Notes: generated by a model from the letters alone, not told the origin. Counted from the stretch's first letter, positions 1 through 64,000 are shown. The stretch is 64,000 nt of DNA from Elizabethkingia sp. YR214 (GCF_003058195.1 NZ_QBUH01000003.1:434001-498000), one strand, 5' to 3'. Numbers and translations: made by a program.

Positions 1-91
1 GAGTAATTTCGTTCCGAATGGAAGGGTAAGATATTTTTAAATATTCTGTAGCTATTTTCTTATTGATCGTTTGCATTTTGTCGTTCATCAT
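1..91 (-). CDS. Hypothetical protein, N-terminal fragment (cut by window edge)
   Basis: An open frame enters from the left edge with two adjacent ATG codons at its start (positions 91 and 88) and no stop in the 30 codons seen. The visible part is hydrophilic and lysine-rich and contains the stretch KKIATEYLKISYPSIRNEIT. I do not recognise the family. It is on the same strand as the two small genes to its right and may be the end of a short operon. The call rests only on an uninterrupted frame and a plausible start, so it could be chance. Confidence 0.4.
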   Translation of the reverse strand, partial: MMNDKMQTINKKIATEYLKISYPSIRNEIT

Positions 92-141
92 AATCTTTAA
101 GTTTTTAAAGCAATTTAAGTGTCGCGAAAATTATGCCATCA

Positions 142-273
142 TTAAATATAGGCAGCAAAGGCAAAAATGCCTACAATTGCAGCAACATGTACTGCCAGAA
201 TTTCAATATTGTGTCTGGTGTTAGAAGATTTCCATTCTTCTATGTCAAATTTTCTTCTTGTCTTTCTTTTCAT
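142..273 (-). CDS. Small single-pass membrane protein, 43 aa
   Basis: A 43-codon frame starts with ATG at 273 and ends with TAA at 142. The N-terminal half is strongly basic (begins MKRKTRRKFDIEEW). The C-terminal half, about residues 23-43, is a hydrophobic segment rich in Ala, Val and Ile that ends almost at the stop codon. The layout is that of a tail-anchored small membrane protein with a positive cytoplasmic N-terminus. I do not know the family. It lies between two other minus-strand genes. Its clean composition and orientation make it a likely real small gene. Confidence 0.5.
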   Translation of the reverse strand: MKRKTRRKFDIEEWKSSNTRHNIEILAVHVAAIVGIFAFAAYI

Positions 274-339
274 AATTCTAGATGTTAGTGATAGTAGTTA
301 AACGCCGATGTCAATCATAATATTTGTTAAAGAATAAAA

Positions 340-687
340 TTACATTCCCGGTTTGTAAATCTGCCGGAAGTATATCTTTTGCAAATCCGGAGAAATATTG
401 CAAAAAATTACCCTTCTGTATTCTTTGTTACAGGAAGCTGTTAAATAATCCAGAGAATAAATAAAAATATTTTCTACAGCATTTTTTAGTGCGATATCTC
501 CTTTTTTGTAAATATGATCCATCTTCTCCAGGCTCCTGAATAAAAGTCGATTTTCATTTTTACGAATCATCTCCCTTATTCTGTCTGTGAATATCTGAAT
601 AATACCAGAAGTGTTCTGATCGGAGAGTTCATTTTTTATTTCCGGAATAATGGCTGTGATTTCCTGTGTTGCTTCTAAATGATTCAT
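340..687 (-). CDS. Conserved small cytoplasmic protein of unknown function (DUF7674-like?)
   Basis: A 115-residue helical soluble protein with no signal peptide or membrane segment. The frame is open upstream to a TTG at 759. I prefer the ATG at 687 because that TTG lies in a -7-like box (CAGATTTG) that would place transcription start downstream of it. The C-terminal half has a pattern of a charged helix, then GDIALKNAVENIF, then a final LQKIYFRQIY. This resembles, from memory, short Bacteroidota proteins of the DUF7674 type, but I am not certain. No catalytic motif is visible. It is divergent from the nucleoid-associated protein gene at 937. Confidence 0.6.
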   Translation of the reverse strand: MNHLEATQEITAIIPEIKNELSDQNTSGIIQIFTDRIREMIRKNENRLLFRSLEKMDHIYKKGDIALKNAVENIFIYSLDYLTASCNKEYRRVIFCNISPDLQKIYFRQIYKPGM

Positions 688-806
688 TTTTTTTGAATTT
701 TGAACGAGATATGCCAAATAATGTTCCTTTAGAATTGGTTTTATTGCAATTGGCTGCAAATCTGTTTATTAAACTTATTTTGGTTGGTTTTTAATAGATT
801 AAATCC

Positions 807-840
807 CTCTCAGTCTGATAGGTTTTTATCAAAACGAGAG
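807..840. other. Dyad/hairpin in a divergent intergenic region
   Basis: Nested inverted repeat: outer arms CTCTC (807-811) and GAGAG (836-840), inner arms TGATA (816-820) and TATCA (827-831). It lies between divergent genes, so it could be an operator or the 5' leader of one of them. It has no T-tract and does not look like a terminator. No function is assigned. Confidence 0.3.
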
Positions 841-907
841 CGCAAATAAATTAAATTTTGCTGCTAATTTTTACTAACAATTAGGTTTAATGAAAGTTGA
901 GAATGAA

Positions 908-915
908 TATCTTTG
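908..915 (+). promoter_or_regulatory. -7 promoter box TATCTTTG before the nucleoid protein gene
   Basis: TATCTTTG matches the Bacteroidota -7 consensus TAnnTTTG. It is 21 bases upstream of the ATG at 937. The last bases of the box form a TTG in frame with the gene, which is why the TTG is rejected as a start. The -33 element is weak (a TTTA about 18 bases upstream). Confidence 0.6.
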
Positions 916-936
916 CATCTCTCAAAAAATAAAAAT

Positions 937-1974
937 ATGAACGAAGATAATATCCGCAGACTGGAACATATTTCTGTACATTATGTACGCAATAAAATGA
1001 ATGGTGAAGGGATGGTTCTGTCAGAAAGTGAACTGGAACTGGAACCTGACATGACAATTTTGCTGAAAGACTTTTTTCTTACGCCATTTAAGTCGGATGT
1101 ATATTACCAATTTTACGATGAAGATGCACTTGAGAATAATGCGGTATTTTCAATAGCTGGTAAAATCTTCGAAAAACCGGAGTTTTGCCATGAGGAATCC
1201 AAAAACCTGGCAGAACATCTTCATAATAAAACCCTGCATAGTAATATTAAAGATGGTGAGTTTTATGTAACTTATTTCAGAGACTATGTTGTAGAAGGTA
1301 AAATTGTAGATGCTATTGGTCTGTTTAAAACAGAAAATAAAGAAACTTTCCTAAAAGTACTTCCCGAAGATGAAGGTTTCCAGATTCAGAAAGATCAGGG
1401 GATTAATCTGAGAAAACTGGATAAAGGCTGTCTTATTTTCAATACCGAGCAAGAAGATGGCTATATGGTTTCTGTAATCGATACGACCAAGGCCGGAGTA
1501 GAAGCCCGTTATTGGGTAGACGATTTTTTACAGCTTCAGCAGCGTAAAGATGAGTATTTCAATACCGAGCATACATTGTCTATGTACAAAAGCTATGTTA
1601 CAGAACAATTACCACAGGAATATGAGGTAAGCAGAGTAGATCAGGCCGATTATCTGAATAAATCAATCAACTTCTTTAAAGATAAAGAAGAATTCGAGAT
1701 TGAAGAATTTAAAAAGCAGGTTTTGGTGCACCCGGAAGTTATTGAAAGTTTCGACGAATATAAAAAGCAGTTCGAAGAAGAAAGAGATATTAAACTGGAA
1801 GATAGCTTTACAATTGCTACAGGTGCTGTAAAAAAGCAGCAAAGACACTTTAAAAGTGTTATAAAGCTTGATAAGAATTTCCATATCTATGTTCATGGCG
1901 ATCGTCAGAAGCTGGAAACGGGGGAGGATGATAAAGGAAAATATTACCGTCTGTATTTCGAAGAGGAACAATAA
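937..1974 (+). CDS. Nucleoid-associated protein, YejK/NdpA (NA37) family
   Basis: A soluble 345-residue protein rich in acidic and charged residues, of the size of the NA37/YejK family (E. coli YejK is about 335 aa). Visible family-like features are an N-terminal region with HISVHYVRNK, a central beta-rich region ending in a KAGVEARYWVDDFL segment, and a charged helical C-terminal half. In the family the protein binds DNA and is a nucleoid component; its exact role in Bacteroidota is not established. I start it at ATG 937, just after the promoter box at 908-915. A strong terminator follows at 2049, so it is a single-gene unit. Confidence 0.8.
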   Translation: MNEDNIRRLEHISVHYVRNKMNGEGMVLSESELELEPDMTILLKDFFLTPFKSDVYYQFYDEDALENNAVFSIAGKIFEKPEFCHEESKNLAEHLHNKTLHSNIKDGEFYVTYFRDYVVEGKIVDAIGLFKTENKETFLKVLPEDEGFQIQKDQGINLRKLDKGCLIFNTEQEDGYMVSVIDTTKAGVEARYWVDDFLQLQQRKDEYFNTEHTLSMYKSYVTEQLPQEYEVSRVDQADYLNKSINFFKDKEEFEIEEFKKQVLVHPEVIESFDEYKKQFEEERDIKLEDSFTIATGAVKKQQRHFKSVIKLDKNFHIYVHGDRQKLETGEDDKGKYYRLYFEEEQ

Positions 1975-2048
1975 TCGGGAGATACCTGTTTTTGTGTTTA
2001 GAAAAAGTTATCCACATTCATTTCTCTGTTGTGGATTATCAAATAATA

Positions 2049-2079
2049 AAAATGACCGGATATTTTTCGGTCATTTTTT
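2049..2079 (+). terminator. Rho-independent terminator (bidirectional in form)
   Basis: Perfect 10-base arms AAAATGACCG (2049-2058) and CGGTCATTTT (2068-2077) with a 9-base loop, followed by further T residues. It ends the transcript of the nucleoid protein gene upstream of the mdh promoter. Confidence 0.85.
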
Positions 2080-2127
2080 ATGTCCTTTCCGAAAGTGTTT
2101 TTGTGAGTAAATCAGGTCCGAATTCTT

Positions 2128-2156
2128 TTTGTTCATCAGATAATTTATTATATTTG
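2128..2156 (+). promoter_or_regulatory. Promoter of mdh (TTTG-N17-TATATTTG)
   Basis: A -33 TTTG at 2128-2131, a 17-base spacer and the -7 box TATATTTG at 2149-2156 make a near-perfect Bacteroidota housekeeping promoter. It gives a leader of about 20 bases before the ATG at 2181 and rules out longer upstream starts in the same frame. Confidence 0.75.
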
Positions 2157-2180
2157 GTAGAATCATTAAAATACAAAAAT

Positions 2181-3107
2181 ATGAAAGTAACCGTAGTTGG
2201 AGCAGGAGCTGTTGGAGCAAGCTGTGCAGAATATATAGCCATGAAAAATTTTGCTGCCGAAGTTGTTTTGGTAGACATCAAAGAGGGATTTGCAGAAGGG
2301 AAAGCTATGGACCTTATGCAGACAGCTTCCTTAAATGGTTTTGATACCAAGATTACAGGAACAACAAACGATTATACAAAAACAGCAGGTTCTAAAGTAG
2401 CTGTTATCACTTCAGGAATTCCAAGAAAGCCGGGAATGACCCGTGAAGAGCTTATTGGGATCAATGCAGGTATTGTAAAAGAAGTTGCACAAAATATATT
2501 AAAACATTCACCAGAAGCTATTATCATTGTAGTAAGTAATCCTATGGATACAATGGCATATCTGGTACATAAAGTAACCGGTCTGCCAAAAAACAGAATT
2601 ATTGGTATGGGGGGAGCGCTGGACAGCGCCCGTTTTAAATACAGATTGGCAGAAGCTTTGGAATGCCCGATTTCGGATGTAGACGGAATGGTTATCGCTG
2701 CACATAGCGATACAGGAATGCTTCCTTTAACGCGTATGGCTACAAGAAACGGAGTTCCGGTAACAGCATTTCTGAATGAAGAAAAGATTCAGTATGTAAC
2801 TGAAGAAACAAAAGTTGGGGGTGCTACCCTGACTAAATTGTTAGGAACTTCTGCATGGTATGCTCCGGGAGCAGCGGTATCGGTAATGGTACAATCAATC
2901 TTGAATGATCAGAAAAAGATGATCCCATGCTCTGTTCTTTTAGAAGGAGAATATGGACAGCAGGATATCTGCCTGGGCGTTCCGTGTATTATTGGTAAAG
3001 ACGGAATCGAAAGTATTGTAGCTTTGGATCTGAATGATGCTGAGAAAGAAAAATTCCAGACTGCCGCCGCTGCAGTAAGAGATGTAAACGGCGATCTGAA
3101 ACTGTAA
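2181..3107 (+). CDS. mdh: Malate dehydrogenase
   Basis: A 308-residue NAD-dependent malate dehydrogenase of the LDH-like type, which interconverts malate and oxaloacetate in the TCA cycle. The Rossmann loop is VGAGAVGASCAEY at residues 5-17, followed by an Asp (LVDI, about residue 34) that selects NAD. The substrate-binding stretch GIPRKPGMTREE, then VVSNPMD, and the catalytic His in IAAHSDTGMLPL are all present. The frame is open further upstream, but ATG 2181 is chosen because the Rossmann fold starts at once and the promoter box at 2149-2156 lies just before it. Strong terminators flank it on both sides, so it is monocistronic. Its NADH would feed complex I, encoded later in the window. 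Confidence 0.97.
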   Translation: MKVTVVGAGAVGASCAEYIAMKNFAAEVVLVDIKEGFAEGKAMDLMQTASLNGFDTKITGTTNDYTKTAGSKVAVITSGIPRKPGMTREELIGINAGIVKEVAQNILKHSPEAIIIVVSNPMDTMAYLVHKVTGLPKNRIIGMGGALDSARFKYRLAEALECPISDVDGMVIAAHSDTGMLPLTRMATRNGVPVTAFLNEEKIQYVTEETKVGGATLTKLLGTSAWYAPGAAVSVMVQSILNDQKKMIPCSVLLEGEYGQQDICLGVPCIIGKDGIESIVALDLNDAEKEKFQTAAAAVRDVNGDLKL

Positions 3108-3125
3108 CACAGTATATTATAAATG

Positions 3126-3155
3126 AAAAAAGCAACCCGGAAGGGTTGCTTTTTT
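3126..3155. terminator. Bidirectional terminator between mdh and the sigma-operon OMP gene
   Basis: Arms AAAAAAGCAACCC (3126-3138) and GGGTTGCTTTTTT (3143-3155) are perfectly complementary with a GGAA loop. The A-run and T-run serve both strands, ending mdh (+) and the operon that finishes at 3195 (-). Confidence 0.9.
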
Positions 3156-3194
3156 GTTAGTTGAAATAATATAAGTTAATATGAATGTTGGTAT

Positions 3195-4244
3195 CTATAT
3201 GTCAAATAGAATGCCAAACTGAATCATTTTATCGTTCTTGAAAGTCTGATCCTTGAAGTAGTTGCTAAAGTCCTTTTTAATAAAGAAATTGAACTTGTTA
3301 TAGGAAATATAAAATTGTGCACCGTATACAAAAGGATTCACATTGAACTCCTCGCGGTGGCGGTATTTTACATCATCACCTTTTACAATATTATTGGTAG
3401 ACATCTGGATGCCGCCATATAGTCCTGCACCTACCTTGAATCCTTTGAAGTAGCTGCGGTATCTTACATCCTCACCTGCATTTTTAAGCGGAGAAAAATT
3501 ATATTGTAAACCAATCGGAACCATAATGTATCCGGTTCTTAATTTACTTTTTTGAAGATCCCGGTTACTTTGTGCTATAATAATATTATTGTTGGCATCT
3601 TTTGCAAAGAATTTATCATTTTCAAGACGCAATGTCCTCCATGAAAATCCTAATCCTGATATAAGCCCCCACGGGCTGGTCATGCTAAATTGTCTGTTGT
3701 ATTTTATACCAAATTCAAAATTGTTGGAAAAGGTTTTATTATTATCGAGATCGTTATTAGGAAGATTGTTAGTAAGTCCCATTACACCAAAAGAAGCATA
3801 CAAAGTCAGGCTTCGCTCGGCACGGAACTTATACATAAGTTTCTGATGGAGATCCTTTACGCTTGTAGCATCAGTATTCAGTAAAGAATATTTTACCTGC
3901 TTCTGAATGATCTCGTCTACATTAAAGCCTAAATCATTGATGCGTTTATCAATCTTCTCGGAATACGAATCGGCAATTTTGGCTTTCTGTTCAGCAATTT
4001 CCTGATTGGATAAGCCATTTTTTTCAGCTTCCAGTGTCACCTTTTTTATCTCATTCTCCATTTTCACTTTTTCTTCCTGGATAATGGTATTGATCTGTCG
4101 GGCGTATTGCTCTATATTTTCCTTTACAATAGGGCTTACCGAAGTATCTTCTTTAGAAGGTAAATTCAGCTTAAAAGTTTTTTGTGCGAAATAAGAATTG
4201 GAAAAAAGGCACAATACTCCTGCTATAATAATTTTCTTTATCAT
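3195..4244 (-). CDS. Outer membrane beta-barrel protein with periplasmic coiled-coil, ECF-sigma operon
   Basis: A 349-residue exported protein. The signal peptide ends ...SYFAQ, consistent with cleavage before Gln. Residues about 30-110 are highly charged and heptad-like, rich in Glu and Lys, and are probably a periplasmic coiled coil. From about residue 145 to the end there are alternating amphipathic strands with aromatic ends, as in the small PorT/OmpA-like barrels common in Bacteroidota; the protein ends in a short strand, IQFGILFDI. It is the third gene of the unit sigma (4867-5424), TM protein (4272-4880), barrel, with a 27-base gap. The context suggests an envelope-stress or structural target of that sigma factor. 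No enzymatic motif is seen. Confidence 0.75.
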   Translation of the reverse strand: MIKKIIIAGVLCLFSNSYFAQKTFKLNLPSKEDTSVSPIVKENIEQYARQINTIIQEEKVKMENEIKKVTLEAEKNGLSNQEIAEQKAKIADSYSEKIDKRINDLGFNVDEIIQKQVKYSLLNTDATSVKDLHQKLMYKFRAERSLTLYASFGVMGLTNNLPNNDLDNNKTFSNNFEFGIKYNRQFSMTSPWGLISGLGFSWRTLRLENDKFFAKDANNNIIIAQSNRDLQKSKLRTGYIMVPIGLQYNFSPLKNAGEDVRYRSYFKGFKVGAGLYGGIQMSTNNIVKGDDVKYRHREEFNVNPFVYGAQFYISYNKFNFFIKKDFSNYFKDQTFKNDKMIQFGILFDI

Positions 4245-4271
4245 AATTTTTCTTTTTTATAAAATGTGGGC

Positions 4272-4880
4272 TTATCTGTGGATTTCGACAGATGCTACAT
4301 TCGATCCGTCTTTTGTCTTTTCTATAGCTTCTCTGTTTTCCACAGAGAACAAAAGAATTTTAGGATCTACATATTTTTTCTTTTTTGCTGTCTGTTCCTT
4401 GGTATCATCAGTCTTTACAAGCTGATTTTGAGGTGCAGGAATGTCTGTATCAATTTTTTCAGTACGTGTAATAAGAGTTTTAGGCAGGGGCTCCTGTTTT
4501 GGTGTTTTCTGAATTTTAGCCGGAGGTATTTGCTGCTGAGCCAGATTTTTTACAGGACTTTCTGTTCTAAGTACGGAGTCTGTTTTTATACTGGTTTCAG
4601 GTATACTTATTTCTTTAGGCTCTGAACTATCTACAGGTTGAGTCTGCTTTGCAATAATTGGAGTGCTGTTTTGTTTATCATTTTTGAAAATGAGAATGCC
4701 TGCAATACTGCATAACAAGATAACAGAAGCCGCAGCCAACCATATAACAGTATTGTTTTTGCGCTTTTTGGGAGCTTCTTCCAGATCTAACCGGATATCA
4801 GCCCAAAGATTTCTGGATGGAGTTATTTCTCTTTCCTCCAGCTGATTCTTTATATAGTTGTCCAGTTTATCGGATTTCAT
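4272..4880 (-). CDS. Putative anti-sigma factor, single-pass membrane protein
   Basis: A 202-residue protein with a cytoplasmic N-terminal region of about 43 residues (NLWADIRLDLEE), one membrane helix at about residues 44-65, and a long low-complexity periplasmic part rich in Pro, Lys, Thr and Gln. Its start overlaps the end of the ECF sigma gene by 14 bases, which implies translational coupling. The topology and position fit a membrane anti-sigma factor, but no zinc-binding HxxxCxxC (ZAS) motif is present, so recognition would have to be of another type. The N-terminal segment is typical of proteins placed after ECF sigma genes in Flavobacteriia. The anti-sigma role is inferred. Confidence 0.65.
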   Translation of the reverse strand: MKSDKLDNYIKNQLEEREITPSRNLWADIRLDLEEAPKKRKNNTVIWLAAASVILLCSIAGILIFKNDKQNSTPIIAKQTQPVDSSEPKEISIPETSIKTDSVLRTESPVKNLAQQQIPPAKIQKTPKQEPLPKTLITRTEKIDTDIPAPQNQLVKTDDTKEQTAKKKKYVDPKILLFSVENREAIEKTKDGSNVASVEIHR

Positions 4881-5424
4881 TTCTAATTAATTTTTGTTGT
4901 ATAAATATTTCTTTCAGTTTTGCTTTCGCACGGAAAAGCTGTGTTTTGCTCGTCGATACAGATATGTTTAGCATTTCTGCGATCTCCTGATGTGGATAAC
5001 TTTCCAGAACATAGAGATTAAAAACAAGCCTGTAATTTTCAGGTAACTGATCTAATAGTTCCTGTACATTGAAATCCTCGTAGATATTAACTTCTTCATG
5101 ATCTTCTGCTGCATCGGCTATCTGGTTTTCGTCCAGATAAAAAATTGTTTTTTGTGATTTTAAAAAGCTTAGACATTCATTTACGACAATACGTCGTGCC
5201 CAGGCGTTTATGCTGCCATCGTTCCGGAAGCTTTCAATATTTTTAAAAATCTTGTAAAAAGCTTTTATCAGACAATCTTCGGCATGGTATATATCCCTTA
5301 TATAGGTACGGCTTACACTCAGCAGCTTTGACGACTGCTCTTCGTAAAACCTTCGTTGCGCTACCGGATCGTGCTTTTTTAGCAGCGTTACGAGGTTATC
5401 TTTATGTTTAGATAATATTCTCAC
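4867..5424 (-). CDS. ECF-type RNA polymerase sigma factor
   Basis: An ECF sigma factor of about 185 residues with only regions 2 and 4. Region 2 includes DIYHAEDCLIKAFYKIF and the -10-binding NAWARRIVVNECLSFLK. Region 4 includes LPENYRLVFNLYVLE and the helix-turn-helix HQEIAEMLNISVSTSKTQLF. Start codons are ambiguous: a GTG at 5424 (chosen) or an in-frame TTG at 5445. A box resembling the -7 element (TAGTCTTG) overlaps the TTG, favouring the GTG. It heads a three-gene operon with the putative anti-sigma factor and an outer-membrane protein, a common arrangement for envelope-responsive regulation in Bacteroidota. A 3' overlap of 14 bases couples it to the next gene. Confidence 0.88.
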   Translation of the reverse strand: MRILSKHKDNLVTLLKKHDPVAQRRFYEEQSSKLLSVSRTYIRDIYHAEDCLIKAFYKIFKNIESFRNDGSINAWARRIVVNECLSFLKSQKTIFYLDENQIADAAEDHEEVNIYEDFNVQELLDQLPENYRLVFNLYVLESYPHQEIAEMLNISVSTSKTQLFRAKAKLKEIFIQQKLIRNEIR

Positions 5425-5647
5425 GGAAATGTTTTCTGTTAACAAGACTACAAAAAAACGAAAAGGTTACACTCTTCGATTATTTTTTTTGAAAAAATAT
5501 GAAAAAGTTATTAATCAGCATTTTAAAGTGAGATAAAAAGGGGATGGTGATATTTTGTTTTATTATTTATAAAATAAGATCATAAATAATAAGAATTTTA
5601 TTTTTCCCGGTGAAGCCGGAAGCTAAATAAAAATGGATAAAAAAATA

Positions 5648-5680
5648 AAAAAGCAACACTGCCGAAGCAAGTTGCTTTTT
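5648..5680. terminator. Orphan bidirectional terminator-like hairpin
   Basis: Arms AAAAAGCAAC (5648-5657) and GTTGCTTTTT (5671-5680) with a 13-base loop, giving a U-tract on both strands. No gene ends at it. Confidence 0.6.
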
Positions 5681-5851
5681 TACTAGTTAAAAAAATCTGT
5701 TAATATGAAGTATTTTATAATTCGCAAATAAGATGCCAAAAAATAAAAAATTAACAATTTTTAAGTAAGATTTATTTCATGTTATGAAAGCTTAACAAAA
5801 TCAAAAATTTGTAAGGCTTTGTTTAACAAAATGTTTGGATAGATATTCAAC

Positions 5852-5879
5852 AAAAAAGCCCCGGAATTTCCGGGGCATT
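5852..5879 (-). terminator. Terminator of the YceI-family gene
   Basis: GC-rich arms GCCCCGGAA (5858-5866) and TTCCGGGGC (5868-5876) flanked by an A-run at 5852-5857 that becomes the U-tract on the minus strand. It sits 19 bases after the stop codon of the gene at 5898. Confidence 0.85.
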
Positions 5880-5897
5880 ATGAACAAAAATTTATTT

Positions 5898-6467
5898 TTA
5901 TTGCTTTACTTCAAAGTCAGCTTTTATTCTTACAATGTCACTTAACATTGCATCCGGGAATTTTCCGCCGATTCCAAAGTCAGATCTTTTCACATCTCCA
6001 TATACTTGTAGGCCTTTTGTTACTTTGCCAGTCTTTTTGTCTGTAAGTTCACCACGGTATACCATCGTCATGGTTACAGGCTTTGTTACACCATGCATAG
6101 TAAGGTTTCCTTTAAGAGTATAAGTATTAGTCTTATCTGCTTTTAGAGAAGTACTATTAAAGGTAATTTTGTCAAACTGAGCTGCATCGAAAAAGTCAGG
6201 ACTTTTTAAATGATTATCGCGAGCATCAACATTGGTGTCAATAGAATTAACATCTACGCTGAAATTTACTTTGGCATCGCTAAAGTCTTTAGCTTGTGAT
6301 GCAACAGCCAAGTCGAAATTTTTGAATATTCCGGATACATCTGAAATTCCCATGTGTACTACAGTAAATGCCACATGTGAATGTGCAGGATCAGCTTTCC
6401 ATGCAGTTTGAGCAAAAATGAATGTACTAGCTATAAAAAAACTAAGAATTGAAAATAACTTTTTCAT
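5898..6467 (-). CDS. YceI-family secreted lipid-binding-fold protein
   Basis: A 189-residue exported protein of the YceI family, which forms a lipocalin-like barrel that binds isoprenoid-like molecules in characterised members. The signal peptide ends STFIFAQ. The mature protein begins with the typical WKADPAHSHVAFTVVHMGIS, followed by the GIFKNFD region. The conserved VDARDNHLKSPDFFDA and the GNLTMHGVTKPVT motif are both present, and the protein ends with a DFGIGGKFPDAMLSD segment typical of the family. The length is normal for the family. It is monocistronic, with its own terminator at 5852-5879. The ligand and physiological role are not known from sequence. Confidence 0.92.
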   Translation of the reverse strand: MKKLFSILSFFIASTFIFAQTAWKADPAHSHVAFTVVHMGISDVSGIFKNFDLAVASQAKDFSDAKVNFSVDVNSIDTNVDARDNHLKSPDFFDAAQFDKITFNSTSLKADKTNTYTLKGNLTMHGVTKPVTMTMVYRGELTDKKTGKVTKGLQVYGDVKRSDFGIGGKFPDAMLSDIVRIKADFEVKQ

Positions 6468-6562
6468 ATTTATTGGTTTAAATTGATGTCTGCGAAGTTA
6501 CATGATCATTAAAAGCCAGACATAGACATATGATAAGAAATGCTTCTTATAAATTTATAAGT

Positions 6563-7924
6563 CTATGAAATTGCAGTTTCATAAGCCTGCCATCCTCTTG
6601 TTCTGTAGGTTAGTGCAGCTTGCTCTACATCGTCAGCTTTATAAATACCTCGACCTACAATAATGAAATCGGTATGCAGATTTTTGAATACATGCTCTGG
6701 TGTGTTGTATTGCTGCCCTTTGCTGTCTCCTTCAGCAGAGATATTAACACCAGGAGTAAACAATAACAGATCATCCTGAATCTGGTTTTGTGCTACGCAA
6801 CCCATAACGTTTGGCTCGTTGATAATAATCTTCATGGCCTCTTCACGGTAATGAGCATCGGTAAGTGTTCCTTGAGAGGACATTCCCAAAATTGTGATAA
6901 TTCCGGCATTGTGGAAACCTTCTAATGCTTTGCTGCCTCCGATGGCATGAGCCGTAACCATATCTGCCCAATTTGCGATCTTGTATACACCATGTGAAAA
7001 CTGTAATTCCTGAGTGTTTCCTATATCTCCGAACTTACGGTCTTCCATTAGTAAGAAATTGTGTTTTGCTGCAATATCTTTTAGAGGAATAATCGTTTTA
7101 TCATAATCGAAGTCAGAAATAATATCGATATGTGTTTTTAATGCAGCAATATGTGGCCCTGCAACTTCAGCAAAGTCCAAAAGTTCCTGTGTTGTAATAA
7201 CATCTGCAGAAGCAATAAGGTTACTGCGTTTTTGCATTGCTATTTCTAATAATTTTGTTGCTACAGGGTGGTCAATATTTTTAAGCTTCTCCTCGTAACG
7301 AACTTTTTTCTTTTCTTCGAAAGTGACAGTATTTCCGTTTAAGAAATCATTGATTCTTTCTACTTCATCATCAGTTAGCTGATTTTCTTCCTTAAGGATT
7401 TCAACAACTTCTGAGATTGTGAATAGGGTGTGTACGTTGTAGCCTTTTTCCTGTAACTTTTCGCGTCCTCCCTGTTGTCTGTCTAATACAACTACAATGT
7501 CGGATACATTTAAACCTTCATTTTCTACCTCATCAATAGTTTCTAAAAGAGATTTTCCGGAAGTAATAACATCTTCTACCAAAAGACAGTTCTGTCCTTT
7601 TTGGAAGATACCTTCAATCAGTTTTTTAGTACCATAAGCTTTAGCCTCTTTTCTTTTAATAATTAAAGGGATGTAACTTTCTAATGACATTGCTGTCGCC
7701 ATAGGAAGAGCCGCATAAGGCACACCGCAGATCAGATCAAAATTATCCAAAGGAAGCATTTCCAGAAGATAATTAGAAAGATGCTTTAGGATTTTCGGAT
7801 CGGATGCCAAAGGACGAAGATCTACATAGAATGGGCTTTCAATACCACTTTTCAGGGTGAATCTTCCGAATTTAATAATGCCTAGTTTGTAGGCCTCAAG
7901 AAAAAATGCTCTTTTAGTTTCCAT
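6563..7924 (-). CDS. pyrE-pyrF: Bifunctional orotate phosphoribosyltransferase / OMP decarboxylase (UMP synthase)
   Basis: A single 453-residue protein that carries the last two steps of de novo UMP synthesis. Residues about 1-190 are PyrE-like: FTLKSGIESPFYVDLR and the PRPP-binding loop LLVEDVITSGKSLLE. Residues about 215-453 are PyrF-like: LIASADVITT, then the catalytic DRKFGDIGNT (Asp-x-Lys-x-x-Asp pattern), then TPGVNI and the phosphate-binding IIVGRGIYKADD. The order OPRT then ODC is the one seen in animal and plant UMP synthase. The frame is continuous and the linker (about 190-215) is charged. A -7 promoter box lies just upstream at 7944-7951. The next gene downstream is 95 bases away and separate. 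pyrH and cmk, later in the pathway, lie near 61-62 kb. Confidence 0.95.
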   Translation of the reverse strand: METKRAFFLEAYKLGIIKFGRFTLKSGIESPFYVDLRPLASDPKILKHLSNYLLEMLPLDNFDLICGVPYAALPMATAMSLESYIPLIIKRKEAKAYGTKKLIEGIFQKGQNCLLVEDVITSGKSLLETIDEVENEGLNVSDIVVVLDRQQGGREKLQEKGYNVHTLFTISEVVEILKEENQLTDDEVERINDFLNGNTVTFEEKKKVRYEEKLKNIDHPVATKLLEIAMQKRSNLIASADVITTQELLDFAEVAGPHIAALKTHIDIISDFDYDKTIIPLKDIAAKHNFLLMEDRKFGDIGNTQELQFSHGVYKIANWADMVTAHAIGGSKALEGFHNAGIITILGMSSQGTLTDAHYREEAMKIIINEPNVMGCVAQNQIQDDLLLFTPGVNISAEGDSKGQQYNTPEHVFKNLHTDFIIVGRGIYKADDVEQAALTYRTRGWQAYETAIS

Positions 7925-7943
7925 TTACTTTTTTAGATTTCCG

Positions 7944-7951
7944 CAAAGATA
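7944..7951 (-). promoter_or_regulatory. -7 box TATCTTTG before pyrE-pyrF
   Basis: On the minus strand the bases read TATCTTTG, a full match to TAnnTTTG, 19 bases before the ATG at 7924. I see no clear -33 element. Confidence 0.55.
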
Positions 7952-8061
7952 CGATTTAGTTGCCAGTTGTTCCGCATCGTAGATTATTCCCATCTATTCA
8001 GTGTTTAGACGTTGGTTGAGACTGATAACTAATTCTTATCTTTAAACTCAAAATAAATTTC

Positions 8062-9606
8062 ATGAAAAATAAATTCTCTTTGTTCTTTTTTGTGGTATCT
8101 GTTGTTTTTATCAATGCACAGGTGCCAGATGCAAAACTCGATGAATTGGTAAAGAATACACTGAAGACTTTTGATGTACCCGGAATGTCTGTGGGTGTTG
8201 TAAAGGATGGTAAACTAATCTATGCAAAAGGATTCGGGGTAAGATCTCTGAATACAAAGGCTGCTATGGATGAGAATACACTTGTAGGAATCGCTTCTAA
8301 TTCCAAAGGTTTTACCGCAACAGCATTGGCAATATTGGCAGATGAAGGAAAACTAAATTGGAATGACAAAGTGACCAAATTTATTCCGGAATTCAGAATG
8401 TATGATCCTTATGTTTCTCAGGAAGTGACTATAAAAGATCTTATTACTCACCGTGCCGGTTTAGGTTTGGGACAGGGAGATTTAATGTTCTTTCCGGAGG
8501 GTGGAAACCTTACAGTGAATGATATTGTACATAATGTACGTTATCTAAAGCCTGCAAATCCTTTCAGAACCAAGCTGGATTATAATAATATCATGTTTAT
8601 TGTAGCAGGGGAAGTTATCCACAGAGTTTCAGGACTAAGCTGGGCAGAGTTTATTGAACAGAGAATTATGAAGCCTGTAGGAATGTCAAATAGTTTTGGA
8701 TCTTATAACAGAGCAAAAGCGGTAACGAATAAAATTGATGCACATGCTCCTGTAAATGGTAAAGCTGTAGCTGTTCCACATGACTGGAATGAAACGGCAA
8801 ATGCGGCAGGCGGAATTATGAGTAATATTCCGGATATGACAACATGGGCCAATTTTCTAATCAATGGTTTTGTAACTAAAGACGGGAAACGCCTGGTTTC
8901 TGAAAAGAATGCACACGAATTATGGAGTTTGCAAATACCAGAAAGTATAGCGGCTAAAAATCCATATGATTCTAATTTCTACGGATACGGAATGGGATGG
9001 TTTCTTAGCGATGTGAAAGGACATCTGCAGGTTCAGCATACAGGTGGGCTTATTGGTACTGTTACTCAGTTTACTCTGATTCCGGATCTTAAATTAGGAA
9101 TAGTTGTATTGACCAATCAGCAATCGGGAGCAGCATTTAATACAATCACTAATACAGTAAAGGATTCTTATCTTGGAGTTCAGGGCAGAGACTGGCTGAA
9201 GAATTATGGTGATCGTATGGCAAAAGTAAATGCCAATTACGACAAAGAGAAAAATGAGGTGTATACAAAGGTAGAAGCTGCACAGAAAAATATTCAGCAG
9301 TTAGCAAAACCGGAACAATTCACCGGAACATATAACGATGTTTGGTTTGGTGATGTAATAGTGAAGCAGGAAGGGAAAAAGTACTTTATTTCCTGTGCAA
9401 ACTCTCCAAGACTAAAAGGTGAGTTATTACCTTATTCTTATAATACGTTTGTAGCAAGATGGGATGACAGAAGCTACGATGCGGATGCTTTTGTAATCTT
9501 TAATTTTGATGAAACAGGAAAGGCACAGTCTGCAAGACTAAAACCTATTTCGGGAGTAACTGACTTCAGTTTTGACTTTGAAGATTTGGATCTGAAAAGA
9601 AAGTAA
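8062..9606 (+). CDS. Secreted SxxK serine hydrolase (class C beta-lactamase/PBP4* family) with C-terminal beta domain
   Basis: A 514-residue exported protein; the signal peptide ends FINAQ. The serine-hydrolase core spans about residues 22-370 and has the three family motifs: SNSK (Ser79, Lys82), YNN (Tyr174), and HTG (His326). Family members are penicillin-binding-protein-like esterases, D-amino-acid peptidases or beta-lactamases. Nothing here decides the substrate. Residues about 400-510 form an extra beta-rich domain like the DUF3471-type domain often attached to these enzymes. A long-stem terminator follows at 9636. A second, shorter member of the same superfamily is encoded at 14049. I would not call it a resistance gene without activity data. 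Confidence 0.88.
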   Translation: MKNKFSLFFFVVSVVFINAQVPDAKLDELVKNTLKTFDVPGMSVGVVKDGKLIYAKGFGVRSLNTKAAMDENTLVGIASNSKGFTATALAILADEGKLNWNDKVTKFIPEFRMYDPYVSQEVTIKDLITHRAGLGLGQGDLMFFPEGGNLTVNDIVHNVRYLKPANPFRTKLDYNNIMFIVAGEVIHRVSGLSWAEFIEQRIMKPVGMSNSFGSYNRAKAVTNKIDAHAPVNGKAVAVPHDWNETANAAGGIMSNIPDMTTWANFLINGFVTKDGKRLVSEKNAHELWSLQIPESIAAKNPYDSNFYGYGMGWFLSDVKGHLQVQHTGGLIGTVTQFTLIPDLKLGIVVLTNQQSGAAFNTITNTVKDSYLGVQGRDWLKNYGDRMAKVNANYDKEKNEVYTKVEAAQKNIQQLAKPEQFTGTYNDVWFGDVIVKQEGKKYFISCANSPRLKGELLPYSYNTFVARWDDRSYDADAFVIFNFDETGKAQSARLKPISGVTDFSFDFEDLDLKRK

Positions 9607-9635
9607 TTCAGACTTGAATATATACAAAATAGTTT

Positions 9636-9689
9636 ACGGTTTACAATTAGCTAAGATTATTATCTGAATTAATTGTAAACCGTTTTTTT
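9636..9689 (+). terminator. Long-stem terminator
   Basis: Fourteen-base perfect arms ACGGTTTACAATTA (9636-9649) and TAATTGTAAACCGT (9670-9683), then a run of T. The loop of 20 bases is long. It lies between convergent genes and probably ends the serine hydrolase transcript. Confidence 0.8.
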
Positions 9690-9699
9690 ATCACTTAGA

Positions 9700-10185
9700 T
9701 TAGTCCAGTTCTTTTGGACTATAGAAATATTTTAACTGGCATTTATCTTCGTCGAAATGACTCCAGGAATCAATGTCTATTTCGATACCTGCAACACCAC
9801 ATGTTGGAAAACTAATGATATCATTGCCGGAAAAAAGATTGGTAAAATTAGAAATTCCGTTGTTGTGGGAGAAAAGTGCTACACTGTCGTGTACATCATC
9901 GATCTGATTAATGACGGAGACAAAGTCATTTTCACGGGCATTATAAAGTGCTGATGCAGTACTCATTTCTGCATTTTTGTAAGTCTTGTGGAAAAATAGA
10001 CATGTACTGTAAGCTCTGTTTGCGGGGCTGGATATTAGCGCATCGATATCTATTCCTTTATCGTTGAGAAACTCAGCCATTCTCGGAGCATCCTCTTTTC
10101 CGCGTTCTGCGAGGGGCCTATTGAAATCGTCTATACCCTCGGGCCAGTCACTTTTTGCATGACGAACCAAAATTAATTTTTTCAT
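9700..10185 (-). CDS. SixA-like histidine phosphatase
   Basis: A 161-residue protein of the phosphoglycerate-mutase-like (RHG) superfamily. The start is taken at ATG 10185 because the catalytic motif LILVRHAKSDW (His at residue 8) follows at once; the frame is open further upstream but without homology-like sequence. DFNRPLAERG is the conserved second region, ISSPANRAYST the third, and the second catalytic His is in ALFSHNNGISNF. The short size and the RHAKS motif match SixA-type phosphohistidine phosphatases, which remove phosphate from histidine on signalling or phosphotransfer proteins in E. coli. The partner here is unknown. It is soluble and cytoplasmic. Confidence 0.87.
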   Translation of the reverse strand: MKKLILVRHAKSDWPEGIDDFNRPLAERGKEDAPRMAEFLNDKGIDIDALISSPANRAYSTCLFFHKTYKNAEMSTASALYNARENDFVSVINQIDDVHDSVALFSHNNGISNFTNLFSGNDIISFPTCGVAGIEIDIDSWSHFDEDKCQLKYFYSPKELD

Positions 10186-10348
10186 ATTAAATAATTGTAC
10201 TGGTGGTGTAAAATAATGGTTAAGTTTTTTTGAGAAATTAAAGGTAGAAAAAAAATACAAATCCTGATGCAAAACTATATATGATAATTATGCAGGCATT
10301 AGGAGTTGGTGTCCATATTATTTGTTAAAAAATATTTGCAAACGGATT

Positions 10349-10960
10349 TCAGCTATTAGTATTCTTTTCGGCTATTTGCTTTTGTATTTTTGTTTTTGCT
10401 TGCTCCCATTCGTCATCTAATATACTGTAATAGGCAGCATTTCTTGTTGTTCCATCGCTTACTATTTTATCCTTTCTCAGAATACCTTCAAATACTCCAC
10501 CTATTTTTTCAATAGCTTTTCTCGACCGGAAGTTGGTATCTTTGGTCTTCAGTTGTACCCTGTTTGTTTTTAGAGTTTCGAAGCAGTAGGTTAGTAATAA
10601 TAATTTGCACTCCAGATTTATTGTTGTTCCCCAATAATCTTTTGTAATCCAGGTCCAGCCAATTTCAAGCTTTTTGTCAGCCGGATAAATTTCAAAAAGC
10701 CGGGTAGAGCCGATTATCTTATTTGTATCCTTATGTATTATGACAAAAGGATATTGGCTGCCGGCAGATCTTTCACCGATGGCAAATTCATAAGTTTTAT
10801 AAAAAACCTCTCTTTCCGAGCAATCTGTCGGAATAAGTGCCCAGAGTTCTTTATCGGCAGCGGCAGTATATAATTCTTCAAGATGTTTTTCTTCTAATGG
10901 TACCAGATCTATGTTTGTTCCTTGTAGAATTACAGGATGATTTATCCAGGTGCTTTTCAT
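10349..10960 (-). CDS. GNAT-family N-acetyltransferase, RimJ/RimL-like
   Basis: A 203-residue acetyltransferase with the RimJ/RimL-type layout. Early residues read VILQGTNIDLVPLEEKHLEELY, split here only by description. The central strand pair IGSTRLFEI and LEIGWTWITKDYWGTTINLE contains the acetyl-CoA site region, and NRVQLKTKDTNFRSRKAIEKIGG is the typical end of the fold, with the bulge of this group. Members acetylate protein N-termini, amino acids or small amines; the substrate is not predictable here. It stands alone between minus-strand neighbours with about 100-160 base gaps. Confidence 0.88.
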   Translation of the reverse strand: MKSTWINHPVILQGTNIDLVPLEEKHLEELYTAAADKELWALIPTDCSEREVFYKTYEFAIGERSAGSQYPFVIIHKDTNKIIGSTRLFEIYPADKKLEIGWTWITKDYWGTTINLECKLLLLTYCFETLKTNRVQLKTKDTNFRSRKAIEKIGGVFEGILRKDKIVSDGTTRNAAYYSILDDEWEQAKTKIQKQIAEKNTNS

Positions 10961-11000
10961 GAGCTAAATGTTAATTTATTGCTGATAACATAATATTAAA

Positions 11001-11045
11001 TACCCTGATAGTAAAAGATAATTTTTACTATCAGGGTACTTTTTA
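11001..11045. terminator. Terminator-like hairpin with a perfect 16-base stem
   Basis: Arms TACCCTGATAGTAAAA (11001-11016) and TTTTACTATCAGGGTA (11023-11038), followed by CTTTTTTATT on the plus strand. On the minus strand, where the adjacent gene (11060-11407) ends, the following tract is less uniform (TTTAATATTA), so the stronger U-tract points the other way. It still probably ends that gene. Confidence 0.7.
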
Positions 11046-11059
11046 TTCTTTAGAAAAAA

Positions 11060-11407
11060 TTATTTAGTTTCCTCTTTTTTTATTTTTTTGTCTGAATCCT
11101 TTAACGTTATAGCATCTCTTAAAACAATATTTGCATCCTGTTGTCCTTTCTTATATCCTTCTCCCCATACTTGACTATAACCACTATTACTCTTAAATGC
11201 CGTTTGTCTAGTCTGATCAGTACTCGATTGCCAAACCTGATCAGTTGACTTTTGTTGCCAATTTGGATTTGTAGGTATCTTTGTTGGTGTTTTTCCTGTT
11301 ACGCTACTGTAACCTCTGATATAGCCTTGCTCATAGTCTCCATCTGTAGTTTGTGCAGTTATATACAATGAAAACAATATCAACGGTAAAAACAATAATT
11401 TTTTCAT
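11060..11407 (-). CDS. Small secreted protein of unknown function, 115 aa
   Basis: An exported protein; the signal peptide ends SLYITAQ, so the mature chain is about 97 residues. The mature part is polar and Gln/Ser/Thr-rich. It contains STDQ twice (STDQVWQS, STDQTRQT) and two similar short motifs, YEQGYIRGYSS and WGEGYKKGQQDA, that may be degenerate copies of one unit (x-E/Q-G-Y-x-x-G). The C-terminus is strongly charged. I do not recognise the family. It is divergent from ruvX and followed by a strong hairpin. Confidence 0.65.
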   Translation of the reverse strand: MKKLLFLPLILFSLYITAQTTDGDYEQGYIRGYSSVTGKTPTKIPTNPNWQQKSTDQVWQSSTDQTRQTAFKSNSGYSQVWGEGYKKGQQDANIVLRDAITLKDSDKKIKKEETK

Positions 11408-11545
11408 GATGTTAAACTTTAAATTTGTTTTATTTTAACATAATTTGGTTGTTATAGCTAATTTAATGAAAAAAATAATAGGATTGCGATTTTTAATGTA
11501 TAATTAACAAAATTAATAGAGCTGTCTAAAACTTAAAAAAAACAC

Positions 11546-11553
11546 TAAATTTG
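11546..11553 (+). promoter_or_regulatory. -7 box TAAATTTG only 4 bases before ruvX
   Basis: A full TAnnTTTG match ends at 11553 and the ATG of ruvX begins at 11558. If used, transcription would start at or next to the start codon, giving a leaderless or almost leaderless mRNA. No clear -33 element is seen. Confidence 0.5.
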
Positions 11554-11557
11554 CAAA

Positions 11558-11968
11558 ATGGGACAAATAATGGCTGTTGATTATGGAAAAGCCCGTACAG
11601 GATTAGCTGTAACGGATGATATGCAAATTATAGCTTCAGCACTACAAACAGTTGAAACACCAAAGCTCATGGATTTTCTGAGAACATATTTTCAGCAAAA
11701 TAAAGTGGAGGAAATTGTAGTAGGGCTCCCTACAGATTTAAAAGGCAATATGTCCGAGATAGAAACCGAAATTCAGAAATTTCTGGAACAGTTTCAGACA
11801 ACATTTCCGCAGATAAAAATTAACCGCTTTGATGAGAGATTTACCAGTAAAATGGCTTCTTTCTTTATCAGTCAGAGTGGTAAAAGCAAAAAAGAAAGAC
11901 AACAGAAAGGTTTAATCGATAAAATAAGTGCAACACTTATTTTACAGAATTTTTTAGAGACAAGATGA
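11558..11968 (+). CDS. ruvX: Putative pre-16S rRNA nuclease / Holliday junction resolvase YqgF (RuvX)
   Basis: A 136-residue RNase-H-fold protein of the YqgF family. It begins MGQIMAVDYGKARTGLAVTD, where the first catalytic Asp and the GxARxG turn are standard. VEEIVVGLPTDLKG and INRFDERFTS with the second acidic site follow, and KGLIDKISATLILQNFLE ends the fold, with the last Asp. In E. coli YqgF is essential for 5' maturation of 16S rRNA. The stop codon overlaps the start of def (ATGA at 11965-11968), so the two are translationally coupled. The first Met is kept because family members normally start just before the xAxDYG strand. Confidence 0.95.
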   Translation: MGQIMAVDYGKARTGLAVTDDMQIIASALQTVETPKLMDFLRTYFQQNKVEEIVVGLPTDLKGNMSEIETEIQKFLEQFQTTFPQIKINRFDERFTSKMASFFISQSGKSKKERQQKGLIDKISATLILQNFLETR

Positions 11969-12537
11969 TATTACCAATCCGCGCCTATGGCGATCCTGTT
12001 TTAAGGAAAAAAGCACACGATATTACAAAGGATTATCCGGAACTAAGCCAGTTAATCGATAATATGTTCGAAACGATGTATCAGGCACATGGCATAGGAC
12101 TTGCAGCTCCACAGATCGGATTAGATGTTCGTTTATTTGTAATCGATGTTCGTCCTTTAGCAGAAGATGAAGATTATCTGGACATTCGTGAAGAATTAAA
12201 AGATTTTAAAAAAGTATTTATCAATGCAAAAATATTAGAATATGACGGAGAACCTTGGAAATTTAACGAAGGTTGCCTTAGTATTCCGGATGTTCGGGAA
12301 GATGTAAGTAGACCAGAAACCATCACAATGGAATATTATGATGAAAATTTTGTGAAACATACCGAAACTTTTTCGGATATTCGTGCCCGCGTAATTCAAC
12401 ATGAATATGATCATATTGACGGAGTTTTATTTACGGATAAACTAAGCGCACTAAAAAAGAAAATAATAAAAGGGAAGCTAACCAAGATTACTGCAGGTGA
12501 TGTATCTGTAGATTATAAGATGAGGTTTCCTAAATAA
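11965..12537 (+). CDS. def: Peptide deformylase
   Basis: A 190-residue metal-dependent deformylase that removes the formyl group from N-terminal Met of new proteins. All three signature motifs are present: GIGLAAPQIG (about residues 47-56), EGCLSIP (about 102-108, metal Cys) and QHEYDH (about 147-152, two metal His and the catalytic Glu). There is an insertion with DEDYLDIREELKDF between motifs 1 and 2, usual for Bacteroidota enzymes. The gene starts inside the ruvX stop (4-base overlap). The DUF5606 gene follows after 32 bases. Confidence 0.98.
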   Translation: MILPIRAYGDPVLRKKAHDITKDYPELSQLIDNMFETMYQAHGIGLAAPQIGLDVRLFVIDVRPLAEDEDYLDIREELKDFKKVFINAKILEYDGEPWKFNEGCLSIPDVREDVSRPETITMEYYDENFVKHTETFSDIRARVIQHEYDHIDGVLFTDKLSALKKKIIKGKLTKITAGDVSVDYKMRFPK

Positions 12538-12569
12538 AACAGAATATTAACTAAGATAAAAAAATAAAA

Positions 12570-13121
12570 ATGCAGTTAGAAAGAATCATCTCGATTTCGG
12601 GTAAACCGGGACTTTTTAGACTTGTTTCTCAGCTGAGAACAGGTTTTATTGTGGAAGATATCACAACAGGAAAAAAAGCTAACATTTCCAATACAAGCCA
12701 GGTAAGCCTTTTGGATAACATCTCTATGTTTACTTTTGATAGCGAAGTTCCTTTATTTGAAGTGTTCCATAATATTGCAAAAAAAGAAGATTTCAAACCA
12801 ACCATCAACCACAAATCTTCAGCTGATGAGCTTAAAACATTTATGGCTGATGTACTTCCTAACTATGATGTAGAAAGAGTTTACGAATCTGATATCAAAA
12901 AACTTGTACAATGGTATAATACACTTCAGAAAGGAGGATATATTACACCGGAAAGTTTTGTAGCTCCTGCTGCTGAGGAAACAGCTGAGGTTTCTGCTGA
13001 AGTTACGGAAGAGGTAAAAGAAAAGAAAGCTCCTGCTAAAAAAGCGGCTAAGAAAGAAGAAGTTGCTGAGGAAGAAAAGCCTGCAAAAAAAACAGCTAAA
13101 AAGAAAACTGAAGAGGAATAA
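12570..13121 (+). CDS. DUF5606 protein with Lys/Ala/Glu-rich tail
   Basis: A 183-residue protein. Residues about 1-130 form a compact conserved domain (starts MQLERIISISGKPGLFRLVS, then VEDITTGKKANI) that I recall as DUF5606, found next to def in Flavobacteriia. Its function is unknown. From about residue 140 on the chain is low-complexity: alternating KKAPAKKAAKKEE and EEEKPAKKTAKKK blocks, like the tails of histone-H1-like or nucleic-acid-binding proteins. It follows def by 32 bases and a strong terminator closes the ruvX-def unit after it. Confidence 0.85.
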   Translation: MQLERIISISGKPGLFRLVSQLRTGFIVEDITTGKKANISNTSQVSLLDNISMFTFDSEVPLFEVFHNIAKKEDFKPTINHKSSADELKTFMADVLPNYDVERVYESDIKKLVQWYNTLQKGGYITPESFVAPAAEETAEVSAEVTEEVKEKKAPAKKAAKKEEVAEEEKPAKKTAKKKTEEE

Positions 13122-13140
13122 TATCTTCATTCATACAATA

Positions 13141-13173
13141 AAAAAACTCTGCTCTTATCGGGCAGAGTTTTTT
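13141..13173 (+). terminator. Terminator of the ruvX-def-DUF5606 unit
   Basis: Arms AAAAAACTCTGC (13141-13152) and GCAGAGTTTTTT (13162-13173), perfectly complementary, with a 9-base loop and T-tail. Confidence 0.9.
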
Positions 13174-13191
13174 ATTGCAGTAAGATTAAAT

Positions 13192-13199
13192 TAACTTTG
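13192..13199 (+). promoter_or_regulatory. -7 box TAACTTTG before mazG
   Basis: A match to TAnnTTTG, 22 bases before the ATG at 13222. It lies downstream of the terminator, so mazG is transcribed on its own. Confidence 0.55.
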
Positions 13200-13221
13200 T
13201 CTCTCCTGAAAATTGATAAAT

Positions 13222-13995
13222 ATGAATACAAGAGCTGAAAAACTGGAAGCATTTGGCCGACTTCTGGATATTATGGATGATCTACGCGAGAAATGCCCAT
13301 GGGACCAAAAGCAAACCCTGCAGTCTTTGCGCCATCTGACATTGGAAGAGGTTTATGAACTTTCGGATGCTTTGCTGGAAGAAGATTTGCAGGAAATAAA
13401 AAAAGAGTTGGGAGATGTATTGCTACATTTAGTTTTTTACGCTAAAATAGGATCGGAAAAACAGAGTTTTGATATTGCAGATGTAATCAACAGTCTAAAT
13501 GAAAAACTTATTTTTCGCCATCCACATATTTACGGAGATACCGAAGTTAAAGATGAAGAAGAAGTAAAGCAGAATTGGGAGAAATTGAAACTGAAAGAAG
13601 GGAATAAATCTATTTTGGCGGGTGTTCCCAATGGTTTGCCTCCAATGATTAAAGCGTATCGCATTCAGGATAAAGTAAAAGGAATAGGTTTCGATTTCCC
13701 TACAGTAGAGGAGGCTTGGAAAAAGGTTGAAGAAGAACTTTCCGAGTTTCATGCAGAAACAGATACGGATATGAAGGAAGCAGAACTGGGAGACCTGATT
13801 TTTTCTATTATTAATTATTCCCGTATTGCTGGTGTAAATACAGATACAGCACTGGAACGTACCAATCAAAAGTTTATATCCCGCTTTAAGGCTATGGAAG
13901 AGCTGGCTCACGAAAGGAATCTTGTTCTTTCAGAAATGAGTCTTGAGGAAATGGATCAGCTTTGGAATGAAGTAAAGAAAAAGCTGGAATATTAA
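13222..13995 (+). CDS. mazG: Nucleoside triphosphate pyrophosphohydrolase MazG
   Basis: A 257-residue MazG with two tandem NTP-PPase domains. The first contains LREKCPWDQKQTLQSLRHLT followed by the metal-binding EEVYEL and ELGDVLLHLVFYAKI (ExxE and ExxD pattern). The second, about residues 165-250, repeats it in weaker form with WKKVEEELSEF and EAELGDLIFSIINYSRI. It hydrolyses (d)NTPs to monophosphates and limits aberrant nucleotides. An in-frame TTG 9 bases upstream is ignored in favour of ATG 13222. The length is standard for full-length MazG (about 260). It is probably monocistronic. Confidence 0.96.
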   Translation: MNTRAEKLEAFGRLLDIMDDLREKCPWDQKQTLQSLRHLTLEEVYELSDALLEEDLQEIKKELGDVLLHLVFYAKIGSEKQSFDIADVINSLNEKLIFRHPHIYGDTEVKDEEEVKQNWEKLKLKEGNKSILAGVPNGLPPMIKAYRIQDKVKGIGFDFPTVEEAWKKVEEELSEFHAETDTDMKEAELGDLIFSIINYSRIAGVNTDTALERTNQKFISRFKAMEELAHERNLVLSEMSLEEMDQLWNEVKKKLEY

Positions 13996-14004
13996 TTATA
14001 TTTC

Positions 14005-14012
14005 TATATTTG
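14005..14012 (+). promoter_or_regulatory. -7 box TATATTTG before the second serine hydrolase
   Basis: A full TAnnTTTG match 37 bases before the ATG at 14049. Confidence 0.5.
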
Positions 14013-14048
14013 TAGAATATTAGGTCACCAAATATAGAAATACTTATT

Positions 14049-15419
14049 ATGAAAAAAGTTATAATCCTTTTTATAGCTGTATCGAGCTTTGTCTATGGAC
14101 AAAAAGAAAAGAAATTGGACAGTCTGTTTACTTCATTATATACAGCCAAAGAATTTAACGGAAATGTCCTTATTGCAGAAAAGGGGAAAGTAGTGTATGA
14201 GAAAAGCTTTGGACTGGCTAATGAAAAAACAAAGCAGAAGCTGGACAAAAATACGGTTTTCGAATTAGCATCGGTTTCGAAACAATTTACTGCTATGGGA
14301 ATCGTCCAGCTGGAGAAAGAAGGTAAACTTGGTTACAACGATCCTCTCACTAAATATTTTCCGGAACTTAGTTTTTATGAACCTATTACCATAGATAATT
14401 TGCTCTATCATACATCCGGACTACCAGATTATATGGGGCTGTTCAATAAAAACTGGGATAAAACAAAGTTTGCGACAAATAAAGATATCGTAGAAATGTT
14501 GGCAAAATATAAGCCAGAGCTTTTATTTATACCCGGAGATAAATACGAATACAGCAATACAGGATATGCTTTATTAGGCTTAATTATCGAGAAGACATCA
14601 AAACAATCTTATGGTGATTACTTGAGCAAAAAAATATTCAAGCCTCTTGGGATGACTAGTACCAGGGTTTATAGAAGTCGGTATAAACCAGAAAAGATTT
14701 CCAATTATGCACTAGGTTATGTTATAGACAGCCTTGGAAATAAAAAATTGTTGGATGATCTGGGGAAGGAATATTATACTTATTATCTGGATGGTATTGT
14801 AGGTGATGGTATGGTGAGTTCCACAACGGGTGATCTGCTGAAATGGGACAGAGCTTTGTATGGAGACAAGCTGGTTAATCAGAAAGATAAAGATCTTATT
14901 TTTAGTTCCATAATTACTAAAGATAATAAAGATACTCGGTATGGCTATGGCTGGGCTATTGATACAAAAGATCCATTTGGGAAAATAGCAAATCATTCCG
15001 GTGGCTGGGCAGGCTATATAACTTTTATCGAAAGAGATTTGGATCATGATAAAACGATTATTATGCTGCAAAATAATAATTCGGAAGCTACATCTTCACC
15101 AGTTAAACAGTTAAGAAATATTCTTTACGATATAAAACCAGTTAAGGTAGATATTAGTTTACTACAAAAATATGCCGGGAAATATATTAAGAAGAACAGC
15201 AAAACATTTGAGGTATTTTTTGAAAATAACAAACTGTTTGTACCGTTGAATCCGCAGATAAAGTTAGAATTGGAAGCTATCAGTACTAGCAAATTTAAAG
15301 TCAGAGATTTTAGCCCAGATGTTTTTTATGAATTTAAAATTCTGGATGATGGTAGTATAAAATGCAATATGTCGCAGCCTGCACATAATATGAATGAAGA
15401 GGGAGTTAAAAAAATATAA
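14049..15419 (+). CDS. Secreted SxxK serine hydrolase (beta-lactamase/PBP4* superfamily)
   Basis: A 456-residue exported enzyme-like protein; the signal peptide ends SSFVYGQ. Motifs: ASVSKQF (Ser75, Lys78), YSN (Tyr168) and HSGG near residue 318. An extra C-terminal beta-rich region of about 85 residues follows the core. Compared with the protein at 8062 the SxxK motif is the commoner SVSK form and the spacing is shorter. It is a paralogue of the same superfamily but not a recent duplicate, as little sequence is shared outside the motifs. The substrate is unknown; esterase or D-peptidase activity is as likely as beta-lactamase activity. It has its own promoter box and terminator. Confidence 0.88.
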   Translation: MKKVIILFIAVSSFVYGQKEKKLDSLFTSLYTAKEFNGNVLIAEKGKVVYEKSFGLANEKTKQKLDKNTVFELASVSKQFTAMGIVQLEKEGKLGYNDPLTKYFPELSFYEPITIDNLLYHTSGLPDYMGLFNKNWDKTKFATNKDIVEMLAKYKPELLFIPGDKYEYSNTGYALLGLIIEKTSKQSYGDYLSKKIFKPLGMTSTRVYRSRYKPEKISNYALGYVIDSLGNKKLLDDLGKEYYTYYLDGIVGDGMVSSTTGDLLKWDRALYGDKLVNQKDKDLIFSSIITKDNKDTRYGYGWAIDTKDPFGKIANHSGGWAGYITFIERDLDHDKTIIMLQNNNSEATSSPVKQLRNILYDIKPVKVDISLLQKYAGKYIKKNSKTFEVFFENNKLFVPLNPQIKLELEAISTSKFKVRDFSPDVFYEFKILDDGSIKCNMSQPAHNMNEEGVKKI

Positions 15420-15421
15420 TA

Positions 15422-15455
15422 AAATAAGCCGGTATAACACCGGCTTATTTCTTTT
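15422..15455 (+). terminator. Terminator of the serine hydrolase gene
   Basis: Arms AAATAAGCCGGT (15422-15433) and ACCGGCTTATTT (15439-15450) with a 5-base loop, then CTTTTT. Confidence 0.88.
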
Positions 15456-15464
15456 TAAATTATG

Positions 15465-15472
15465 TAAATTTG
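15465..15472 (+). promoter_or_regulatory. -7 box TAAATTTG before the CocE/NonD hydrolase gene
   Basis: A full TAnnTTTG match between the preceding terminator and the ATG at 15522, giving a leader of about 45 bases. Confidence 0.55.
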
Positions 15473-15521
15473 GTAGGCTTTACGGCGTTATTACTATACT
15501 AGGTAAGAAAACTAAATTAAC

Positions 15522-17381
15522 ATGAAGAAACAATTCCTTCTGGCCATTGCTATGGCCAGCACTGCTGTGGTGTTCTCACAATCCCGGAAAGAAGACTCTA
15601 TTTACGTTCGGGAAAACTATACGAAAGTTGAAAAGCTAATCCCTATGCGGGATGGAAAAAAACTGTTTACGGCTATCTATGTGCCTAAAGATCAGAAACA
15701 GAAATATCCGGTACTGCTCAATCGTACACCTTATACTGTAGCACCTTACGGAGAAGATCAGTACAAACTGTCTTTGGGTAATTTCCCTGCAGAAATGCGT
15801 GAAGGCTTTATTTTTGTTTATCAGGATGTTCGCGGTAAGTGGATGAGCGAAGGAGAATTTGAAGATGTACGTCCAGCACTGAAGCCGGGGCAAAAAGGTA
15901 TTGATGAAAGTACAGATACCTATGATACACTGGAATGGCTTTCTAAAAATCTGAAGAATTATAACCAGAAAGCTGGTGTATATGGTATTTCTTATCCCGG
16001 ATTCTATTCTACAACAACATTGGTTAACTCACACCCAACGCTAAAAGCCGTTTCACCGCAGGCTCCAGTTACCAACTGGTATTTAGGTGACGATTTTCAT
16101 CATAAGGGCGTTATGTTTCTGAATGATGCTTTTATGTTTATGACCGTTTTCGGTGTACCGAGACCAGAGCCTATAACACCGGATAAAGGTCCTAAGCGAT
16201 TTATTCCCCCGGTAAAGGATATGTATAATTTCTTTTTAGAGTCAGGGTCTAATAAGGAATTAAAAGATAAATATATGGGGACAAACATTAAGTTTTTCAA
16301 CGATATGTATGCACACCCGGATTATGATCAATTCTGGAAAGACCGCAATATATTACCTCACCTTACACAGGTAAAACCAGCCGTAATGGTCGTTGGAGGA
16401 TTCTTTGATGCTGAAGATGCTTACGGAACTTTCGAAACTTATAAAGCTATTGAAAAGCAAAACCCTAAATCTAATAATATCCTGGTTGCAGGTCCATGGT
16501 TCCATGGAGGATGGGTAAGAGGTGATGGCAGACAATTCGGAGATATTAAGTTTGATCACCCGACAAGTATAGATTATCAGCAAAATCTGGAACTTCCGTT
16601 CTTCAATTATTATCTGAAAGGGAAGGGGCAATTCAAAGGTGGAGAGGCCAATATCTTTATTACAGGGAGCAACCAGTGGAAAACTTTTGATACATGGCCG
16701 CCGAAGAATACGGAAACAAAACAACTTTACTTCCAGCCAAATGGTAAGCTAAGTTTCGATAAGGTGCAAAGAACAGATTCGTGGGACGAATATGTTAGTG
16801 ATCCGAATAAACCAGTACCTCATCAGGATGGAGTACAAACCAGCAGAACCCGTGAATATATGATAGATGACCAACGTTTTGCTTCCAAGAGACCCGATGT
16901 TATGGTATATCAGACAGATGCACTGCAGGAAGATATTACTTTAACAGGTCCGGTTATTAACCATTTATTTGTGTCGACTACCGGAACTGATGCTGATTAT
17001 GTAGTAAAGGTTATCGATGTTTATCCGGAAACAGAAGCTGACTTCAACGGAAAAACAATGGCCGGATATCAGATGTTGGTAAGGGGTGAGATTATGAGAG
17101 GAAAGTACAGGAACGGATTTGATAAACCGGAAGCCTTCCAACCGGGATTTGTTACAAAAGTAAATTATGAAATGCCGGACATTGCACACACCTTTAAAAA
17201 AGGACACCGCATTATGATTCAGGTCCAAAATTCATGGTTCCCATTGGCAGATCGTAACCCACAGAAATTTATGAATATTTATGAAGCTACTTCGGCTGAT
17301 TTTCAGAAGGCAACACACCGGATTTTCCATGATGTGAATAACCCGACTTCTGTAGAAGTAAGTGTTCTGAAAGAAAAATAA
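15522..17381 (+). CDS. Secreted CocE/NonD-family hydrolase, alpha-amino-acid ester hydrolase type
   Basis: A 619-residue exported protein; the signal peptide ends AVVFSQ. It has the X-Pro dipeptidyl-peptidase (S15) alpha/beta-hydrolase fold: the nucleophile in GISYPG (Ser157), the acid in GGFFDAED (Asp296), and the His in GPWFHGG (His328). A C-terminal jelly-roll domain (about residues 385-615) completes the family layout. A cluster of acidic residues is typical of alpha-amino-acid ester hydrolases, which act on esters with a free alpha-amino group. The length is close to secreted alpha-amino-acid ester acyltransferases that I recall from Empedobacter and Sphingobacterium, which make dipeptides from amino-acid esters. 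The exact activity is inferred. Confidence 0.88.
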   Translation: MKKQFLLAIAMASTAVVFSQSRKEDSIYVRENYTKVEKLIPMRDGKKLFTAIYVPKDQKQKYPVLLNRTPYTVAPYGEDQYKLSLGNFPAEMREGFIFVYQDVRGKWMSEGEFEDVRPALKPGQKGIDESTDTYDTLEWLSKNLKNYNQKAGVYGISYPGFYSTTTLVNSHPTLKAVSPQAPVTNWYLGDDFHHKGVMFLNDAFMFMTVFGVPRPEPITPDKGPKRFIPPVKDMYNFFLESGSNKELKDKYMGTNIKFFNDMYAHPDYDQFWKDRNILPHLTQVKPAVMVVGGFFDAEDAYGTFETYKAIEKQNPKSNNILVAGPWFHGGWVRGDGRQFGDIKFDHPTSIDYQQNLELPFFNYYLKGKGQFKGGEANIFITGSNQWKTFDTWPPKNTETKQLYFQPNGKLSFDKVQRTDSWDEYVSDPNKPVPHQDGVQTSRTREYMIDDQRFASKRPDVMVYQTDALQEDITLTGPVINHLFVSTTGTDADYVVKVIDVYPETEADFNGKTMAGYQMLVRGEIMRGKYRNGFDKPEAFQPGFVTKVNYEMPDIAHTFKKGHRIMIQVQNSWFPLADRNPQKFMNIYEATSADFQKATHRIFHDVNNPTSVEVSVLKEK

Positions 17382-17429
17382 GAAAATTTAAATCGTTTCA
17401 GAAAAGGGATTTAGTATCCAATGCTATAT

Positions 17430-17467
17430 AACCATTACAGGATTTCAAATTCTGTAATGGTTTTTTT
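17430..17467 (+). terminator. Terminator of the CocE/NonD hydrolase gene
   Basis: Arms AACCATTACAG (17430-17440) and CTGTAATGGTT (17452-17462) followed by a T-run. Confidence 0.88.
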
Positions 17468-17540
17468 ATATCTTATTCTGTACAACTTTTTATCCACATT
17501 TTTATTGTTTGTTGGCGTGATCATTGCTACAGAAAATACT

Positions 17541-17548
17541 TACATTTG
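17541..17548 (+). promoter_or_regulatory. -7 box TACATTTG before the propeller-like gene
   Basis: A full TAnnTTTG match, 18 bases before the ATG at 17566. Confidence 0.5.
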
Positions 17549-17565
17549 TTTATAAATAACCAGTT

Positions 17566-18450
17566 ATGCTACGTACACTACTATATACACCTCTACTTTT
17601 TAGTCTTATTTTTTGTACCCCAAAAGCCCAGGAAACTCAAAACACATCAGAAAGCTTTGGACCATTACGTACAGTATCTAGATTTCCTAAGAAAATAAAA
17701 GAAGTTTCAGGAATACAGATTTCACCAGATGGTAAGGAATTTTACGTTCATGAAGACCAGGGAAACAGCAACGTGATTTTTGCAATAGATATGAGTGGAA
17801 ACAATACCCGGACTATAACCATTGAAGGTATAGAGAATAATGACTGGGAAGATATTACACAGGATAAAAATGGTTTTACTTATATTGGTGATTTCGGAAA
17901 CAATAATAATGATCGCAAAAATTTAGCTATCTATAAAGTGAAAATCGGCAAAGAAAATAGCACGCCTGTTTTGCAGGCGACCAAATTTTCTTATCCTGAG
18001 CAGACAGAATTTCCACCAAGTAAGAAAAACTTATTATACGACTGTGAGGCATTTATAGAACATAACGGCTACTTTTATCTCTTTACTAAAAACAGAAGTA
18101 AGAAATCTGATGGTACTTCGCTGGTATATAAAGTTCCGAATAAACAAGGTGAATTTAAAGCTCAGTTAGTTGGAAAACTAAAGCTGCCGGAGAAATATCA
18201 TGACGGAGCTGTTACAGGCGCTGATATAAGTCCGAACGGGAAAAAAATAGCGTTAATAACACATAAGAATGTTTTTATCCTGGAAAATTTTGAAGGAGAT
18301 AACTTTACGAATGCTAAAATGACCCAAATAGATTTGCAGAGTAACTCCCAAAAAGAAGGAATTTGTTTTGCAACCGATACAATACTTTATATTGGAGAGG
18401 AAAGAAACAATAAAGATGAAGGTATACTTTATTCGATGGAACTGAAGTAG
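17566..18450 (+). CDS. Exported beta-propeller-like protein of unknown function
   Basis: A 294-residue exported protein. The N-terminus is hydrophobic (LLYTPLLFSLIFC) and ends either at a Cys (LIFC, a poor lipobox) or at KAQ. The mature part has repeated strand patterns with Asp/Asn/Gly turns: VSGIQISPDGKEFYVHEDQG, NNDWEDITQDKNGFTYIGDFG and TGADISPNGKKIALITHKN. These are blades of a propeller, similar to SdiA-regulated/phytase-like domains, and the calcium-like acidic loops are visible (DQGNSN, DFGNNNND). I cannot assign a substrate. It converges on a minus-strand membrane protein gene with only 22 bases between them and no clear terminator. Confidence 0.72.
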   Translation: MLRTLLYTPLLFSLIFCTPKAQETQNTSESFGPLRTVSRFPKKIKEVSGIQISPDGKEFYVHEDQGNSNVIFAIDMSGNNTRTITIEGIENNDWEDITQDKNGFTYIGDFGNNNNDRKNLAIYKVKIGKENSTPVLQATKFSYPEQTEFPPSKKNLLYDCEAFIEHNGYFYLFTKNRSKKSDGTSLVYKVPNKQGEFKAQLVGKLKLPEKYHDGAVTGADISPNGKKIALITHKNVFILENFEGDNFTNAKMTQIDLQSNSQKEGICFATDTILYIGEERNNKDEGILYSMELK

Positions 18451-18472
18451 ATTTTCTGAATATATAATAAGA

Positions 18473-18979
18473 TTATATATTCGGGAGTTTTCTAATCATT
18501 ATTTCTTCCTGAACTACAGGCTGAAGTTCGGGAAAAGTTTTTTCAAGTTTTTTCACAGAGAGGGGAGTCATAATATTCCACATGAAGCGTGGTTTATCAA
18601 AGAAATAAAAAACTTCATTACTGGTTTTTATCTCGAAAAAATAGATCATTACTTTACCAATTAATGGGTTGTAATATAATGGAGTAATTGATGTTATTTC
18701 TGTCAATGGTAGCTTTTTTTCGTTATTTATATAGAGTTCTCTTTCTCTTATAAATAATGCTGACATTTTTGATTTCTTCTTTATAGAAATATATTCATGA
18801 AAAGAAATAATCAGGAATATGGTTAATATAAAGGTGAAAATAATAGCATAAAGAAATGGTGGGTATTGTTCATTTTCTCGCACAATATAGCTGATAATGC
18901 TTATGATCACTATTGGAATCAATGCATACTGAAAATATGCCCTCAGAAAATAATTAACCGGGCCAGAATCAATCCTCAT
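18473..18979 (-). CDS. Small membrane protein of unknown function, two TM helices
   Basis: A 168-residue protein with two adjacent hydrophobic helices at about residues 17-34 and 42-60, then a soluble region of about 100 residues with alternating beta strands. The layout (two helices followed by a small beta domain with FIRERELYINNEKKLPLTEI) resembles bacterial PH-like/YcxB-type domains that read as membrane-anchored signalling modules, but I cannot confirm it. It starts 10 bases after the large lipoprotein gene (18990-22685) ends and is probably cotranscribed with it. Confidence 0.65.
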   Translation of the reverse strand: MRIDSGPVNYFLRAYFQYALIPIVIISIISYIVRENEQYPPFLYAIIFTFILTIFLIISFHEYISIKKKSKMSALFIRERELYINNEKKLPLTEITSITPLYYNPLIGKVMIYFFEIKTSNEVFYFFDKPRFMWNIMTPLSVKKLEKTFPELQPVVQEEIMIRKLPNI

Positions 18980-18989
18980 TTTTACAATT

Positions 18990-21900
18990 TTAGAATCTTA
19001 GTCCTATGCCTGCAGAAAATCTTCCGCCATCGCTTCCTGTAAAATAAGTAGCCCGTGCAGAGAACGCTTCGAGTATACTTACCCATATTCCGCCACCTAC
19101 AGACTGGTGCCATTTTCTGGAATATTCACCATCCATCCAGACACGTCCATAGTCATAGCCAGCTAAGATACCAAAATTTACCGGGATTACACGATTCCGC
19201 ACTCTCCCGAAGTTCCAACGGATATCATTACTCTGAAATAATGAAGAATTACCCAGAAATCTGTTATTTCTGAAAGATCTTATATCATTGTTTCCACCTA
19301 AATCAGCGCCTTGGAAAAATTCGAAGTAGCGGTTGTTAATATAAACACCCTGTATCTTTGTTGCAAAGACAAATTTTCCATCATCATCTATCCGGTGTGT
19401 AACATTCAGACGTGCATCATAAGTCATGAAATTACGATTTGGATTATCAATGTTCATTCTCCATGCAGCAGAAACAGAAAAACCAAATGCCATAGTTGGG
19501 AAAGCAGCGTTGTCACTATGGTCGTAGCTGAAATTATATTTTGCACCTAAAAATTGCTGATTATCGAATACTTCGGGATTAATCTGACCAGACTGTGTAA
19601 TAAAACGATTCTTATTATGATGTACCTTATAATCCTCATAGCCTAACTGAAATGTCTGAACAAATCCCATAAAACTTTTTTTAGATATGGAAGGTGCTAT
19701 CTGCAGCTGTTGTATGTTTACCCTGTTGTAGTTTCTGCCCAGTTCATCATCGTAATTAGCCGTATTATTACCAAAACCAAAATAGTTTTGTGCAAAATCC
19801 GGAGTAGTAAAACGACCGTCTAAATGCAGTGTCCATTTTCCAATAGCATTAGGAAATATACCATTATAAATAAACTCTATTCCACTCGTAGCAAAGGAAT
19901 AATTAGTTTTAAATGTGTGTCTGGATGTGTAAGGATCTCTTTCGAAACCATTATGCGTATAGTTGACAACAGCGCCAACCTTAACACCTTCATCGGGGTT
20001 ATAGCCTATACTAGGATACCCCGCCCAGAAGTTGTACTGAGGCTTTTCAAAGTTATAGGTGTTAATATCATAATCATCTTTAATTTGTTTTGCTACATAT
20101 CCGGTAATGTTATACGTGTTTTTCTGAGATTTAAAATCATATAACTTAACATTTCGGCCATCTTTAATATTGTATACATCATCATTAAGCCCACCGATAA
20201 GTCTTATTTTTATTCCGGAATTTTCTGAGCCAGATACGTCGAATATATCATCATCATCCAGTCCGTAAATCCAGATTTCTTTGGTGTCATGTTTAGAATA
20301 TTCACGTTTGAAAACCAATTCGTTTCCTTCTTTCTTTACGCGGTATTGCAGAACACTGACTTTATGTTTTTCCTTTTTGATAACAAATCTGTCAATCTTG
20401 TTGGTACCGGTAATCATAACCGTTTTTTGTAAAGTTTTATAGTATTCCGCAGCATACTGAGCCATTTTATCTCTTCTGATTTTCAGATTTTGCTTTATGT
20501 GCCCTATGGTACCGTCTTGTACTTCTTTTGGAAGATTATGAAATGCATTGTCTATAACCTCATCGGTCATATTTTGCTGTATGTATTCTGCTTCTTTTTT
20601 CCAGTCTTCTTCAGTAGCATTTTTTAGGAAAGCCAGATCTAACGGATAAGGTTCTCTGTTTAGCCATTTTATATTACGAATATCTTCTTTGAAGCTCTGC
20701 ATATGGCGTAATGGAGGCATTTGCATAATGAACTTAAATAGAAGTCCGTCGTATTTACTGAATGCCTGATCTCTGTCTTTTGGGATGGCTTTATACGCAT
20801 AGGAGTTTCCATCTTTGTACTCTGCCCAGCGCCATTGATCGTAATGTCTGTCCCAATCGCCAAGAAGCATATCGAAAATACGGGCGCGGATATAGCTCTG
20901 CTGATCCACAGAATACTTTTCGGACTTCTGCAGATTATTCATCATATCCAAAGTATTCATCGTTGTGGTAGCTCCATTTAGCATTTTAAGATCATCCGGA
21001 CTATCCGAGAATCGTTCTTCAATCATATAGAGTTCATCACCATAGTCGTAATTGAAATCTCCTAATGCCCTTTGTCTCGGAACATAATAAAGTAAAGGGT
21101 CTGAATGAAAGACATTGATACTTTCTGCGAGATTGCCTACAGCAAATGGAGTATACGGATGTGTTGTTGTATAAAAATCGAGTAGGAATTTTTCAGCGAA
21201 AGTTCCTTCCAGTTCATGACCAAAGCTTTCATTTTTAAATGCAACAGCATTCAGAAATCGAATAGCACTTTTCTTTACTCCTCTCATCGCATATTCCTGG
21301 TTGTTTGGTGCAGCTAAACGTAGTGAGTTAGATTGGTGTCCGCCACCAGCCCGGATAGGGCTAAGTCCGCCTTTTAGCGTGTCGAGAGTTGCAACCTTAG
21401 CTTCTATAGGCATACTGTAGTATTTCCTGTAATGGTCTCCCCAAAGCCAGGTATATACTTTTGATTTTTGAGTAAGTTTTTCCGGGTATACTGAAGTTTT
21501 TATTGAATCAGAAAACGTATCCGGATATTTTCCGGGAGCAGGTCTCTGTAGGTTTTCCAGAACTTTAATCTGAGTTAAGAAATTTTCTGTATTATTTTCT
21601 GTGCTATAATAAGATACATTGGCACTACCATCCTGGTTGATATCTAAAACAGCATAACCGTTACCCCCAAAAGTAAAGTCTTTCGGAGTTGTCGCTTTTG
21701 CTGCTTCGTTTTTAGAACCGGATCCGCTAATAATCTGACGGATATTTCTTTCCTCGAGGTATTGCAGATTGTGATCGTGACCGGATACAAAAATTACATT
21801 CTGATTATCCTGTGCAAGACTTTTCAGTCGCTTTACCAATGCTGTATATCTTGCATTATTAAGATCCTGAGGACTGATGCCGGATGTCGCACGAACTACA

Positions 21901-22685
21901 TTGATAAATGAACCTATAACAGGAAGTGGAACTTTATCGCCAATAGGATAAAGCTGTTTTTTTAATGAAAAATACCCGGCATGGCTACCACTACTGATTA
22001 GCGGGTGGTGCAATGCAACCACAATAGGCTTATTCTGATTCTTATTCAGTAAGTTTTCGAATTCATCAAAAAAATCATCCCGTGTTTTGATGCTGCAATC
22101 TGCATTCATCCCTGGGTTTTCATCCCAGTTTTGCAGATACCATTCACTGTCAATGGTAATAAGGGTAAGATCATTATTTAGTTTTACCTTGTCTATTGGG
22201 CAACCCTTTTTAGGCAGAAAAGCTTTTTTATTATCCAGGTATTTTGCAACTGCTTTTTCCTGAGCTTTTAATCCATCTAAACCATAATACCAGTCATGAT
22301 TTCCGGGGATTACAATTGTATTTCCTTTGTAGTCTTTGGTTATTTTTAGCTGATTTTCCAGTTTAAGATTTGCTAGGTCATAACCTGGATCTTTTTCACC
22401 AGGCATTCCCAAAGGATAAATATTGTCTCCGAGAAATAAAAGTGTAGAGTTAGGAGAAGCTTCTTTAAGCCTTTTCTGAAGGAGGTTTAGCGTATTCTGT
22501 GCCTGAGGTTCGTCTGCATTTCCGGCATCACCAATCAGGAAAAACCGATGGGCAACTTTAGAAGAATCCCGTACAGGTATTTCGGCGAGATTTTTCCCTT
22601 TTTGTACAGTATATGTGGCACATGACTGCAGTGTAATTCCAAAGATTGAAACTTTTAAAAAATTGGAAAGCGTATTTTTTAGCAT
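18990..22685 (-). CDS. Large lipoprotein: metallophosphoesterase + kinase-like region + outer-membrane barrel
   Basis: A 1231-residue protein from the ATG at 22685 (an in-frame ATG 18 bases upstream is less likely, as the lipoprotein signal with ITLQSC fits the shorter form). Residues about 45-325 are a calcineurin-like metallophosphoesterase: FFLIGDAG, LGDNIY, IPGNHDWYYG, LHHPL and SGHDHN are all there. Residues about 440-720 contain elements resembling an atypical (CotH/Fam20-like) kinase: glycine-rich GGGHQS, Lys in MRGVKK, GDWDRHYDQW (about 610-618) and KDRDQAF (about 636-642). This assignment is my inference. From about residue 885 to the end are repeated amphipathic strands ending in Phe, with IRSFRNNR, similar to an Omp85/BamA-type barrel. 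The barrel probably sits in the outer membrane with the rest in the periplasm. Confidence 0.75.
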   Translation of the reverse strand: MLKNTLSNFLKVSIFGITLQSCATYTVQKGKNLAEIPVRDSSKVAHRFFLIGDAGNADEPQAQNTLNLLQKRLKEASPNSTLLFLGDNIYPLGMPGEKDPGYDLANLKLENQLKITKDYKGNTIVIPGNHDWYYGLDGLKAQEKAVAKYLDNKKAFLPKKGCPIDKVKLNNDLTLITIDSEWYLQNWDENPGMNADCSIKTRDDFFDEFENLLNKNQNKPIVVALHHPLISSGSHAGYFSLKKQLYPIGDKVPLPVIGSFINVVRATSGISPQDLNNARYTALVKRLKSLAQDNQNVIFVSGHDHNLQYLEERNIRQIISGSGSKNEAAKATTPKDFTFGGNGYAVLDINQDGSANVSYYSTENNTENFLTQIKVLENLQRPAPGKYPDTFSDSIKTSVYPEKLTQKSKVYTWLWGDHYRKYYSMPIEAKVATLDTLKGGLSPIRAGGGHQSNSLRLAAPNNQEYAMRGVKKSAIRFLNAVAFKNESFGHELEGTFAEKFLLDFYTTTHPYTPFAVGNLAESINVFHSDPLLYYVPRQRALGDFNYDYGDELYMIEERFSDSPDDLKMLNGATTTMNTLDMMNNLQKSEKYSVDQQSYIRARIFDMLLGDWDRHYDQWRWAEYKDGNSYAYKAIPKDRDQAFSKYDGLLFKFIMQMPPLRHMQSFKEDIRNIKWLNREPYPLDLAFLKNATEEDWKKEAEYIQQNMTDEVIDNAFHNLPKEVQDGTIGHIKQNLKIRRDKMAQYAAEYYKTLQKTVMITGTNKIDRFVIKKEKHKVSVLQYRVKKEGNELVFKREYSKHDTKEIWIYGLDDDDIFDVSGSENSGIKIRLIGGLNDDVYNIKDGRNVKLYDFKSQKNTYNITGYVAKQIKDDYDINTYNFEKPQYNFWAGYPSIGYNPDEGVKVGAVVNYTHNGFERDPYTSRHTFKTNYSFATSGIEFIYNGIFPNAIGKWTLHLDGRFTTPDFAQNYFGFGNNTANYDDELGRNYNRVNIQQLQIAPSISKKSFMGFVQTFQLGYEDYKVHHNKNRFITQSGQINPEVFDNQQFLGAKYNFSYDHSDNAAFPTMAFGFSVSAAWRMNIDNPNRNFMTYDARLNVTHRIDDDGKFVFATKIQGVYINNRYFEFFQGADLGGNNDIRSFRNNRFLGNSSLFQSNDIRWNFGRVRNRVIPVNFGILAGYDYGRVWMDGEYSRKWHQSVGGGIWVSILEAFSARATYFTGSDGGRFSAGIGLRF

Positions 22686-22729
22686 ATAAACTTTGAAATG
22701 CATAATTTTATCTAATCAAATTCGACAAA

Positions 22730-23896
22730 ATGACTCTAGTTCAAAAAGCAGGTTTCTTTATCGAAAACTTATTCAAAGATAAGTTATCTCCGGCATTTCT
22801 TTATCATAATTATAAGCATACGCAGGAAGTTGTTGCAAATGCTGAGATTCTTGCGTATGCTGATAATCTGAATGAAGAAGAGAAAGAAATATTGCTGGTT
22901 GCATGCTGGTTTCACGACAGTGGCTATACAGAAGATATTATGCTGCATGAAGAAAAAAGTTGTGAGATTGCAGCAAAGTTTTTAAAAGCAGAGGGCGTAA
23001 ACGAAGACTTTATCCGGAGGGTAAAGGAACTGATTATGTCCACAAAAATCTGTTGTAAACCGGATAACCGAATTGAAAATATTATCCGTGATGCAGACAG
23101 TAGTCATTTGGCAAGTGAAGATTATTTCACTTACTCGGATAATCTGAGAAAAGAATGGGAGCAAACGCTGGGGAAAGACTTCAGTAAAAAGAAATGGAAT
23201 TTAGATAATTTACGTTTTTTCAGGTTTCATCAGTTCAATACAGATTATGCAAAGCAGAATTGGAACCCTATAAAAGAAAAAAACCTTCAGAAGATTGAAA
23301 ATATGTTACAGGAGCAGGAAAATATAAAGAAAGATAAAAATAAGAAAGAACCTAAAAAGGAAGCTAAAGCAGACAGAAGTATAGATACAATGTTCAGAAT
23401 TACGCTGAGCAATCATACAAGACTAAGTGATATTGCAGACAGTAAAGCCAATATATTGCTTTCGGTAAATGCTATTATTATTTCTATCGCATTATCTACA
23501 CTCTTACCCAAGCTGGGATCTGAGAAGAATGAGTATTTGGTGATGCCAACCTTTATTATGCTGCTGTTTAGTGTTATCACAATTATATTTGCTATACTTT
23601 CTACAAAGCCTAAGGTTACCAGTGGTGAGTTTACGAAAGAAGATCTGAAAAACAGAAAGGTGAATCTTCTATTCTTTGGTAACTTCTACAAAATGAATCT
23701 GGACGACTATACACCGGCAGTACGGGAGATGATGGAGGATCGTGACTATCTGTATGATTCTATGATCAGAGATTTGTATTACCTGGGAGTTGTTCTAAAC
23801 AGAAAATACAGATTGCTTAGTATTACCTACCAGATCTTTATGGTTGGAATTATTGTTTCTGTTGTCGCTTTTGTTTTTGCCTTTTGGACGAGTTAA
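22730..23896 (+). CDS. HD-domain protein with Pycsar-type membrane effector domain (PycTM/DUF5706)
   Basis: A 388-residue protein in two parts. Residues about 20-180 are an HD phosphohydrolase domain: YHNYKH (His30), CWFHDSGY (His62-Asp63) and RDADSS (Asp121 or 123). A charged linker (KKDKNKKEPKKEAK, about 200-214) joins it to a membrane domain at about 220-385 with helices near 241-260, 272-291 and 367-385, starting SNHTRLSDIADSKANILLS. That domain is the family annotated as Pycsar system effector (PycTM, DUF5706), which in phage-defence loci acts on the membrane after binding cCMP or cUMP. No cyclase gene is visible nearby, so a defence role is not shown. It is divergent from the large lipoprotein gene with only 44 bases between starts. 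Confidence 0.85.
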   Translation: MTLVQKAGFFIENLFKDKLSPAFLYHNYKHTQEVVANAEILAYADNLNEEEKEILLVACWFHDSGYTEDIMLHEEKSCEIAAKFLKAEGVNEDFIRRVKELIMSTKICCKPDNRIENIIRDADSSHLASEDYFTYSDNLRKEWEQTLGKDFSKKKWNLDNLRFFRFHQFNTDYAKQNWNPIKEKNLQKIENMLQEQENIKKDKNKKEPKKEAKADRSIDTMFRITLSNHTRLSDIADSKANILLSVNAIIISIALSTLLPKLGSEKNEYLVMPTFIMLLFSVITIIFAILSTKPKVTSGEFTKEDLKNRKVNLLFFGNFYKMNLDDYTPAVREMMEDRDYLYDSMIRDLYYLGVVLNRKYRLLSITYQIFMVGIIVSVVAFVFAFWTS

Positions 23897-26223
23897 TCCG
23901 GAAGCTGGCAAGTTATTTCTATAGCTTTATTTCTGTTAAGACCTACGCGTAGCGCTTTTAGTCCACTTGCTCCCGGTAGTTCTTCTACTTCCAGTTTTTC
24001 AACTTCAGAAGTAAGATAGGCTTTTTCCTGTAGCCTTTGTATATAGGAATAGTATTCCTTTTCATCCTCGTTAGAAGAATATACGATACAGATTTTTCCG
24101 GGCTGTGTAATTCTTTCAGTTGTATTTTTAATATAAGCCTTGTCAATACGTTTCTTGATGACCTCGTAACGAGAATTGTATGCGCCGTCTACATCAAAAC
24201 GTTTTTCGTCCATACGGAAGCGTATGGATAATGACACATTGAATACCAGTATAAGAGAATGTACATCAAGATTATAAGGCAGGCAGGATTTTATGGACTC
24301 ATGGGATAATTCCATTTCACATAATGTTTCCAGTTGCCAGTATCTTAACTGATGTAAAATTTCTTTAGAGTAATTCTGTGTAGGATTTATGGATTGCCCT
24401 ACATATATATTGTGCTCTACGCCATCGGTTTTGAAAAGTTCAAAATAATGTGGAAAAATAAGTTGAGCTTCCTGTTCTCTTTTTTCCAGAAGGCTGGCGA
24501 AATTTTTATTAACAGTACTAACTGTTTCATCAAAAGCCTTTCTTTTTTTATAAAGAAGTTGTCCGTTTGAATCTAGCAGGCTGAAATAATTTTTTATCTC
24601 AGGAGAATTATTTCCTTCCAGTTCAGGATGTACTTTATTGGCCAGAAAACGTATAACTCTCTGTTCTGTATCTGTTTTCATACCTATTTCAACCTCTTCT
24701 GTAAGAATTTTCAGTCCAAATAAGATTTTCTCATTGACTGCTTTTTCATCTTTTAGATTTTCATAAATAGAGATTAGTCTGTTCAGTTGCTCCAGAAGAT
24801 CTTCCTGCTGAGCTTTGTTTCGTATACTGGATGAAGATTTGATGTCTGTTTGTCCGTATAAAGGATAAACATGATCGAAAGATATTTCTTTCAGACTATA
24901 TTCCTCATTTCGCAAGTTTCCAAAGAACGCATTTTGCGCTTCGTCACGGAATTTCCAGGCAACACTTGGATGAAGGGAAGTATATTCCTGCTGAATAATA
25001 GCATCCAGTTTTGTCTGCCATTCATAATGAAATCTACTGATAGAAAATAATAAGAAAGGCGTAATAAAGTCCAGTTTTTTTACTTTCAGACTGTTAAATG
25101 CACCTTTAATGCCAGATGACATCTCCAGAATAGCGAGTAGCTGATTGTCCTTTACCACAGGAATCATAATGAAGCTATGTACATTATGTTCTATGAAATA
25201 ACTGGAGATAAACTGAAATTTCTCCGAATCGGCATATTTATAAACATCAGAAACAACAATAGGTTTGTTGCTTTGTGCCAACGCTTCATAAGCTTCTTTA
25301 CCAATTGCATCAAAGCCTAGTTTATCATAAAGAAATTCTAAAATAGAGCTGGAGAAAAGAGCGCGATTGTTTTGAAGTTTTTCCAGTCTGTTTTGTTCAT
25401 GATTAAAGAACATAAACCCGGTGCGAAGATCCGGAATCTCGAAATAAGAACGCAGGATAGGTTCGAAGCTATTGTCCAAGGCTCCTGTTTCAGGATCTAT
25501 ACTCAGCAGATTCGACTTTAACTCGGAAAGAGAGAAATCTGGTGTTACATCTGTCAGACTAATAATGAAGAAACCTTTTAGTATCCAGCTTCCGGGAGGA
25601 AATTTGGTTTTCCAGAGATCTATATTTTCATAGTTGTCCAGAAGAAGCTCTATTTCATCATCATTCAGAAAATGTGCTTTTTCTGTAGGAATAGTTTCGG
25701 TAAAATCAGCATTTATGGTTAGGCGATAGTGTCTTACAATTCCTTGTTTATCAGGGATATCGAAATACAAAGGAGTCGTAGTTTTTATTTCTTTTTTGAA
25801 GTATGTATGAATAATCACAACACAATTCATAATGTAGAAATAATCATCATCTAAATCCCGTATTTTGATTTCGAAACTCTGGCCAGCATCTGACAATAGT
25901 TTTTTAAACCTTTCTGTGTAGTTAAATGTAAGATTGAAGAAAGGAATACTAGCTGCTTTTATTTCATTATTGGTTAAAGCAGTCGGGAATAGATCGGCAA
26001 GGAGTTGGTGTATAAGTCCTTCGTTATTACGAATAACATCTACATCATCGAAACCTTCTCTGAGTTCAGGAACTTTATCTACTTTATCTAAAAGCGCACG
26101 GGCGTATTCGGATCTGTAAGATTCCGGATCCTGATCCCGTATTTTTTCCAGCACCTCAATATACTTATGAAATGCGATACGCAGTATAAAAGGTGATTCT
26201 TTCTCCTGAAGCATAGCATGCAA
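23893..26223 (-). CDS. GAF-domain protein, cytoplasmic, unknown role
   Basis: A 776-residue soluble protein with no signal peptide or membrane helix. Residues about 250-400 look like a GAF domain: FEIPDLRTGFMFF, QSNKPIVVSDVYKYAD, IEHNVHSFIMIPVVKDNQLLAILEMSS and a final KLDFITPFLLFSISRF helix. The N-terminal 250 and C-terminal 370 residues are conserved-looking but I do not recognise them; the C-terminal part has long charged helices. No histidine-kinase, GGDEF or cyclase catalytic motif was found. Its stop codon overlaps by 4 bases with that of the HD/Pycsar gene, so the two converge. The start is ATG 26223; ATG 26214 is an alternative. Confidence 0.75.
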   Translation of the reverse strand: MHAMLQEKESPFILRIAFHKYIEVLEKIRDQDPESYRSEYARALLDKVDKVPELREGFDDVDVIRNNEGLIHQLLADLFPTALTNNEIKAASIPFFNLTFNYTERFKKLLSDAGQSFEIKIRDLDDDYFYIMNCVVIIHTYFKKEIKTTTPLYFDIPDKQGIVRHYRLTINADFTETIPTEKAHFLNDDEIELLLDNYENIDLWKTKFPPGSWILKGFFIISLTDVTPDFSLSELKSNLLSIDPETGALDNSFEPILRSYFEIPDLRTGFMFFNHEQNRLEKLQNNRALFSSSILEFLYDKLGFDAIGKEAYEALAQSNKPIVVSDVYKYADSEKFQFISSYFIEHNVHSFIMIPVVKDNQLLAILEMSSGIKGAFNSLKVKKLDFITPFLLFSISRFHYEWQTKLDAIIQQEYTSLHPSVAWKFRDEAQNAFFGNLRNEEYSLKEISFDHVYPLYGQTDIKSSSSIRNKAQQEDLLEQLNRLISIYENLKDEKAVNEKILFGLKILTEEVEIGMKTDTEQRVIRFLANKVHPELEGNNSPEIKNYFSLLDSNGQLLYKKRKAFDETVSTVNKNFASLLEKREQEAQLIFPHYFELFKTDGVEHNIYVGQSINPTQNYSKEILHQLRYWQLETLCEMELSHESIKSCLPYNLDVHSLILVFNVSLSIRFRMDEKRFDVDGAYNSRYEVIKKRIDKAYIKNTTERITQPGKICIVYSSNEDEKEYYSYIQRLQEKAYLTSEVEKLEVEELPGASGLKALRVGLNRNKAIEITCQLPD

Positions 26224-26705
26224 ATTTAAACAATAATAGGTAATTTATGAACTAAACGGTTGTTTAAATTCAGGAATTATGTTATAGATAAAAGCATTTG
26301 CAATTCGATTACAAGCCCTATAGGTATCAGGGATTTATAAGCTATTTGTCCTTGTTTGAAATCCTGGTAAGCAAGCATAATTAAGGAAAATAATCTGGAA
26401 TTATAAATCGTCTGGAGAAAAAATAACCAATCTCTGAACTTGTTTTTATATGTTTTTTGGTTTTAATGTTATAAAAATATTTTAAATCGGGTAATATCGT
26501 ATTGTTTGATAATATTTTGCATCGGTTTTATCTGCCCGGAATCCTTTTAGAAAAATATTTATTATATTAATACTAGGTAAAAAGTCTTTTGTTATGCGGT
26601 TTTACGAATGTTTATATTGATTAACAATGAAAAAAAATAAAAAATATTTGTTTTTGATAATTTTTATTTAATTTTATATAAAACTAAATCACAAAAATTA
26701 ATTAG
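26224..26705. other. Gene-free AT-rich region upstream of endoF2
   Basis: About 480 bases between divergent genes. No frame of useful length and no RNA gene is visible. Near-matches to the -7 box (for example TAATATTTTG around 26511-26520) have wrong spacing, so I do not call a promoter. The length and AT richness suggest regulatory DNA for endoF2, which starts at its right edge. Confidence 0.5.
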
Positions 26706-27713
26706 ATGAAAACCGCAAATTTTTCTTTTGCATTATGCCTTTCTGTGGCTATAATGTTATTTATCAAATGTACAAGAAGCGAACAAGATCTGTCAGTAAC
26801 TAAGGATACCTCTGCGCAGAAATCCGGAGTTACAGTATCAGCACTTAATCTAAGCGATCTTATTGCTTACAAAAACAGTGATCACCAGATTTCGGCTGGT
26901 TATTACAGAACATGGAGAGACAGTGCTACAGCAAGTGGCAATCTCCCAAGTATGAGATGGCTGCCGGATAGCCTGGATATGGTAATGGTTTTTCCGGATT
27001 ATACTCCTCCGACAAATGCATATTGGAATACCTTGAAAACTAATTATGTTCCTTATCTTCATAAACGAGGAACTAAGGTTATTATAACATTAGGAGACCT
27101 GAACAGTGCAACAACTACGGGCGGACAAGACTCTATAGGTTATTCTTCATGGGCCAAAGGCATTTATGATAAATGGGTAGGTGAGTATAATCTGGATGGA
27201 ATCGACATTGATATTGAAAGTAGCCCGAGCGGAGCAACGCTGACTAAATTTGTTGCGGCAACCAAAGCATTGTCTAAATATTTTGGTCCTAAATCAGGTA
27301 CAGGGAAAACATTTGTATACGATACCAATCAGAATCCTACCAACTTCTTTATTCAGACGGCTTCCCGATACAATTATGTATTCCTTCAGGCATATGGAAG
27401 AAGTACAACTAACCTTACAACTGTCTCCGGACTTTATGCACCATATATCAGTATGAAACAGTTTTTACCTGGTTTTTCTTTTTATGAAGAAAATGGATAT
27501 CCTGGAAATTATTGGAATGATGTAAGGTATCCTCAGAACGGAACAGGCCGTGCATACGATTATGCCCGCTGGCAGCCTGCGACAGGCAAGAAAGGCGGAG
27601 TATTCTCTTATGCTATAGAAAGAGACGCACCACTAACGTCTTCTAATGACAACACGCTTCGTGCACCTAACTTCCGAGTGACAAAGGATCTGATAAAAAT
27701 TATGAATCCTTAA
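26706..27713 (+). CDS. endOF2: Endo-beta-N-acetylglucosaminidase F2 (GH18)
   Basis: A 335-residue secreted glycosidase that I recognise, from memory, as Endo F2, which cuts the chitobiose core of Asn-linked glycans and prefers biantennary complex types. A long export signal of about 45 residues precedes the mature start at ALNLSDLIAY, leaving 290 residues. A Cys in the signal (LFIKC) is not a good lipobox. The GH18 motif DGIDIDIE is at residues 164-171, with the catalytic Glu171. Three Asp-Ser sites, RDSAT (73), PDSLD (89) and QDSIG (143), match the O-glycosylation consensus reported for secreted proteins of this organism. A few residues differ from my memory of the E. meningoseptica enzyme. 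endoF3 follows by 117 bases. Confidence 0.96.
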   Translation: MKTANFSFALCLSVAIMLFIKCTRSEQDLSVTKDTSAQKSGVTVSALNLSDLIAYKNSDHQISAGYYRTWRDSATASGNLPSMRWLPDSLDMVMVFPDYTPPTNAYWNTLKTNYVPYLHKRGTKVIITLGDLNSATTTGGQDSIGYSSWAKGIYDKWVGEYNLDGIDIDIESSPSGATLTKFVAATKALSKYFGPKSGTGKTFVYDTNQNPTNFFIQTASRYNYVFLQAYGRSTTNLTTVSGLYAPYISMKQFLPGFSFYEENGYPGNYWNDVRYPQNGTGRAYDYARWQPATGKKGGVFSYAIERDAPLTSSNDNTLRAPNFRVTKDLIKIMNP

Positions 27714-27758
27714 TAAGTTTTATATCAACCTTGGACCAATTCCGATTTCAGAAATTTT

Positions 27759-27781
27759 TGCATTGAAATATTTTCATTGCA
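27759..27781. promoter_or_regulatory. Imperfect palindrome between endoF2 and endoF3 (operator-like)
   Basis: Arms TGCATTGAAA (27759-27768) and TTTCATTGCA (27772-27781) around TAT; 9 of 10 positions are paired (the mismatch is at the fifth base of each arm). It has no T-tract. It lies 50 bases before the endoF3 start, where a regulator could bind. No similar dyad was found before endoF2. Confidence 0.45.
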
Positions 27782-27821
27782 GCAAGGGTTGGTTTCTATT
27801 ATAACACTAATTATTAAATAA

Positions 27822-28820
<999 letters not shown>

Positions 28821-28839
28821 CACCTATAAATAAAACATG

Positions 28840-28858
28840 GTTAACCAAACAGGTTAAC
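28840..28858. other. Short palindromic hairpin after endoF3
   Basis: GTTAACC (28840-28846), loop AAACA, GGTTAAC (28852-28858). No T-run follows, so it is not a classic terminator. It may be a processing or protein-binding site in the 3' region. Confidence 0.35.
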
Positions 28859-28902
28859 ATATAAAGCTAATACAATAATTCGTGAGTTTGTTAATAGAGT
28901 AG

Positions 28903-28923
28903 GGCTTCAGAATTTCTGAAGCC
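28903..28923 (+). terminator. Hairpin, probable end of the endoF3 transcript
   Basis: Arms GGCTTCAGA (28903-28911) and TCTGAAGCC (28915-28923) with a 3-base loop. The following bases TTACTTGTTTA are only moderately T-rich, so it is a weak terminator. Confidence 0.55.
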
Positions 28924-28956
28924 TTACTTGTTTATGATTATTAAGAAGTGACAAAT

Positions 28957-28989
28957 AAAAAGGCTATCTTATTATAAGACAGCCTTTTT
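28957..28989 (-). terminator. Terminator of the nuo operon
   Basis: Nested arms AAAAAGGCT (28957-28965) with AGCCTTTTT (28981-28989) and CTTAT with ATAAG. On the minus strand a U-tract follows, 21 bases after the nuoN stop. It is symmetrical and can also stop reads from endoF3. Confidence 0.85.
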
Positions 28990-29009
28990 ATTAGATAAGA
29001 ATGGATTGA

Positions 29010-30389
29010 TTATCCACCAAACTGTATATTAAAAAGATCAGGATAAACTCCTAATACAATAATTGCAATTGTAATAACTACTGCCAGGATGTTGTAAGTA
29101 AGGCTTACTTTTTCACTGGTTTTGAAAGTAGTTTCTTTAAAGAAGAACATCGCAATAATAGGTCTCAGGTAGTAAGCGATACTTAATGCAGAACCCAAGA
29201 TTGCTACTAATACTAAGAATGCAGCACCATTCATTGCCTGGCTGAATAAACTGAATTTCCCAATGAAACCTGCCGTTAATGGAATACCAGCCATAGATAA
29301 TAATGAAACTGTAGCTACAATAGCTAATAAAGGTTCTGTTTTAGCAAGACCTTTGAATGCATTGTAAGATACTTCTCTTTTTACTTTTTCTACCCAGATT
29401 AGTGTTAAGAAAGCACCAATAGTAGATAGAGAATATGCTAAAAGATAGAAAGCCATTTTCTCTAAAGAGTTTTCATTCATTCCGAAGAATATCAAACCGA
29501 TATATCCGGCATGCGAAACACTGGAGTAAGCAAGCATTCTCTTCATGTTAGTCTGAGCAAGCCCCATACAGTTAGCCAATAGTAATGTAATGATTACGAA
29601 GCTTCCCATAATATTTAACCAGTTACCATACGTTCCTGCGAAACCAATAACCATTAACTTGAATAGCGCTCCGAAAGCCGAAATTTTAACTACGGTTGCC
29701 ATAAAAGAGGTAATGATAGATGGTGCTCCCTGATATACATCCGGGCTCCACATATGGAATGGTGCTAAAGAAGTTTTAAATGCCATTGCACAAAGCATAA
29801 GGATAAAACCTAAAATAAACATTGGATTTTTCCCTGACTGAAGACTGAATTTGTGAATCTCTGTAAGATCAAATGATCCAGTACTTCCGTAGATCATAGC
29901 AATACCGAAAAGTAAGAATCCGGTAGCAAATGCTCCTGTTAAGAAATACTTCATAGAAGCTTCAATAGAACGAAGATCTGTTTTATTAGCTCCTGCCATT
30001 ACATATAATGGGATAGAAAGAATTTCAATTCCTAAGAATAATGTAACAAGGTTTTTGAATCCAAATAATGTAATACCTCCACATAATGATAAAAGCATTA
30101 ATGCATATAATTCAGACTGGTGACTTCTGTGATTGTTGAATGCAAATCCTCCAAGGAAGAAGATAAGCACCGTGACAACGATAGAAATCTGTGTTAATAG
30201 TCTTGCTGGTCCGTCGTACAAGTACATGTTGTCGTACTTCAGGAAAAAACTACAGTCTGGCATATAGCTTACATAGAAAGCTATTAAAAGCCCTAAAATA
30301 CCAATATATCTTGAGAATTTGCTTTGGTTAAATACCCCGGCAAAAAGCGATAATACTGCTGTTATAAAAATTATAATAAATACCGTCAT
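29010..30389 (-). CDS. nuoN: NADH-quinone oxidoreductase subunit N
   Basis: A 459-residue membrane subunit of complex I with about 14 hydrophobic helices, one of the three antiporter-like proton-pumping subunits. Conserved landmarks include EILSIPLYVMAG with the membrane Glu, FKTSLAPFHMWSPDVYQGAP with Lys and His in a discontinuous helix, and KRMLAYSSVSHAGY. It is the last gene of the operon. The gap to nuoM is 11 bases. Length and motifs are normal. Confidence 0.97.
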   Translation of the reverse strand: MTVFIIIFITAVLSLFAGVFNQSKFSRYIGILGLLIAFYVSYMPDCSFFLKYDNMYLYDGPARLLTQISIVVTVLIFFLGGFAFNNHRSHQSELYALMLLSLCGGITLFGFKNLVTLFLGIEILSIPLYVMAGANKTDLRSIEASMKYFLTGAFATGFLLFGIAMIYGSTGSFDLTEIHKFSLQSGKNPMFILGFILMLCAMAFKTSLAPFHMWSPDVYQGAPSIITSFMATVVKISAFGALFKLMVIGFAGTYGNWLNIMGSFVIITLLLANCMGLAQTNMKRMLAYSSVSHAGYIGLIFFGMNENSLEKMAFYLLAYSLSTIGAFLTLIWVEKVKREVSYNAFKGLAKTEPLLAIVATVSLLSMAGIPLTAGFIGKFSLFSQAMNGAAFLVLVAILGSALSIAYYLRPIIAMFFFKETTFKTSEKVSLTYNILAVVITIAIIVLGVYPDLFNIQFGG

Positions 30390-30400
30390 TTTCCTTTCAA

Positions 30401-31888
30401 TTAATTATTCATTGATTTGAAGATAAACTCCAACGAACTATGTACCATCTCCAGAATACTATTTGGGAAGATCCCGAAAAGTATTACAAATACAACCAGC
30501 GAAGCCAGTACAGAGAATTCTACTCCTGAAACATCCTTCATGTTAGCAAGAAGAACCTCGTCTCCTTTACCAAACATTGCTTTTCCGTACATTCTAAGCA
30601 TGTATACAGCACAAAGTATAACAGTAAGACCTGATATAATAACCGCTGTTGTATTATAATCTGAAATAGACTTTAATAAGATGAATTCACCGATGAAACC
30701 ATTAGTTAACGGAACTGCCATAGATCCGAATACAATAATCAGGAACAGAACTGCAAACTTAGGCGCTACCTTAGCTAGTCCACCCATTTGTCTGATGTCT
30801 CTTGTTTTAAATCTTCTGTATAAGATATCCGCACAGTAAAATAAACCAACGATATTGATACCGTGAGCGAAAGCTTGTATAACAGCACCTTCAGCACCTT
30901 CGGTAGTGAAGCGCCCGTTAAGGGTAAGAATTGCAGAAGCAAAAATACCTGCTACGATTAATCCAATGTGAGAAAGAGAAGAATAAGTAATGATTCTTTT
31001 GATATCGTTTTTAACAATAGCGATTAATGCACCATAAACGATACCAATAATAGCCAATGTTAATACAATCTGACCTGAAATTCCCAGAATAGCTCCCGGT
31101 GCAATCGGAAGAAGATATCTTAAAACTCCGAAGATTGCCATTTTCAGCATGATACCAGACAGAAGCATTGTTCCTTCGGTAGGAGAGTAAGTATAAGTAT
31201 CCGGCTGCCATGTATGGAACGGGAATACTGGTAATTTTACAGCGAATGCTACAAAAATAAACCAGAAAACTATAGTCTGTTGAGTAACGTTGAGATCTGA
31301 GTTATACATATCCAGTAGTGCAAAAGATGCAGAGTGATTGTATACGTAGATAAGACCACCTAACATGAATAACGAACCAATAAATGTATACACGAAGAAC
31401 TTAGTCGTAAAACGAAGTTTCTGATCTTCCTGACCCCATAGTCCACAAATGAACCAAATCGGGATAAGAGTTACTTCCCAGAAAGCATAGAACATTAAAC
31501 CATCTAATGAAGTAAATACTCCGATAAGACCAAACTGCATTAATAAGATCAGTCCGTAGAAAGTATTCTTGTATTTTACAGTCTGACTAAAAGAAGACAG
31601 TATAATTAATGAGGTTAATATAGTGGTTAATAAAATAAACAGCATGGATAAACCATCAACGCCTAAGTATAAAGAAGTCTTCAGGAATGAAGATTCCGGG
31701 GTGTTGATTTGATACTGTAAGTTCTGGCTGTCTATGGTTGCCGCAAAGTCTAGTCCTGAAAGCATATAGAATGACAAAGCCATTTCTAAAAATGCTAGTA
31801 CTAAAGCTATGTACTTAGCGCTTGGACTTTTCCATGCAAAAACCAGAGCAGATCCAATAACTGGTATTAGTAATAGTGCTAATAACAT
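30401..31888 (-). CDS. nuoM: NADH-quinone oxidoreductase subunit M
   Basis: A 495-residue proton-pumping membrane subunit with about 14 helices. It has FYAFWEVTLIPIWFI with the pumping Glu, FAVKLPVFPFHTWQPD with Lys, PTEGTMLLSGIMLKMAIFG and KRIITYSSLSHIGL. It lies between nuoL (1-base gap) and nuoN. Length is typical. Confidence 0.97.
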   Translation of the reverse strand: MLLALLLIPVIGSALVFAWKSPSAKYIALVLAFLEMALSFYMLSGLDFAATIDSQNLQYQINTPESSFLKTSLYLGVDGLSMLFILLTTILTSLIILSSFSQTVKYKNTFYGLILLMQFGLIGVFTSLDGLMFYAFWEVTLIPIWFICGLWGQEDQKLRFTTKFFVYTFIGSLFMLGGLIYVYNHSASFALLDMYNSDLNVTQQTIVFWFIFVAFAVKLPVFPFHTWQPDTYTYSPTEGTMLLSGIMLKMAIFGVLRYLLPIAPGAILGISGQIVLTLAIIGIVYGALIAIVKNDIKRIITYSSLSHIGLIVAGIFASAILTLNGRFTTEGAEGAVIQAFAHGINIVGLFYCADILYRRFKTRDIRQMGGLAKVAPKFAVLFLIIVFGSMAVPLTNGFIGEFILLKSISDYNTTAVIISGLTVILCAVYMLRMYGKAMFGKGDEVLLANMKDVSGVEFSVLASLVVFVILFGIFPNSILEMVHSSLEFIFKSMNN

Positions 31889-31889
31889 C

Positions 31890-33788
31890 TTATGAATTCA
31901 ATAAAAAGTTAACAATTAATATAATCCCTACGGCCAATGACATAATCAGCACATAAGTTTCTACATTTCCATTCTGAAGGCGCTTGAAAGATTTTCCAGA
32001 ATCTTCAGCTCCGTTTGCAACAAAGTTTACAATACGATCGAGTACAGCTTTATCAAACATTGATGCTGCTTTACCCATTCCTTCAATAGGCTTTACAATC
32101 ATTGCATTATAAATCTCATCAATTTTTAACTTCTGAGCAGAAAGTCTTTCCCATCCAACATATTTGCTGTCTGGTAATGCCATTTTCTTTTTGTTTACAT
32201 AAGTATTTCTTACAATAAACCATACAATAAAGAACATGGCAACAGTAATGGCTAATAAAATCCATTCTGTAGCTACGCTTACTTCCGGTAATTCGATCGG
32301 AGAGATGATTACTTTGTTTAGCCAGTGTGCCAGTTTTTGAGAATGATCATGGGAAACAAAGTGCGGAAGGTTGAAGAAACCTCCAACAACTGAAAGAATA
32401 GCCAGTACAATTAGTGGTAAAGTCATATTCAGCGGACTTTCATGTAAATGATGTTCTTGTTCTTTTGATCCTCTGAACTCTCCAAAGAAAGTAAGGTATA
32501 AAAGACGGAACATATAGATAGCAGTCATGGCAGCACTTACAAAAGTAAAGAACCATACTACAGGGTTTTTAGCAAATGCAGTTACAAGGATTTCATCTTT
32601 AGAAATCATCCCCGATAAGAAAGGGAAACCTGTAATAGCAAGGGTACCGATAAGGAATGTCCAGTAAGTTACCGGGATTTTCTTTCTCAGACCACCCATG
32701 TGTCTCATATCCTGCTCTCCGCTCATTGCGTGGATTACAGAACCTGATCCTAAGAATAATAAAGCTTTAAAGAAAGCGTGTGTCATCAGGTGGAACATTG
32801 CTGTTGTATAAGATCCTGCACCTAAAGCGATGAACATAAAACCTAACTGAGATACAGTAGAGTATGCCAATACCTTTTTGATGTCGTTCTGTCTTAGTGC
32901 AATGAACGATGCAACTAAAGAAGTTGCTAAACCGATGTACATAATGAACTCCATTGTACTAGGCGCCAACGTATATAAGAAGTTAGAACGTACAACCAAG
33001 TAGATACCAGCTGTAACCATTGTTGCAGCGTGGATTAGTGCAGATACCGGTGTTGGACCTGCCATTGCATCCGGTAACCATGTGAATAACGGAATCTGTG
33101 CAGATTTACCCATTGCTCCAATAAACAGAGATACAGTGATGAAAAGAATAATACCACCATTGTATTCGAACTTAGAAGCATTCTGAGCAACTGTCAGATA
33201 ATCGATTGCGTTAAGCTGGTAAGCGATAGCGAAGATACCGATTAGTAAACCAAGGTCACCAATACGGTTCATAATGAAAGCTTTTCTTGCAGCTTTCCCA
33301 TATTCTACGTTATCATACCAGAAACCGATTAGTAAATAAGAACAAACTCCTACACCTTCCCATCCTATGAAAAGGATTAGGTAGTTACTTCCCATTACTA
33401 ATAAAAGCATGGAGAAGATAAACAGGTTAAGGTAAGTGAAGAATTTGTAGAAACCTGCATCATGGCTCATATAGCCAATAGAGTACAGGTGTATTAAAGA
33501 ACCAATTCCGGTGATGATTAATACCATCATCAATGATAATTGGTCTATTTGTAATGAAAAGTTAATTGGAACTCCGTCAATCTGAAACCACTTGAACAAA
33601 CGTACAATAGTAACAGAAGAGTCCGCAGTATAATCGGAGAAAATTGAAGCAGCCAGAACAAACGAAACAAAAACAACAAGAGTTGCTAGTCCGCCCACTA
33701 CTACTTTAGGCAAATGCTTTCCGAATAAGCCGTTAATCAGAAATCCTATTAACGGTAAAATAAGTATAGCTATAATCAAATTATCCAT
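31890..33788 (-). CDS. nuoL: NADH-quinone oxidoreductase subunit L
   Basis: A 632-residue, 16-helix antiporter-like subunit whose long lateral helix couples the pumping modules. The start is ATG 33788; an in-frame TTG at 33794 is possible but unneeded. Motifs: FIGWEGVGVCSYLLIGFWY, GKSAQIPLFTWLPDAMAGPT, SALIHAATMVTAGIYL, and MTHAFFKALLFLGSGSVIHA. The C-terminal lateral helix and final TM (VETYVLIMSLAVG) are present. nuoK lies 6 bases upstream. Confidence 0.97.
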   Translation of the reverse strand: MDNLIIAILILPLIGFLINGLFGKHLPKVVVGGLATLVVFVSFVLAASIFSDYTADSSVTIVRLFKWFQIDGVPINFSLQIDQLSLMMVLIITGIGSLIHLYSIGYMSHDAGFYKFFTYLNLFIFSMLLLVMGSNYLILFIGWEGVGVCSYLLIGFWYDNVEYGKAARKAFIMNRIGDLGLLIGIFAIAYQLNAIDYLTVAQNASKFEYNGGIILFITVSLFIGAMGKSAQIPLFTWLPDAMAGPTPVSALIHAATMVTAGIYLVVRSNFLYTLAPSTMEFIMYIGLATSLVASFIALRQNDIKKVLAYSTVSQLGFMFIALGAGSYTTAMFHLMTHAFFKALLFLGSGSVIHAMSGEQDMRHMGGLRKKIPVTYWTFLIGTLAITGFPFLSGMISKDEILVTAFAKNPVVWFFTFVSAAMTAIYMFRLLYLTFFGEFRGSKEQEHHLHESPLNMTLPLIVLAILSVVGGFFNLPHFVSHDHSQKLAHWLNKVIISPIELPEVSVATEWILLAITVAMFFIVWFIVRNTYVNKKKMALPDSKYVGWERLSAQKLKIDEIYNAMIVKPIEGMGKAASMFDKAVLDRIVNFVANGAEDSGKSFKRLQNGNVETYVLIMSLAVGIILIVNFLLNS

Positions 33789-33794
33789 CAGCAA

Positions 33795-34127
33795 TTATCC
33801 TTTTAATTTGTTAAATACACTTACATCCACAGAACGGGTGTTTCTGTACATCATCGTTAAGATTGCCAATCCTACAGCAACTTCGGCTGCGGCAACCACC
33901 ATGATGAAGAATACCAATACCTGAGCATGCCCATCTCCTTTGTATGCTGAAAAAGCAGCTAACAGTAGGTTTACAGAGTTCAGCATTAGCTCAACACATC
34001 CAAGAATAATAATCGCATTTTTACGGATTAATACTCCTAAAACACCTAAACTGAACAACAGACTGCATAGAATAATATAATGTTCTATCGGAACAGCCTG
34101 TAACATCGAATTAGTTACTTCTCCCAT
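33795..34127 (-). CDS. nuoK: NADH-quinone oxidoreductase subunit K
   Basis: A 110-residue subunit with three membrane helices. Two buried Glu residues are in the usual places, CVELMLNSVNLLL and AAAEVAVGLAI. The N-terminal helix holds HYIILCSLLFSLGVLGVL. Gaps to nuoJ and nuoL are 1 and 6 bases. Confidence 0.97.
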   Translation of the reverse strand: MGEVTNSMLQAVPIEHYIILCSLLFSLGVLGVLIRKNAIIILGCVELMLNSVNLLLAAFSAYKGDGHAQVLVFFIMVVAAAEVAVGLAILTMMYRNTRSVDVSVFNKLKG

Positions 34128-34128
34128 T

Positions 34129-34623
34129 TTATATATCTTTTTTACCGATTAATACTGCACTGATAATTGCGGTAAGAATTAATACACTCGCAAGCTCAAA
34201 TGGCAATACATACTCGTTAAACAATAATTTCCCTAGGTTTTTGGTAAGACCTACACCATTGTCGGAAACAGCTACTTTTGCAGTTCCCTGGATACCTCTG
34301 TAGGCTCCTAATAATCCTGTTAATAATATTCCTGCGGAAATAATCCCGATGAATTTCATATAGTTCTTCTTACTGGACTCGTCTTTTGCGTTCAGATTCA
34401 GCATCATCAGAATGTATAAGAAAAGTACCATGATGGCACCTGCATATACAATGATCTGTACAATCCCTAAAAACTGAGCATTCAGCAAAATATACATTCC
34501 TGCAATAGAGAAGAACGTAATAACAAGAGATAAGATGCTATATAACGGGTTCCTTGCAAAAACCATATAAACAGCGCTGGCTAACGCTAACAGTGCTACA
34601 AAATAAAAAATATACTGCTCCAT
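34129..34623 (-). CDS. nuoJ: NADH-quinone oxidoreductase subunit J
   Basis: A 164-residue subunit with five membrane helices. The central QIIVYAGAIMVLFLYILMML is the family signature, including the pi-bulge Tyr of helix 3. The last base of nuoI's stop codon and the first base of this start codon coincide at 34623. Confidence 0.97.
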   Translation of the reverse strand: MEQYIFYFVALLALASAVYMVFARNPLYSILSLVITFFSIAGMYILLNAQFLGIVQIIVYAGAIMVLFLYILMMLNLNAKDESSKKNYMKFIGIISAGILLTGLLGAYRGIQGTAKVAVSDNGVGLTKNLGKLLFNEYVLPFELASVLILTAIISAVLIGKKDI

Positions 34624-35162
34624 TATTCCGGTTGGTTATAAGATTTCTTTTGACGATCAGAAATATCGATACGGTTGTTCATATCTTCTACCAGTTTGTC
34701 CTTTCCGTATACAAAAGAACCTCTGTTAGTTTCTACATCTACCAATCTGTCTGTTAAATAAATTGCTGATTTTGGACATGCATCTTCACACAATCCACAG
34801 AAAATACATCTCAGCATATTGATTTCATATACTGAAGCATATTTTTCCTCACGGTATAGATGCTTTTCCTCTTTTGTTCTTTCTGCAGCAGTCATTGTAA
34901 TGGCTTCTGCAGGGCAAGCTACAGCACAAAGACCGCAGGCCGTACAACGTTCTCTACCCTCATCGTCTCTTTTCAGGACATGCTGACCACGCCATACTTT
35001 TGCAAAAATCCTTCTTTCTTCAGGATAGCTGAAAGTATTATTTTTCTGGAAAGCGTGCTTCAGCGTAATCCCCATACCTTTGAAAATGGCAGGCAGATAA
35101 CTTCTTTCGGCTAAAGTCATCTCTTTATTGGAGACTACTTTTGATCTGTTCGTTAGTTTCAT
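34623..35162 (-). CDS. nuoI: NADH-quinone oxidoreductase subunit I
   Basis: A 179-residue peripheral subunit with two [4Fe-4S] clusters, N6a and N6b. Both ferredoxin motifs are complete: CTACGLCAVACP and CIFCGLCEDACP. A C-terminal tail of about 45 residues extends past the second cluster. It carries electrons from NuoG toward NuoB. It overlaps nuoJ by one base. A 121-base spacer separates it from nuoH, unusually long for this operon. Confidence 0.97.
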   Translation of the reverse strand: MKLTNRSKVVSNKEMTLAERSYLPAIFKGMGITLKHAFQKNNTFSYPEERRIFAKVWRGQHVLKRDDEGRERCTACGLCAVACPAEAITMTAAERTKEEKHLYREEKYASVYEINMLRCIFCGLCEDACPKSAIYLTDRLVDVETNRGSFVYGKDKLVEDMNNRIDISDRQKKSYNQPE

Positions 35163-35283
35163 CTTATTGTAATTATCAGATGTCGGAGGTTAGTTTTCAG
35201 AGTTCAGAGCTTAGCCTTCTTTCTTCCAATTTATTTCCTTCACCACTAATTCAAAATTTAATAATTCAAAATCCAAAATTGTT
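35163..35283. repeat. AT-rich repeat-containing spacer inside the nuo operon (nuoI-nuoH)
   Basis: A 121-base spacer where most nuo gaps are 1-20 bases. It contains AATTCAAAATTTA (35248-35260), the same 13 bases as at 40178-40190 in another nuo spacer, then a near copy AATTCAAAATCCAAAATT. A weak hairpin (about 35185-35220) with G-U pairs may also form. No gene is seen. Confidence 0.5.
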
Positions 35284-36315
35284 TTATACAAACAATAATA
35301 TTGCACCAGTTACCAATAAGTTAATTAGCGCTAACGGGATGAAAGATTTCCATCCTAAGTGCATTAACTGGTCGTAACGGAATCTTGGTAAAGTCCATCT
35401 TATCCACATAAAAATGAATACAAATAAGAAAGCTTTAGCTAAAAAGGCTACGATACTGATAATTCCAGCAGCATTTTCTCCCCAGTTTTCACCAACCCAC
35501 TGAATTCCAGGATAGTTGTAACCACCAAAGAAAAGGGTAGTGATAAGTGCTGAAGAAATAAACATATTAACATATTCCGCAAAAAGGAATAATCCAAATT
35601 TCATAGAAGAGTATTCAGTGTGGAATCCATTAACAAGTTCAGATTCACATTCTGCTAAGTCAAAAGGTGCACGGTTACATTCTGCAAGGGAGCAAACAAA
35701 GAAAATAATGAATGCTACAGGTTGAAGAACGATATTCCACTTCATACCGCCCCATCCGGCTTGGTTTTCTGTAATAACACGAAGATCCAGAGATCCGTTC
35801 ATTAATACTATAGAAAGAAGTGAAAGACCCATTGCCAATTCGTAAGAAATCATCTGTGAAGATGCTCTTACTGCAGAGATCAATGAAAATTTGTTATTGG
35901 AAGCCCATCCACCAATCATAATTGCATAAACACTAGTAGAAGCCATACCGATAAGGAAAAGAACTCCAACATCGATATTTGCTACCTGCACAGGCAAAGA
36001 TTCACCACCAATGTTTAATGATTTTCCCCAAGGGATAACCGCTCCCGTAATCAGGGATATAAACATCAGAAGGCCTGGTGCCAGGATGAATAAAAATTTC
36101 TCGGCATTTTTCGGCATAAACTCTTCCTTGAAGAAAAGCTTACCACCATCTGCCAATGGCTGCAAAAGACCAAATGGTCCCGCACGGTTAGGCCCGATTC
36201 TGTCCTGCATAATAGCAGCAACTTTACGCTCTGCCCATGTTGAGTAAGCAGCAACTGCGATGCATAACACAAACAGAATAACGATAAGTATTGTTGTAAA
36301 AAGAATATTTGTCAT
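35284..36315 (-). CDS. nuoH: NADH-quinone oxidoreductase subunit H
   Basis: A 343-residue membrane subunit with eight helices, lining the quinone chamber. AERKVAAIMQDRIGPNRAGP, FDLAECESELVNGFHTEYSS and the final WTLPRFRYDQLMHLGWK are diagnostic. The gap to nuoG is 3 bases. Confidence 0.98.
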   Translation of the reverse strand: MTNILFTTILIVILFVLCIAVAAYSTWAERKVAAIMQDRIGPNRAGPFGLLQPLADGGKLFFKEEFMPKNAEKFLFILAPGLLMFISLITGAVIPWGKSLNIGGESLPVQVANIDVGVLFLIGMASTSVYAIMIGGWASNNKFSLISAVRASSQMISYELAMGLSLLSIVLMNGSLDLRVITENQAGWGGMKWNIVLQPVAFIIFFVCSLAECNRAPFDLAECESELVNGFHTEYSSMKFGLFLFAEYVNMFISSALITTLFFGGYNYPGIQWVGENWGENAAGIISIVAFLAKAFLFVFIFMWIRWTLPRFRYDQLMHLGWKSFIPLALINLLVTGAILLFV

Positions 36316-36318
36316 GGT

Positions 36319-37317
36319 CTATTTTTCGTGTTTGCTATCTATTTCTATTACGGTTTCAGAATCAATGCGCTTATATGAATCTTGCAATGTTCCGTACTTG
36401 TTCGTTGAAATTACAGAATGACGGTCGATATGTCTTGGTCCTTCTATAGTCCAGTCTTTCGTATCTTTTCTTTCGAAACGACAGTCGTTACAGATAAATT
36501 CTTCTACTTCTCCGTAGATATCTTTTCTTGCTGTAACACGAAGAATCTCGTCTCCCTTCATCCAAAGAACAGCTTTTCCACTGCATTTCTCGCACTTACA
36601 AGTTGCATTTACCGGCTTGGTATACCATACACGGCTTGCGAAACGGAATGTTCTGTCTGTTAAAGCTCCTACAGGACATACATCGATAACGTTTCCGATA
36701 AAGTCATTATCCAAAGCTTTGTTCAGGTAAGTAGAAATTTCAGCATGGTCTCCTCTGAACAGGATTCCGTGTTCTCTTTCCGGAGTTAACTGATCAGCTA
36801 ACAGAACGCAGCGTGCACAAAGGATGCAGCGGTTCATATTCAGCTTTATATATGGTCCGATATCATCGGCGTCAAAAGTTCTTCTTTCAAACTCAGTACG
36901 AGTTTCCTGAAGACCATTTTCGTAACTTAAATCCTGTAAATGACATTCACCTGCCTGATCACAGATAGGACAGTCTAATGGGTGATTTACCAATAAAAAT
37001 TCGGTTACAGCATGTCTTGCTTCCTGTGTTTTAGGAGATTCAAGATTCTTCACTTCCATACCATCCATTACAGTTGTACGGCAGCTTGCTACTAGCTTAG
37101 GCATCGGTCTTGGATCTGCTTCAGAACCTTTAGATACCTCTACAAGACAAGTTCTGCAACGTCCACCACTTTTTTCCAGTTTGCTGTAATAGCACATTGC
37201 TGGCGGGACAGACTTTCCTCCGATTTGTCTGGCTGCTTCCAAAATAGTAGTGCCCGGAGCAACCTCAGTCGTTTGTCCGTCGATGGTTATTTTGAATTTT
37301 TTTATTTCTTCGCTCAT
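36319..37317 (-). CDS. nuoG: NADH-quinone oxidoreductase subunit G, short form
   Basis: A 332-residue NuoG, far shorter than the 700-900 residues of many bacteria. The iron-sulfur part is intact: the [2Fe-2S] ligands in PPAMCYY, GGRCRTCLVEV and VASCRTT, then the His-ligand [4Fe-4S] site HPLDCPICDQAGECHLQD, and the next cluster CILCARCVLLAD. The protein ends after a small Cys-rich domain (CKCEKCSG and FICNDCRF) that matches the start of the molybdopterin-oxidoreductase region, and the rest of that domain is absent. No frameshift is seen and nuoH begins 3 bases later, so this is a natural short form, which I recall as usual in Flavobacteriia. Confidence 0.95.
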   Translation of the reverse strand: MSEEIKKFKITIDGQTTEVAPGTTILEAARQIGGKSVPPAMCYYSKLEKSGGRCRTCLVEVSKGSEADPRPMPKLVASCRTTVMDGMEVKNLESPKTQEARHAVTEFLLVNHPLDCPICDQAGECHLQDLSYENGLQETRTEFERRTFDADDIGPYIKLNMNRCILCARCVLLADQLTPEREHGILFRGDHAEISTYLNKALDNDFIGNVIDVCPVGALTDRTFRFASRVWYTKPVNATCKCEKCSGKAVLWMKGDEILRVTARKDIYGEVEEFICNDCRFERKDTKDWTIEGPRHIDRHSVISTNKYGTLQDSYKRIDSETVIEIDSKHEK

Positions 37318-37358
37318 ATTATATGCTTTAAGCTATATGCATGAAGCAATAGGCTTTG

Positions 37359-38207
37359 TTATTTATTCTTCTTTGTATTAAATGTATAACCAATTCCGGC
37401 AAGAACCTGTCCGAAAACAAAATCCTGTTGAGCCTTGTCTGGCTTATTATTTAATGTTGTCTTAATATCCCACATGTTGATATAACCGGCTTTTCCTTCT
37501 AAACGAAGCATCCAGTGTTTAGCAAAAACAAGGTTGATACTCGCTCTGGCATCTGTACCTATCCCTGCCACATGGAAACGGTCACTTCTCTCATTTCCGA
37601 ATAGTTTCACATTACTTTTCGGAAACATAAAACCTGCTCCAACTCCATAAGACCATACAATATCCCAGTTTTTGCTGGTACTGATCTTTTGGTATTTCTC
37701 AATACCTAAGTTTTCATAATTAAGACCATCTGTATGCTCGAAAGTCAGGAATTGTTCGTCCTGTAAATTTACCTGTCCGTTTTGTACCATTCCTGCATAT
37801 TTCGGATCGGAAATGTGTCCGGAGAAATTCACAGTCTGGTTTTGGTCCATCACATACTTCATGTGATCAATTCCTAAAACAATCGCTAAATTGTCTTTAA
37901 TAAAATAACCTGCTCTGAAATTATACTGTACTACAGTAAACCATCCCGGGTTAAAATAAACGATTCCGAATTTAGTTGGTCTATCCTGTGCTGATACATT
38001 GTTTAGTTGGAAGTTATAACCATTTCCTGAAAAACGGATATCGGAATTACTAAAAGCAGCTCTGTTCCATCCAAAGAAAACAAACATTTGTCCTTTTTTC
38101 GTTAGAGGAGTAGGCTTTTCTACAATACCTGTATTGCTGTCAAGACTTTGGGAAAAACCCAAACTTGTTCCTAAAAATAGTACTGCAAGCGCAAAAAACT
38201 TCTTCAT
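37359..38207 (-). CDS. Outer membrane beta-barrel protein inside the nuo operon
   Basis: A 282-residue exported protein, signal peptide ending LGFSQ. The rest consists of about 8-10 amphipathic strands with aromatic girdle residues (for example TVVQYNFRAGYFI, WDIVWSYGVGAGFMF, HWMLRLEGKAGYI) and a C-terminal strand GQVLAGIGYTFNTKKNK. This is an OmpW/OmpA-like small barrel, family unknown to me. It sits between nuoF (18-base gap) and nuoG (41-base gap) on the same strand, so it is transcribed with complex I genes although it has no known role in the complex. No enzymatic motif. Confidence 0.8.
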   Translation of the reverse strand: MKKFFALAVLFLGTSLGFSQSLDSNTGIVEKPTPLTKKGQMFVFFGWNRAAFSNSDIRFSGNGYNFQLNNVSAQDRPTKFGIVYFNPGWFTVVQYNFRAGYFIKDNLAIVLGIDHMKYVMDQNQTVNFSGHISDPKYAGMVQNGQVNLQDEQFLTFEHTDGLNYENLGIEKYQKISTSKNWDIVWSYGVGAGFMFPKSNVKLFGNERSDRFHVAGIGTDARASINLVFAKHWMLRLEGKAGYINMWDIKTTLNNKPDKAQQDFVFGQVLAGIGYTFNTKKNK

Positions 38208-38225
38208 TATCTTTCTAGCAATTTA

Positions 38226-39584
38226 TTAATTTGTAACAGCTGGAGCTGGTAACGGATCCGCATAATGTGCCAGTCCGTAGTTTTGGGTTAAACAAAGTTC
38301 GGGGTTCTTCACATGCCATTCGAATTCATCTCTGAAGTGGCGAATAGCTGCTGCAACAGGCCAAGCCGCTGCATCTCCTAACGGACAAATAGTGTTCCCT
38401 TCAATCTTACGTTGGATATCCCAAAGTAGGTCGATATCTTCCATTGTTCCTTTTCCGCTGTCAATTTTCTTCAATATTCTGTACATCCAGCCAGTTCCTT
38501 CACGACAAGGTGTACATTGTCCACAACTTTCGTGGTTATAGAATCTTGCTAATGTAAGAGTGTGTTTTACAACGCACTGGTCTTCATCCAATACGATAAA
38601 ACCACCAGACCCCATCATTGTTCCTGTTGCAAAACCTCCGTCCGCTAAACTCTCGTAATTCATATAACGAGGCTCGCCATTGATGGTTTTCAATAAAAGG
38701 TTTGCCGGAACAATTGGAACTGATGATCCTCCAGGAATACAAGCCTTAAGCTTTTTTCCGTTTGGAATACCACCACAATACTCGTCAGAATAAATAAATT
38801 CTTCTACCGTAATGGTCATATCAATTTCATAAACACCAGGTTTGTTGATATTACCACACGCAGAAATTAGTTTTGTACCTGTAGAACGGCCTACACCAAT
38901 TTTAGAATATTCTGCTCCGCTGATATTGATAATCGGAACGATTGCTGCGATAGATTCCACATTGTTCACCACAGTTGGTCTTTCCCATAAACCTTTTACA
39001 GCCGGGAATGGTGGTTTCAAACGAGGATTTCCACGCTTACCTTCAAGAGATTCAAGAAGAGCAGTCTCTTCTCCACAGATATAAGCACCTGCACCTCTTT
39101 GTACGTAGATTTCTAAATCGTAACCTGTTCCTAAAATATTTTTACCTAAGAATCCTGCTTTTTTAGCTTCCTCGATTGCCTCTTCAAGAATATCAGGAAT
39201 CCATGAGTATTCTCCACGGATATAGATATAAGAAGCATTGGAACCTAAACAGAAAGATGAAATAATCATACCCTCGATTAGTAGGTGAGGGAGAAATTCC
39301 ATTAAATAGCGGTCTTTGAAAGTTCCCGGTTCAGATTCGTCAGCATTTACAACTAAGTGTCTAGGAACGCCATCTGGCTTAGCCAGGAAGCTCCACTTCA
39401 TCCCTGTAGGGAAACCTGCTCCACCACGACCTCTAAGTCCGGAAGCTTTTACTTCCTCCAGAATTTCGTCCGGTGTCATTTTTAAGGCTTTTTCTACTGC
39501 ATCGTAACCACCTTGCTTTCTGTAGGTGTCGAAGTAGCGGATACCTTCTATATGAGCGTCTTTAAGTAAAAGTTTTTTACTCAT
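38226..39584 (-). CDS. nuoF: NADH-quinone oxidoreductase subunit F (NADH-binding)
   Basis: A 452-residue flavoprotein that takes electrons from NADH. The FMN/NADH-binding glycine-rich loop GLRGRGGAGFPTGMKWSF, GAGAYICGEETALLESLEGK, and the N3 [4Fe-4S] cluster ligands in ESCGQCTPCREGT and NTICPLGDA are complete. The gap to nuoE is 10 bases. Length is standard. Confidence 0.98.
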   Translation of the reverse strand: MSKKLLLKDAHIEGIRYFDTYRKQGGYDAVEKALKMTPDEILEEVKASGLRGRGGAGFPTGMKWSFLAKPDGVPRHLVVNADESEPGTFKDRYLMEFLPHLLIEGMIISSFCLGSNASYIYIRGEYSWIPDILEEAIEEAKKAGFLGKNILGTGYDLEIYVQRGAGAYICGEETALLESLEGKRGNPRLKPPFPAVKGLWERPTVVNNVESIAAIVPIINISGAEYSKIGVGRSTGTKLISACGNINKPGVYEIDMTITVEEFIYSDEYCGGIPNGKKLKACIPGGSSVPIVPANLLLKTINGEPRYMNYESLADGGFATGTMMGSGGFIVLDEDQCVVKHTLTLARFYNHESCGQCTPCREGTGWMYRILKKIDSGKGTMEDIDLLWDIQRKIEGNTICPLGDAAAWPVAAAIRHFRDEFEWHVKNPELCLTQNYGLAHYADPLPAPAVTN

Positions 39585-39594
39585 TTTATTATTT

Positions 39595-40104
39595 TTAATC
39601 TAAGGCAACAGCTCCCTGACGGCAAAGTTCAAGAATTTCGTCTACCTTTTCTTTTGTTAAATTTTCATGATAAAATTTCCCTAACTGCATCATTGGTGCA
39701 TAACCACAAGCCCCCAGACATTCTGCCGGCTTTAAGGTAAACAGACCGTCTTCGGTTGTTTCTCCGTCCTTTATGTTCAGTGTTGTACGGATATGATCTA
39801 ATATATCATCACTTCCTTTCAACATACAAGGACCTGTTCTGCATACTTCCAGTACAAATTTACCAACAGGTTTCATGTTGAACATCGTATAGAAAGTAGC
39901 TACTTCATAAACCTCGATTGGTCTTATGTTAAGCAGCTCTGCAACGTAATCCATTACCGGAACATCCAGCCAGCCGCCAAACTCTTTTTGTGCAACATGC
40001 AGCAAAGGAATAAGAGCTGATTTTTGTCTGCCCTCCGGATATCTTGCGATAATTTTATTTACCTGTTCTATAACTTCAGGTTTAAAAGCAATTGTTTCGC
40101 TCAT
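39595..40104 (-). CDS. nuoE: NADH-quinone oxidoreductase subunit E
   Basis: A 169-residue thioredoxin-like [2Fe-2S] subunit. Cluster ligands are in EVCRTGPCMLKG and AECLGACGYAPM. The N-terminal helical part (RYPEGRQKSALIPLLHVAQKE, described only) is usual. It forms the NADH dehydrogenase module with NuoF and NuoG. The spacer to nuoD, 94 bases, is AT-rich and repetitive. Confidence 0.97.
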   Translation of the reverse strand: MSETIAFKPEVIEQVNKIIARYPEGRQKSALIPLLHVAQKEFGGWLDVPVMDYVAELLNIRPIEVYEVATFYTMFNMKPVGKFVLEVCRTGPCMLKGSDDILDHIRTTLNIKDGETTEDGLFTLKPAECLGACGYAPMMQLGKFYHENLTKEKVDEILELCRQGAVALD

Positions 40105-40111
40105 TTTTGAA

Positions 40112-40197
40112 ATTTTAGATTTTAGATTTTAAATTCTGAAATGAATTCAGCAGTCTAAAAATCAATTTATAATTTATAATTCAAAATTTATAATTCT
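40112..40197. repeat. Heptamer repeats and AT-rich spacer (nuoE-nuoD)
   Basis: Three copies of a 7-base unit, ATTTTAG-ATTTTAG-ATTTTAA (40112-40132), followed by AATTTATAATTTATAATTC and the 13-mer AATTCAAAATTTA (40178-40190) that is shared with the nuoI-nuoH spacer. No gene or terminator is seen. Confidence 0.5.
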
Positions 40198-40198
40198 T

Positions 40199-41422
40199 TT
40201 ATGCATCCAATTCTCCTGCAATTACATTAAGGCTACTTAATGTTACAACTGCGTCAGAAATTAAAGAGCCACGTATCATTTCAGGGTATGCCTGGTAGTA
40301 AATGAAACATGGTCTTCTAAAGTGTAATCTGTAAGGTGTACGGCCTCCGTCGCTAATCATATAGAAACCTAGTTCTCCGTTTCCACCTTCTACACTGTGG
40401 TATACTTCTCCTACAGGAATATCCTGCTCACCCATAACAATCTTGAAGTGATAAATAAGAGCTTCCATCTTGGTGTACACGTCTGCCTTTTCTGGTAAGT
40501 AGAAATCTGGTACATCTGCGTGGTAAGATCCCTGAGGAAGATTTTCATAAGCGTTTTTAATAAGCTTATAACTTTCCATAATCTCAGTCTGGCGAACCAT
40601 GAATCTGTCGTATGTATCTCCGGCAGTACCAATTGGTACGATGAAGTCGAAGTCATCATATGAAGAATATGGCTGTGCTACTCTTACATCATAATCAACA
40701 CCTGCAGCACGTAAGTTTGGTCCTGTGAAGCTATAGCTTAGCGCTCTTTCTGCACTAATTGCTCCTGTACCAATAGTACGATCCATGAAAATTCTGTTTC
40801 TTTCCATTAGACTTTGGTATTCACCAAATTTCTTAGGGAAAGTTTTAAGAAAATCTCTTAGCAGTTCATGGAATTTTGGACTGAAGTCTCTTTCAAAACC
40901 TCCGATTCTTCCCATGTTAGTTGTCATTCTGGCGCCGCAGATCTGCTCATATATATCATAAATTTGTTCACGTACCTGGAACAAATAAGTAAATCCTGTT
41001 AAAGCACCAGTATCTACACCAATAACACCGTTACATACCATGTGGTCTGCAATTCTGGAAAGTTCCATCATAATAATACGCATATAGTCTACACGCTTAG
41101 GAACTTCGCAACCGATTAATTTTTCAACTGTCATGTGCCATCCGAAATTATTGATCGGGGCAGAACAGTAATTTAATCTGTCTGTTAAAGTTGTTATCTG
41201 GCCATAAGGTCTTCTTTCAGCAATTTTTTCAAAAGCTCTGTGGATATAACCAACAGTCTGTTCTGAATGAAGAATTCTTTCTCCGTCCATAGTCAGTACA
41301 TTTTGGAAAATACCGTGTGTCGCCGGGTGGGTTGGTCCCAGGTTTAGCGTATAAAGCTGTTGGTCGATTTGCTCTTTCGACTCGTATTGGCTAAGTATAT
41401 TTGATAAATTGTTATCTTTCAT
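40199..41422 (-). CDS. nuoD: NADH-quinone oxidoreductase subunit D
   Basis: A 407-residue quinone-site subunit related to NiFe-hydrogenase large subunits. Landmarks: LNLGPTHPATHG with the quinone-binding His, RAFEKIAERRPYGQ, LTDRLNYCSAPINNFGWH, and EMRS-like MYTKMEALIYHFK with GEVYHSVEGGNGELGFY near the end. The start is ATG 41422, inside a frame open further upstream; the family normally has a short N-terminus. It lies 75 bases after nuoC. Confidence 0.97.
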   Translation of the reverse strand: MKDNNLSNILSQYESKEQIDQQLYTLNLGPTHPATHGIFQNVLTMDGERILHSEQTVGYIHRAFEKIAERRPYGQITTLTDRLNYCSAPINNFGWHMTVEKLIGCEVPKRVDYMRIIMMELSRIADHMVCNGVIGVDTGALTGFTYLFQVREQIYDIYEQICGARMTTNMGRIGGFERDFSPKFHELLRDFLKTFPKKFGEYQSLMERNRIFMDRTIGTGAISAERALSYSFTGPNLRAAGVDYDVRVAQPYSSYDDFDFIVPIGTAGDTYDRFMVRQTEIMESYKLIKNAYENLPQGSYHADVPDFYLPEKADVYTKMEALIYHFKIVMGEQDIPVGEVYHSVEGGNGELGFYMISDGGRTPYRLHFRRPCFIYYQAYPEMIRGSLISDAVVTLSSLNVIAGELDA

Positions 41423-41497
41423 TTCGCTATAATTGATGGGCGATAATTGATAATTGATTTTTGGATCAGCAATCAATCATCATTAATCATTTATAAA
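41423..41497. repeat. AT-rich repeat spacer (nuoD-nuoC)
   Basis: A 75-base spacer with a short tandem of 7-base units, GATAATT-GATAATT (41442-41455) then GATTTTT, and further imperfect copies such as CAATCAATCATCATTAATCATT. The same 7-base period is found in the nuoE-nuoD spacer. Confidence 0.45.
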
Positions 41498-41998
41498 TTA
41501 TCTTCCGAACATTGAATCGTTCTTGTCTGTACGTGTTCCGTCTTCAAGGCGATATTCTTTCAGCATAGGGTGATAACCCAGATCTTCCATGTTTAGAATA
41601 GGACGCATATCCGGATGTCCTTTAAAGTCTATTCCATAGAAATCAAAAGTTTCTCTTTCCATCCAGTTGGCTCCGGAATAAAGATCACTGATGGTTTCTA
41701 TAGCGGCACTTTCTCTTGGCATGAAAGTTTTCAGTCTCAATCTGAAGTTATTTACCAAACTATGTAGGTGGTAAACTACTCCTAATTCCTTTTCCTTATT
41801 ATCCGGGTAATGAACTCCACAGATATCGGTAAGGAATATAAATTCGTATGAAGATTCTTTAAGATAGTGGATAACCTTTTTAGTCTCTTCTTTCTTTAGC
41901 TCAATTGTCAGAAGCCCGTAAGGTTCTGATGAGTTTAGAACAGCTTCAGGAAACTCTCTTGAAATGGCTTCAAGTACTAATTCATTTGTTAGTTCCAT
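41498..41998 (-). CDS. nuoC: NADH-quinone oxidoreductase subunit C
   Basis: A 166-residue subunit, about the size of unfused NuoC. Conserved ANWMERETFDFYGIDFKGHP and the final RPILNMEDLGYHPMLKEY are near the C-terminus. With NuoD it forms part of the quinone-site arm. The nuoB gene precedes it by 4 bases. Confidence 0.97.
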   Translation of the reverse strand: MELTNELVLEAISREFPEAVLNSSEPYGLLTIELKKEETKKVIHYLKESSYEFIFLTDICGVHYPDNKEKELGVVYHLHSLVNNFRLRLKTFMPRESAAIETISDLYSGANWMERETFDFYGIDFKGHPDMRPILNMEDLGYHPMLKEYRLEDGTRTDKNDSMFGR

Positions 41999-42002
41999 GG
42001 GC

Positions 42003-42551
42003 TTATTTAATGTTATAAGATTCTAATAGTTCTTTGTACTCCGGAAGATCACGTCTTCTAAGGCTTTCGCTTTTAGCAATCGCCTGAACCTGCATAAAGC
42101 CTTCTAAGATTTGTTCAGGTCTTGGAGGGCATCCAGGAACGTAAACGTCTACAGGTATTACTTTGTCGATTCCCTGAAGAACAGAATAGGTATCGAATAT
42201 TCCACCACTGGAAGCACAAGCACCTACAGCTACTACCCAACGAGGCTCTGCCATCTGGCTGTAAACTGTTTTTAAAATTGGAGCCAATTTTTTTGAAATG
42301 GTTCCGCATACTAATAATATGTCAGCCTGACGAGGGGAGAATACCATACGCTCACCACCAAAACGGGCAAGGTCATAAGTAGGGTTCATCATCGCCATAA
42401 ACTCGATTCCGCAACAAGAGGTAGCAAACGGAAGCGGCCAAAGAGAATTTGCTCTGGCCATACCAATAAGGCTGTCTAGTTTCGTTGCAAAAAAACCTTC
42501 TCCGGCATGGCCTGGAGGAGGAGTTTCTAATATTTTAACTTCTTTTGACAT
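42003..42551 (-). CDS. nuoB: NADH-quinone oxidoreductase subunit B
   Basis: A 182-residue subunit with the terminal N2 [4Fe-4S] cluster. The tandem Cys in FATSCCGIEFM, the Cys in AVGACASSGGIFDTYS and the Cys in VPGCPPRPEQ are the four ligands. It passes electrons to quinone. The gap to nuoA is 36 bases. Confidence 0.98.
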   Translation of the reverse strand: MSKEVKILETPPPGHAGEGFFATKLDSLIGMARANSLWPLPFATSCCGIEFMAMMNPTYDLARFGGERMVFSPRQADILLVCGTISKKLAPILKTVYSQMAEPRWVVAVGACASSGGIFDTYSVLQGIDKVIPVDVYVPGCPPRPEQILEGFMQVQAIAKSESLRRRDLPEYKELLESYNIK

Positions 42552-42587
42552 CTCTTTTTTGTTTTAATCTTCTGATTAAAAATTTAA

Positions 42588-42953
42588 TTATTTATCCCAG
42601 TCCAATGCGCCTCTTTTCAATACATAGAAAAATGCAATGAAGAAGATCGCCACAAACGTTACGATGGCCATGAAGCCTTCCACGCCAAACTCTCTGAAAT
42701 TAACGGCATAAGGATAGAAGAATACTATTTCGATATCGAATAGTACGAAAAGGATTGCAGTAAGAAAATATTTTACAGAAAAAGGCGTTCTTGCATCACC
42801 TACAGACGTATAACCACTTTCAAAAGCTTGATCTTTTACTTCTCCTTTTACTTTAGGTCCCAATAAGCTGGATGCGATAATGGTAACTATCACAAACCCA
42901 AGTGCTACAGCAGCTTGTATTAATATTGGGATATAATTTTCTGGCAAGTTCAT
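42588..42953 (-). CDS. nuoA: NADH-quinone oxidoreductase subunit A
   Basis: A 121-residue, three-helix subunit and first gene of the nuo operon. FESGYTSVGDARTPFSVKYFL is the conserved loop (written here as a description of residues 44-64) followed by LFDIEIVFFYPYAVNF, with the conserved Glu. A near-consensus promoter lies upstream at 42984-43013. Confidence 0.97.
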   Translation of the reverse strand: MNLPENYIPILIQAAVALGFVIVTIIASSLLGPKVKGEVKDQAFESGYTSVGDARTPFSVKYFLTAILFVLFDIEIVFFYPYAVNFREFGVEGFMAIVTFVAIFFIAFFYVLKRGALDWDK

Positions 42954-42983
42954 AATATCTTAATTACTAACTTGCAATAATAC

Positions 42984-43013
42984 TAAAATTATAGGGAAAA
43001 TTGAAATTACAAA
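42984..43013 (-). promoter_or_regulatory. Probable promoter of the nuo operon
   Basis: On the minus strand: -33 TTTG (43013-43010), an 18-base spacer and -7 TAATTTTA (42991-42984), one base off TAnnTTTG. The distance to the nuoA ATG is about 30 bases. A short GC hairpin, CGCTG-AAAGC-CAGCG (43026-43040), lies just upstream. Confidence 0.55.
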
Positions 43014-43071
43014 GGCAATGTTTCTCGCTGAAAGCCAGCGGAAAAGGTAATTTAGAATGATTAAAAATAAA

Positions 43072-43254
43072 TTACTTTTTGCCTTTTAAACGCTTCAAAA
43101 TCACAAAGGCAATGTATGCGATGTATAGGAATAAAAAACTGGAGAAAATAATGTTAATTAAATCATTAAGCTGATCGTCTTTTACACGGAAAAACTGGTT
43201 GTAAGCAAAGAAGATAACAATAAGTATAGCGTATATGATAAGTTGCTTTTTCAT
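43072..43254 (-). CDS. Small two-helix membrane protein, 60 aa
   Basis: A 60-residue protein with hydrophobic helices at about residues 5-18 and 33-54, a charged loop (RVKDDQLNDL) between, and a basic end, LKRLKGKK. I do not recognise the family. It follows the GNAT gene by 26 bases on the same strand and may be cotranscribed with it. Confidence 0.65.
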   Translation of the reverse strand: MKKQLIIYAILIVIFFAYNQFFRVKDDQLNDLINIIFSSFLFLYIAYIAFVILKRLKGKK

Positions 43255-43280
43255 GTCTTTTGTCTTGTGAAATTAATAGA

Positions 43281-44405
43281 TTAAAATTCTTTGCTGTAGG
43301 TTCTTCTTCTTTTATGATTTACCGGACTGTAATCCTGCCATAGAAGCTGAATGTTTTTGTTCTCCTCAAGTTCGGGATTTGTTTCCAGAAATTTCACACC
43401 TTTCCTCTTGAAAATTTCATAAATTTCTTTGAAGATAATAGCAGTTACTCCACGGCGTTGATATTCCGGGTGTATACCTATCAGGTAGAAATTGGCGCGA
43501 TCATTTTTCTTGCCTGCCTGTAAGAAATGCCACCATCCAAATGGGAAAAGCTTTCCGTTGGCTTTTTGTAAAGCTTTGGAATATGAAGGCATGGTAATAG
43601 CAAAGGAAATTAGTTTGTCATTGGCATCTGTAATGCAGACAATGAAATCTTTATCTATAAAGCCGAAATATTTCTCCTTATATGTTTGGATCTGTTGCGG
43701 AGTGATAGGGGTGTAGGTAGATAGTCCTTTGTAGGTTTCGTCCAGAAGTTGGAACATAGGTTCTACTAAAGGAAGTATCTCTTTTTTGTTATTAAATTTA
43801 AGGACCTTTAGCTGGTATTTTTCTTTGATAAGATCGTTGAACTTAATCACCTTTTCACTCAATACTTCAGGGAAAGCAAGTTCAAATTCTACCCATTCTT
43901 TCTCTTTTACCAGTCCTAGTTGTTCCAGATGTTGTGGGTAGTAATCGAAGTTATAGATGCCGATCATGGTTGCTAGCTTGTCAAAGCCCATTGTCAACAT
44001 TCCTGCTTTGTCAAGATTGGTAAAGCCCATAGGACCTTCAATTTTATTTATGTTATGCTGTCTGGCATATTCTGTAGCTTTTTCTATAAGAGCTTTAGAA
44101 ACATTAATGTCGTCAATAAAATCGATCCATCCAAAACGTACTTTATGGATCCCCAGTTCCTGGCCTTCTTTGTGGTTAATCATCACAGCTATTCTGCCAA
44201 CAACCTGATTGTTTTTATAAGCAAGATATAGCTCGGCTTCACTGTAAGCGAGCGCTGGGTTTTCTTTTGGTTCCCATATTTGTTTCTCATCATTTATTAA
44301 TGCAGGAACATAATTAGGGTTGTTTTTATATAGTGTCATCGGAAACTGAATAAAATCTGTAAGCATTTTATCATTAATGACTTTTTTAAGGGAGATTTCC
44401 GACAT
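43281..44405 (-). CDS. GNAT-like N-acetyltransferase, about 374 aa
   Basis: A 374-residue cytoplasmic protein with GNAT features at its C-terminus: FYLIGIHPEYQRRGVTAIIF is the acetyl-CoA pyrophosphate-binding motif (HPEYQRRGVT), followed by LETNPELEENKNIQLLW. The N-terminal half (LYKNNPNYVPALINDE, EGPMGFTNLDKAGML) is the arrangement of a family of long, double-domain GNAT-like proteins common in Bacteroidota. The substrate is unknown. The frame is open upstream, but the ATG at 44405, right after a -7 box at 44424-44431, is the best start. A 60-residue membrane protein gene follows. Confidence 0.85.
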   Translation of the reverse strand: MSEISLKKVINDKMLTDFIQFPMTLYKNNPNYVPALINDEKQIWEPKENPALAYSEAELYLAYKNNQVVGRIAVMINHKEGQELGIHKVRFGWIDFIDDINVSKALIEKATEYARQHNINKIEGPMGFTNLDKAGMLTMGFDKLATMIGIYNFDYYPQHLEQLGLVKEKEWVEFELAFPEVLSEKVIKFNDLIKEKYQLKVLKFNNKKEILPLVEPMFQLLDETYKGLSTYTPITPQQIQTYKEKYFGFIDKDFIVCITDANDKLISFAITMPSYSKALQKANGKLFPFGWWHFLQAGKKNDRANFYLIGIHPEYQRRGVTAIIFKEIYEIFKRKGVKFLETNPELEENKNIQLLWQDYSPVNHKRRRTYSKEF

Positions 44406-44423
44406 GTTTATTTTAATTTTCTG

Positions 44424-44431
44424 CAAATATA
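44424..44431 (-). promoter_or_regulatory. -7 box TATATTTG before the long GNAT gene
   Basis: Full TAnnTTTG match on the minus strand, 18 bases before the ATG at 44405. It supports that start over upstream in-frame alternatives. Confidence 0.6.
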
Positions 44432-44510
44432 AAGAATTGCATTTTTTTACCTTGTTTTTGGCATGGTTTTTTCCTTCATAGGAAGTAAGATTTAGACAGA
44501 AATTACACAA

Positions 44511-45200
44511 ATGCTTAGTTATTATTTTATATTATTAATCATATTCATAGCCAGCGTAATTGTGCAAAACAGGCTCAGATCGAAGTTTGATTATTATTCA
44601 AAACTGAGATTGCGCAATCATATGTCGGGCAAAGAAATTGCTGAAAAAATGCTGGCGGAGAATGGGATTCGGGATGTCGTTGTAACTTCAGTTCCCGGAC
44701 AGTTGACGGATCACTATGATCCTACTAATAAAACAGTAAATTTATCAGAAGCGGTATACATGCAGAGGAATGCGGCAGCAGCAGCAGTAGCGGCTCATGA
44801 ATGTGGACATGCAATACAACATGCGGAGGGTTACTCTATGTTAAGGCTGCGGTCCAAGCTTGTTCCTGTAGTGAATATTAGTTCCAGATTATTACAGTTT
44901 GTTTTATTCGCAGGGATTATTGTAATGGCTTCCAGTGGAAATAAAACATTGTTGGCGCTGGGTGTTTTACTATTTGCTGTGACAACAGTATTTGCATTCG
45001 TTACCTTGCCGGTAGAGTATGATGCAAGTAACAGAGCTTTGAAATGGCTTGAAAAGAGTGGAACGGTAACTGTAGATGAACAGGATGCTGCGCAGGATTC
45101 ATTAAAATGGGCGGCAAGAACTTATGTGGTCGCGGCTTTGGGGTCTTTGGCTCAGTTGCTGTACTTTGCTTCTATGCTTTCGGGCGGACGAAGAGATTAA
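44511..45200 (+). CDS. Membrane zinc metallopeptidase, YugP family
   Basis: A 229-residue membrane protein. An N-terminal helix (about residues 1-20), the zinc motif AAHECGHAIQHAEGY (HECGH at about 96-100), two further hydrophobic segments (about 125-165) and a last one near the C-terminus. The layout matches the YugP/DUF peptidase family of integral-membrane neutral zinc proteases with unknown substrates. VKTVNLSEAVY-like NKTVNLSEAVYMQRN before the active site is conserved. It is divergent from the GNAT gene. Confidence 0.92.
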   Translation: MLSYYFILLIIFIASVIVQNRLRSKFDYYSKLRLRNHMSGKEIAEKMLAENGIRDVVVTSVPGQLTDHYDPTNKTVNLSEAVYMQRNAAAAAVAAHECGHAIQHAEGYSMLRLRSKLVPVVNISSRLLQFVLFAGIIVMASSGNKTLLALGVLLFAVTTVFAFVTLPVEYDASNRALKWLEKSGTVTVDEQDAAQDSLKWAARTYVVAALGSLAQLLYFASMLSGGRRD

Positions 45201-45222
45201 AATCATATTTATCAATAAAATA

Positions 45223-45258
45223 AAAAAAAGACTGTTTCGAAAGAAGCAGTCTTTTTTT
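45223..45258 (+). terminator. Terminator of the YugP-like gene
   Basis: Perfect arms AAAAAAAGACTG (45223-45234) and CAGTCTTTTTTT (45247-45258) with a 12-base loop. Confidence 0.9.
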
Positions 45259-45444
45259 GTTGTAAAATCTTAATTTTATTTTCGGTGGGTAAACCTTGTC
45301 ATGATTTCTATTAGGCCTTATAGTAACCTTGATAAGGTAGTATTGTGTTTTGTAGTATCTCTTTTTGATAATAGAAAATATGATTTTCTCCTGTCTTTTT
45401 TATCAGAATAGGAAGTTAAAAAATAAAATAGCATCTTTGCGGCT

Positions 45445-45843
45445 ATGAAAAATAAGGTTTCACAAAGCTTATTGTTATTTGTTTTGTTTTTAGTTTTTAG
45501 TGCAGCTGCTTTTGGTGTTAATTTTTTGTTGGCACAACAAGGTATAACTGTATCTTATAAACTACATTTCCTGTTTTTCTTTCTTCATTTTCTTAGTTTG
45601 GCTAGTATTATAGGTGTTAGCCTTATTAAAAAAGAACTTATTGCTTATGTATATGTGGCTTTTCTTATTGTGAAAATGGGCGGAGTTATATTTTTAGCAT
45701 ACAAGTTTCCGGAGATGAAGCAAAACCTGATGTTGTATTTTGGTTTTTACTGGTGTTACCTGCTTGTAGAAACAGCTTTAGTTGTTGCTTTAATCAGAAT
45801 ACAGGATAAAAATCATAAAATAAATAAATCTGACACGCTTTGA
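45445..45843 (+). CDS. Small membrane protein preceding atpB (AtpI-like position, DUF6168-type)
   Basis: A 132-residue protein with four hydrophobic helices (about residues 7-30, 40-60, 66-86 and 96-116). It stands just before the atp operon, where many bacteria have atpI, and I recall a family DUF6168 there in Flavobacteriia; sequence similarity to AtpI is not obvious. It could assist c-ring assembly, but that is inferred only from position. The atpB promoter (45839-45868) overlaps its stop codon, so atpB can be transcribed separately. Confidence 0.7.
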   Translation: MKNKVSQSLLLFVLFLVFSAAAFGVNFLLAQQGITVSYKLHFLFFFLHFLSLASIIGVSLIKKELIAYVYVAFLIVKMGGVIFLAYKFPEMKQNLMLYFGFYWCYLLVETALVVALIRIQDKNHKINKSDTL

Positions 45844-45868
45844 TATGTCATTTAAATCCTTATTTTTG
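45839..45868 (+). promoter_or_regulatory. Promoter of the atpBEFHAG operon (TTTG-N18-TATTTTTG)
   Basis: -33 TTTG at 45839-45842, an 18-base spacer and the -7 box TATTTTTG at 45861-45868, 21 bases before the atpB ATG. The -33 element overlaps the stop codon of the upstream gene. Confidence 0.7.
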
Positions 45869-45889
45869 CAAAAAATTTAGAATTCTGGT

Positions 45890-46957
45890 ATGAATGTAAA
45901 GAAGATCCTTTATTTGCTTACGTTTTTAGTCGCAGGACTTGTATTTGCCTCTTCCACAGAGGGTCAGCAAAAGCCTGAGAAGTATAACCCTGTGCCAGAT
46001 ATTATGCACCATATCTCGGATTCCCACTCTTGGCATTTCTGGGGAGAAGGTGAAAATTCAGTAAGTATTTCGCTTCCGATAATTTTGTTAGATAACGGAC
46101 TAAAAGTCTTCTCTTCTGCAAAGTTCGGTCATCACGAAGATGAAGTAGCTGAAGTAGATGGTAACTATTATAAGCTTTACCATAATAAAATTTATAAAAC
46201 TGATGCTGCGGGTACGCTTAACATGCACGAAGAGCACCCTACAAATGCACAACCTCTGGATTTTTCAATCACAAAAGTTGTTGCGCAGATGTTATTAGCG
46301 GCAGTTATCCTTATATTGATTGCATTTGCAACAAGAGGTAGCTATAAAAAATCTCAGGTTCCTTCAGGAATTGCAAGATTTATCGAGCCACTTATTATTT
46401 TTGTACGTGATGAAATCGCTTTACAAAATATTGGTTCTGTTAAATATAAGAGATTTGTTCCCTATTTAGTAACGCTTTTCCTTTTCATCTGGTTGATGAA
46501 TATCTTAGGATTACTTCCGGGATCAGCTAACGTAACAGGAAATATCGCTTTCACTATGGTAATGGCAGTTCTTACTTTCATTATAGTGAATGTTAACGGT
46601 AGAAAAACTTACTGGTCTCACATCTTTGACCCGTTAGGAAACAATATGCCTTGGGCAGGTAAATTATTAGTATATGTAATCCTTGTTCCTGTGGAGATCT
46701 TGGGTATGTTTACTAAACCAATTGCATTAATGATTCGTCTTTTTGCTAACATGACTGCAGGACACATCGTAATCCTGAGTTTAGTATCATTAATCTTCAT
46801 TATGGAGTCTTACGCTGTAGCTCCGGTATCAGTAGCACTAACATTGTTTATCAACGTGCTTGAAGTATTGGTAGCAGCATTACAGGCTTATATCTTTACA
46901 TTGTTAACAGCATTGTTTATCGGTATGGCAGTTGAAGAGCCACACCACGCACACTAA
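45890..46957 (+). CDS. atpB: F-type ATP synthase subunit a, with long periplasmic N-terminus
   Basis: A 355-residue subunit a, about 85-100 residues longer than E. coli AtpB. A signal-like N-terminus (YLLTFLVAGLVFASS) is followed by a His-rich region (DIMHHISDSHSWHFWGE and KFGHHEDE) before the membrane part at about 125. The proton-path core is intact: FVPYLVTLFLFIWLMNILGL, KPIALMIRLFANMTAGH with the essential Arg, and FINVLEVLVAALQAYIFTLL. The C-terminus ends EEPHHAH, also His-rich. The long, His-rich N-terminal extension is typical of Bacteroidota subunit a. The atpE gene follows after 53 bases. Confidence 0.97.
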   Translation: MNVKKILYLLTFLVAGLVFASSTEGQQKPEKYNPVPDIMHHISDSHSWHFWGEGENSVSISLPIILLDNGLKVFSSAKFGHHEDEVAEVDGNYYKLYHNKIYKTDAAGTLNMHEEHPTNAQPLDFSITKVVAQMLLAAVILILIAFATRGSYKKSQVPSGIARFIEPLIIFVRDEIALQNIGSVKYKRFVPYLVTLFLFIWLMNILGLLPGSANVTGNIAFTMVMAVLTFIIVNVNGRKTYWSHIFDPLGNNMPWAGKLLVYVILVPVEILGMFTKPIALMIRLFANMTAGHIVILSLVSLIFIMESYAVAPVSVALTLFINVLEVLVAALQAYIFTLLTALFIGMAVEEPHHAH

Positions 46958-46986
46958 GATTTTAGAAATAAGAAAATAAATTATAA

Positions 46987-47220
<234 letters not shown>

Positions 47221-47229
47221 GAAAAATCT

Positions 47230-47274
47230 AGAAATTCTGTAAACGGTTGGTTTGCAGAATTTCTTTTACTTTTG
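47230..47274 (+). terminator. Hairpin with U-rich tail between atpE and atpF (candidate attenuator)
   Basis: Fifteen-base arms AGAAATTCTGTAAAC (47230-47244) and GTTTGCAGAATTTCT (47250-47264), paired throughout with one G-U pair, a 5-base loop, and a following TTTTACTTTTG. It lies inside the operon, 9 bases after the atpE stop codon. It may partly terminate or stabilise the atpBE message. Confidence 0.7.
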
Positions 47275-47308
47275 AAAAATTAAACTGAATAGTATAAAAA
47301 TATTATAA

Positions 47309-47803
47309 ATGGATTTATTAACTCCTTCAATCGGTAACATATTCTGGACTACAGTAGTTTTCTTAATTTTAGTGATCTTACTAGGTAAGTTTGCATGGAA
47401 GCCAATTCTTTCTGCAATTAATACAAGAGAAACGAATATCGTAGATGCTCTTAACCAGGTTAAATTAGCGAAAGCTGAAATGGAAAACCTAAAGGCAGAC
47501 AACGAGAGAATTATTCGTGAAGCTAAAATCGAAAGAGATGCTATCCTTAAAGAAGCAAGAGAGATTAAAGACAAAATCGTTGGTGAAGCTAAGGATGCTG
47601 CAAAAACTGAAGGTGATAAAATGATTGAGCAGGCAAGACAAACCATTAATGCTGAGAAAAATGCTGCTATGGCAGATATCAAATCTCAGATTGGTGAGCT
47701 TTCTGTAAATATCGCTGAGTCTATCCTTAAGCAAAAGCTTGATAACAACGACGCTCAGAACCAATTAGTAGAAAATATTCTTAATAAATCTAACTTAAAC
47801 TAA
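47309..47803 (+). CDS. atpF: F-type ATP synthase subunit b
   Basis: A 164-residue stalk subunit. The N-terminal membrane helix (about 10-28, FWTTVVFLILVILLGKFAW) is followed by a long charged coiled coil with no breaks. The gap to atpH is one base, so the two are coupled. The spacer before it is 88 bases with a hairpin. Confidence 0.97.
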   Translation: MDLLTPSIGNIFWTTVVFLILVILLGKFAWKPILSAINTRETNIVDALNQVKLAKAEMENLKADNERIIREAKIERDAILKEAREIKDKIVGEAKDAAKTEGDKMIEQARQTINAEKNAAMADIKSQIGELSVNIAESILKQKLDNNDAQNQLVENILNKSNLN

Positions 47804-47804
47804 T

Positions 47805-48344
47805 ATGCGTATATCCAAGGTAGCAAAGAGATACGCAAAAGGTCTGTTAGACTTTACTCAGGAAACAGGAAATACAGCTTCTGTTTTTGCTGAGATGAAG
47901 GATGTTGTAAAAGTTTTAAATGCTTCTTCGGAACTTAATAAATTTTTCGATAGCCCTTTTATTGAGGCAAAAAAGAAAATTAGTGTTACTGAACAGATTT
48001 TTGCACAGTTTTCTCAAACCAGCAGAAATATTATTGCATTAACTATTAAGCAAGGTAGAGAAAACCAGCTTAAAGGTATTGCACAAGAATATATCAATAA
48101 TGTGGAAGACCTGAATGGTGTACAAAGAATTTCTTTGGTTACTGCTACTCAACTTACACAACAAAATATCGAAGATATCCTGAAAGGATCTTCATTGGTA
48201 GACCACTCTAAAACTTTTGATATTGAAACAAGTATCAAACCAGAAATTCTGGGAGGGTATGTCCTAAGAGTAGGTGACCAGCAAGTAGACGCTTCTGTAA
48301 GAACGAAGCTATCTAACATTAGAAAAGAATTTGAACTTAACTAA
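47805..48344 (+). CDS. atpH: F-type ATP synthase subunit delta
   Basis: A 179-residue OSCP/delta subunit linking the stator to F1. It starts MRISKVAKRYAKGLLDF, the typical N-terminus, and ends ILGGYVLRVGDQQVDASVRTK (described), the conserved C-terminal strand. atpA follows after 15 bases. Confidence 0.97.
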   Translation: MRISKVAKRYAKGLLDFTQETGNTASVFAEMKDVVKVLNASSELNKFFDSPFIEAKKKISVTEQIFAQFSQTSRNIIALTIKQGRENQLKGIAQEYINNVEDLNGVQRISLVTATQLTQQNIEDILKGSSLVDHSKTFDIETSIKPEILGGYVLRVGDQQVDASVRTKLSNIRKEFELN

Positions 48345-48359
48345 GATAATCAGACCAAA

Positions 48360-49937
48360 ATGGCAGAAATAAATCCGGCAGAAGTATCTGCAATCTTAAA
48401 ACAACAATTGGCAAACTTTGATACTCAGAGTGATGTCCAGGAAGTAGGAACCGTACTTCAGATCGGTGACGGTATCGCACGTGTTTACGGGTTAGAAAAC
48501 GTACAATATGGTGAGCTTGTAAGATTTGAAAGCGGTGTTGAAGGGATGGTACTTAACCTTGAAGAAGACAACGTAGGTGTAGCTCTTCTTGGACAATCTA
48601 AAGCAGTAAAAGAAGGTGATACTGTAAAAAGAACCAATACTATTGCTTCTATTAAAGTTGGTGAAGGTTTATTAGGTCGTGTAGTAGATACATTAGGTAA
48701 CCCTATCGATGGTAAAGGTGCTGTTAACGGAGATCTATACGAAATGCCTTTGGAAAGAAAAGCTCCGGGAGTAATCTTCCGTCAGCCTGTAACCGAGCCT
48801 TTACAAACAGGTATCGTTGCAATTGACTCTATGATCCCTGTAGGTAGAGGACAAAGAGAGCTTATTATTGGTGACCGTCAGACAGGTAAAACTACTGTGG
48901 CTATCGATACTATTCTTAACCAAAAAGAATTTTATGATGCAGGTCAGCCTGTATATTGTATATATGTTGCTGTAGGGCAAAAAGCTTCTACTGTAGCACA
49001 AATCGTAAAAACCCTTGAAGATAAAGGAGCTATGGCTTATACGGTAATCGTTACAGCTAACGCTTCAGATCCAGTTCCAATGCAGGTATATGCACCATTG
49101 GCAGGAGCTTCAATTGGTGAGTACTTCAGAGACACTGGTCGTCCTGCATTAATCATCTATGATGACCTTTCTAAGCAAGCAGTAGCTTACCGTGAGCTTT
49201 CTCTACTTTTAAGAAGACCACCGGGCCGTGAAGCTTATCCAGGTGACGTATTCTATCTTCACTCAAGATTATTAGAAAGAGCTGCGAAAGTTATTGGTGA
49301 CGATGAAATCGCTAAGCAAATGAATGACTTACCAGAGTCTTTAAAGCCTCTAGTAAAAGGAGGAGGTTCTTTAACTGCTCTTCCAATTATCGAGACTCAG
49401 GCTGGTGACGTTTCTGCATATATCCCGACTAACGTAATCTCTATTACAGACGGACAGATCTTCTTGGAAACTGACTTATTCAACTCTGGTGTACGTCCGG
49501 CTATCAACGTAGGTATTTCTGTATCTCGTGTAGGTGGTAACGCTCAGATCAAGTCTATGAAAAAAGTATCTGGTACACTAAAATTAGACCAGGCACAATA
49601 TAAAGAACTAGAAGCGTTTGCTAAATTTGGTTCTGACCTTGATGCTGCTACTTTAGCAGTAATCTCTAAAGGGGAAAGAAACGTAGAAGTATTGAAGCAA
49701 GGTGTTAACTCTCCACTTCCTGTTGAAGAGCAGATCGCTATGATCTACGCTGGTACTGAAAACTTAATGAGAAAAGTACCTATCAACAAAGTAAAAGAGT
49801 TCTTAAGAGATTATGTAGATTTCTTAAAAGCTAAACATGCTGATACTTTAGCAGCTTTAAAAGCAGGTAAATACGATAATAACCTAACTTCTGTTCTGAA
49901 GCAGGTTGCTGACGATATCGCTGCAAAATACAACTAA
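48360..49937 (+). CDS. atpA: F-type ATP synthase subunit alpha
   Basis: A 525-residue alpha subunit. The P-loop is [13 protein letters not shown] (about residues 172-184), with the Gln-Thr-Gly-Lys typical of alpha. The N-terminal barrel [15 protein letters not shown], the [21 protein letters not shown] region and the ATP-synthase signature [14 protein letters not shown] are present. The beta gene (atpD) is not in this operon, as in other Bacteroidota. A 77-base spacer with a strong hairpin precedes atpG. Confidence 0.99.
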
Positions 49938-49949
49938 GATTTAGTTGAT

Positions 49950-49988
49950 GGTTTCTGGTTGACAGTTATAAGCTGGCAGCCAGAAGCC
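49950..49988 (+). other. Strong imperfect RNA hairpin between atpA and atpG
   Basis: Arms GGTTTCTGGTTGACAG (49950-49965) and CTGGCAGCCAGAAGCC (49973-49988) pair at 15 of 16 positions, two of them G-U, with one A-G mismatch and a 7-base loop. The outer bases GTTG and CAAC (to about 49998) extend it. It has no U-tract, so it is an RNA structure and not a rho-independent terminator. Confidence 0.65.
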
Positions 49989-50014
49989 AATAACCAACAA
50001 GTATATAAAAGAGA

Positions 50015-50887
50015 ATGGCAAACTTAAAAGAAATACGAGGAAGGATTTCATCCATTTCATCTACAATGCAAATTACCAGTGCTATGAAAATGGTTTCGGC
50101 AGCGAAACTAAAGAAAGCACAGGATGCTATTGTGATGCTTCGCCCTTACTCCGAAAAACTTCAGGAAATAATAGAAAACGTTAGTTCTACACTAGATCAG
50201 GAAACGCTTTCGGTTTATGCACAACCAAAAGAGGTTAAAAGAATCCTGTTCATTGCAGTTACTTCTAACAGAGGTCTTGCAGGAGCTTTTAACTCTTCAG
50301 TTATCAAAGAAGTTAATGCTCAGTATCAACAAAATTCAGCTTTTGAAGTTGAAGTGTTGACTATTGGTAAAAAAGCATTTGATGCTTTCAGAGCTTCTAA
50401 GAAAATCTATGATAACCACAGTGATCTTTACGATTCTTTAACTTTTGAAGGCGTAGCACATGTAGCTGAGGATATCATGAGAGATTTCCGTCAGGGAGTT
50501 TTTGATGAAGTATACCTGGTGTACAACAAATTCCTTAATGCGGCAACGCAGGAAGTACAGACAGAAAAACTTCTTCCTATTACAATGCCTGAAAAGAAAG
50601 AAGCTGAGAAGAGTACAATCGAAACTGATTATATCTTCGAACCAAACCGTACCGAAATTCTGGAAACTTTAATTCCTAAATCTATTAAGACTCAGGTTTA
50701 TAAAGCAATCCTAGATTCAGTAGCTTCTGAGCATGGTGCAAGGATGACTGCAATGCACAAAGCAACAGATAATGCACAGGCATTGAAGAATGATCTGGTT
50801 ATCTTCTACAACAAAGCACGTCAGGCTGCAATTACCAACGAAATCTTGGAAATTGTATCTGGAGCTGAAGCTTTGAAAAACAGCTAG
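50015..50887 (+). CDS. atpG: F-type ATP synthase subunit gamma
   Basis: A 290-residue central-stalk subunit. The N-terminal helix ISSISSTMQITSAMKMVSAAKLKKAQ and the C-terminal SEHGARMTAMHKATDNAQ with RQAAITNEILEIVSGAEAL are the two coiled-coil strands (quoted in pieces). It is the last gene of the unit; a terminator follows. No atpD or atpC gene comes after it. Confidence 0.98.
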   Translation: MANLKEIRGRISSISSTMQITSAMKMVSAAKLKKAQDAIVMLRPYSEKLQEIIENVSSTLDQETLSVYAQPKEVKRILFIAVTSNRGLAGAFNSSVIKEVNAQYQQNSAFEVEVLTIGKKAFDAFRASKKIYDNHSDLYDSLTFEGVAHVAEDIMRDFRQGVFDEVYLVYNKFLNAATQEVQTEKLLPITMPEKKEAEKSTIETDYIFEPNRTEILETLIPKSIKTQVYKAILDSVASEHGARMTAMHKATDNAQALKNDLVIFYNKARQAAITNEILEIVSGAEALKNS

Positions 50888-50907
50888 AAAAGTTCAAAAA
50901 AATAATT

Positions 50908-50940
50908 AAAAGCGCTTATTCTTTGGGTAAGCGCTTTTTT
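50908..50940 (+). terminator. Terminator of the atp operon
   Basis: Arms AAAAGCGCTTA (50908-50918) and TAAGCGCTTTT (50928-50938), then T residues. The loop is 9 bases. Confidence 0.9.
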
Positions 50941-50952
50941 GTATTTTTATAT

Positions 50953-51363
50953 ATGCATATTCGAATTGTTGAAAAGAAAGATAAAGACTATTCCGTCATA
51001 CAGGGAATCTATAATATGGTACGGAATGAAATGCCTTTTCTTTCTGAAATACCTGACATTAAAAATGTACTGACTGGTGAAGTGGTTTACGAAGCCATTG
51101 CAGAGGGAGAAGCAATTGCTTTTATATCCTTGTGGGAGCCGGATAATTTTATTCATTATTTATTTGTTAGTCCTTCATACCAAAGCAAAGGAGTAGGCTT
51201 ACAATTGATTACCCATCTTTTAGAAGTATATGGGAAGCCCATGGGGCTGAAATGTCTGTTGGAGAATGCCAATGCAGTCCGTTTCTATAAAAAAAATGGT
51301 TTTGATGAAAAATACCACGGAACATCTGCTGAAGGCGAATATATTTACTTTGAACTCCAATAA
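50953..51363 (+). CDS. GNAT-family N-acetyltransferase, small
   Basis: A 136-residue acetyltransferase starting at the ATG at 50953. The CoA-binding motif is FVSPSYQSKGVGLQLI (Q-x-x-G-x-G), then LLENANAVRFYKKNGFDEKYHG is the typical end of the fold. No partner gene is adjacent and the substrate is unknown. It lies directly downstream of the atp terminator, with no clear promoter. Confidence 0.9.
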   Translation: MHIRIVEKKDKDYSVIQGIYNMVRNEMPFLSEIPDIKNVLTGEVVYEAIAEGEAIAFISLWEPDNFIHYLFVSPSYQSKGVGLQLITHLLEVYGKPMGLKCLLENANAVRFYKKNGFDEKYHGTSAEGEYIYFELQ

Positions 51364-51422
51364 TAATAAAAAGTTAACACAGGAAGTACAGGAATTAAAA
51401 ATGCGTATTAAAAAATAATACA

Positions 51423-51430
51423 TATCTTTG
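51423..51430 (+). promoter_or_regulatory. -7 box TATCTTTG before the CNNM/CorC gene
   Basis: Full TAnnTTTG match 27 bases before the ATG at 51458. Confidence 0.55.
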
Positions 51431-51457
51431 CATTTGATTATATTATTAACAAATTAA

Positions 51458-52816
51458 ATGGACCCCGATAGTTTTGTCAAACTTCTTATTGCCCTTTTCC
51501 TAGTATTACTTAATGGCTTCTTCGTAGCCGCCGAATTTTCAATCGTAAAAGTAAGATATTCACAAATTCAGATAAAAGCTGCAGAAGGCAATGCACTTGC
51601 TAAGAAAGCAGAATACATTATTAAGCATCTAGATGCATACCTTTCCGCCACACAGTTAGGGATTACTCTTGCCAGCCTTGCTTTAGGTTGGGTCGGAGAA
51701 AGCGCATTACACCATGTTTTCGAAGATCTGTTTCATCGTTTTGGTTTTGCTGTTGCAGACTCTACCATTACTACTGTTTCTGTAGTATGTAGTTTCCTGA
51801 TTATTACAATTATGCACATTGTATTTGGTGAATTAGTTCCTAAATCTATTGCAATACGTAAATCGGAAGCTACAACTTTCTTTGTGGCTTACCCGATGAT
51901 TTTATTCTATAACGTTTTCAAGCCATTTATATGGTTAATGAATTCTATTTCCAATGCATTTTTAAGACTGATTAAAATCCATCCGGCTTCTGAAAATGAA
52001 ATCCACTCTACAGAAGAATTACAGCTTTTGGTAAAACAAAGTGCTGATAGCGGGGAAATTGAAGAAGAGAACTACGAGATCATTAAGAACGCATTTGACT
52101 TTACAGATCATAGTGCAAAACAGATTATGGTACCGCGTCAGAATATCTTTTCTATCAACATCAATGATGATAAGAAGGATATTGTTGAAAAAATGCTGGA
52201 AAGTGGTTACTCCAGAATACCAGTATATGACGGATCTATAGATAATGTTATTGGTATTTTTTATACCAAAGAATTTATCCGCGAATACATTAAGAACTTT
52301 GATGAATGGGATGAGTTCGACATCAGAACGCTTTTACATGAACCTACGTTTGTTGTAGGAAGTAAAAAAATATCCGACCTTATGAAGGTTTTCCAAACTA
52401 AAAAGCAGCATTTGGCTATCGTTATCGATGAGTTTGGTGGTACTGAAGGTATTATTTCCCTTGAAGATATTCTTGAAGAACTTGTAGGAGAGATCCAGGA
52501 CGAAGAAGATGAGGAAGAAAAAATTGTCGAGAAAGTAGGAGAGAATGTTTATTGGGTACAGGCTTCTCAGCCATTGGAAGAAATAAATGAACACCTCCCT
52601 GTAGATTTGCCTGAAAATCCGGAACAATATAATACGCTGGCTGGTTTTATTTTACATGAGCTTAGTGATATTCCTGAAGAAAATCAGGAATTCGACCTCA
52701 ACGGTTATCATTTTAAAATTCTTAAAATGCAGAACCGTGGTGTAGAGATGGTGGAGATGATATATTTGGAACCCGTAATTGAAGAAAGACTTGCAGATGA
52801 AATGGGAGAAGCTTAA
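51458..52816 (+). CDS. CNNM/CorC-family transporter-associated protein (hemolysin C-like)
   Basis: A 452-residue membrane protein. Residues about 1-190 form the CNNM (DUF21) membrane domain with LLNGFFVAAEFSIVKVR and SATQLGITLASLALGW and VFGELVPKSIAIR. Two CBS domains follow (about 205-330, with QIMVPRQNIFSI and RIPVYDGSIDNVIG), then the CorC/HlyC C-terminal domain (LEDILEELVGEIQDEED). In bacteria such proteins are linked to magnesium and cobalt export; there is no evidence for haemolysis. The clpS start codon lies inside its last codons. Confidence 0.93.
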   Translation: MDPDSFVKLLIALFLVLLNGFFVAAEFSIVKVRYSQIQIKAAEGNALAKKAEYIIKHLDAYLSATQLGITLASLALGWVGESALHHVFEDLFHRFGFAVADSTITTVSVVCSFLIITIMHIVFGELVPKSIAIRKSEATTFFVAYPMILFYNVFKPFIWLMNSISNAFLRLIKIHPASENEIHSTEELQLLVKQSADSGEIEEENYEIIKNAFDFTDHSAKQIMVPRQNIFSININDDKKDIVEKMLESGYSRIPVYDGSIDNVIGIFYTKEFIREYIKNFDEWDEFDIRTLLHEPTFVVGSKKISDLMKVFQTKKQHLAIVIDEFGGTEGIISLEDILEELVGEIQDEEDEEEKIVEKVGENVYWVQASQPLEEINEHLPVDLPENPEQYNTLAGFILHELSDIPEENQEFDLNGYHFKILKMQNRGVEMVEMIYLEPVIEERLADEMGEA

Positions 52817-53105
52817 TTCACAGAGTTATGACAGTCCAAAACGAGAGTATGAAGAAGAAGTACTGGTTTTGGATCAGACGGATGATGTATATAAATTAGT
52901 TCTGCATAATGACGATGTCAATACTTTTGATTTTGTTATCGAATGTTTGATAGAGATTTGTAAACATACACCGGAACAGGCGGAACAATGTACCTTATTG
53001 GTACATTATAAAGGTAAATGTACCGTAAAGACAGGTGCAATGGATTTACTGAAGCCTATGCATCAGAAACTATTATCCAGAGGCTTGACTTCTGAGATTG
53101 TATAA
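52797..53105 (+). CDS. clpS: ATP-dependent Clp protease adaptor ClpS
   Basis: A 102-residue adaptor that delivers N-degron proteins to ClpAP/ClpCP. The key region is YKLVLHNDDVNTFDFVIECL, with the N-end-binding NDD motif, then HTPEQAEQCTLLVHYKGKC and the C-terminal KLLSRGLTSEIV. The start is taken at the ATG at 52797, overlapping the previous gene by 20 bases; a TTG 18 bases upstream is less likely. Translational coupling with the CNNM gene is likely. Confidence 0.93.
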   Translation: MKWEKLNSQSYDSPKREYEEEVLVLDQTDDVYKLVLHNDDVNTFDFVIECLIEICKHTPEQAEQCTLLVHYKGKCTVKTGAMDLLKPMHQKLLSRGLTSEIV

Positions 53106-53110
53106 AATAA

Positions 53111-53148
53111 AAAAAGAAAGGCTTTCCCAAAGGAAAGCCTTTCTTTTT
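53111..53148. terminator. Bidirectional terminator, perfect 17-base stem
   Basis: Arms AAAAAGAAAGGCTTTCC (53111-53127) and GGAAAGCCTTTCTTTTT (53132-53148), with a 4-base loop. It ends clpS on the plus strand and lies directly against the stop codon of the GH95-like gene on the minus strand. Confidence 0.9.
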
Positions 53149-55331
53149 TAGTTTGCTTTTAAAGTCAATGTTTTTCCTTTCGGAATTTCATAAACATAGA
53201 CAGAATTAGTTTGTTGGATGAGATTGCCAGATCCTAATGCTGTAAACGGCCCTTCAAAATTTGGTTTTATTTTTATTTGGCCGCCTTTTTCGCTGTAAAT
53301 ACTTACTTCGGTATTTTTACTATTCTTTCTTACAGCTGAAATTAGAAATGCACCACTGGTTCTAAGATTTTTAAAAGATATATTTTTCCAGTCTTCCGGT
53401 ACTGCGGGAAATATACGGGTAACTCCGTTCCAATGCTGCAGATAAAGCTCCTGAATACTCTGCATTCCTGCAAGAGGAGTTTCTATTACAGGACCGCTTT
53501 CTGCATATAATGTATTGGGTTTTACAAACTTTTGGATAAATGTTTTCATAATATCCCGGGATTCATTTCCATGTCCCATCATGGCTTTCATAGAGGCATG
53601 TCCTGTCAACGAATATCCTTGTAATGCTTCTGGCTTGCTTTGCCACGTATTAATGGATTTTTCAATAATATTATGATTTTCTGCCTGATCCCAGTTAATT
53701 TCGTAAAAAGGATATATCATCAGAAGATGTGAATAATGACGATGAGATTCGGAATAAGGTACGTCCTGGGCGATCATATAGCCGCCTTCATTTACCGGAA
53801 AAGGAATAAGGTTTTGTAATATGTCCTGCCACTGTGAGTGGAGCTTATCTTTTCTTCTCTTTTTAGAATCCATTTCGATAAGAGTTTTTAATCCCCAACG
53901 AAGTATAGAAAGATCATAATTGGTATTGAAGGCGTATCCCTTAGAATACTCAGGAGAATAAGTTTTGGCTTCCAGTTGGTATTTCCCATCTTTATTTTTT
54001 CCAAGAAGATGAAGGTAATAATTAATGCTCTTTTTCAGTAAATTATATACTTTATTCCCCAATGCTTCATCTTGGGTAAAATCGTAATGTTGATAATAAT
54101 AATATAACAGCCAGGTAAGATTTCCTGTCTCTGCTTCGGAATTGGTAATGGGCTCACTATTGCCTTTTACGACTTTAACAGGAGCGTACATATCCGGGCC
54201 TCCGCTTCTGCCCAGTGCCATAGAATTGTATTGGTATTCTTTAGGAACATTTTTTATCAGACTATTGTAATTCCGGTCTATTGCTTTGACCAAAGATTCT
54301 GCTAATTCCAGATGGTTGGCTGTGTAGAGAGGTGAATAGGTTAGTTGCATATTGAGATTGTACCAATATCCCGGCCATGGTGTTTTATCTGTCCAGGGGC
54401 CTTGTAAATCAATAGCAGGTTTATTTGATCTGGTAGCAGATGCTAGTTTATAAAGCTGATAGTTGTAAAAGTCTTGTAGTTCCTGATCCGGAATATTGAA
54501 AGATGACTTGGTATAATATTGATGCCACCAATTTTGATGATTCTTTATTTTAGAAGAAACTTTGCTCCATTCAAAGTTGGCTAATCTCTTTCCAGCATTT
54601 TTTTCAGCCTCGTTATTATTGATCTGATAATCGGTAGCAATTAAAATATACTTCAGGTTATTCAATTTCTTTTCTGTATAAGCTACGCTGTAGCCACCGC
54701 CGGCTAGCATAGGCTGGTAACTGGTAATTATACTATTGTGATTTGTTATCCTTACTGCTGGATTGGGTAAATAGTTTTCAGGTTGTTTTGCGTAAGAGAA
54801 ACTCCTTCTCGGGCTTTCAGATTTTTCAGGGACCCAAATAATTTCATATTTGTTTTTATAATTCTGGTCATCAACCCGCAATAAGATATAATCTTCTTCG
54901 GAAAAAGTAATAGCATTGATCCGGATACTCCCCGAATTGGTTTTTAGTTCTGTTGAGCTTTCAGCATTGTATAAATCGATTTTGCCTACTGCATCCGTAA
55001 TATTGTCCGAAAGTTTTACTTCGAAGTATCCTAACGGAAGTCGAGGTCTTTCAAATAGGTTCTCTTCACCGTTACGGTGATCATATACATCCGTTCTTCC
55101 GATGGTAATTTTGCATGAGAAAGCATCTTTCAGATAAGTCATTGTTCCCAACAAACCGTTTCCGGTAAATACTCCCTGATAAATGGTCTTGCCTAGAGGA
55201 ATAGTTTTGTGATCACCAGTATTCCGGATACTATGAATAAATAGTTCCTGTGGAGAATGGTTATTTGTTGTCTGACTGTTATAGGTTGTAATGAAGCATG
55301 AAAATAAGATGAGTTTTAAACATTTGATCAT
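53148..55331 (-). CDS. Secreted GH95-like glycoside hydrolase (alpha-L-fucosidase or related)
   Basis: A 727-residue exported protein with a signal peptide ending NSQ. The N-terminal beta-sandwich (about 30-260) includes GNGLLGTMTYLKD and FSCKITIGRTDVYDHRNGE. The alpha-barrel domain (about 270-640) has YWYNLNMQLTYSP, matching the NxN part of the GH95 active site; TYSPEY holds a plausible catalytic Glu; and ESHRHYSHLLMIYPF is a family landmark. A C-terminal beta domain follows. GH95 enzymes remove alpha-1,2-linked L-fucose or galactose from glycans. Some family positions are altered, for example the TGHASMKA region, so the activity is uncertain. It follows tamL by 24 bases. Confidence 0.82.
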   Translation of the reverse strand: MIKCLKLILFSCFITTYNSQTTNNHSPQELFIHSIRNTGDHKTIPLGKTIYQGVFTGNGLLGTMTYLKDAFSCKITIGRTDVYDHRNGEENLFERPRLPLGYFEVKLSDNITDAVGKIDLYNAESSTELKTNSGSIRINAITFSEEDYILLRVDDQNYKNKYEIIWVPEKSESPRRSFSYAKQPENYLPNPAVRITNHNSIITSYQPMLAGGGYSVAYTEKKLNNLKYILIATDYQINNNEAEKNAGKRLANFEWSKVSSKIKNHQNWWHQYYTKSSFNIPDQELQDFYNYQLYKLASATRSNKPAIDLQGPWTDKTPWPGYWYNLNMQLTYSPLYTANHLELAESLVKAIDRNYNSLIKNVPKEYQYNSMALGRSGGPDMYAPVKVVKGNSEPITNSEAETGNLTWLLYYYYQHYDFTQDEALGNKVYNLLKKSINYYLHLLGKNKDGKYQLEAKTYSPEYSKGYAFNTNYDLSILRWGLKTLIEMDSKKRRKDKLHSQWQDILQNLIPFPVNEGGYMIAQDVPYSESHRHYSHLLMIYPFYEINWDQAENHNIIEKSINTWQSKPEALQGYSLTGHASMKAMMGHGNESRDIMKTFIQKFVKPNTLYAESGPVIETPLAGMQSIQELYLQHWNGVTRIFPAVPEDWKNISFKNLRTSGAFLISAVRKNSKNTEVSIYSEKGGQIKIKPNFEGPFTALGSGNLIQQTNSVYVYEIPKGKTLTLKAN

Positions 55332-55355
55332 GGTTATATAGTTATGGTAGTTTTT

Positions 55356-57953
55356 CTAGAACGGATAACCAAATGCAAAGTTAAAGGTTGGTTGTAGTGG
55401 TTTTATCCTTTTAAAATTCCAACGATCTCCTTCTGGCATATTGGGGTCAAATATCTTATACGCAAGATCTAGCCTTAAGGTAACATAAGCAATATTAAAT
55501 CTGAATCCGAATCCGGAGCCAATACCTAATTGCTTATAAAACTTATTGAATTTGAACTCGTCACCAATTCCAGTATTCTTCAGGCTCCAGATATTTCCGG
55601 CATCAGTAAATAATGCCCCTTCTACAATTTTGGAAATAGGAAAACGGTATTCGATATTGGTAGTTAGTTTTACATTATCCAACATATAAGAACGTACATT
55701 CTGATCAACCTGAATATCTGCAGGACCTAGACCTCCAAACGCAAGCCACGCTCTGATATCACTGGATCCTCCATTGAAATAAGACCTCATATAAGGCATA
55801 ACATGAGAGTTTCCATATGGAATACCAACTCCAATGAATTGTCTGAAAACTAATGTTCTTCTGCTGTTTGAGAAACTAAAATATTTTCGGGCATCTATAT
55901 CAAACTTCATGAACTGTGCATAAGGCACTCCAAATAGTCCTTTTTCTGAATTTTCACCTGCTATACCAGTGGTAAAGCTTTTGAAACTCTTGTCTATTAG
56001 ACTTAGGAAATTACCAGCTGTTTCAAATTTAAAACTAAGATAAGAAGGATTAGGATAAGCTTTGTTACCAATCTCATTATAGGTGAAATTATAGATCATG
56101 GAATTGATCACTACATCCTGAGTTTGTCGCTCTTTGTTGAGCAATGATTGCTGGAAGTTGATGAAAACAGGATCGTTTTTAGCATCAATAGAATTCTGAT
56201 AAGCTACATCGCTCATAATGATTTTACTAACCTCATCCGTAGTTATTCTTCCTGTAGAATATTGCTCAGCAAGTGCTAGATTTTGTACAAAGTATTTTCC
56301 GAACATTAAAGACCTATAGACATCATCCCTCGGGAATAATTCATAATATTTGTCTTTATTACGGGTAAAGTTAAACTGAGTGTTGAAAAGTGTTAAACGG
56401 TGTGTAATAATATCATTAACTGCAGCATTGTAATTAAGCCCCATATTAAAGCTTATTCTGCCCAAGCCAATGTTGTTTTGTATAGATGACCCTACAACAA
56501 TAGATGAAGTAGGAGTATATCTTTTGGGAATAAATTTGTAATATTTAAACGGAACCAATAATCTTGGAACATTCAAAGCAACCTGTGCAGAAAGCTCGTA
56601 GGCATTAAAATAAGTGTTTGGGTTTGTAGCATTGTTAGTTGTTCCTATAATTCCTGAAAAACTTGTACTAAGGTTTTCCGCTCCGCCAAATATATTACGT
56701 GTAGTAAGCTCCACACTCGGGGAGAAACCTAAGTTAAGAATCTGGGAATAGTGAACATCCGTTGCAATTTTAAACTCATATTTTGGTAACGGAGTTAGAT
56801 AGATATCGGTTTTTAATAAGCTATCCTGTTCCTGTACAATCTCGAACCTGTTGATATTGAAATTATTCATTCCCACAAGATTCCTTTTTGTAAGGTCTAT
56901 TTCCCGTTGATTATATTTATCTCCTTCTCTTAGGACAACAGCCGTCCACAATGATCTGTTTTTATATTTTTTATCAGGGTTATAGAAATTTATCTTTCTC
57001 AGCGTTTCGTAGTTTTCAGGTTTCAGATCACCTTTATTTACCTGATCATCGGAGATATAAACATTAACATCCGAGAACTTACTGATTACGTAAGGATTTT
57101 TTTGCTTTCCATCCTGTGCGCTGTCTCTTTTGAATTCCAGAGTTAGGGGAACATCCTTTCTGCTCTTCAGTGAATCCGCAGTAAAGAATATTTCTTCATT
57201 AGAGCCATTAAAATTATAATAGCCATTACTCCGCATAATATCGTTAATACGAGCGACTTCTTTTTCCAGATTTTCCTGATCCAGCACTTTACCTGTTTTT
57301 ATAAAACTCTTGGGATAATTTTGCTCATAAAGTAAACGGATAGGCTCTTCCGGAATATTATAGTAGTAATCCTTAACCAGAGTAGGGTCTTTATGTTCTA
57401 TCTGGTATAGTGCAGATGCTTTTTTTCCTGTAGAATCTATTTTGTTAGTTCCGGTTACTTTAGCATCCCAGTAGCCTTTATAAACAAAGAATTTTCTGAT
57501 TTTATCAGCGCTTTTTTCTGTTGCAGCCTCATTTAATATCACAGGCTGTTGCCCTACATTATGCAGGAATCTGTCCCAGAAGAGATTTTTACCAACAAGA
57601 TTAGGGCGATTGTGCTTTAAGGCAATAGAATCCCTTAGCTTTTGTGTTCTCATCTGGCTAGGGTAGGTCATATACTCGTTGAGTATAGTATCCAGCTTTG
57701 GATTAGCCATATTATAAGCCCATAAGCCAATAGGAGCTACAAAAAGAAACTTTTTATTGGGTTTTTGATTAACATAGTCCGGAACTTTATCCTCGAATAA
57801 TTTGCCGTCTTTGTACTGAAATTTATTAGAGGTTAGTAAATAGGAGTCTTCAGGTACTTTTCGGGTGGAGCATGCATTGAGCAAAAAAAATGCAATTGCA
57901 GGTGCCGAAAATAAGTAATATTTTTGAAAATATTTTGAAGAATGCTTACCCAT
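55356..57953 (-). CDS. tamL: TamL-type BamA/TamA-family outer membrane lipoprotein
   Basis: An 865-residue Omp85 protein with a lipoprotein signal (FFLLNACSTRK, Cys28), the feature that separates Bacteroidota TamL from TamA. Periplasmic POTRA domains occupy about residues 30-430 (VRKFFVYKGYW-like KIRKFFVYKGYWDAKV). The 16-strand barrel is about 435-865, with the family motif SSDIRAWLAFGGLGP (the xRGxx-type lid-lock) and a C-terminal strand ending in Phe. In Bacteroidota, TamL works with TamB in outer-membrane biogenesis. tamB is not in the window. The start codon overlaps that of the divergent methyltransferase gene by 12 bases. The GH95-like gene follows. Confidence 0.9.
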   Translation of the reverse strand: MGKHSSKYFQKYYLFSAPAIAFFLLNACSTRKVPEDSYLLTSNKFQYKDGKLFEDKVPDYVNQKPNKKFLFVAPIGLWAYNMANPKLDTILNEYMTYPSQMRTQKLRDSIALKHNRPNLVGKNLFWDRFLHNVGQQPVILNEAATEKSADKIRKFFVYKGYWDAKVTGTNKIDSTGKKASALYQIEHKDPTLVKDYYYNIPEEPIRLLYEQNYPKSFIKTGKVLDQENLEKEVARINDIMRSNGYYNFNGSNEEIFFTADSLKSRKDVPLTLEFKRDSAQDGKQKNPYVISKFSDVNVYISDDQVNKGDLKPENYETLRKINFYNPDKKYKNRSLWTAVVLREGDKYNQREIDLTKRNLVGMNNFNINRFEIVQEQDSLLKTDIYLTPLPKYEFKIATDVHYSQILNLGFSPSVELTTRNIFGGAENLSTSFSGIIGTTNNATNPNTYFNAYELSAQVALNVPRLLVPFKYYKFIPKRYTPTSSIVVGSSIQNNIGLGRISFNMGLNYNAAVNDIITHRLTLFNTQFNFTRNKDKYYELFPRDDVYRSLMFGKYFVQNLALAEQYSTGRITTDEVSKIIMSDVAYQNSIDAKNDPVFINFQQSLLNKERQTQDVVINSMIYNFTYNEIGNKAYPNPSYLSFKFETAGNFLSLIDKSFKSFTTGIAGENSEKGLFGVPYAQFMKFDIDARKYFSFSNSRRTLVFRQFIGVGIPYGNSHVMPYMRSYFNGGSSDIRAWLAFGGLGPADIQVDQNVRSYMLDNVKLTTNIEYRFPISKIVEGALFTDAGNIWSLKNTGIGDEFKFNKFYKQLGIGSGFGFRFNIAYVTLRLDLAYKIFDPNMPEGDRWNFKRIKPLQPTFNFAFGYPF
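57919..57926 (+). promoter_or_regulatory. -7 box TATTTTTG for the methyltransferase gene, inside tamL
   Basis: Full TAnnTTTG match 15 bases upstream of the ATG at 57942, located in the tamL signal-peptide codons (on the opposite strand). Confidence 0.5.
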
Positions 57954-58670
57954 AATACCATTAAAACTTTACAATCTCTAGATAAAAAGAAATTCAGACA
58001 AAAATACAATTTGTTTTTAGTTGAAGGTAATAAAATCATTAGAGAATTACCAAATTCAGCATTCAAAATTCAGACCGTTTACTCTGTAAATCCCAATGAA
58101 TTAGCTTTTAAAGATGTAGAGGTTTGCCAAATTACTGAACCTGAGTTAAAAAAGATAAGTTTCCTTCAGCATCCGAAAGATTCTGTAGCAGTGTGTATTC
58201 CTGCAGAACAAAAACTAAATAAGGAAAAGAAAATACGTCTGGTTTTAGATGGTATTCAGGATCCCGGAAATATGGGAACTATTATTCGTCTTGCAGACTG
58301 GTTCGGGATTGAAGAGATTGTATGCAGCGAGGATACGGTAGATTTTTATAATCCTAAAGTAATACAAGCTTCCATGGGATCGTTTACCCGTGTGAATATT
58401 GTATATACAGATCTCTCAGAATTTTTACAGGATAAGAACACGCCCAATTATATCACTGATATGGATGGAGAAAATGTTTTTCAATCAGACTTTCCGGAAT
58501 CATTTAATCTTATTTTAGGAAATGAAGGAAATGGAATCCGTCCTGTAACAGAAGAGCTTGCCGATAAAAAAATTAGCATTCCGCGCTTTGGTAGCAAACA
58601 GAATACCGAAAGTTTGAATGTAGCGATGGCTACCGGAATTATTCTAGGTCAGATTTTTGGCTCAAAATAA
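57942..58670 (+). CDS. RNA 2'-O-ribose methyltransferase, SpoU (TrmH) family
   Basis: A 242-residue SPOUT enzyme. The N-terminal substrate-binding domain has KKFRQKYNLFLVEGNKIIRE; the catalytic domain has LVLDGIQDPGNMGTIIRLADW (in pieces: DPGNMGTIIR), LILGNEGNGIRP and the knot SIPRFGSKQNTESLNVAMA. It methylates a ribose of rRNA or tRNA; the exact site is not predictable. The start overlaps tamL head-to-head by 12 bases. A GLPGLI gene follows 65 bases later. Confidence 0.95.
   Translation: MLTHNTIKTLQSLDKKKFRQKYNLFLVEGNKIIRELPNSAFKIQTVYSVNPNELAFKDVEVCQITEPELKKISFLQHPKDSVAVCIPAEQKLNKEKKIRLVLDGIQDPGNMGTIIRLADWFGIEEIVCSEDTVDFYNPKVIQASMGSFTRVNIVYTDLSEFLQDKNTPNYITDMDGENVFQSDFPESFNLILGNEGNGIRPVTEELADKKISIPRFGSKQNTESLNVAMATGIILGQIFGSK
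57999..58006 (-). promoter_or_regulatory. -7 box TATTTTTG for tamL, inside the methyltransferase gene
   Basis: Full TAnnTTTG match on the minus strand, 45 bases before the tamL ATG at 57953, within the coding region of the divergent gene. Confidence 0.5.
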
Positions 58671-58735
58671 AAGCCTTACTATACAGTTTTTTTTGTATAA
58701 TTTAGTTCTACACGAAATCAAAAAATCTGTCAGTA

Positions 58736-59557
58736 ATGAAAAACTTATCAACATTTTTATTCATATTGCTTTTTAGCATTGCATTTTCACAAACGCATAG
58801 GTTTGTCTATGAATTGCAGATGAAGAGAAATGACAAAGTCCAGAAAATTAATATGACACTGGATATTGATAAGGATTATGTACATTTTTACGATTATGAC
58901 TTCCTGAAGAATGATTCACTTCGTAAAAAGGATGGTGGAAACTGGCAGACCAATACGAAATCGGAGCAATTGGTTCTAAGAAAACGCAATAGCTTTGATA
59001 ATAAATCTTTCCACGACAATATGTTCGATTATTTTGTTGTAGATTCTAAAGGCGAGATGACTTGGAAAATAAAAAATGAAACAAAGAAATCCGGAGAATA
59101 TACATTACAAAAAGCAGAAACCAATTTTGGTGGAAGATCTTGGGAAGCCTGGTTTAATCCAGGGATTCCTTTTCAGGAAGGTCCTTATAAGTTTCGCGGA
59201 TTGCCTGGATTGATTTTTGAAATCAGAGATAGTAAGGGCGATTATGTCTACTCATTAATTAAAAGTACTAATCTTCCGAATACTTTTGATACCAGCGATT
59301 TTCTGGAAACGCACTTTGGCAAAAAGCCTGTTCCTGTTACATTAAAGCAATACCACAAAGTAAAACTGGATTACTACAATGATCCGGTTGCTGATATGAG
59401 ACGATTACTAAAAGATGGTGGTACTGTAATTATCGGAGGAGATAAAATCACCAGCCAGGAACAACTCGATCAAAAAAGGATTTTTATACAAAATAGTATT
59501 GTAAAGAACTACAATCCAATAGAGTTGGATCAGTCAATACCTTATCCGGCAAAATAG
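58736..59557 (+). CDS. GLPGLI-family secreted protein
   Basis: A 273-residue exported protein; the signal peptide ends IAFSQ. The family-defining RGLPGLIFEI motif is at about residues 158-167, followed by the usual DSKGDYVYSL. Before it, WEAWFNPGIPFQEGPYKF is the typical approach. GLPGLI proteins are abundant in Flavobacteriia and their role is unknown; they are often linked to TonB-dependent uptake genes, but none is near here. It converges on a minus-strand gene with a 7-base gap. Confidence 0.92.
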   Translation: MKNLSTFLFILLFSIAFSQTHRFVYELQMKRNDKVQKINMTLDIDKDYVHFYDYDFLKNDSLRKKDGGNWQTNTKSEQLVLRKRNSFDNKSFHDNMFDYFVVDSKGEMTWKIKNETKKSGEYTLQKAETNFGGRSWEAWFNPGIPFQEGPYKFRGLPGLIFEIRDSKGDYVYSLIKSTNLPNTFDTSDFLETHFGKKPVPVTLKQYHKVKLDYYNDPVADMRRLLKDGGTVIIGGDKITSQEQLDQKRIFIQNSIVKNYNPIELDQSIPYPAK

Positions 59558-59564
59558 AGTTTGT

Positions 59565-60011
59565 CTAGATTAAAGAATCTTTACTATCTTCTTGCTGCTG
59601 AGCTTCTTTTTCCTGCCAGTCTTCTATTAAAGAAGTCACTTTTCTCAATAAAATAGGTGCTCCATAGATAATGGCAAGTCCAAGGACCTTCTTTTTCCAG
59701 TTGCTGTGGTAAAGATTTTTCTTTGCAAAATTAGTAACTAAAGCAACAGTCCCAAGACGTATAGCATTGTCAACCATTGAATCTTTAATCGATTCGGCGT
59801 TTAGTTTGATACCTGTTTTGTGGGTAGTTTCTCCTTTAGAGTTTATGATAGGTTTTTCAACAAGAAATTTATCAGTAATACCGCCAGTAATTACACTAAG
59901 CGACTCTTTTACATTATTAAAACGGAGAAGATTTTCCATGTCTTTTACCTCTCCTTTCATAATCGCTTTTTTCTTTGCTAATTCATCAAGACTGTTATAC
60001 TTAGCTCCCAT
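59565..60011 (-). CDS. Conserved hypothetical protein, YtxH/holin-group third gene
   Basis: A 148-residue protein. The N-terminal half is hydrophilic, with a coiled-coil-like start (LDELAKKKAIMKGEVKD). There is at most one weak membrane segment around residues 109-122 (VLGLAIIYGAPILL). It follows the holin-like gene by 3 bases. I do not recognise the family; similar three-gene groups (YtxH-like, holin-like, this protein) occur in Bacteroidota and have been linked to envelope stress, which I only infer. Confidence 0.7.
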   Translation of the reverse strand: MGAKYNSLDELAKKKAIMKGEVKDMENLLRFNNVKESLSVITGGITDKFLVEKPIINSKGETTHKTGIKLNAESIKDSMVDNAIRLGTVALVTNFAKKNLYHSNWKKKVLGLAIIYGAPILLRKVTSLIEDWQEKEAQQQEDSKDSLI

Positions 60012-60014
60012 TTT

Positions 60015-60323
60015 TTAATCGTTAAAAGATTTTAAAATAAAATTGGCAACGGTTCTCTTTATATTGTTTCTGAAGATAACAATTAATATAAGACATAGCA
60101 GATAAAAACCAGAAACAGCGAAGAAGCCGTAAGAATAATTTCCCATCATTTTGCCCAGCCAGAAGGCCAGCCCAATGTTAAACAGAACTACGAAGAAGAT
60201 AAGAGCAATCAGAGCACATGTCAGAAAGGTCATAAAACCTGCCGAAATGACTGTTTTTTCACTTACTTCTAACTTTAAGAGGTCAATTTTTTTCTCTATA
60301 TAGTCGAAAATAATGTCAAACAT
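60015..60323 (-). CDS. Holin-like superfamily membrane protein (phage holin family, host gene)
   Basis: A 102-residue protein with two long membrane helices (about residues 26-52 and 59-82), a charged helix at the N-terminus (MFDIIFDYIEKKIDLLKLEV) and a basic C-terminus. It belongs to the group annotated as phage holin family/YqjE-like. The neighbours are host genes and there are no phage genes around, so lysis is unlikely. I start it at ATG 60323; the frame is open slightly upstream. The YtxH gene is 81 bases upstream with a terminator between them. Confidence 0.78.
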   Translation of the reverse strand: MFDIIFDYIEKKIDLLKLEVSEKTVISAGFMTFLTCALIALIFFVVLFNIGLAFWLGKMMGNYSYGFFAVSGFYLLCLILIVIFRNNIKRTVANFILKSFND

Positions 60324-60362
60324 AAGGAAGTGTTTTGTGTAAATATACAAAAAGATAATAAA

Positions 60363-60386
60363 AAAGGGACTTGAAAAAGTCCCTTT
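60363..60386 (-). terminator. Terminator between the YtxH and holin-like genes
   Basis: Arms AAAGGGACT (60363-60371) and AGTCCCTTT (60378-60386); a U-tract follows on the minus strand. It lies between two genes of the same direction and may act as a partial stop. Confidence 0.78.
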
Positions 60387-60403
60387 ATATTTTTAAATTC
60401 AGG

Positions 60404-60748
60404 TTATTTAAGACCATCTAATTCAGTTTCAATATCTTTTGCTACTTCTTTAGCTTTATCTGCAGCCTGAGTTTTGTATTTATCTAAACCCTCTTTTACG
60501 CTTTCTGTTACTTTGTTATAAGTATCTTTAGCCTGAGAAGCGAAAGTATTGTACTGATCTTTTACTTTCTCAGAAACATCTCCGTATTTATCTTTAGCCT
60601 GATCTTTCAGATCGTTTGCTTTTGATCTTATTTTTTTACGTGTTGCTTTTCCTTCTTCTGGTGCGTAAAGCATTCCTAAAACAACTCCTGCTGCTGCACC
60701 TGCTAATAATCCTGCTAATATTCCTGCTGTGTTCTTTCCTTTTGCCAT
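60404..60748 (-). CDS. YtxH-domain protein (general-stress-type)
   Basis: A 114-residue protein. A short Gly/Ala-rich membrane helix (about residues 9-28, AGILAGLLAGAAAGVVLGM) is followed by the YtxH motif LYAPEEGKATRKKIRSKAND (the YAPxxGxxxRxxL-type signature). The rest is a long Lys/Asp-rich helix built from roughly 11-residue LEA-like repeats (DQAKDKYGDVS, SQAKDTYNKVT, TQAADKAKEVA). Such proteins are stress-induced in other bacteria. It is the first of three minus-strand genes. Confidence 0.88.
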   Translation of the reverse strand: MAKGKNTAGILAGLLAGAAAGVVLGMLYAPEEGKATRKKIRSKANDLKDQAKDKYGDVSEKVKDQYNTFASQAKDTYNKVTESVKEGLDKYKTQAADKAKEVAKDIETELDGLK

Positions 60749-60914
60749 TTTAAATAATTTTTAGAGTTAGTATTTTGTTGTATGGTTGAAAAATTAATTT
60801 GATGATGATATTTAAACAATTAATATACCAAAGAAAGTATTGGGATCTTAAATTTTGTTAAATATTATTAATAAGTCATCAAACAAATAATCTTTCTGTT
60901 TAAAGGTAAGAAAT

Positions 60915-61583
60915 TTATCGGATATAAGACAATATTAAAGCAATAGTTTCTTCTTTGTTTAAATAGGTATTATCTATAAGAATAGCATCGTCAGCCTGTT
61001 TCAATGGTGAAGTTTCACGTTCACTGTCAATTTTGTCACGCATCAGCAAATTAGCTTTTACTTCTTCAAAATCGGCTTCTGTACCACCTGCCAATAATTC
61101 CTTATATCTGCGTATCGCACGCTCGTCTGGACTTGCTGTCATAAAAAATTTGTAATCAGCATTAGGCAATACCACAGTACCAATATCTCTTCCGTCCATT
61201 ACAATACCACCATTTTCTGCCATTTGTCTTTGCATAGACAACAAAAATGCTCTTACTTCAGGTTGTTTTGCCACCTCGCTTACATAGTCGGATACTTTCG
61301 GATCTCTTATTTCAGCGTCAATATTCTTGTTGTTTAAAAATAGCTGAAGATTCCCGTCAATATTTCTAAACTCTAAGTTGATGTCATTAAGATGACTGAT
61401 AAGTAAAGGGATATTAATGCTGTTGTTTTCCAGATAATGCTGAATAGCAAATACTGTAATACCACGATAAAGTGCGCCGGTATCCATGTGGATAATTCCT
61501 AATTCCCTGGCGATAATTTTGGAAATTGAACTTTTTCCGGTGGATGAAAATCCGTCTATGGCAATTACAGGTTTCTTCGTCAT
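60915..61583 (-). CDS. cmk: Cytidylate kinase
   Basis: A 222-residue kinase that makes CDP from CMP. It begins with the P-loop IDGFSSTGKSS (about residues 9-19), then MDTGALYRGIT, then the substrate-binding DGRDIGTVVLPNA and the lid RRYKELL with RDKIDSERETSPL. The standard length fits. It is divergent from the pyrH-frr unit; promoters for both lie in between. Confidence 0.97.
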   Translation of the reverse strand: MTKKPVIAIDGFSSTGKSSISKIIARELGIIHMDTGALYRGITVFAIQHYLENNSINIPLLISHLNDINLEFRNIDGNLQLFLNNKNIDAEIRDPKVSDYVSEVAKQPEVRAFLLSMQRQMAENGGIVMDGRDIGTVVLPNADYKFFMTASPDERAIRRYKELLAGGTEADFEEVKANLLMRDKIDSERETSPLKQADDAILIDNTYLNKEETIALILSYIR

Positions 61584-61645
61584 AAGTTTGTGTAAATATT
61601 AGTAAAAGAACTCTAAAAGTTCTCAGACAATCCTTTTCTCTGGTA

Positions 61646-61676
61646 CAAAAATAAATTATTTTGAAGCTTCTTCAAA
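61646..61676 (-). promoter_or_regulatory. Promoter of cmk (TTTG-N19-TATTTTTG)
   Basis: On the minus strand: -33 TTTG (61676-61673), a 19-base spacer and -7 TATTTTTG (61653-61646). The leader is about 55-60 bases and has a small inverted repeat AGAACT-AGTTCT (61607-61623). Confidence 0.65.
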
Positions 61677-61691
61677 TAAATAATTTTACCT

Positions 61692-61721
61692 GTTGCATTT
61701 CGTGAGATTTCATTAAATTTG
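61692..61721 (+). promoter_or_regulatory. Promoter of pyrH-frr (TTG-N18-TAAATTTG)
   Basis: -33 TTG at 61693-61695, an 18-base spacer and -7 TAAATTTG at 61714-61721. It implies a leader of about 110 bases before pyrH. Confidence 0.65.
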
Positions 61722-61738
61722 CTACCGAAAAAATAAAA

Positions 61739-61820
61739 ATGAAAATTCTGTGTTTTTATTTATAGTAACGATCCGCACAGGGGTTACATTTTAATGAAAT
61801 ACAGGCTGCTAAAGAGCAGT
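61739..61820 (+). promoter_or_regulatory. Structured leader with tiny ORF upstream of pyrH
   Basis: The leader holds an 8-codon ORF, MKILCFYL then TAG (61739-61765), followed by possible stems GTAAC-GTTAC (61765-61769 with 61783-61787) and CTGCT-AGCAG (61806-61810 with 61815-61819). There is no U-tract after either stem. It may be a regulated leader, but this is only a sequence impression. Confidence 0.4.
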
Positions 61821-61838
61821 AAAATAAAATCTTAACGA

Positions 61839-62543
61839 ATGAAATATAAAAGAATTCTCCTAAAACTAAGTGGCGAAGCCCTTATGGGAAATCAGGAATA
61901 TGGTATCGATAGCCAGAGACTGAAAGATTACGCAACGGAAATTAAGAAAGTAGTAGATTTAGGTTGCGAGGTTGCAATTGTAATAGGAGGAGGAAATATT
62001 TTCAGAGGTGTATCTGGTGCAGCAGCAGGAATGGACAGAGTACAAGGTGACTATATGGGAATGCTGGCAACTGTTATCAACGGAATGGCATTACAGGGAG
62101 CTTTGGAAGATCAGGGGATTAAAACACGTCTTCAGTCTGCTATTGAAATGGATAAGGTTGCAGAACCATTCATCAAAAGAAGAGCAGTAAGACATCTTGA
62201 AAAAGGTAGAGTGGTAATCTTCGGTGCCGGAACTGGTAACCCTTATTTCACAACTGATACAGCGGCAACATTACGTGCTATCGAAATCAATGCAGATGTT
62301 ATTCTTAAAGGTACGCGTGTAGATGGTATCTACGATAAAGACCCTGAGAAAAATGAAAATGCTGTTAAGTTTGAAAACCTTAGCTTCGAAGAAGTTTTCG
62401 CAAAAAACCTTAAAGTAATGGATATGACAGCATTTACTTTAAGTCATGAAAATAAATTGCCTATTATTGTATTCGATATGAATAAAGAAGGTAATCTTAC
62501 ACGTTTGGTAGAAGGTGAAAATGTAGGAACACTAGTAAACTAA
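61839..62543 (+). CDS. pyrH: UMP kinase
   Basis: A 234-residue UMP kinase of the amino-acid-kinase fold, forming UDP. It starts [14 protein letters not shown], then [27 protein letters not shown] (quoted), [16 protein letters not shown] and the C-terminal [16 protein letters not shown]-like end. The length is standard. frr follows 65 bases later, the usual pairing in bacteria. It has its own promoter and a long leader. Confidence 0.98.
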
Positions 62544-62608
62544 ACAAATCGGATATTAAAATTATTAGCGGTTAGTGATTACCGTAAACTATTAAACTAA
62601 ATAATATT

Positions 62609-63163
62609 ATGGAAGAATTAGAACTCATCGTAGCATCGGTAAAGCAGGAAATGGATGCTGCAATCAAGCACTTGGACTATGCTTTTCAGAAAATCAGAGC
62701 GGGTAGAGCTTCTACTGCTATGGTACAGGATGTTATGGTAGAGTACTATGGTGCTCCGACTCCTCTTAATCAGGTTGCTAATGTTTCAGTTCCGGATGCA
62801 ATGACTATTGCAATCCAACCTTGGGACAGAACAGCAATTAATGCTATTGAAAAAGGAATTATTGTTTCCAACTTAGGTTTTGCACCTTCTAACAATGGTG
62901 AAATGATTATCCTAAATGTTCCGCCTTTAACGGAGGAAAGAAGAAAGGAACTTGCAAAGCAGGCTAAATCTGAAATGGAGTCTACAAAAGTTACTATCCG
63001 TAATGCACGTCAGGACGGAAACAAAGAGCTAAAAAGACTTGAAGGCGTTTCTGAAGATGTTATTAAGAGTACTGAAGCTGAAATTCAGGATCTTACTGAT
63101 GCTTATATTAAAAAAGCTGAAGAGCTATTAAAAGTGAAAGAGGCTGAAATTATGAAAGTATAA
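62609..63163 (+). CDS. frr: Ribosome recycling factor
   Basis: A 184-residue factor that splits post-termination ribosomes with EF-G. FQKIRAGRASTAMVQDVMVEYYGAPTPLNQ (quoted in part: RAGRASTAMV) is diagnostic, with PWDRTAINAIEKGI and PPLTEERRKELAKQAK following. The size is normal. A terminator follows at 63188. Confidence 0.98.
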   Translation: MEELELIVASVKQEMDAAIKHLDYAFQKIRAGRASTAMVQDVMVEYYGAPTPLNQVANVSVPDAMTIAIQPWDRTAINAIEKGIIVSNLGFAPSNNGEMIILNVPPLTEERRKELAKQAKSEMESTKVTIRNARQDGNKELKRLEGVSEDVIKSTEAEIQDLTDAYIKKAEELLKVKEAEIMKV

Positions 63164-63187
63164 TCATAATTGCTATTCTTATAAAAT

Positions 63188-63214
63188 AAAACCTTCCATC
63201 CGGAAGGTTTTTTT
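63188..63214 (+). terminator. Terminator of pyrH-frr
   Basis: Arms AAAACCTTCC (63188-63197) and GGAAGGTTTT (63202-63211) with loop ATCC, then TTT. Confidence 0.9.
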
Positions 63215-63253
63215 ATTGCTTTTGATTTACTTATTTTGTTAAAAATTATAACC

Positions 63254-64000
63254 ATGAATATAAATGCTAATCGGATTATCCTTGGGCTTGTACTCTTTAC
63301 CACAAGTGTACACGGGCAGGATAAAAGTAATGTAAGCAGTAAGGAACAGAAGCCGAATATTATTTTTATTATGACGGATGATCATTCTAAAAGAGCTATG
63401 AGTGCTTATTCACATGATCTTATAGAAACACCTCATCTGGATAAAATAGCAGAGAAGGGAATTAAATTTAACAATGCATTTGTAACCAATTCTATATGCG
63501 GACCATCGAGAGCTGTTTTTTTAACAGGAAAATTCAGCCATATCAATGGCTTTAAATCCAATGATGAAGATGTCTTCGACGGAAGTCAGCCCACACTGCC
63601 GAAATATCTGAAAGAAGCCGGTTATTATACTTCAATTATTGGCAAATGGCATTTGGGATCGGTACCTCAGGGATTTGATAAATTTGATATACTAATTGAT
63701 CAGGGAGAATATTATTCTCCACGTTTCTTTAACGGAAAAGATACAGTGGTAGTTCCGGGTTATGCAACAGAGCTGATTACTGAAAAAGCAATTCAGCTTT
63801 TCGAAGAACAAAAGAATTCAGGTAAGCCTATATTTTTGATGCTGCATGAAAAAGCACCACACCGTAACTGGCTGCCGAACACAAACGACCTGAACAATGT
63901 AAAAGATAAAGAATTTCCTTTGCCTGAAACTTTTTTTGATGATTATAGCACGCGTTCGCAGGCAGCATTTAAGCAGGATATGAGAATTGAAAATATGTTT
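63254..64000 (+). CDS. Secreted S1-family sulfatase, N-terminal part (cut by window edge)
   Basis: 249 residues of an exported sulfatase; the rest lies beyond the window. The signal peptide ends TSVHGQ. NIIFIMTDDHSKR provides the metal-binding Asp pair, and SICGPSRAVFLTG carries the CxPSR motif whose Cys (residue 82) is converted to formylglycine for catalysis. GKWHLGSVPQGFDKF is the next family motif. In Bacteroidota such enzymes desulfate glycosaminoglycans, mucin or algal glycans; the substrate here is unknown. A maturation enzyme is not in the window. The start ATG at 63254 follows a terminator at 63188-63214. Confidence 0.93.
   Translation, partial: MNINANRIILGLVLFTTSVHGQDKSNVSSKEQKPNIIFIMTDDHSKRAMSAYSHDLIETPHLDKIAEKGIKFNNAFVTNSICGPSRAVFLTGKFSHINGFKSNDEDVFDGSQPTLPKYLKEAGYYTSIIGKWHLGSVPQGFDKFDILIDQGEYYSPRFFNGKDTVVVPGYATELITEKAIQLFEEQKNSGKPIFLMLHEKAPHRNWLPNTNDLNNVKDKEFPLPETFFDDYSTRSQAAFKQDMRIENMF

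Follow-up and report, generated by a model that had tools for sequence, protein, structure and literature searches.

A single open reading frame on the minus strand (18990..22703) of the window, the whole 64,000-nucleotide stretch of Elizabethkingia sp. YR214 DNA that was analysed, encodes a protein of 1237 residues in which a lipoprotein signal, a purple-acid-phosphatase-like domain, an atypical kinase-fold domain, a beta-rich linker and a 16-strand Omp85-type barrel follow one another. A preliminary description of the sequence had proposed that a phosphoesterase, a kinase-like region and an outer-membrane barrel are united in one lipoprotein, and our analyses confirmed the observation of this three-part protein. 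The AlphaFold model of the full-length chain reached a pLDDT of 84.9 and a pTM of 0.81. Pfam searches with the 1237 residues matched Metallophos with an E value of 1.4e-10 and the ShlB/Omp85 barrel with E values of 4e-7 and 9e-6, and gave no match over residues 396-800.

The extent first assigned to the gene, 18990-22685, was correct at its end, but its start is the second in-frame ATG; the upstream ATG places the start at 22703, and the segment that it puts ahead of the lipobox cysteine is similar in length to that of Chryseobacterium homologues. Residues are numbered here from the upstream ATG, which shifts the earlier numbering by 6, so that the lysine proposed at about 471 and the aspartates at about 612 and 637 become K477/K478, D618 and D643, respectively. 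All of the motifs quoted previously were found, namely LQSC (25-28), GDAG (58), GNHDW (134) and GHDHN (308) in the N-terminal part, and GGGHQS (453), MRGVKK (473), GDWDRHYDQW (615) and KDRDQAF (642) in the middle. As they rank among the best-conserved positions in homologues at 23-56% identity, these motifs are more than chance occurrences. The signal peptide with its lipobox was identified from the sequence (22620..22703, minus strand), and a lipobox is common to many of the fused homologues. The gene is present in a single copy in the host genome (4.05 Mb, 99.98% complete), and its closest relative in the tree belongs to a Chryseobacterium (Weeksellaceae).

Phosphatase-like domain and Omp85-type barrel

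The first domain (residues ~50-385; 21549..22556, minus strand) is supported as purple-acid-phosphatase-like by its modelled fold and metal ligands, and is predicted to be hydrolytic. Pfam places a calcineurin-like phosphoesterase (PF00149) at residues 53-248, and the domain model aligned with the purple acid phosphatase/TRAP structure 2bq8 over 269 residues (Z 29.4, rmsd 2.9, 22% identity). The predicted metal ligands are D59, D93, Y96, N135, H232, H309 and H311; the set, including Tyr96, was kept in 22 of 26 fused and in all six stand-alone sequences. The metallophosphoesterase of the preliminary description is thereby upheld. It shares the fold and the ligands, including the Fe-binding Tyr, with purple acid phosphatases (2bq8, 1ute), but differs from them in being joined to a kinase fold and a barrel, and its activity is a prediction. 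A metallophosphoesterase virulence factor of Riemerella (cited in PMC10281475), a T9SS effector according to PMC10202324, was also considered and set aside as a distinct protein secreted by the T9SS.

Downstream of the enzyme domains, a beta-rich linker (residues ~761-890; 20034..20423, minus strand), delimited by DSSP of the full model and treated within the whole protein, leads to the barrel (residues ~891-1237; 18993..20033, minus strand). Members of the Omp85 superfamily carry at least one POTRA domain, which is absent in the noNterm subfamily; none was recognised here by Pfam on the whole protein or in the full model. The barrel matched PF03865 and PF01103, the latter with 25.8 bits against a cut-off of 24. 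Its model has 16 strands and aligned with TamA and BamA at Z values of about 26-27 (27.5 for TamA 4n74 and ~26 for BamA), and its last residue is Phe, in agreement with the barrel ending in Phe that had been read from the sequence. The L6-like motif is IRSF in the window protein and LRGFR in the family consensus, compared with the Omp85 pattern (V/I)RG(F/Y). In contrast to TamA and BamA, the protein has enzyme domains and no recognised POTRA. There was also no Pfam match in the window protein to the patatin domain of type Vd, PlpD-like proteins.

The window protein matches the description of the 'Metallo' subfamily of Omp85 proteins, defined by PF00149 together with an Omp85 barrel (Heinz & Lithgow 2014, PMC4104836). 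In that report, the PF00149 part was termed a metalloprotease, periplasmic quality control or surface delivery was discussed, and neither 'kinase' nor 'phosph' occurs in the text (PMC4104836). The window protein departs from this description on two counts, the purple-acid-phosphatase-like character of its PF00149 part and the kinase fold that separates this part from the barrel. In the mainly non-subscription literature searched, a kinase fold is nowhere described for this family.

Kinase fold and active-site pattern of the middle domain

The middle domain (residues ~396-760; 20424..21518, minus strand) was delimited by an AF2 model and its structural matches, and is covered by no Pfam or NCBIfam model in the window protein or in 46 members. 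The model of residues 396-820 (pLDDT 91.8, pTM 0.90), based on the window sequence aligned with 49 homologues from named genomes, has two lobes. In the Foldseek comparison with the PDB, CtkA ranked first (E 1e-6), followed by Rio2, CotH, HipA and Fam20C. With VIA-align, the matches were to PI4KIIbeta 4wtv (Z 14.8, rmsd 4.5, 252 aligned), CotH 5jda (Z 14.7, rmsd 4.3, 252 aligned), CtkA 3akk (Z 13.9, rmsd 4.3, 234 aligned), HipA 2wiu (Z 11.8, rmsd 4.6, 226 aligned), and Fam20A 5wrr and Fam20C 4kqb (both Z 10.7), and all of the best 50 rows were kinases of the PI4K/PI3K-like, CotH, CtkA, HipA or Fam20 groups. Since PI4K type II, CotH and CtkA lie within one Z unit, they share the place of nearest fold without a rank among them; Fam20 is more distant by the same measure. 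Residues 430-730, in which the preliminary description had suspected a kinase from the order of motifs, are therefore predicted to adopt a kinase fold rather than an unrelated one. This identity is supported by the model, and the domain may be catalytic. In BFVD, the model matched distant kinases and uncharacterised phage proteins.

Each of these known kinases resembles the middle domain in part. PI4K type II (4wtv, 4yc4) is the best structural match and has a similar catalytic-loop pattern, but identity is only 9%, PF00454 was not matched, and PI4K is eukaryotic and works on the cytosolic membrane face. Recent borrowing from the PF00454 family was considered and is unsupported, because PF00454 kinases were undetected in 148 Bacteroidota genomes. 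The CotH spore-coat kinases align in both the catalytic loop and the DxD metal motif, but have neither barrel nor phosphatase, and no CotH match (PF08757) rose above the Pfam cut-off in the window protein or the 46 members (best member E 0.013). CtkA is close in its catalytic loop as well, but is a secreted effector, and HipA is a cytoplasmic toxin; HipA_C was not matched by the window domain, and HipA PF07804 and PI3_PI4_kinase PF00454 were listed by Pfam for none of the 46 members. The Fam20 secretory-pathway kinases share an extracytoplasmic kinase fold, but are not membrane-barrel proteins.

Profile comparisons weakly indicate kinase kinship at the expected place. A profile search matched CtkA (E 0.37) exactly over LGNFDRHNGNW, aligned with LGDWDRHYDQW of the window protein. 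With hhalign, the alignment to CotH (score 30.2) put GDWDRH on 'gNwD' and IPRDRDQAF on 'iPyDydntfG', and that to HipA (25.9) put GDWDRH on NxDxHxKN; 19 unrelated alignments scored at most 21.8 and 60 column-shuffles of the CotH and HipA alignments at most 19.0, and the profile-profile probabilities by themselves were low (8% and 2.5%).

Placed by profile and motif alignment, the putative active site comprises four elements, all on the minus strand. The conserved Gly-rich loop GGGHQS (453-458; 21330..21347) forms a strand-loop-strand in the model. It is followed by the strand residues R474 to K478 (21270..21284), in which K478, the candidate ATP-binding lysine, stands at the strand end and R474 at mid-strand, both being candidate phosphate contacts. 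In the catalytic-loop-like GDWDRHYDQW (615-624; 20832..20861), D618 aligned with the Asp of CotH gNwD, of HipA NxDxH and with CtkA D155, and in the metal-site-like KDRDQAF (642-648; 20760..20780), D643 fell on CotH 'iPyD'. Conservation was examined in two sets, 41 fused sequences that share less than 60% identity and 33 kinase-barrel proteins. R474, K478, D509, D611, D616, D643 and D645 were each present in all 41 fused proteins, D618 and R619 in 40, and the glycines of GGG in 39-41, so the lysine and aspartates singled out earlier are well conserved. At position 623, which holds a metal-binding Asn in related kinases, 39 of the 41 have Gln and two have Asn. Among the kinase-barrel proteins, D618 was kept in 26/33 and D643 likewise in 26/33, and approximately one third had lost one or more putative catalytic residues. 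This loss implies that the domain can serve without catalysis, and some kinase-barrel members are, judged by sequence, probably pseudokinases.

Architectures and gene neighbourhood in Bacteroidota

Of the 395 Bacteroidota genomes and 171 genera sampled, 144 and 74, respectively, have the kinase-fold domain. In addition, a search of a genome collection found at least 585 confirmed stretches with the domain; the query was a 12-row alignment, since one of 46 diverse rows was too variable along its whole length. The domain occurs in phosphatase-kinase-barrel proteins (~1240 residues), in kinase-barrel proteins (~860 residues), alone (423-545 residues) and in split genes. At two loci, kinase, phosphatase and barrel are three consecutive genes, and at a third an SdiA-regulated-family gene is followed by a phosphatase gene and a kinase gene at the contig edge, which argues that the three parts belong together. 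Lipoprotein or Sec/TM signals are usual in the stand-alone kinases and phosphatases, by a crude test that misses some. The three-part label changed at least six times on well-supported branches of a quick tree, a count that is indicative. Relatives were absent from the viral contigs and phage records searched; plasmids held five, all in Bacteroidota, and a Parabacteroides plasmid encodes a kinase-barrel relative whose annotation reads hypothetical. As regards a defence role, PADLOC gave no more than weak PDC-M03A matches for the window protein.

In the window, the gene is flanked 26 bp away by a divergent gene for an HD and PycTM membrane protein (22730..23896, plus strand; Pfam), a conserved neighbour of the family, and on the other side by a lipoprotein of the SdiA-regulated/phytase-like propeller family (17566..18450, plus strand), which is 49% identical to its counterpart in Chryseobacterium and also recurrent. 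ORF clustering around 147 loci identified HD-PycTM (96 loci), a GAF protein, SdiA-regulated/phytase-like propellers, the polyphosphate kinase PPK1 and a SixA-like phosphatase as recurrent neighbours. Two loci have the order HD-PycTM, SixA, PPK1, kinase-barrel and propeller; at another, PPK adjoins a stand-alone phosphatase, and at yet another a stand-alone kinase gene lies near an H+-pyrophosphatase, 6 kb from PPK.

Proximity to PPK1 was measured in 71 genomes, one or a few per genus. PPK1 lay within 12 kb of the kinase-fold gene in 24 of them, representing 11 families, compared with an expectation of 0.7 that assumes 1.5 PPK copies per 4.2 Mb; RecA, used as a control, was within this distance in none of the 71 (nearest 12.4 kb). 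The genomes are mutually related, which makes the 11 families a safer measure than a binomial test. Three genomes harbor two kinase paralogues, each near one of two PPK paralogues. As relatives often adjoin a polyphosphate kinase gene, their proximity suggests a phosphate-handling system outside the cytoplasm, and the phylum-wide neighbourhood of PPK, SixA-like phosphatase, HD-PycTM and phytase-like propeller is the basis for a polyphosphate link. This link is loose in the present lineage, since the single PPK of the window's own genome is 24 kb off and PPK is far from the kinase-fold gene in Chryseobacterium and Flavobacterium relatives.

Proposed function and alternative explanations

We consider it fairly probable that the protein, anchored in the outer membrane, is an enzyme of extracytoplasmic phosphotransfer that carries both of its catalytic domains on one scaffold and belongs to a phosphate/polyphosphate system. 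Its lipid at the N-terminus and its Omp85-type barrel at the C-terminus would anchor it, and, if it resembles other Omp85 proteins in this respect, the phosphatase and kinase-fold domains would hang into the periplasm. There, the first domain would act as a purple-acid-phosphatase-like hydrolase and the second as a catalytically competent atypical kinase near PI4K type II, CotH, CtkA and HipA, as its computed fold and residue pattern suggest. The most likely task of the pair would be to transfer phosphate, reversibly or in sequence, on a substrate in the envelope, be it a lipid, a glycan or a protein, as part of such a system. The scarcity of ATP in the periplasm counts against this reading, as do the Gln at position 623, the loss of putative catalytic residues in some kinase-barrel proteins, the low profile-profile probabilities and the loose link to PPK in this lineage. 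A bolder version, which we hold to be quite unlikely, is that the kinase uses polyphosphate or pyrophosphate via the neighbouring PPK1 instead of ATP, with the fused phosphatase erasing the phosphate on an envelope component.

It is possible, although doubtful, that the group transferred by the kinase-fold domain is not the gamma-phosphate (but, for instance, AMP, as with SelO), or that the domain is a pseudokinase, one that binds nucleotide or polyphosphate and has a regulatory role towards the phosphatase or the barrel. The replacement of the metal-binding Asn by Q623, the degenerate third of the kinase-barrel proteins and the near fixation of R743, G653, D611 and R608 are in line with such a role; however, the invariance of K478, D611, D616, D643 and D645 in the fused proteins, with D618 almost so, is the pattern of an active enzyme. 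The combination of an N-terminal enzyme with an Omp85 barrel also recalls PlpD, a type Vd protein, and surface delivery is one of the options raised for the 'Metallo' subfamily (PMC4104836), so the barrel might be a translocator that exports the phosphatase and the kinase to the cell surface. We judge this to be unlikely, given that no POTRA was recognised, that many fused members have an N-terminal lipid anchor, and that the kinase and the phosphatase also exist as lipoproteins apart from the barrel. Finally, the well-supported purple-acid-phosphatase domain would suit simple scavenging, in which phosphate freed by the phosphatase passes through the barrel, with the kinase-fold domain as no more than a spacer in the structure. 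The existence of kinase-barrel and stand-alone kinase genes without a phosphatase, together with kinase residues in the fused proteins that are conserved at least as well as the phosphatase ligands, makes this explanation rather improbable. The reading with the best support is an enzyme anchored in the outer membrane that would both add phosphate to an envelope component and remove it.

Little is understood of how bacteria phosphorylate molecules beyond the cytoplasm, in surroundings poor in ATP. In the family described here, one chain combines a metal phosphatase and an outer-membrane barrel with a conserved kinase fold, and the domain with this fold, for which there is no Pfam model, is present in approximately one third of the sampled Bacteroidota genomes. 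The neighbourhood of PPK, SixA-like phosphatase and HD-PycTM leads to a directly testable idea, namely that phosphorylation in the envelope is carried out by a system linked to polyphosphate or phosphate. If the proposed function is true, the concept of extracytoplasmic kinases established with Fam20 and CotH would reach the Gram-negative outer membrane, and a described yet unexplained Omp85 subfamily would gain a function; if the reading with polyphosphate or pyrophosphate as donor is also true, there would be an energy-carrying phosphorylation system beyond the cytoplasm.

Neighbouring genes

Divergent from the kinase gene, and separated from it by a gap of 26 bp, lies a gene for a protein with an HD domain and PycTM, the Pycsar effector transmembrane domain (22730-23896, forward strand), and this gene is a conserved neighbour of the kinase gene across the phylum. 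In Flavobacteriales, a GAF-domain gene (23893-26223, reverse strand) is also a repeated neighbour; its 776-aa product shares 46% identity with a neighbour from Flavobacterium. Elsewhere in the window, two adjoining forward-strand genes (26706-28820) match the EndoS-type endo-beta-N-acetylglucosaminidase TIM barrel (E 1.5e-85 and 2.4e-18), and serine beta-lactamase-family proteins followed by a DUF3471 domain are encoded at 8062-9606 and 14049-15419 (both forward strand; DUF3471 match below the cut-off in the latter).

Paralogues and plasmid-borne relatives

Three sampled genomes (G166, G072 and G387) each harbor two kinase-fold paralogues of the long architecture, and each paralogue is located close to its own, different polyphosphate kinase paralogue. 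PF00149 was labelled a metalloprotease domain by Heinz and Lithgow (2014; PMC4104836); contrary to that label, it is the calcineurin-like phosphoesterase family.

Kinase-fold homologues were also found on plasmids of Hymenobacter and Persicobacter. A further homologue, annotated as hypothetical and 819 aa long from its coordinates, adjoins galactose genes in a plasmid record from Parabacteroides distasonis that spans 174 kb (locus L266, NZ_OY725747.1).

Stand-alone pairs

At loci L256 and L257, from two genomes of a single family, stand-alone kinase-fold genes are divergently paired, and their products carry lipoprotein-like signals. Because Ser replaces the putative catalytic Asp in one L256 copy (D618S, window-protein numbering), the sequences suggest that the L256 genes form an active/inactive pair.
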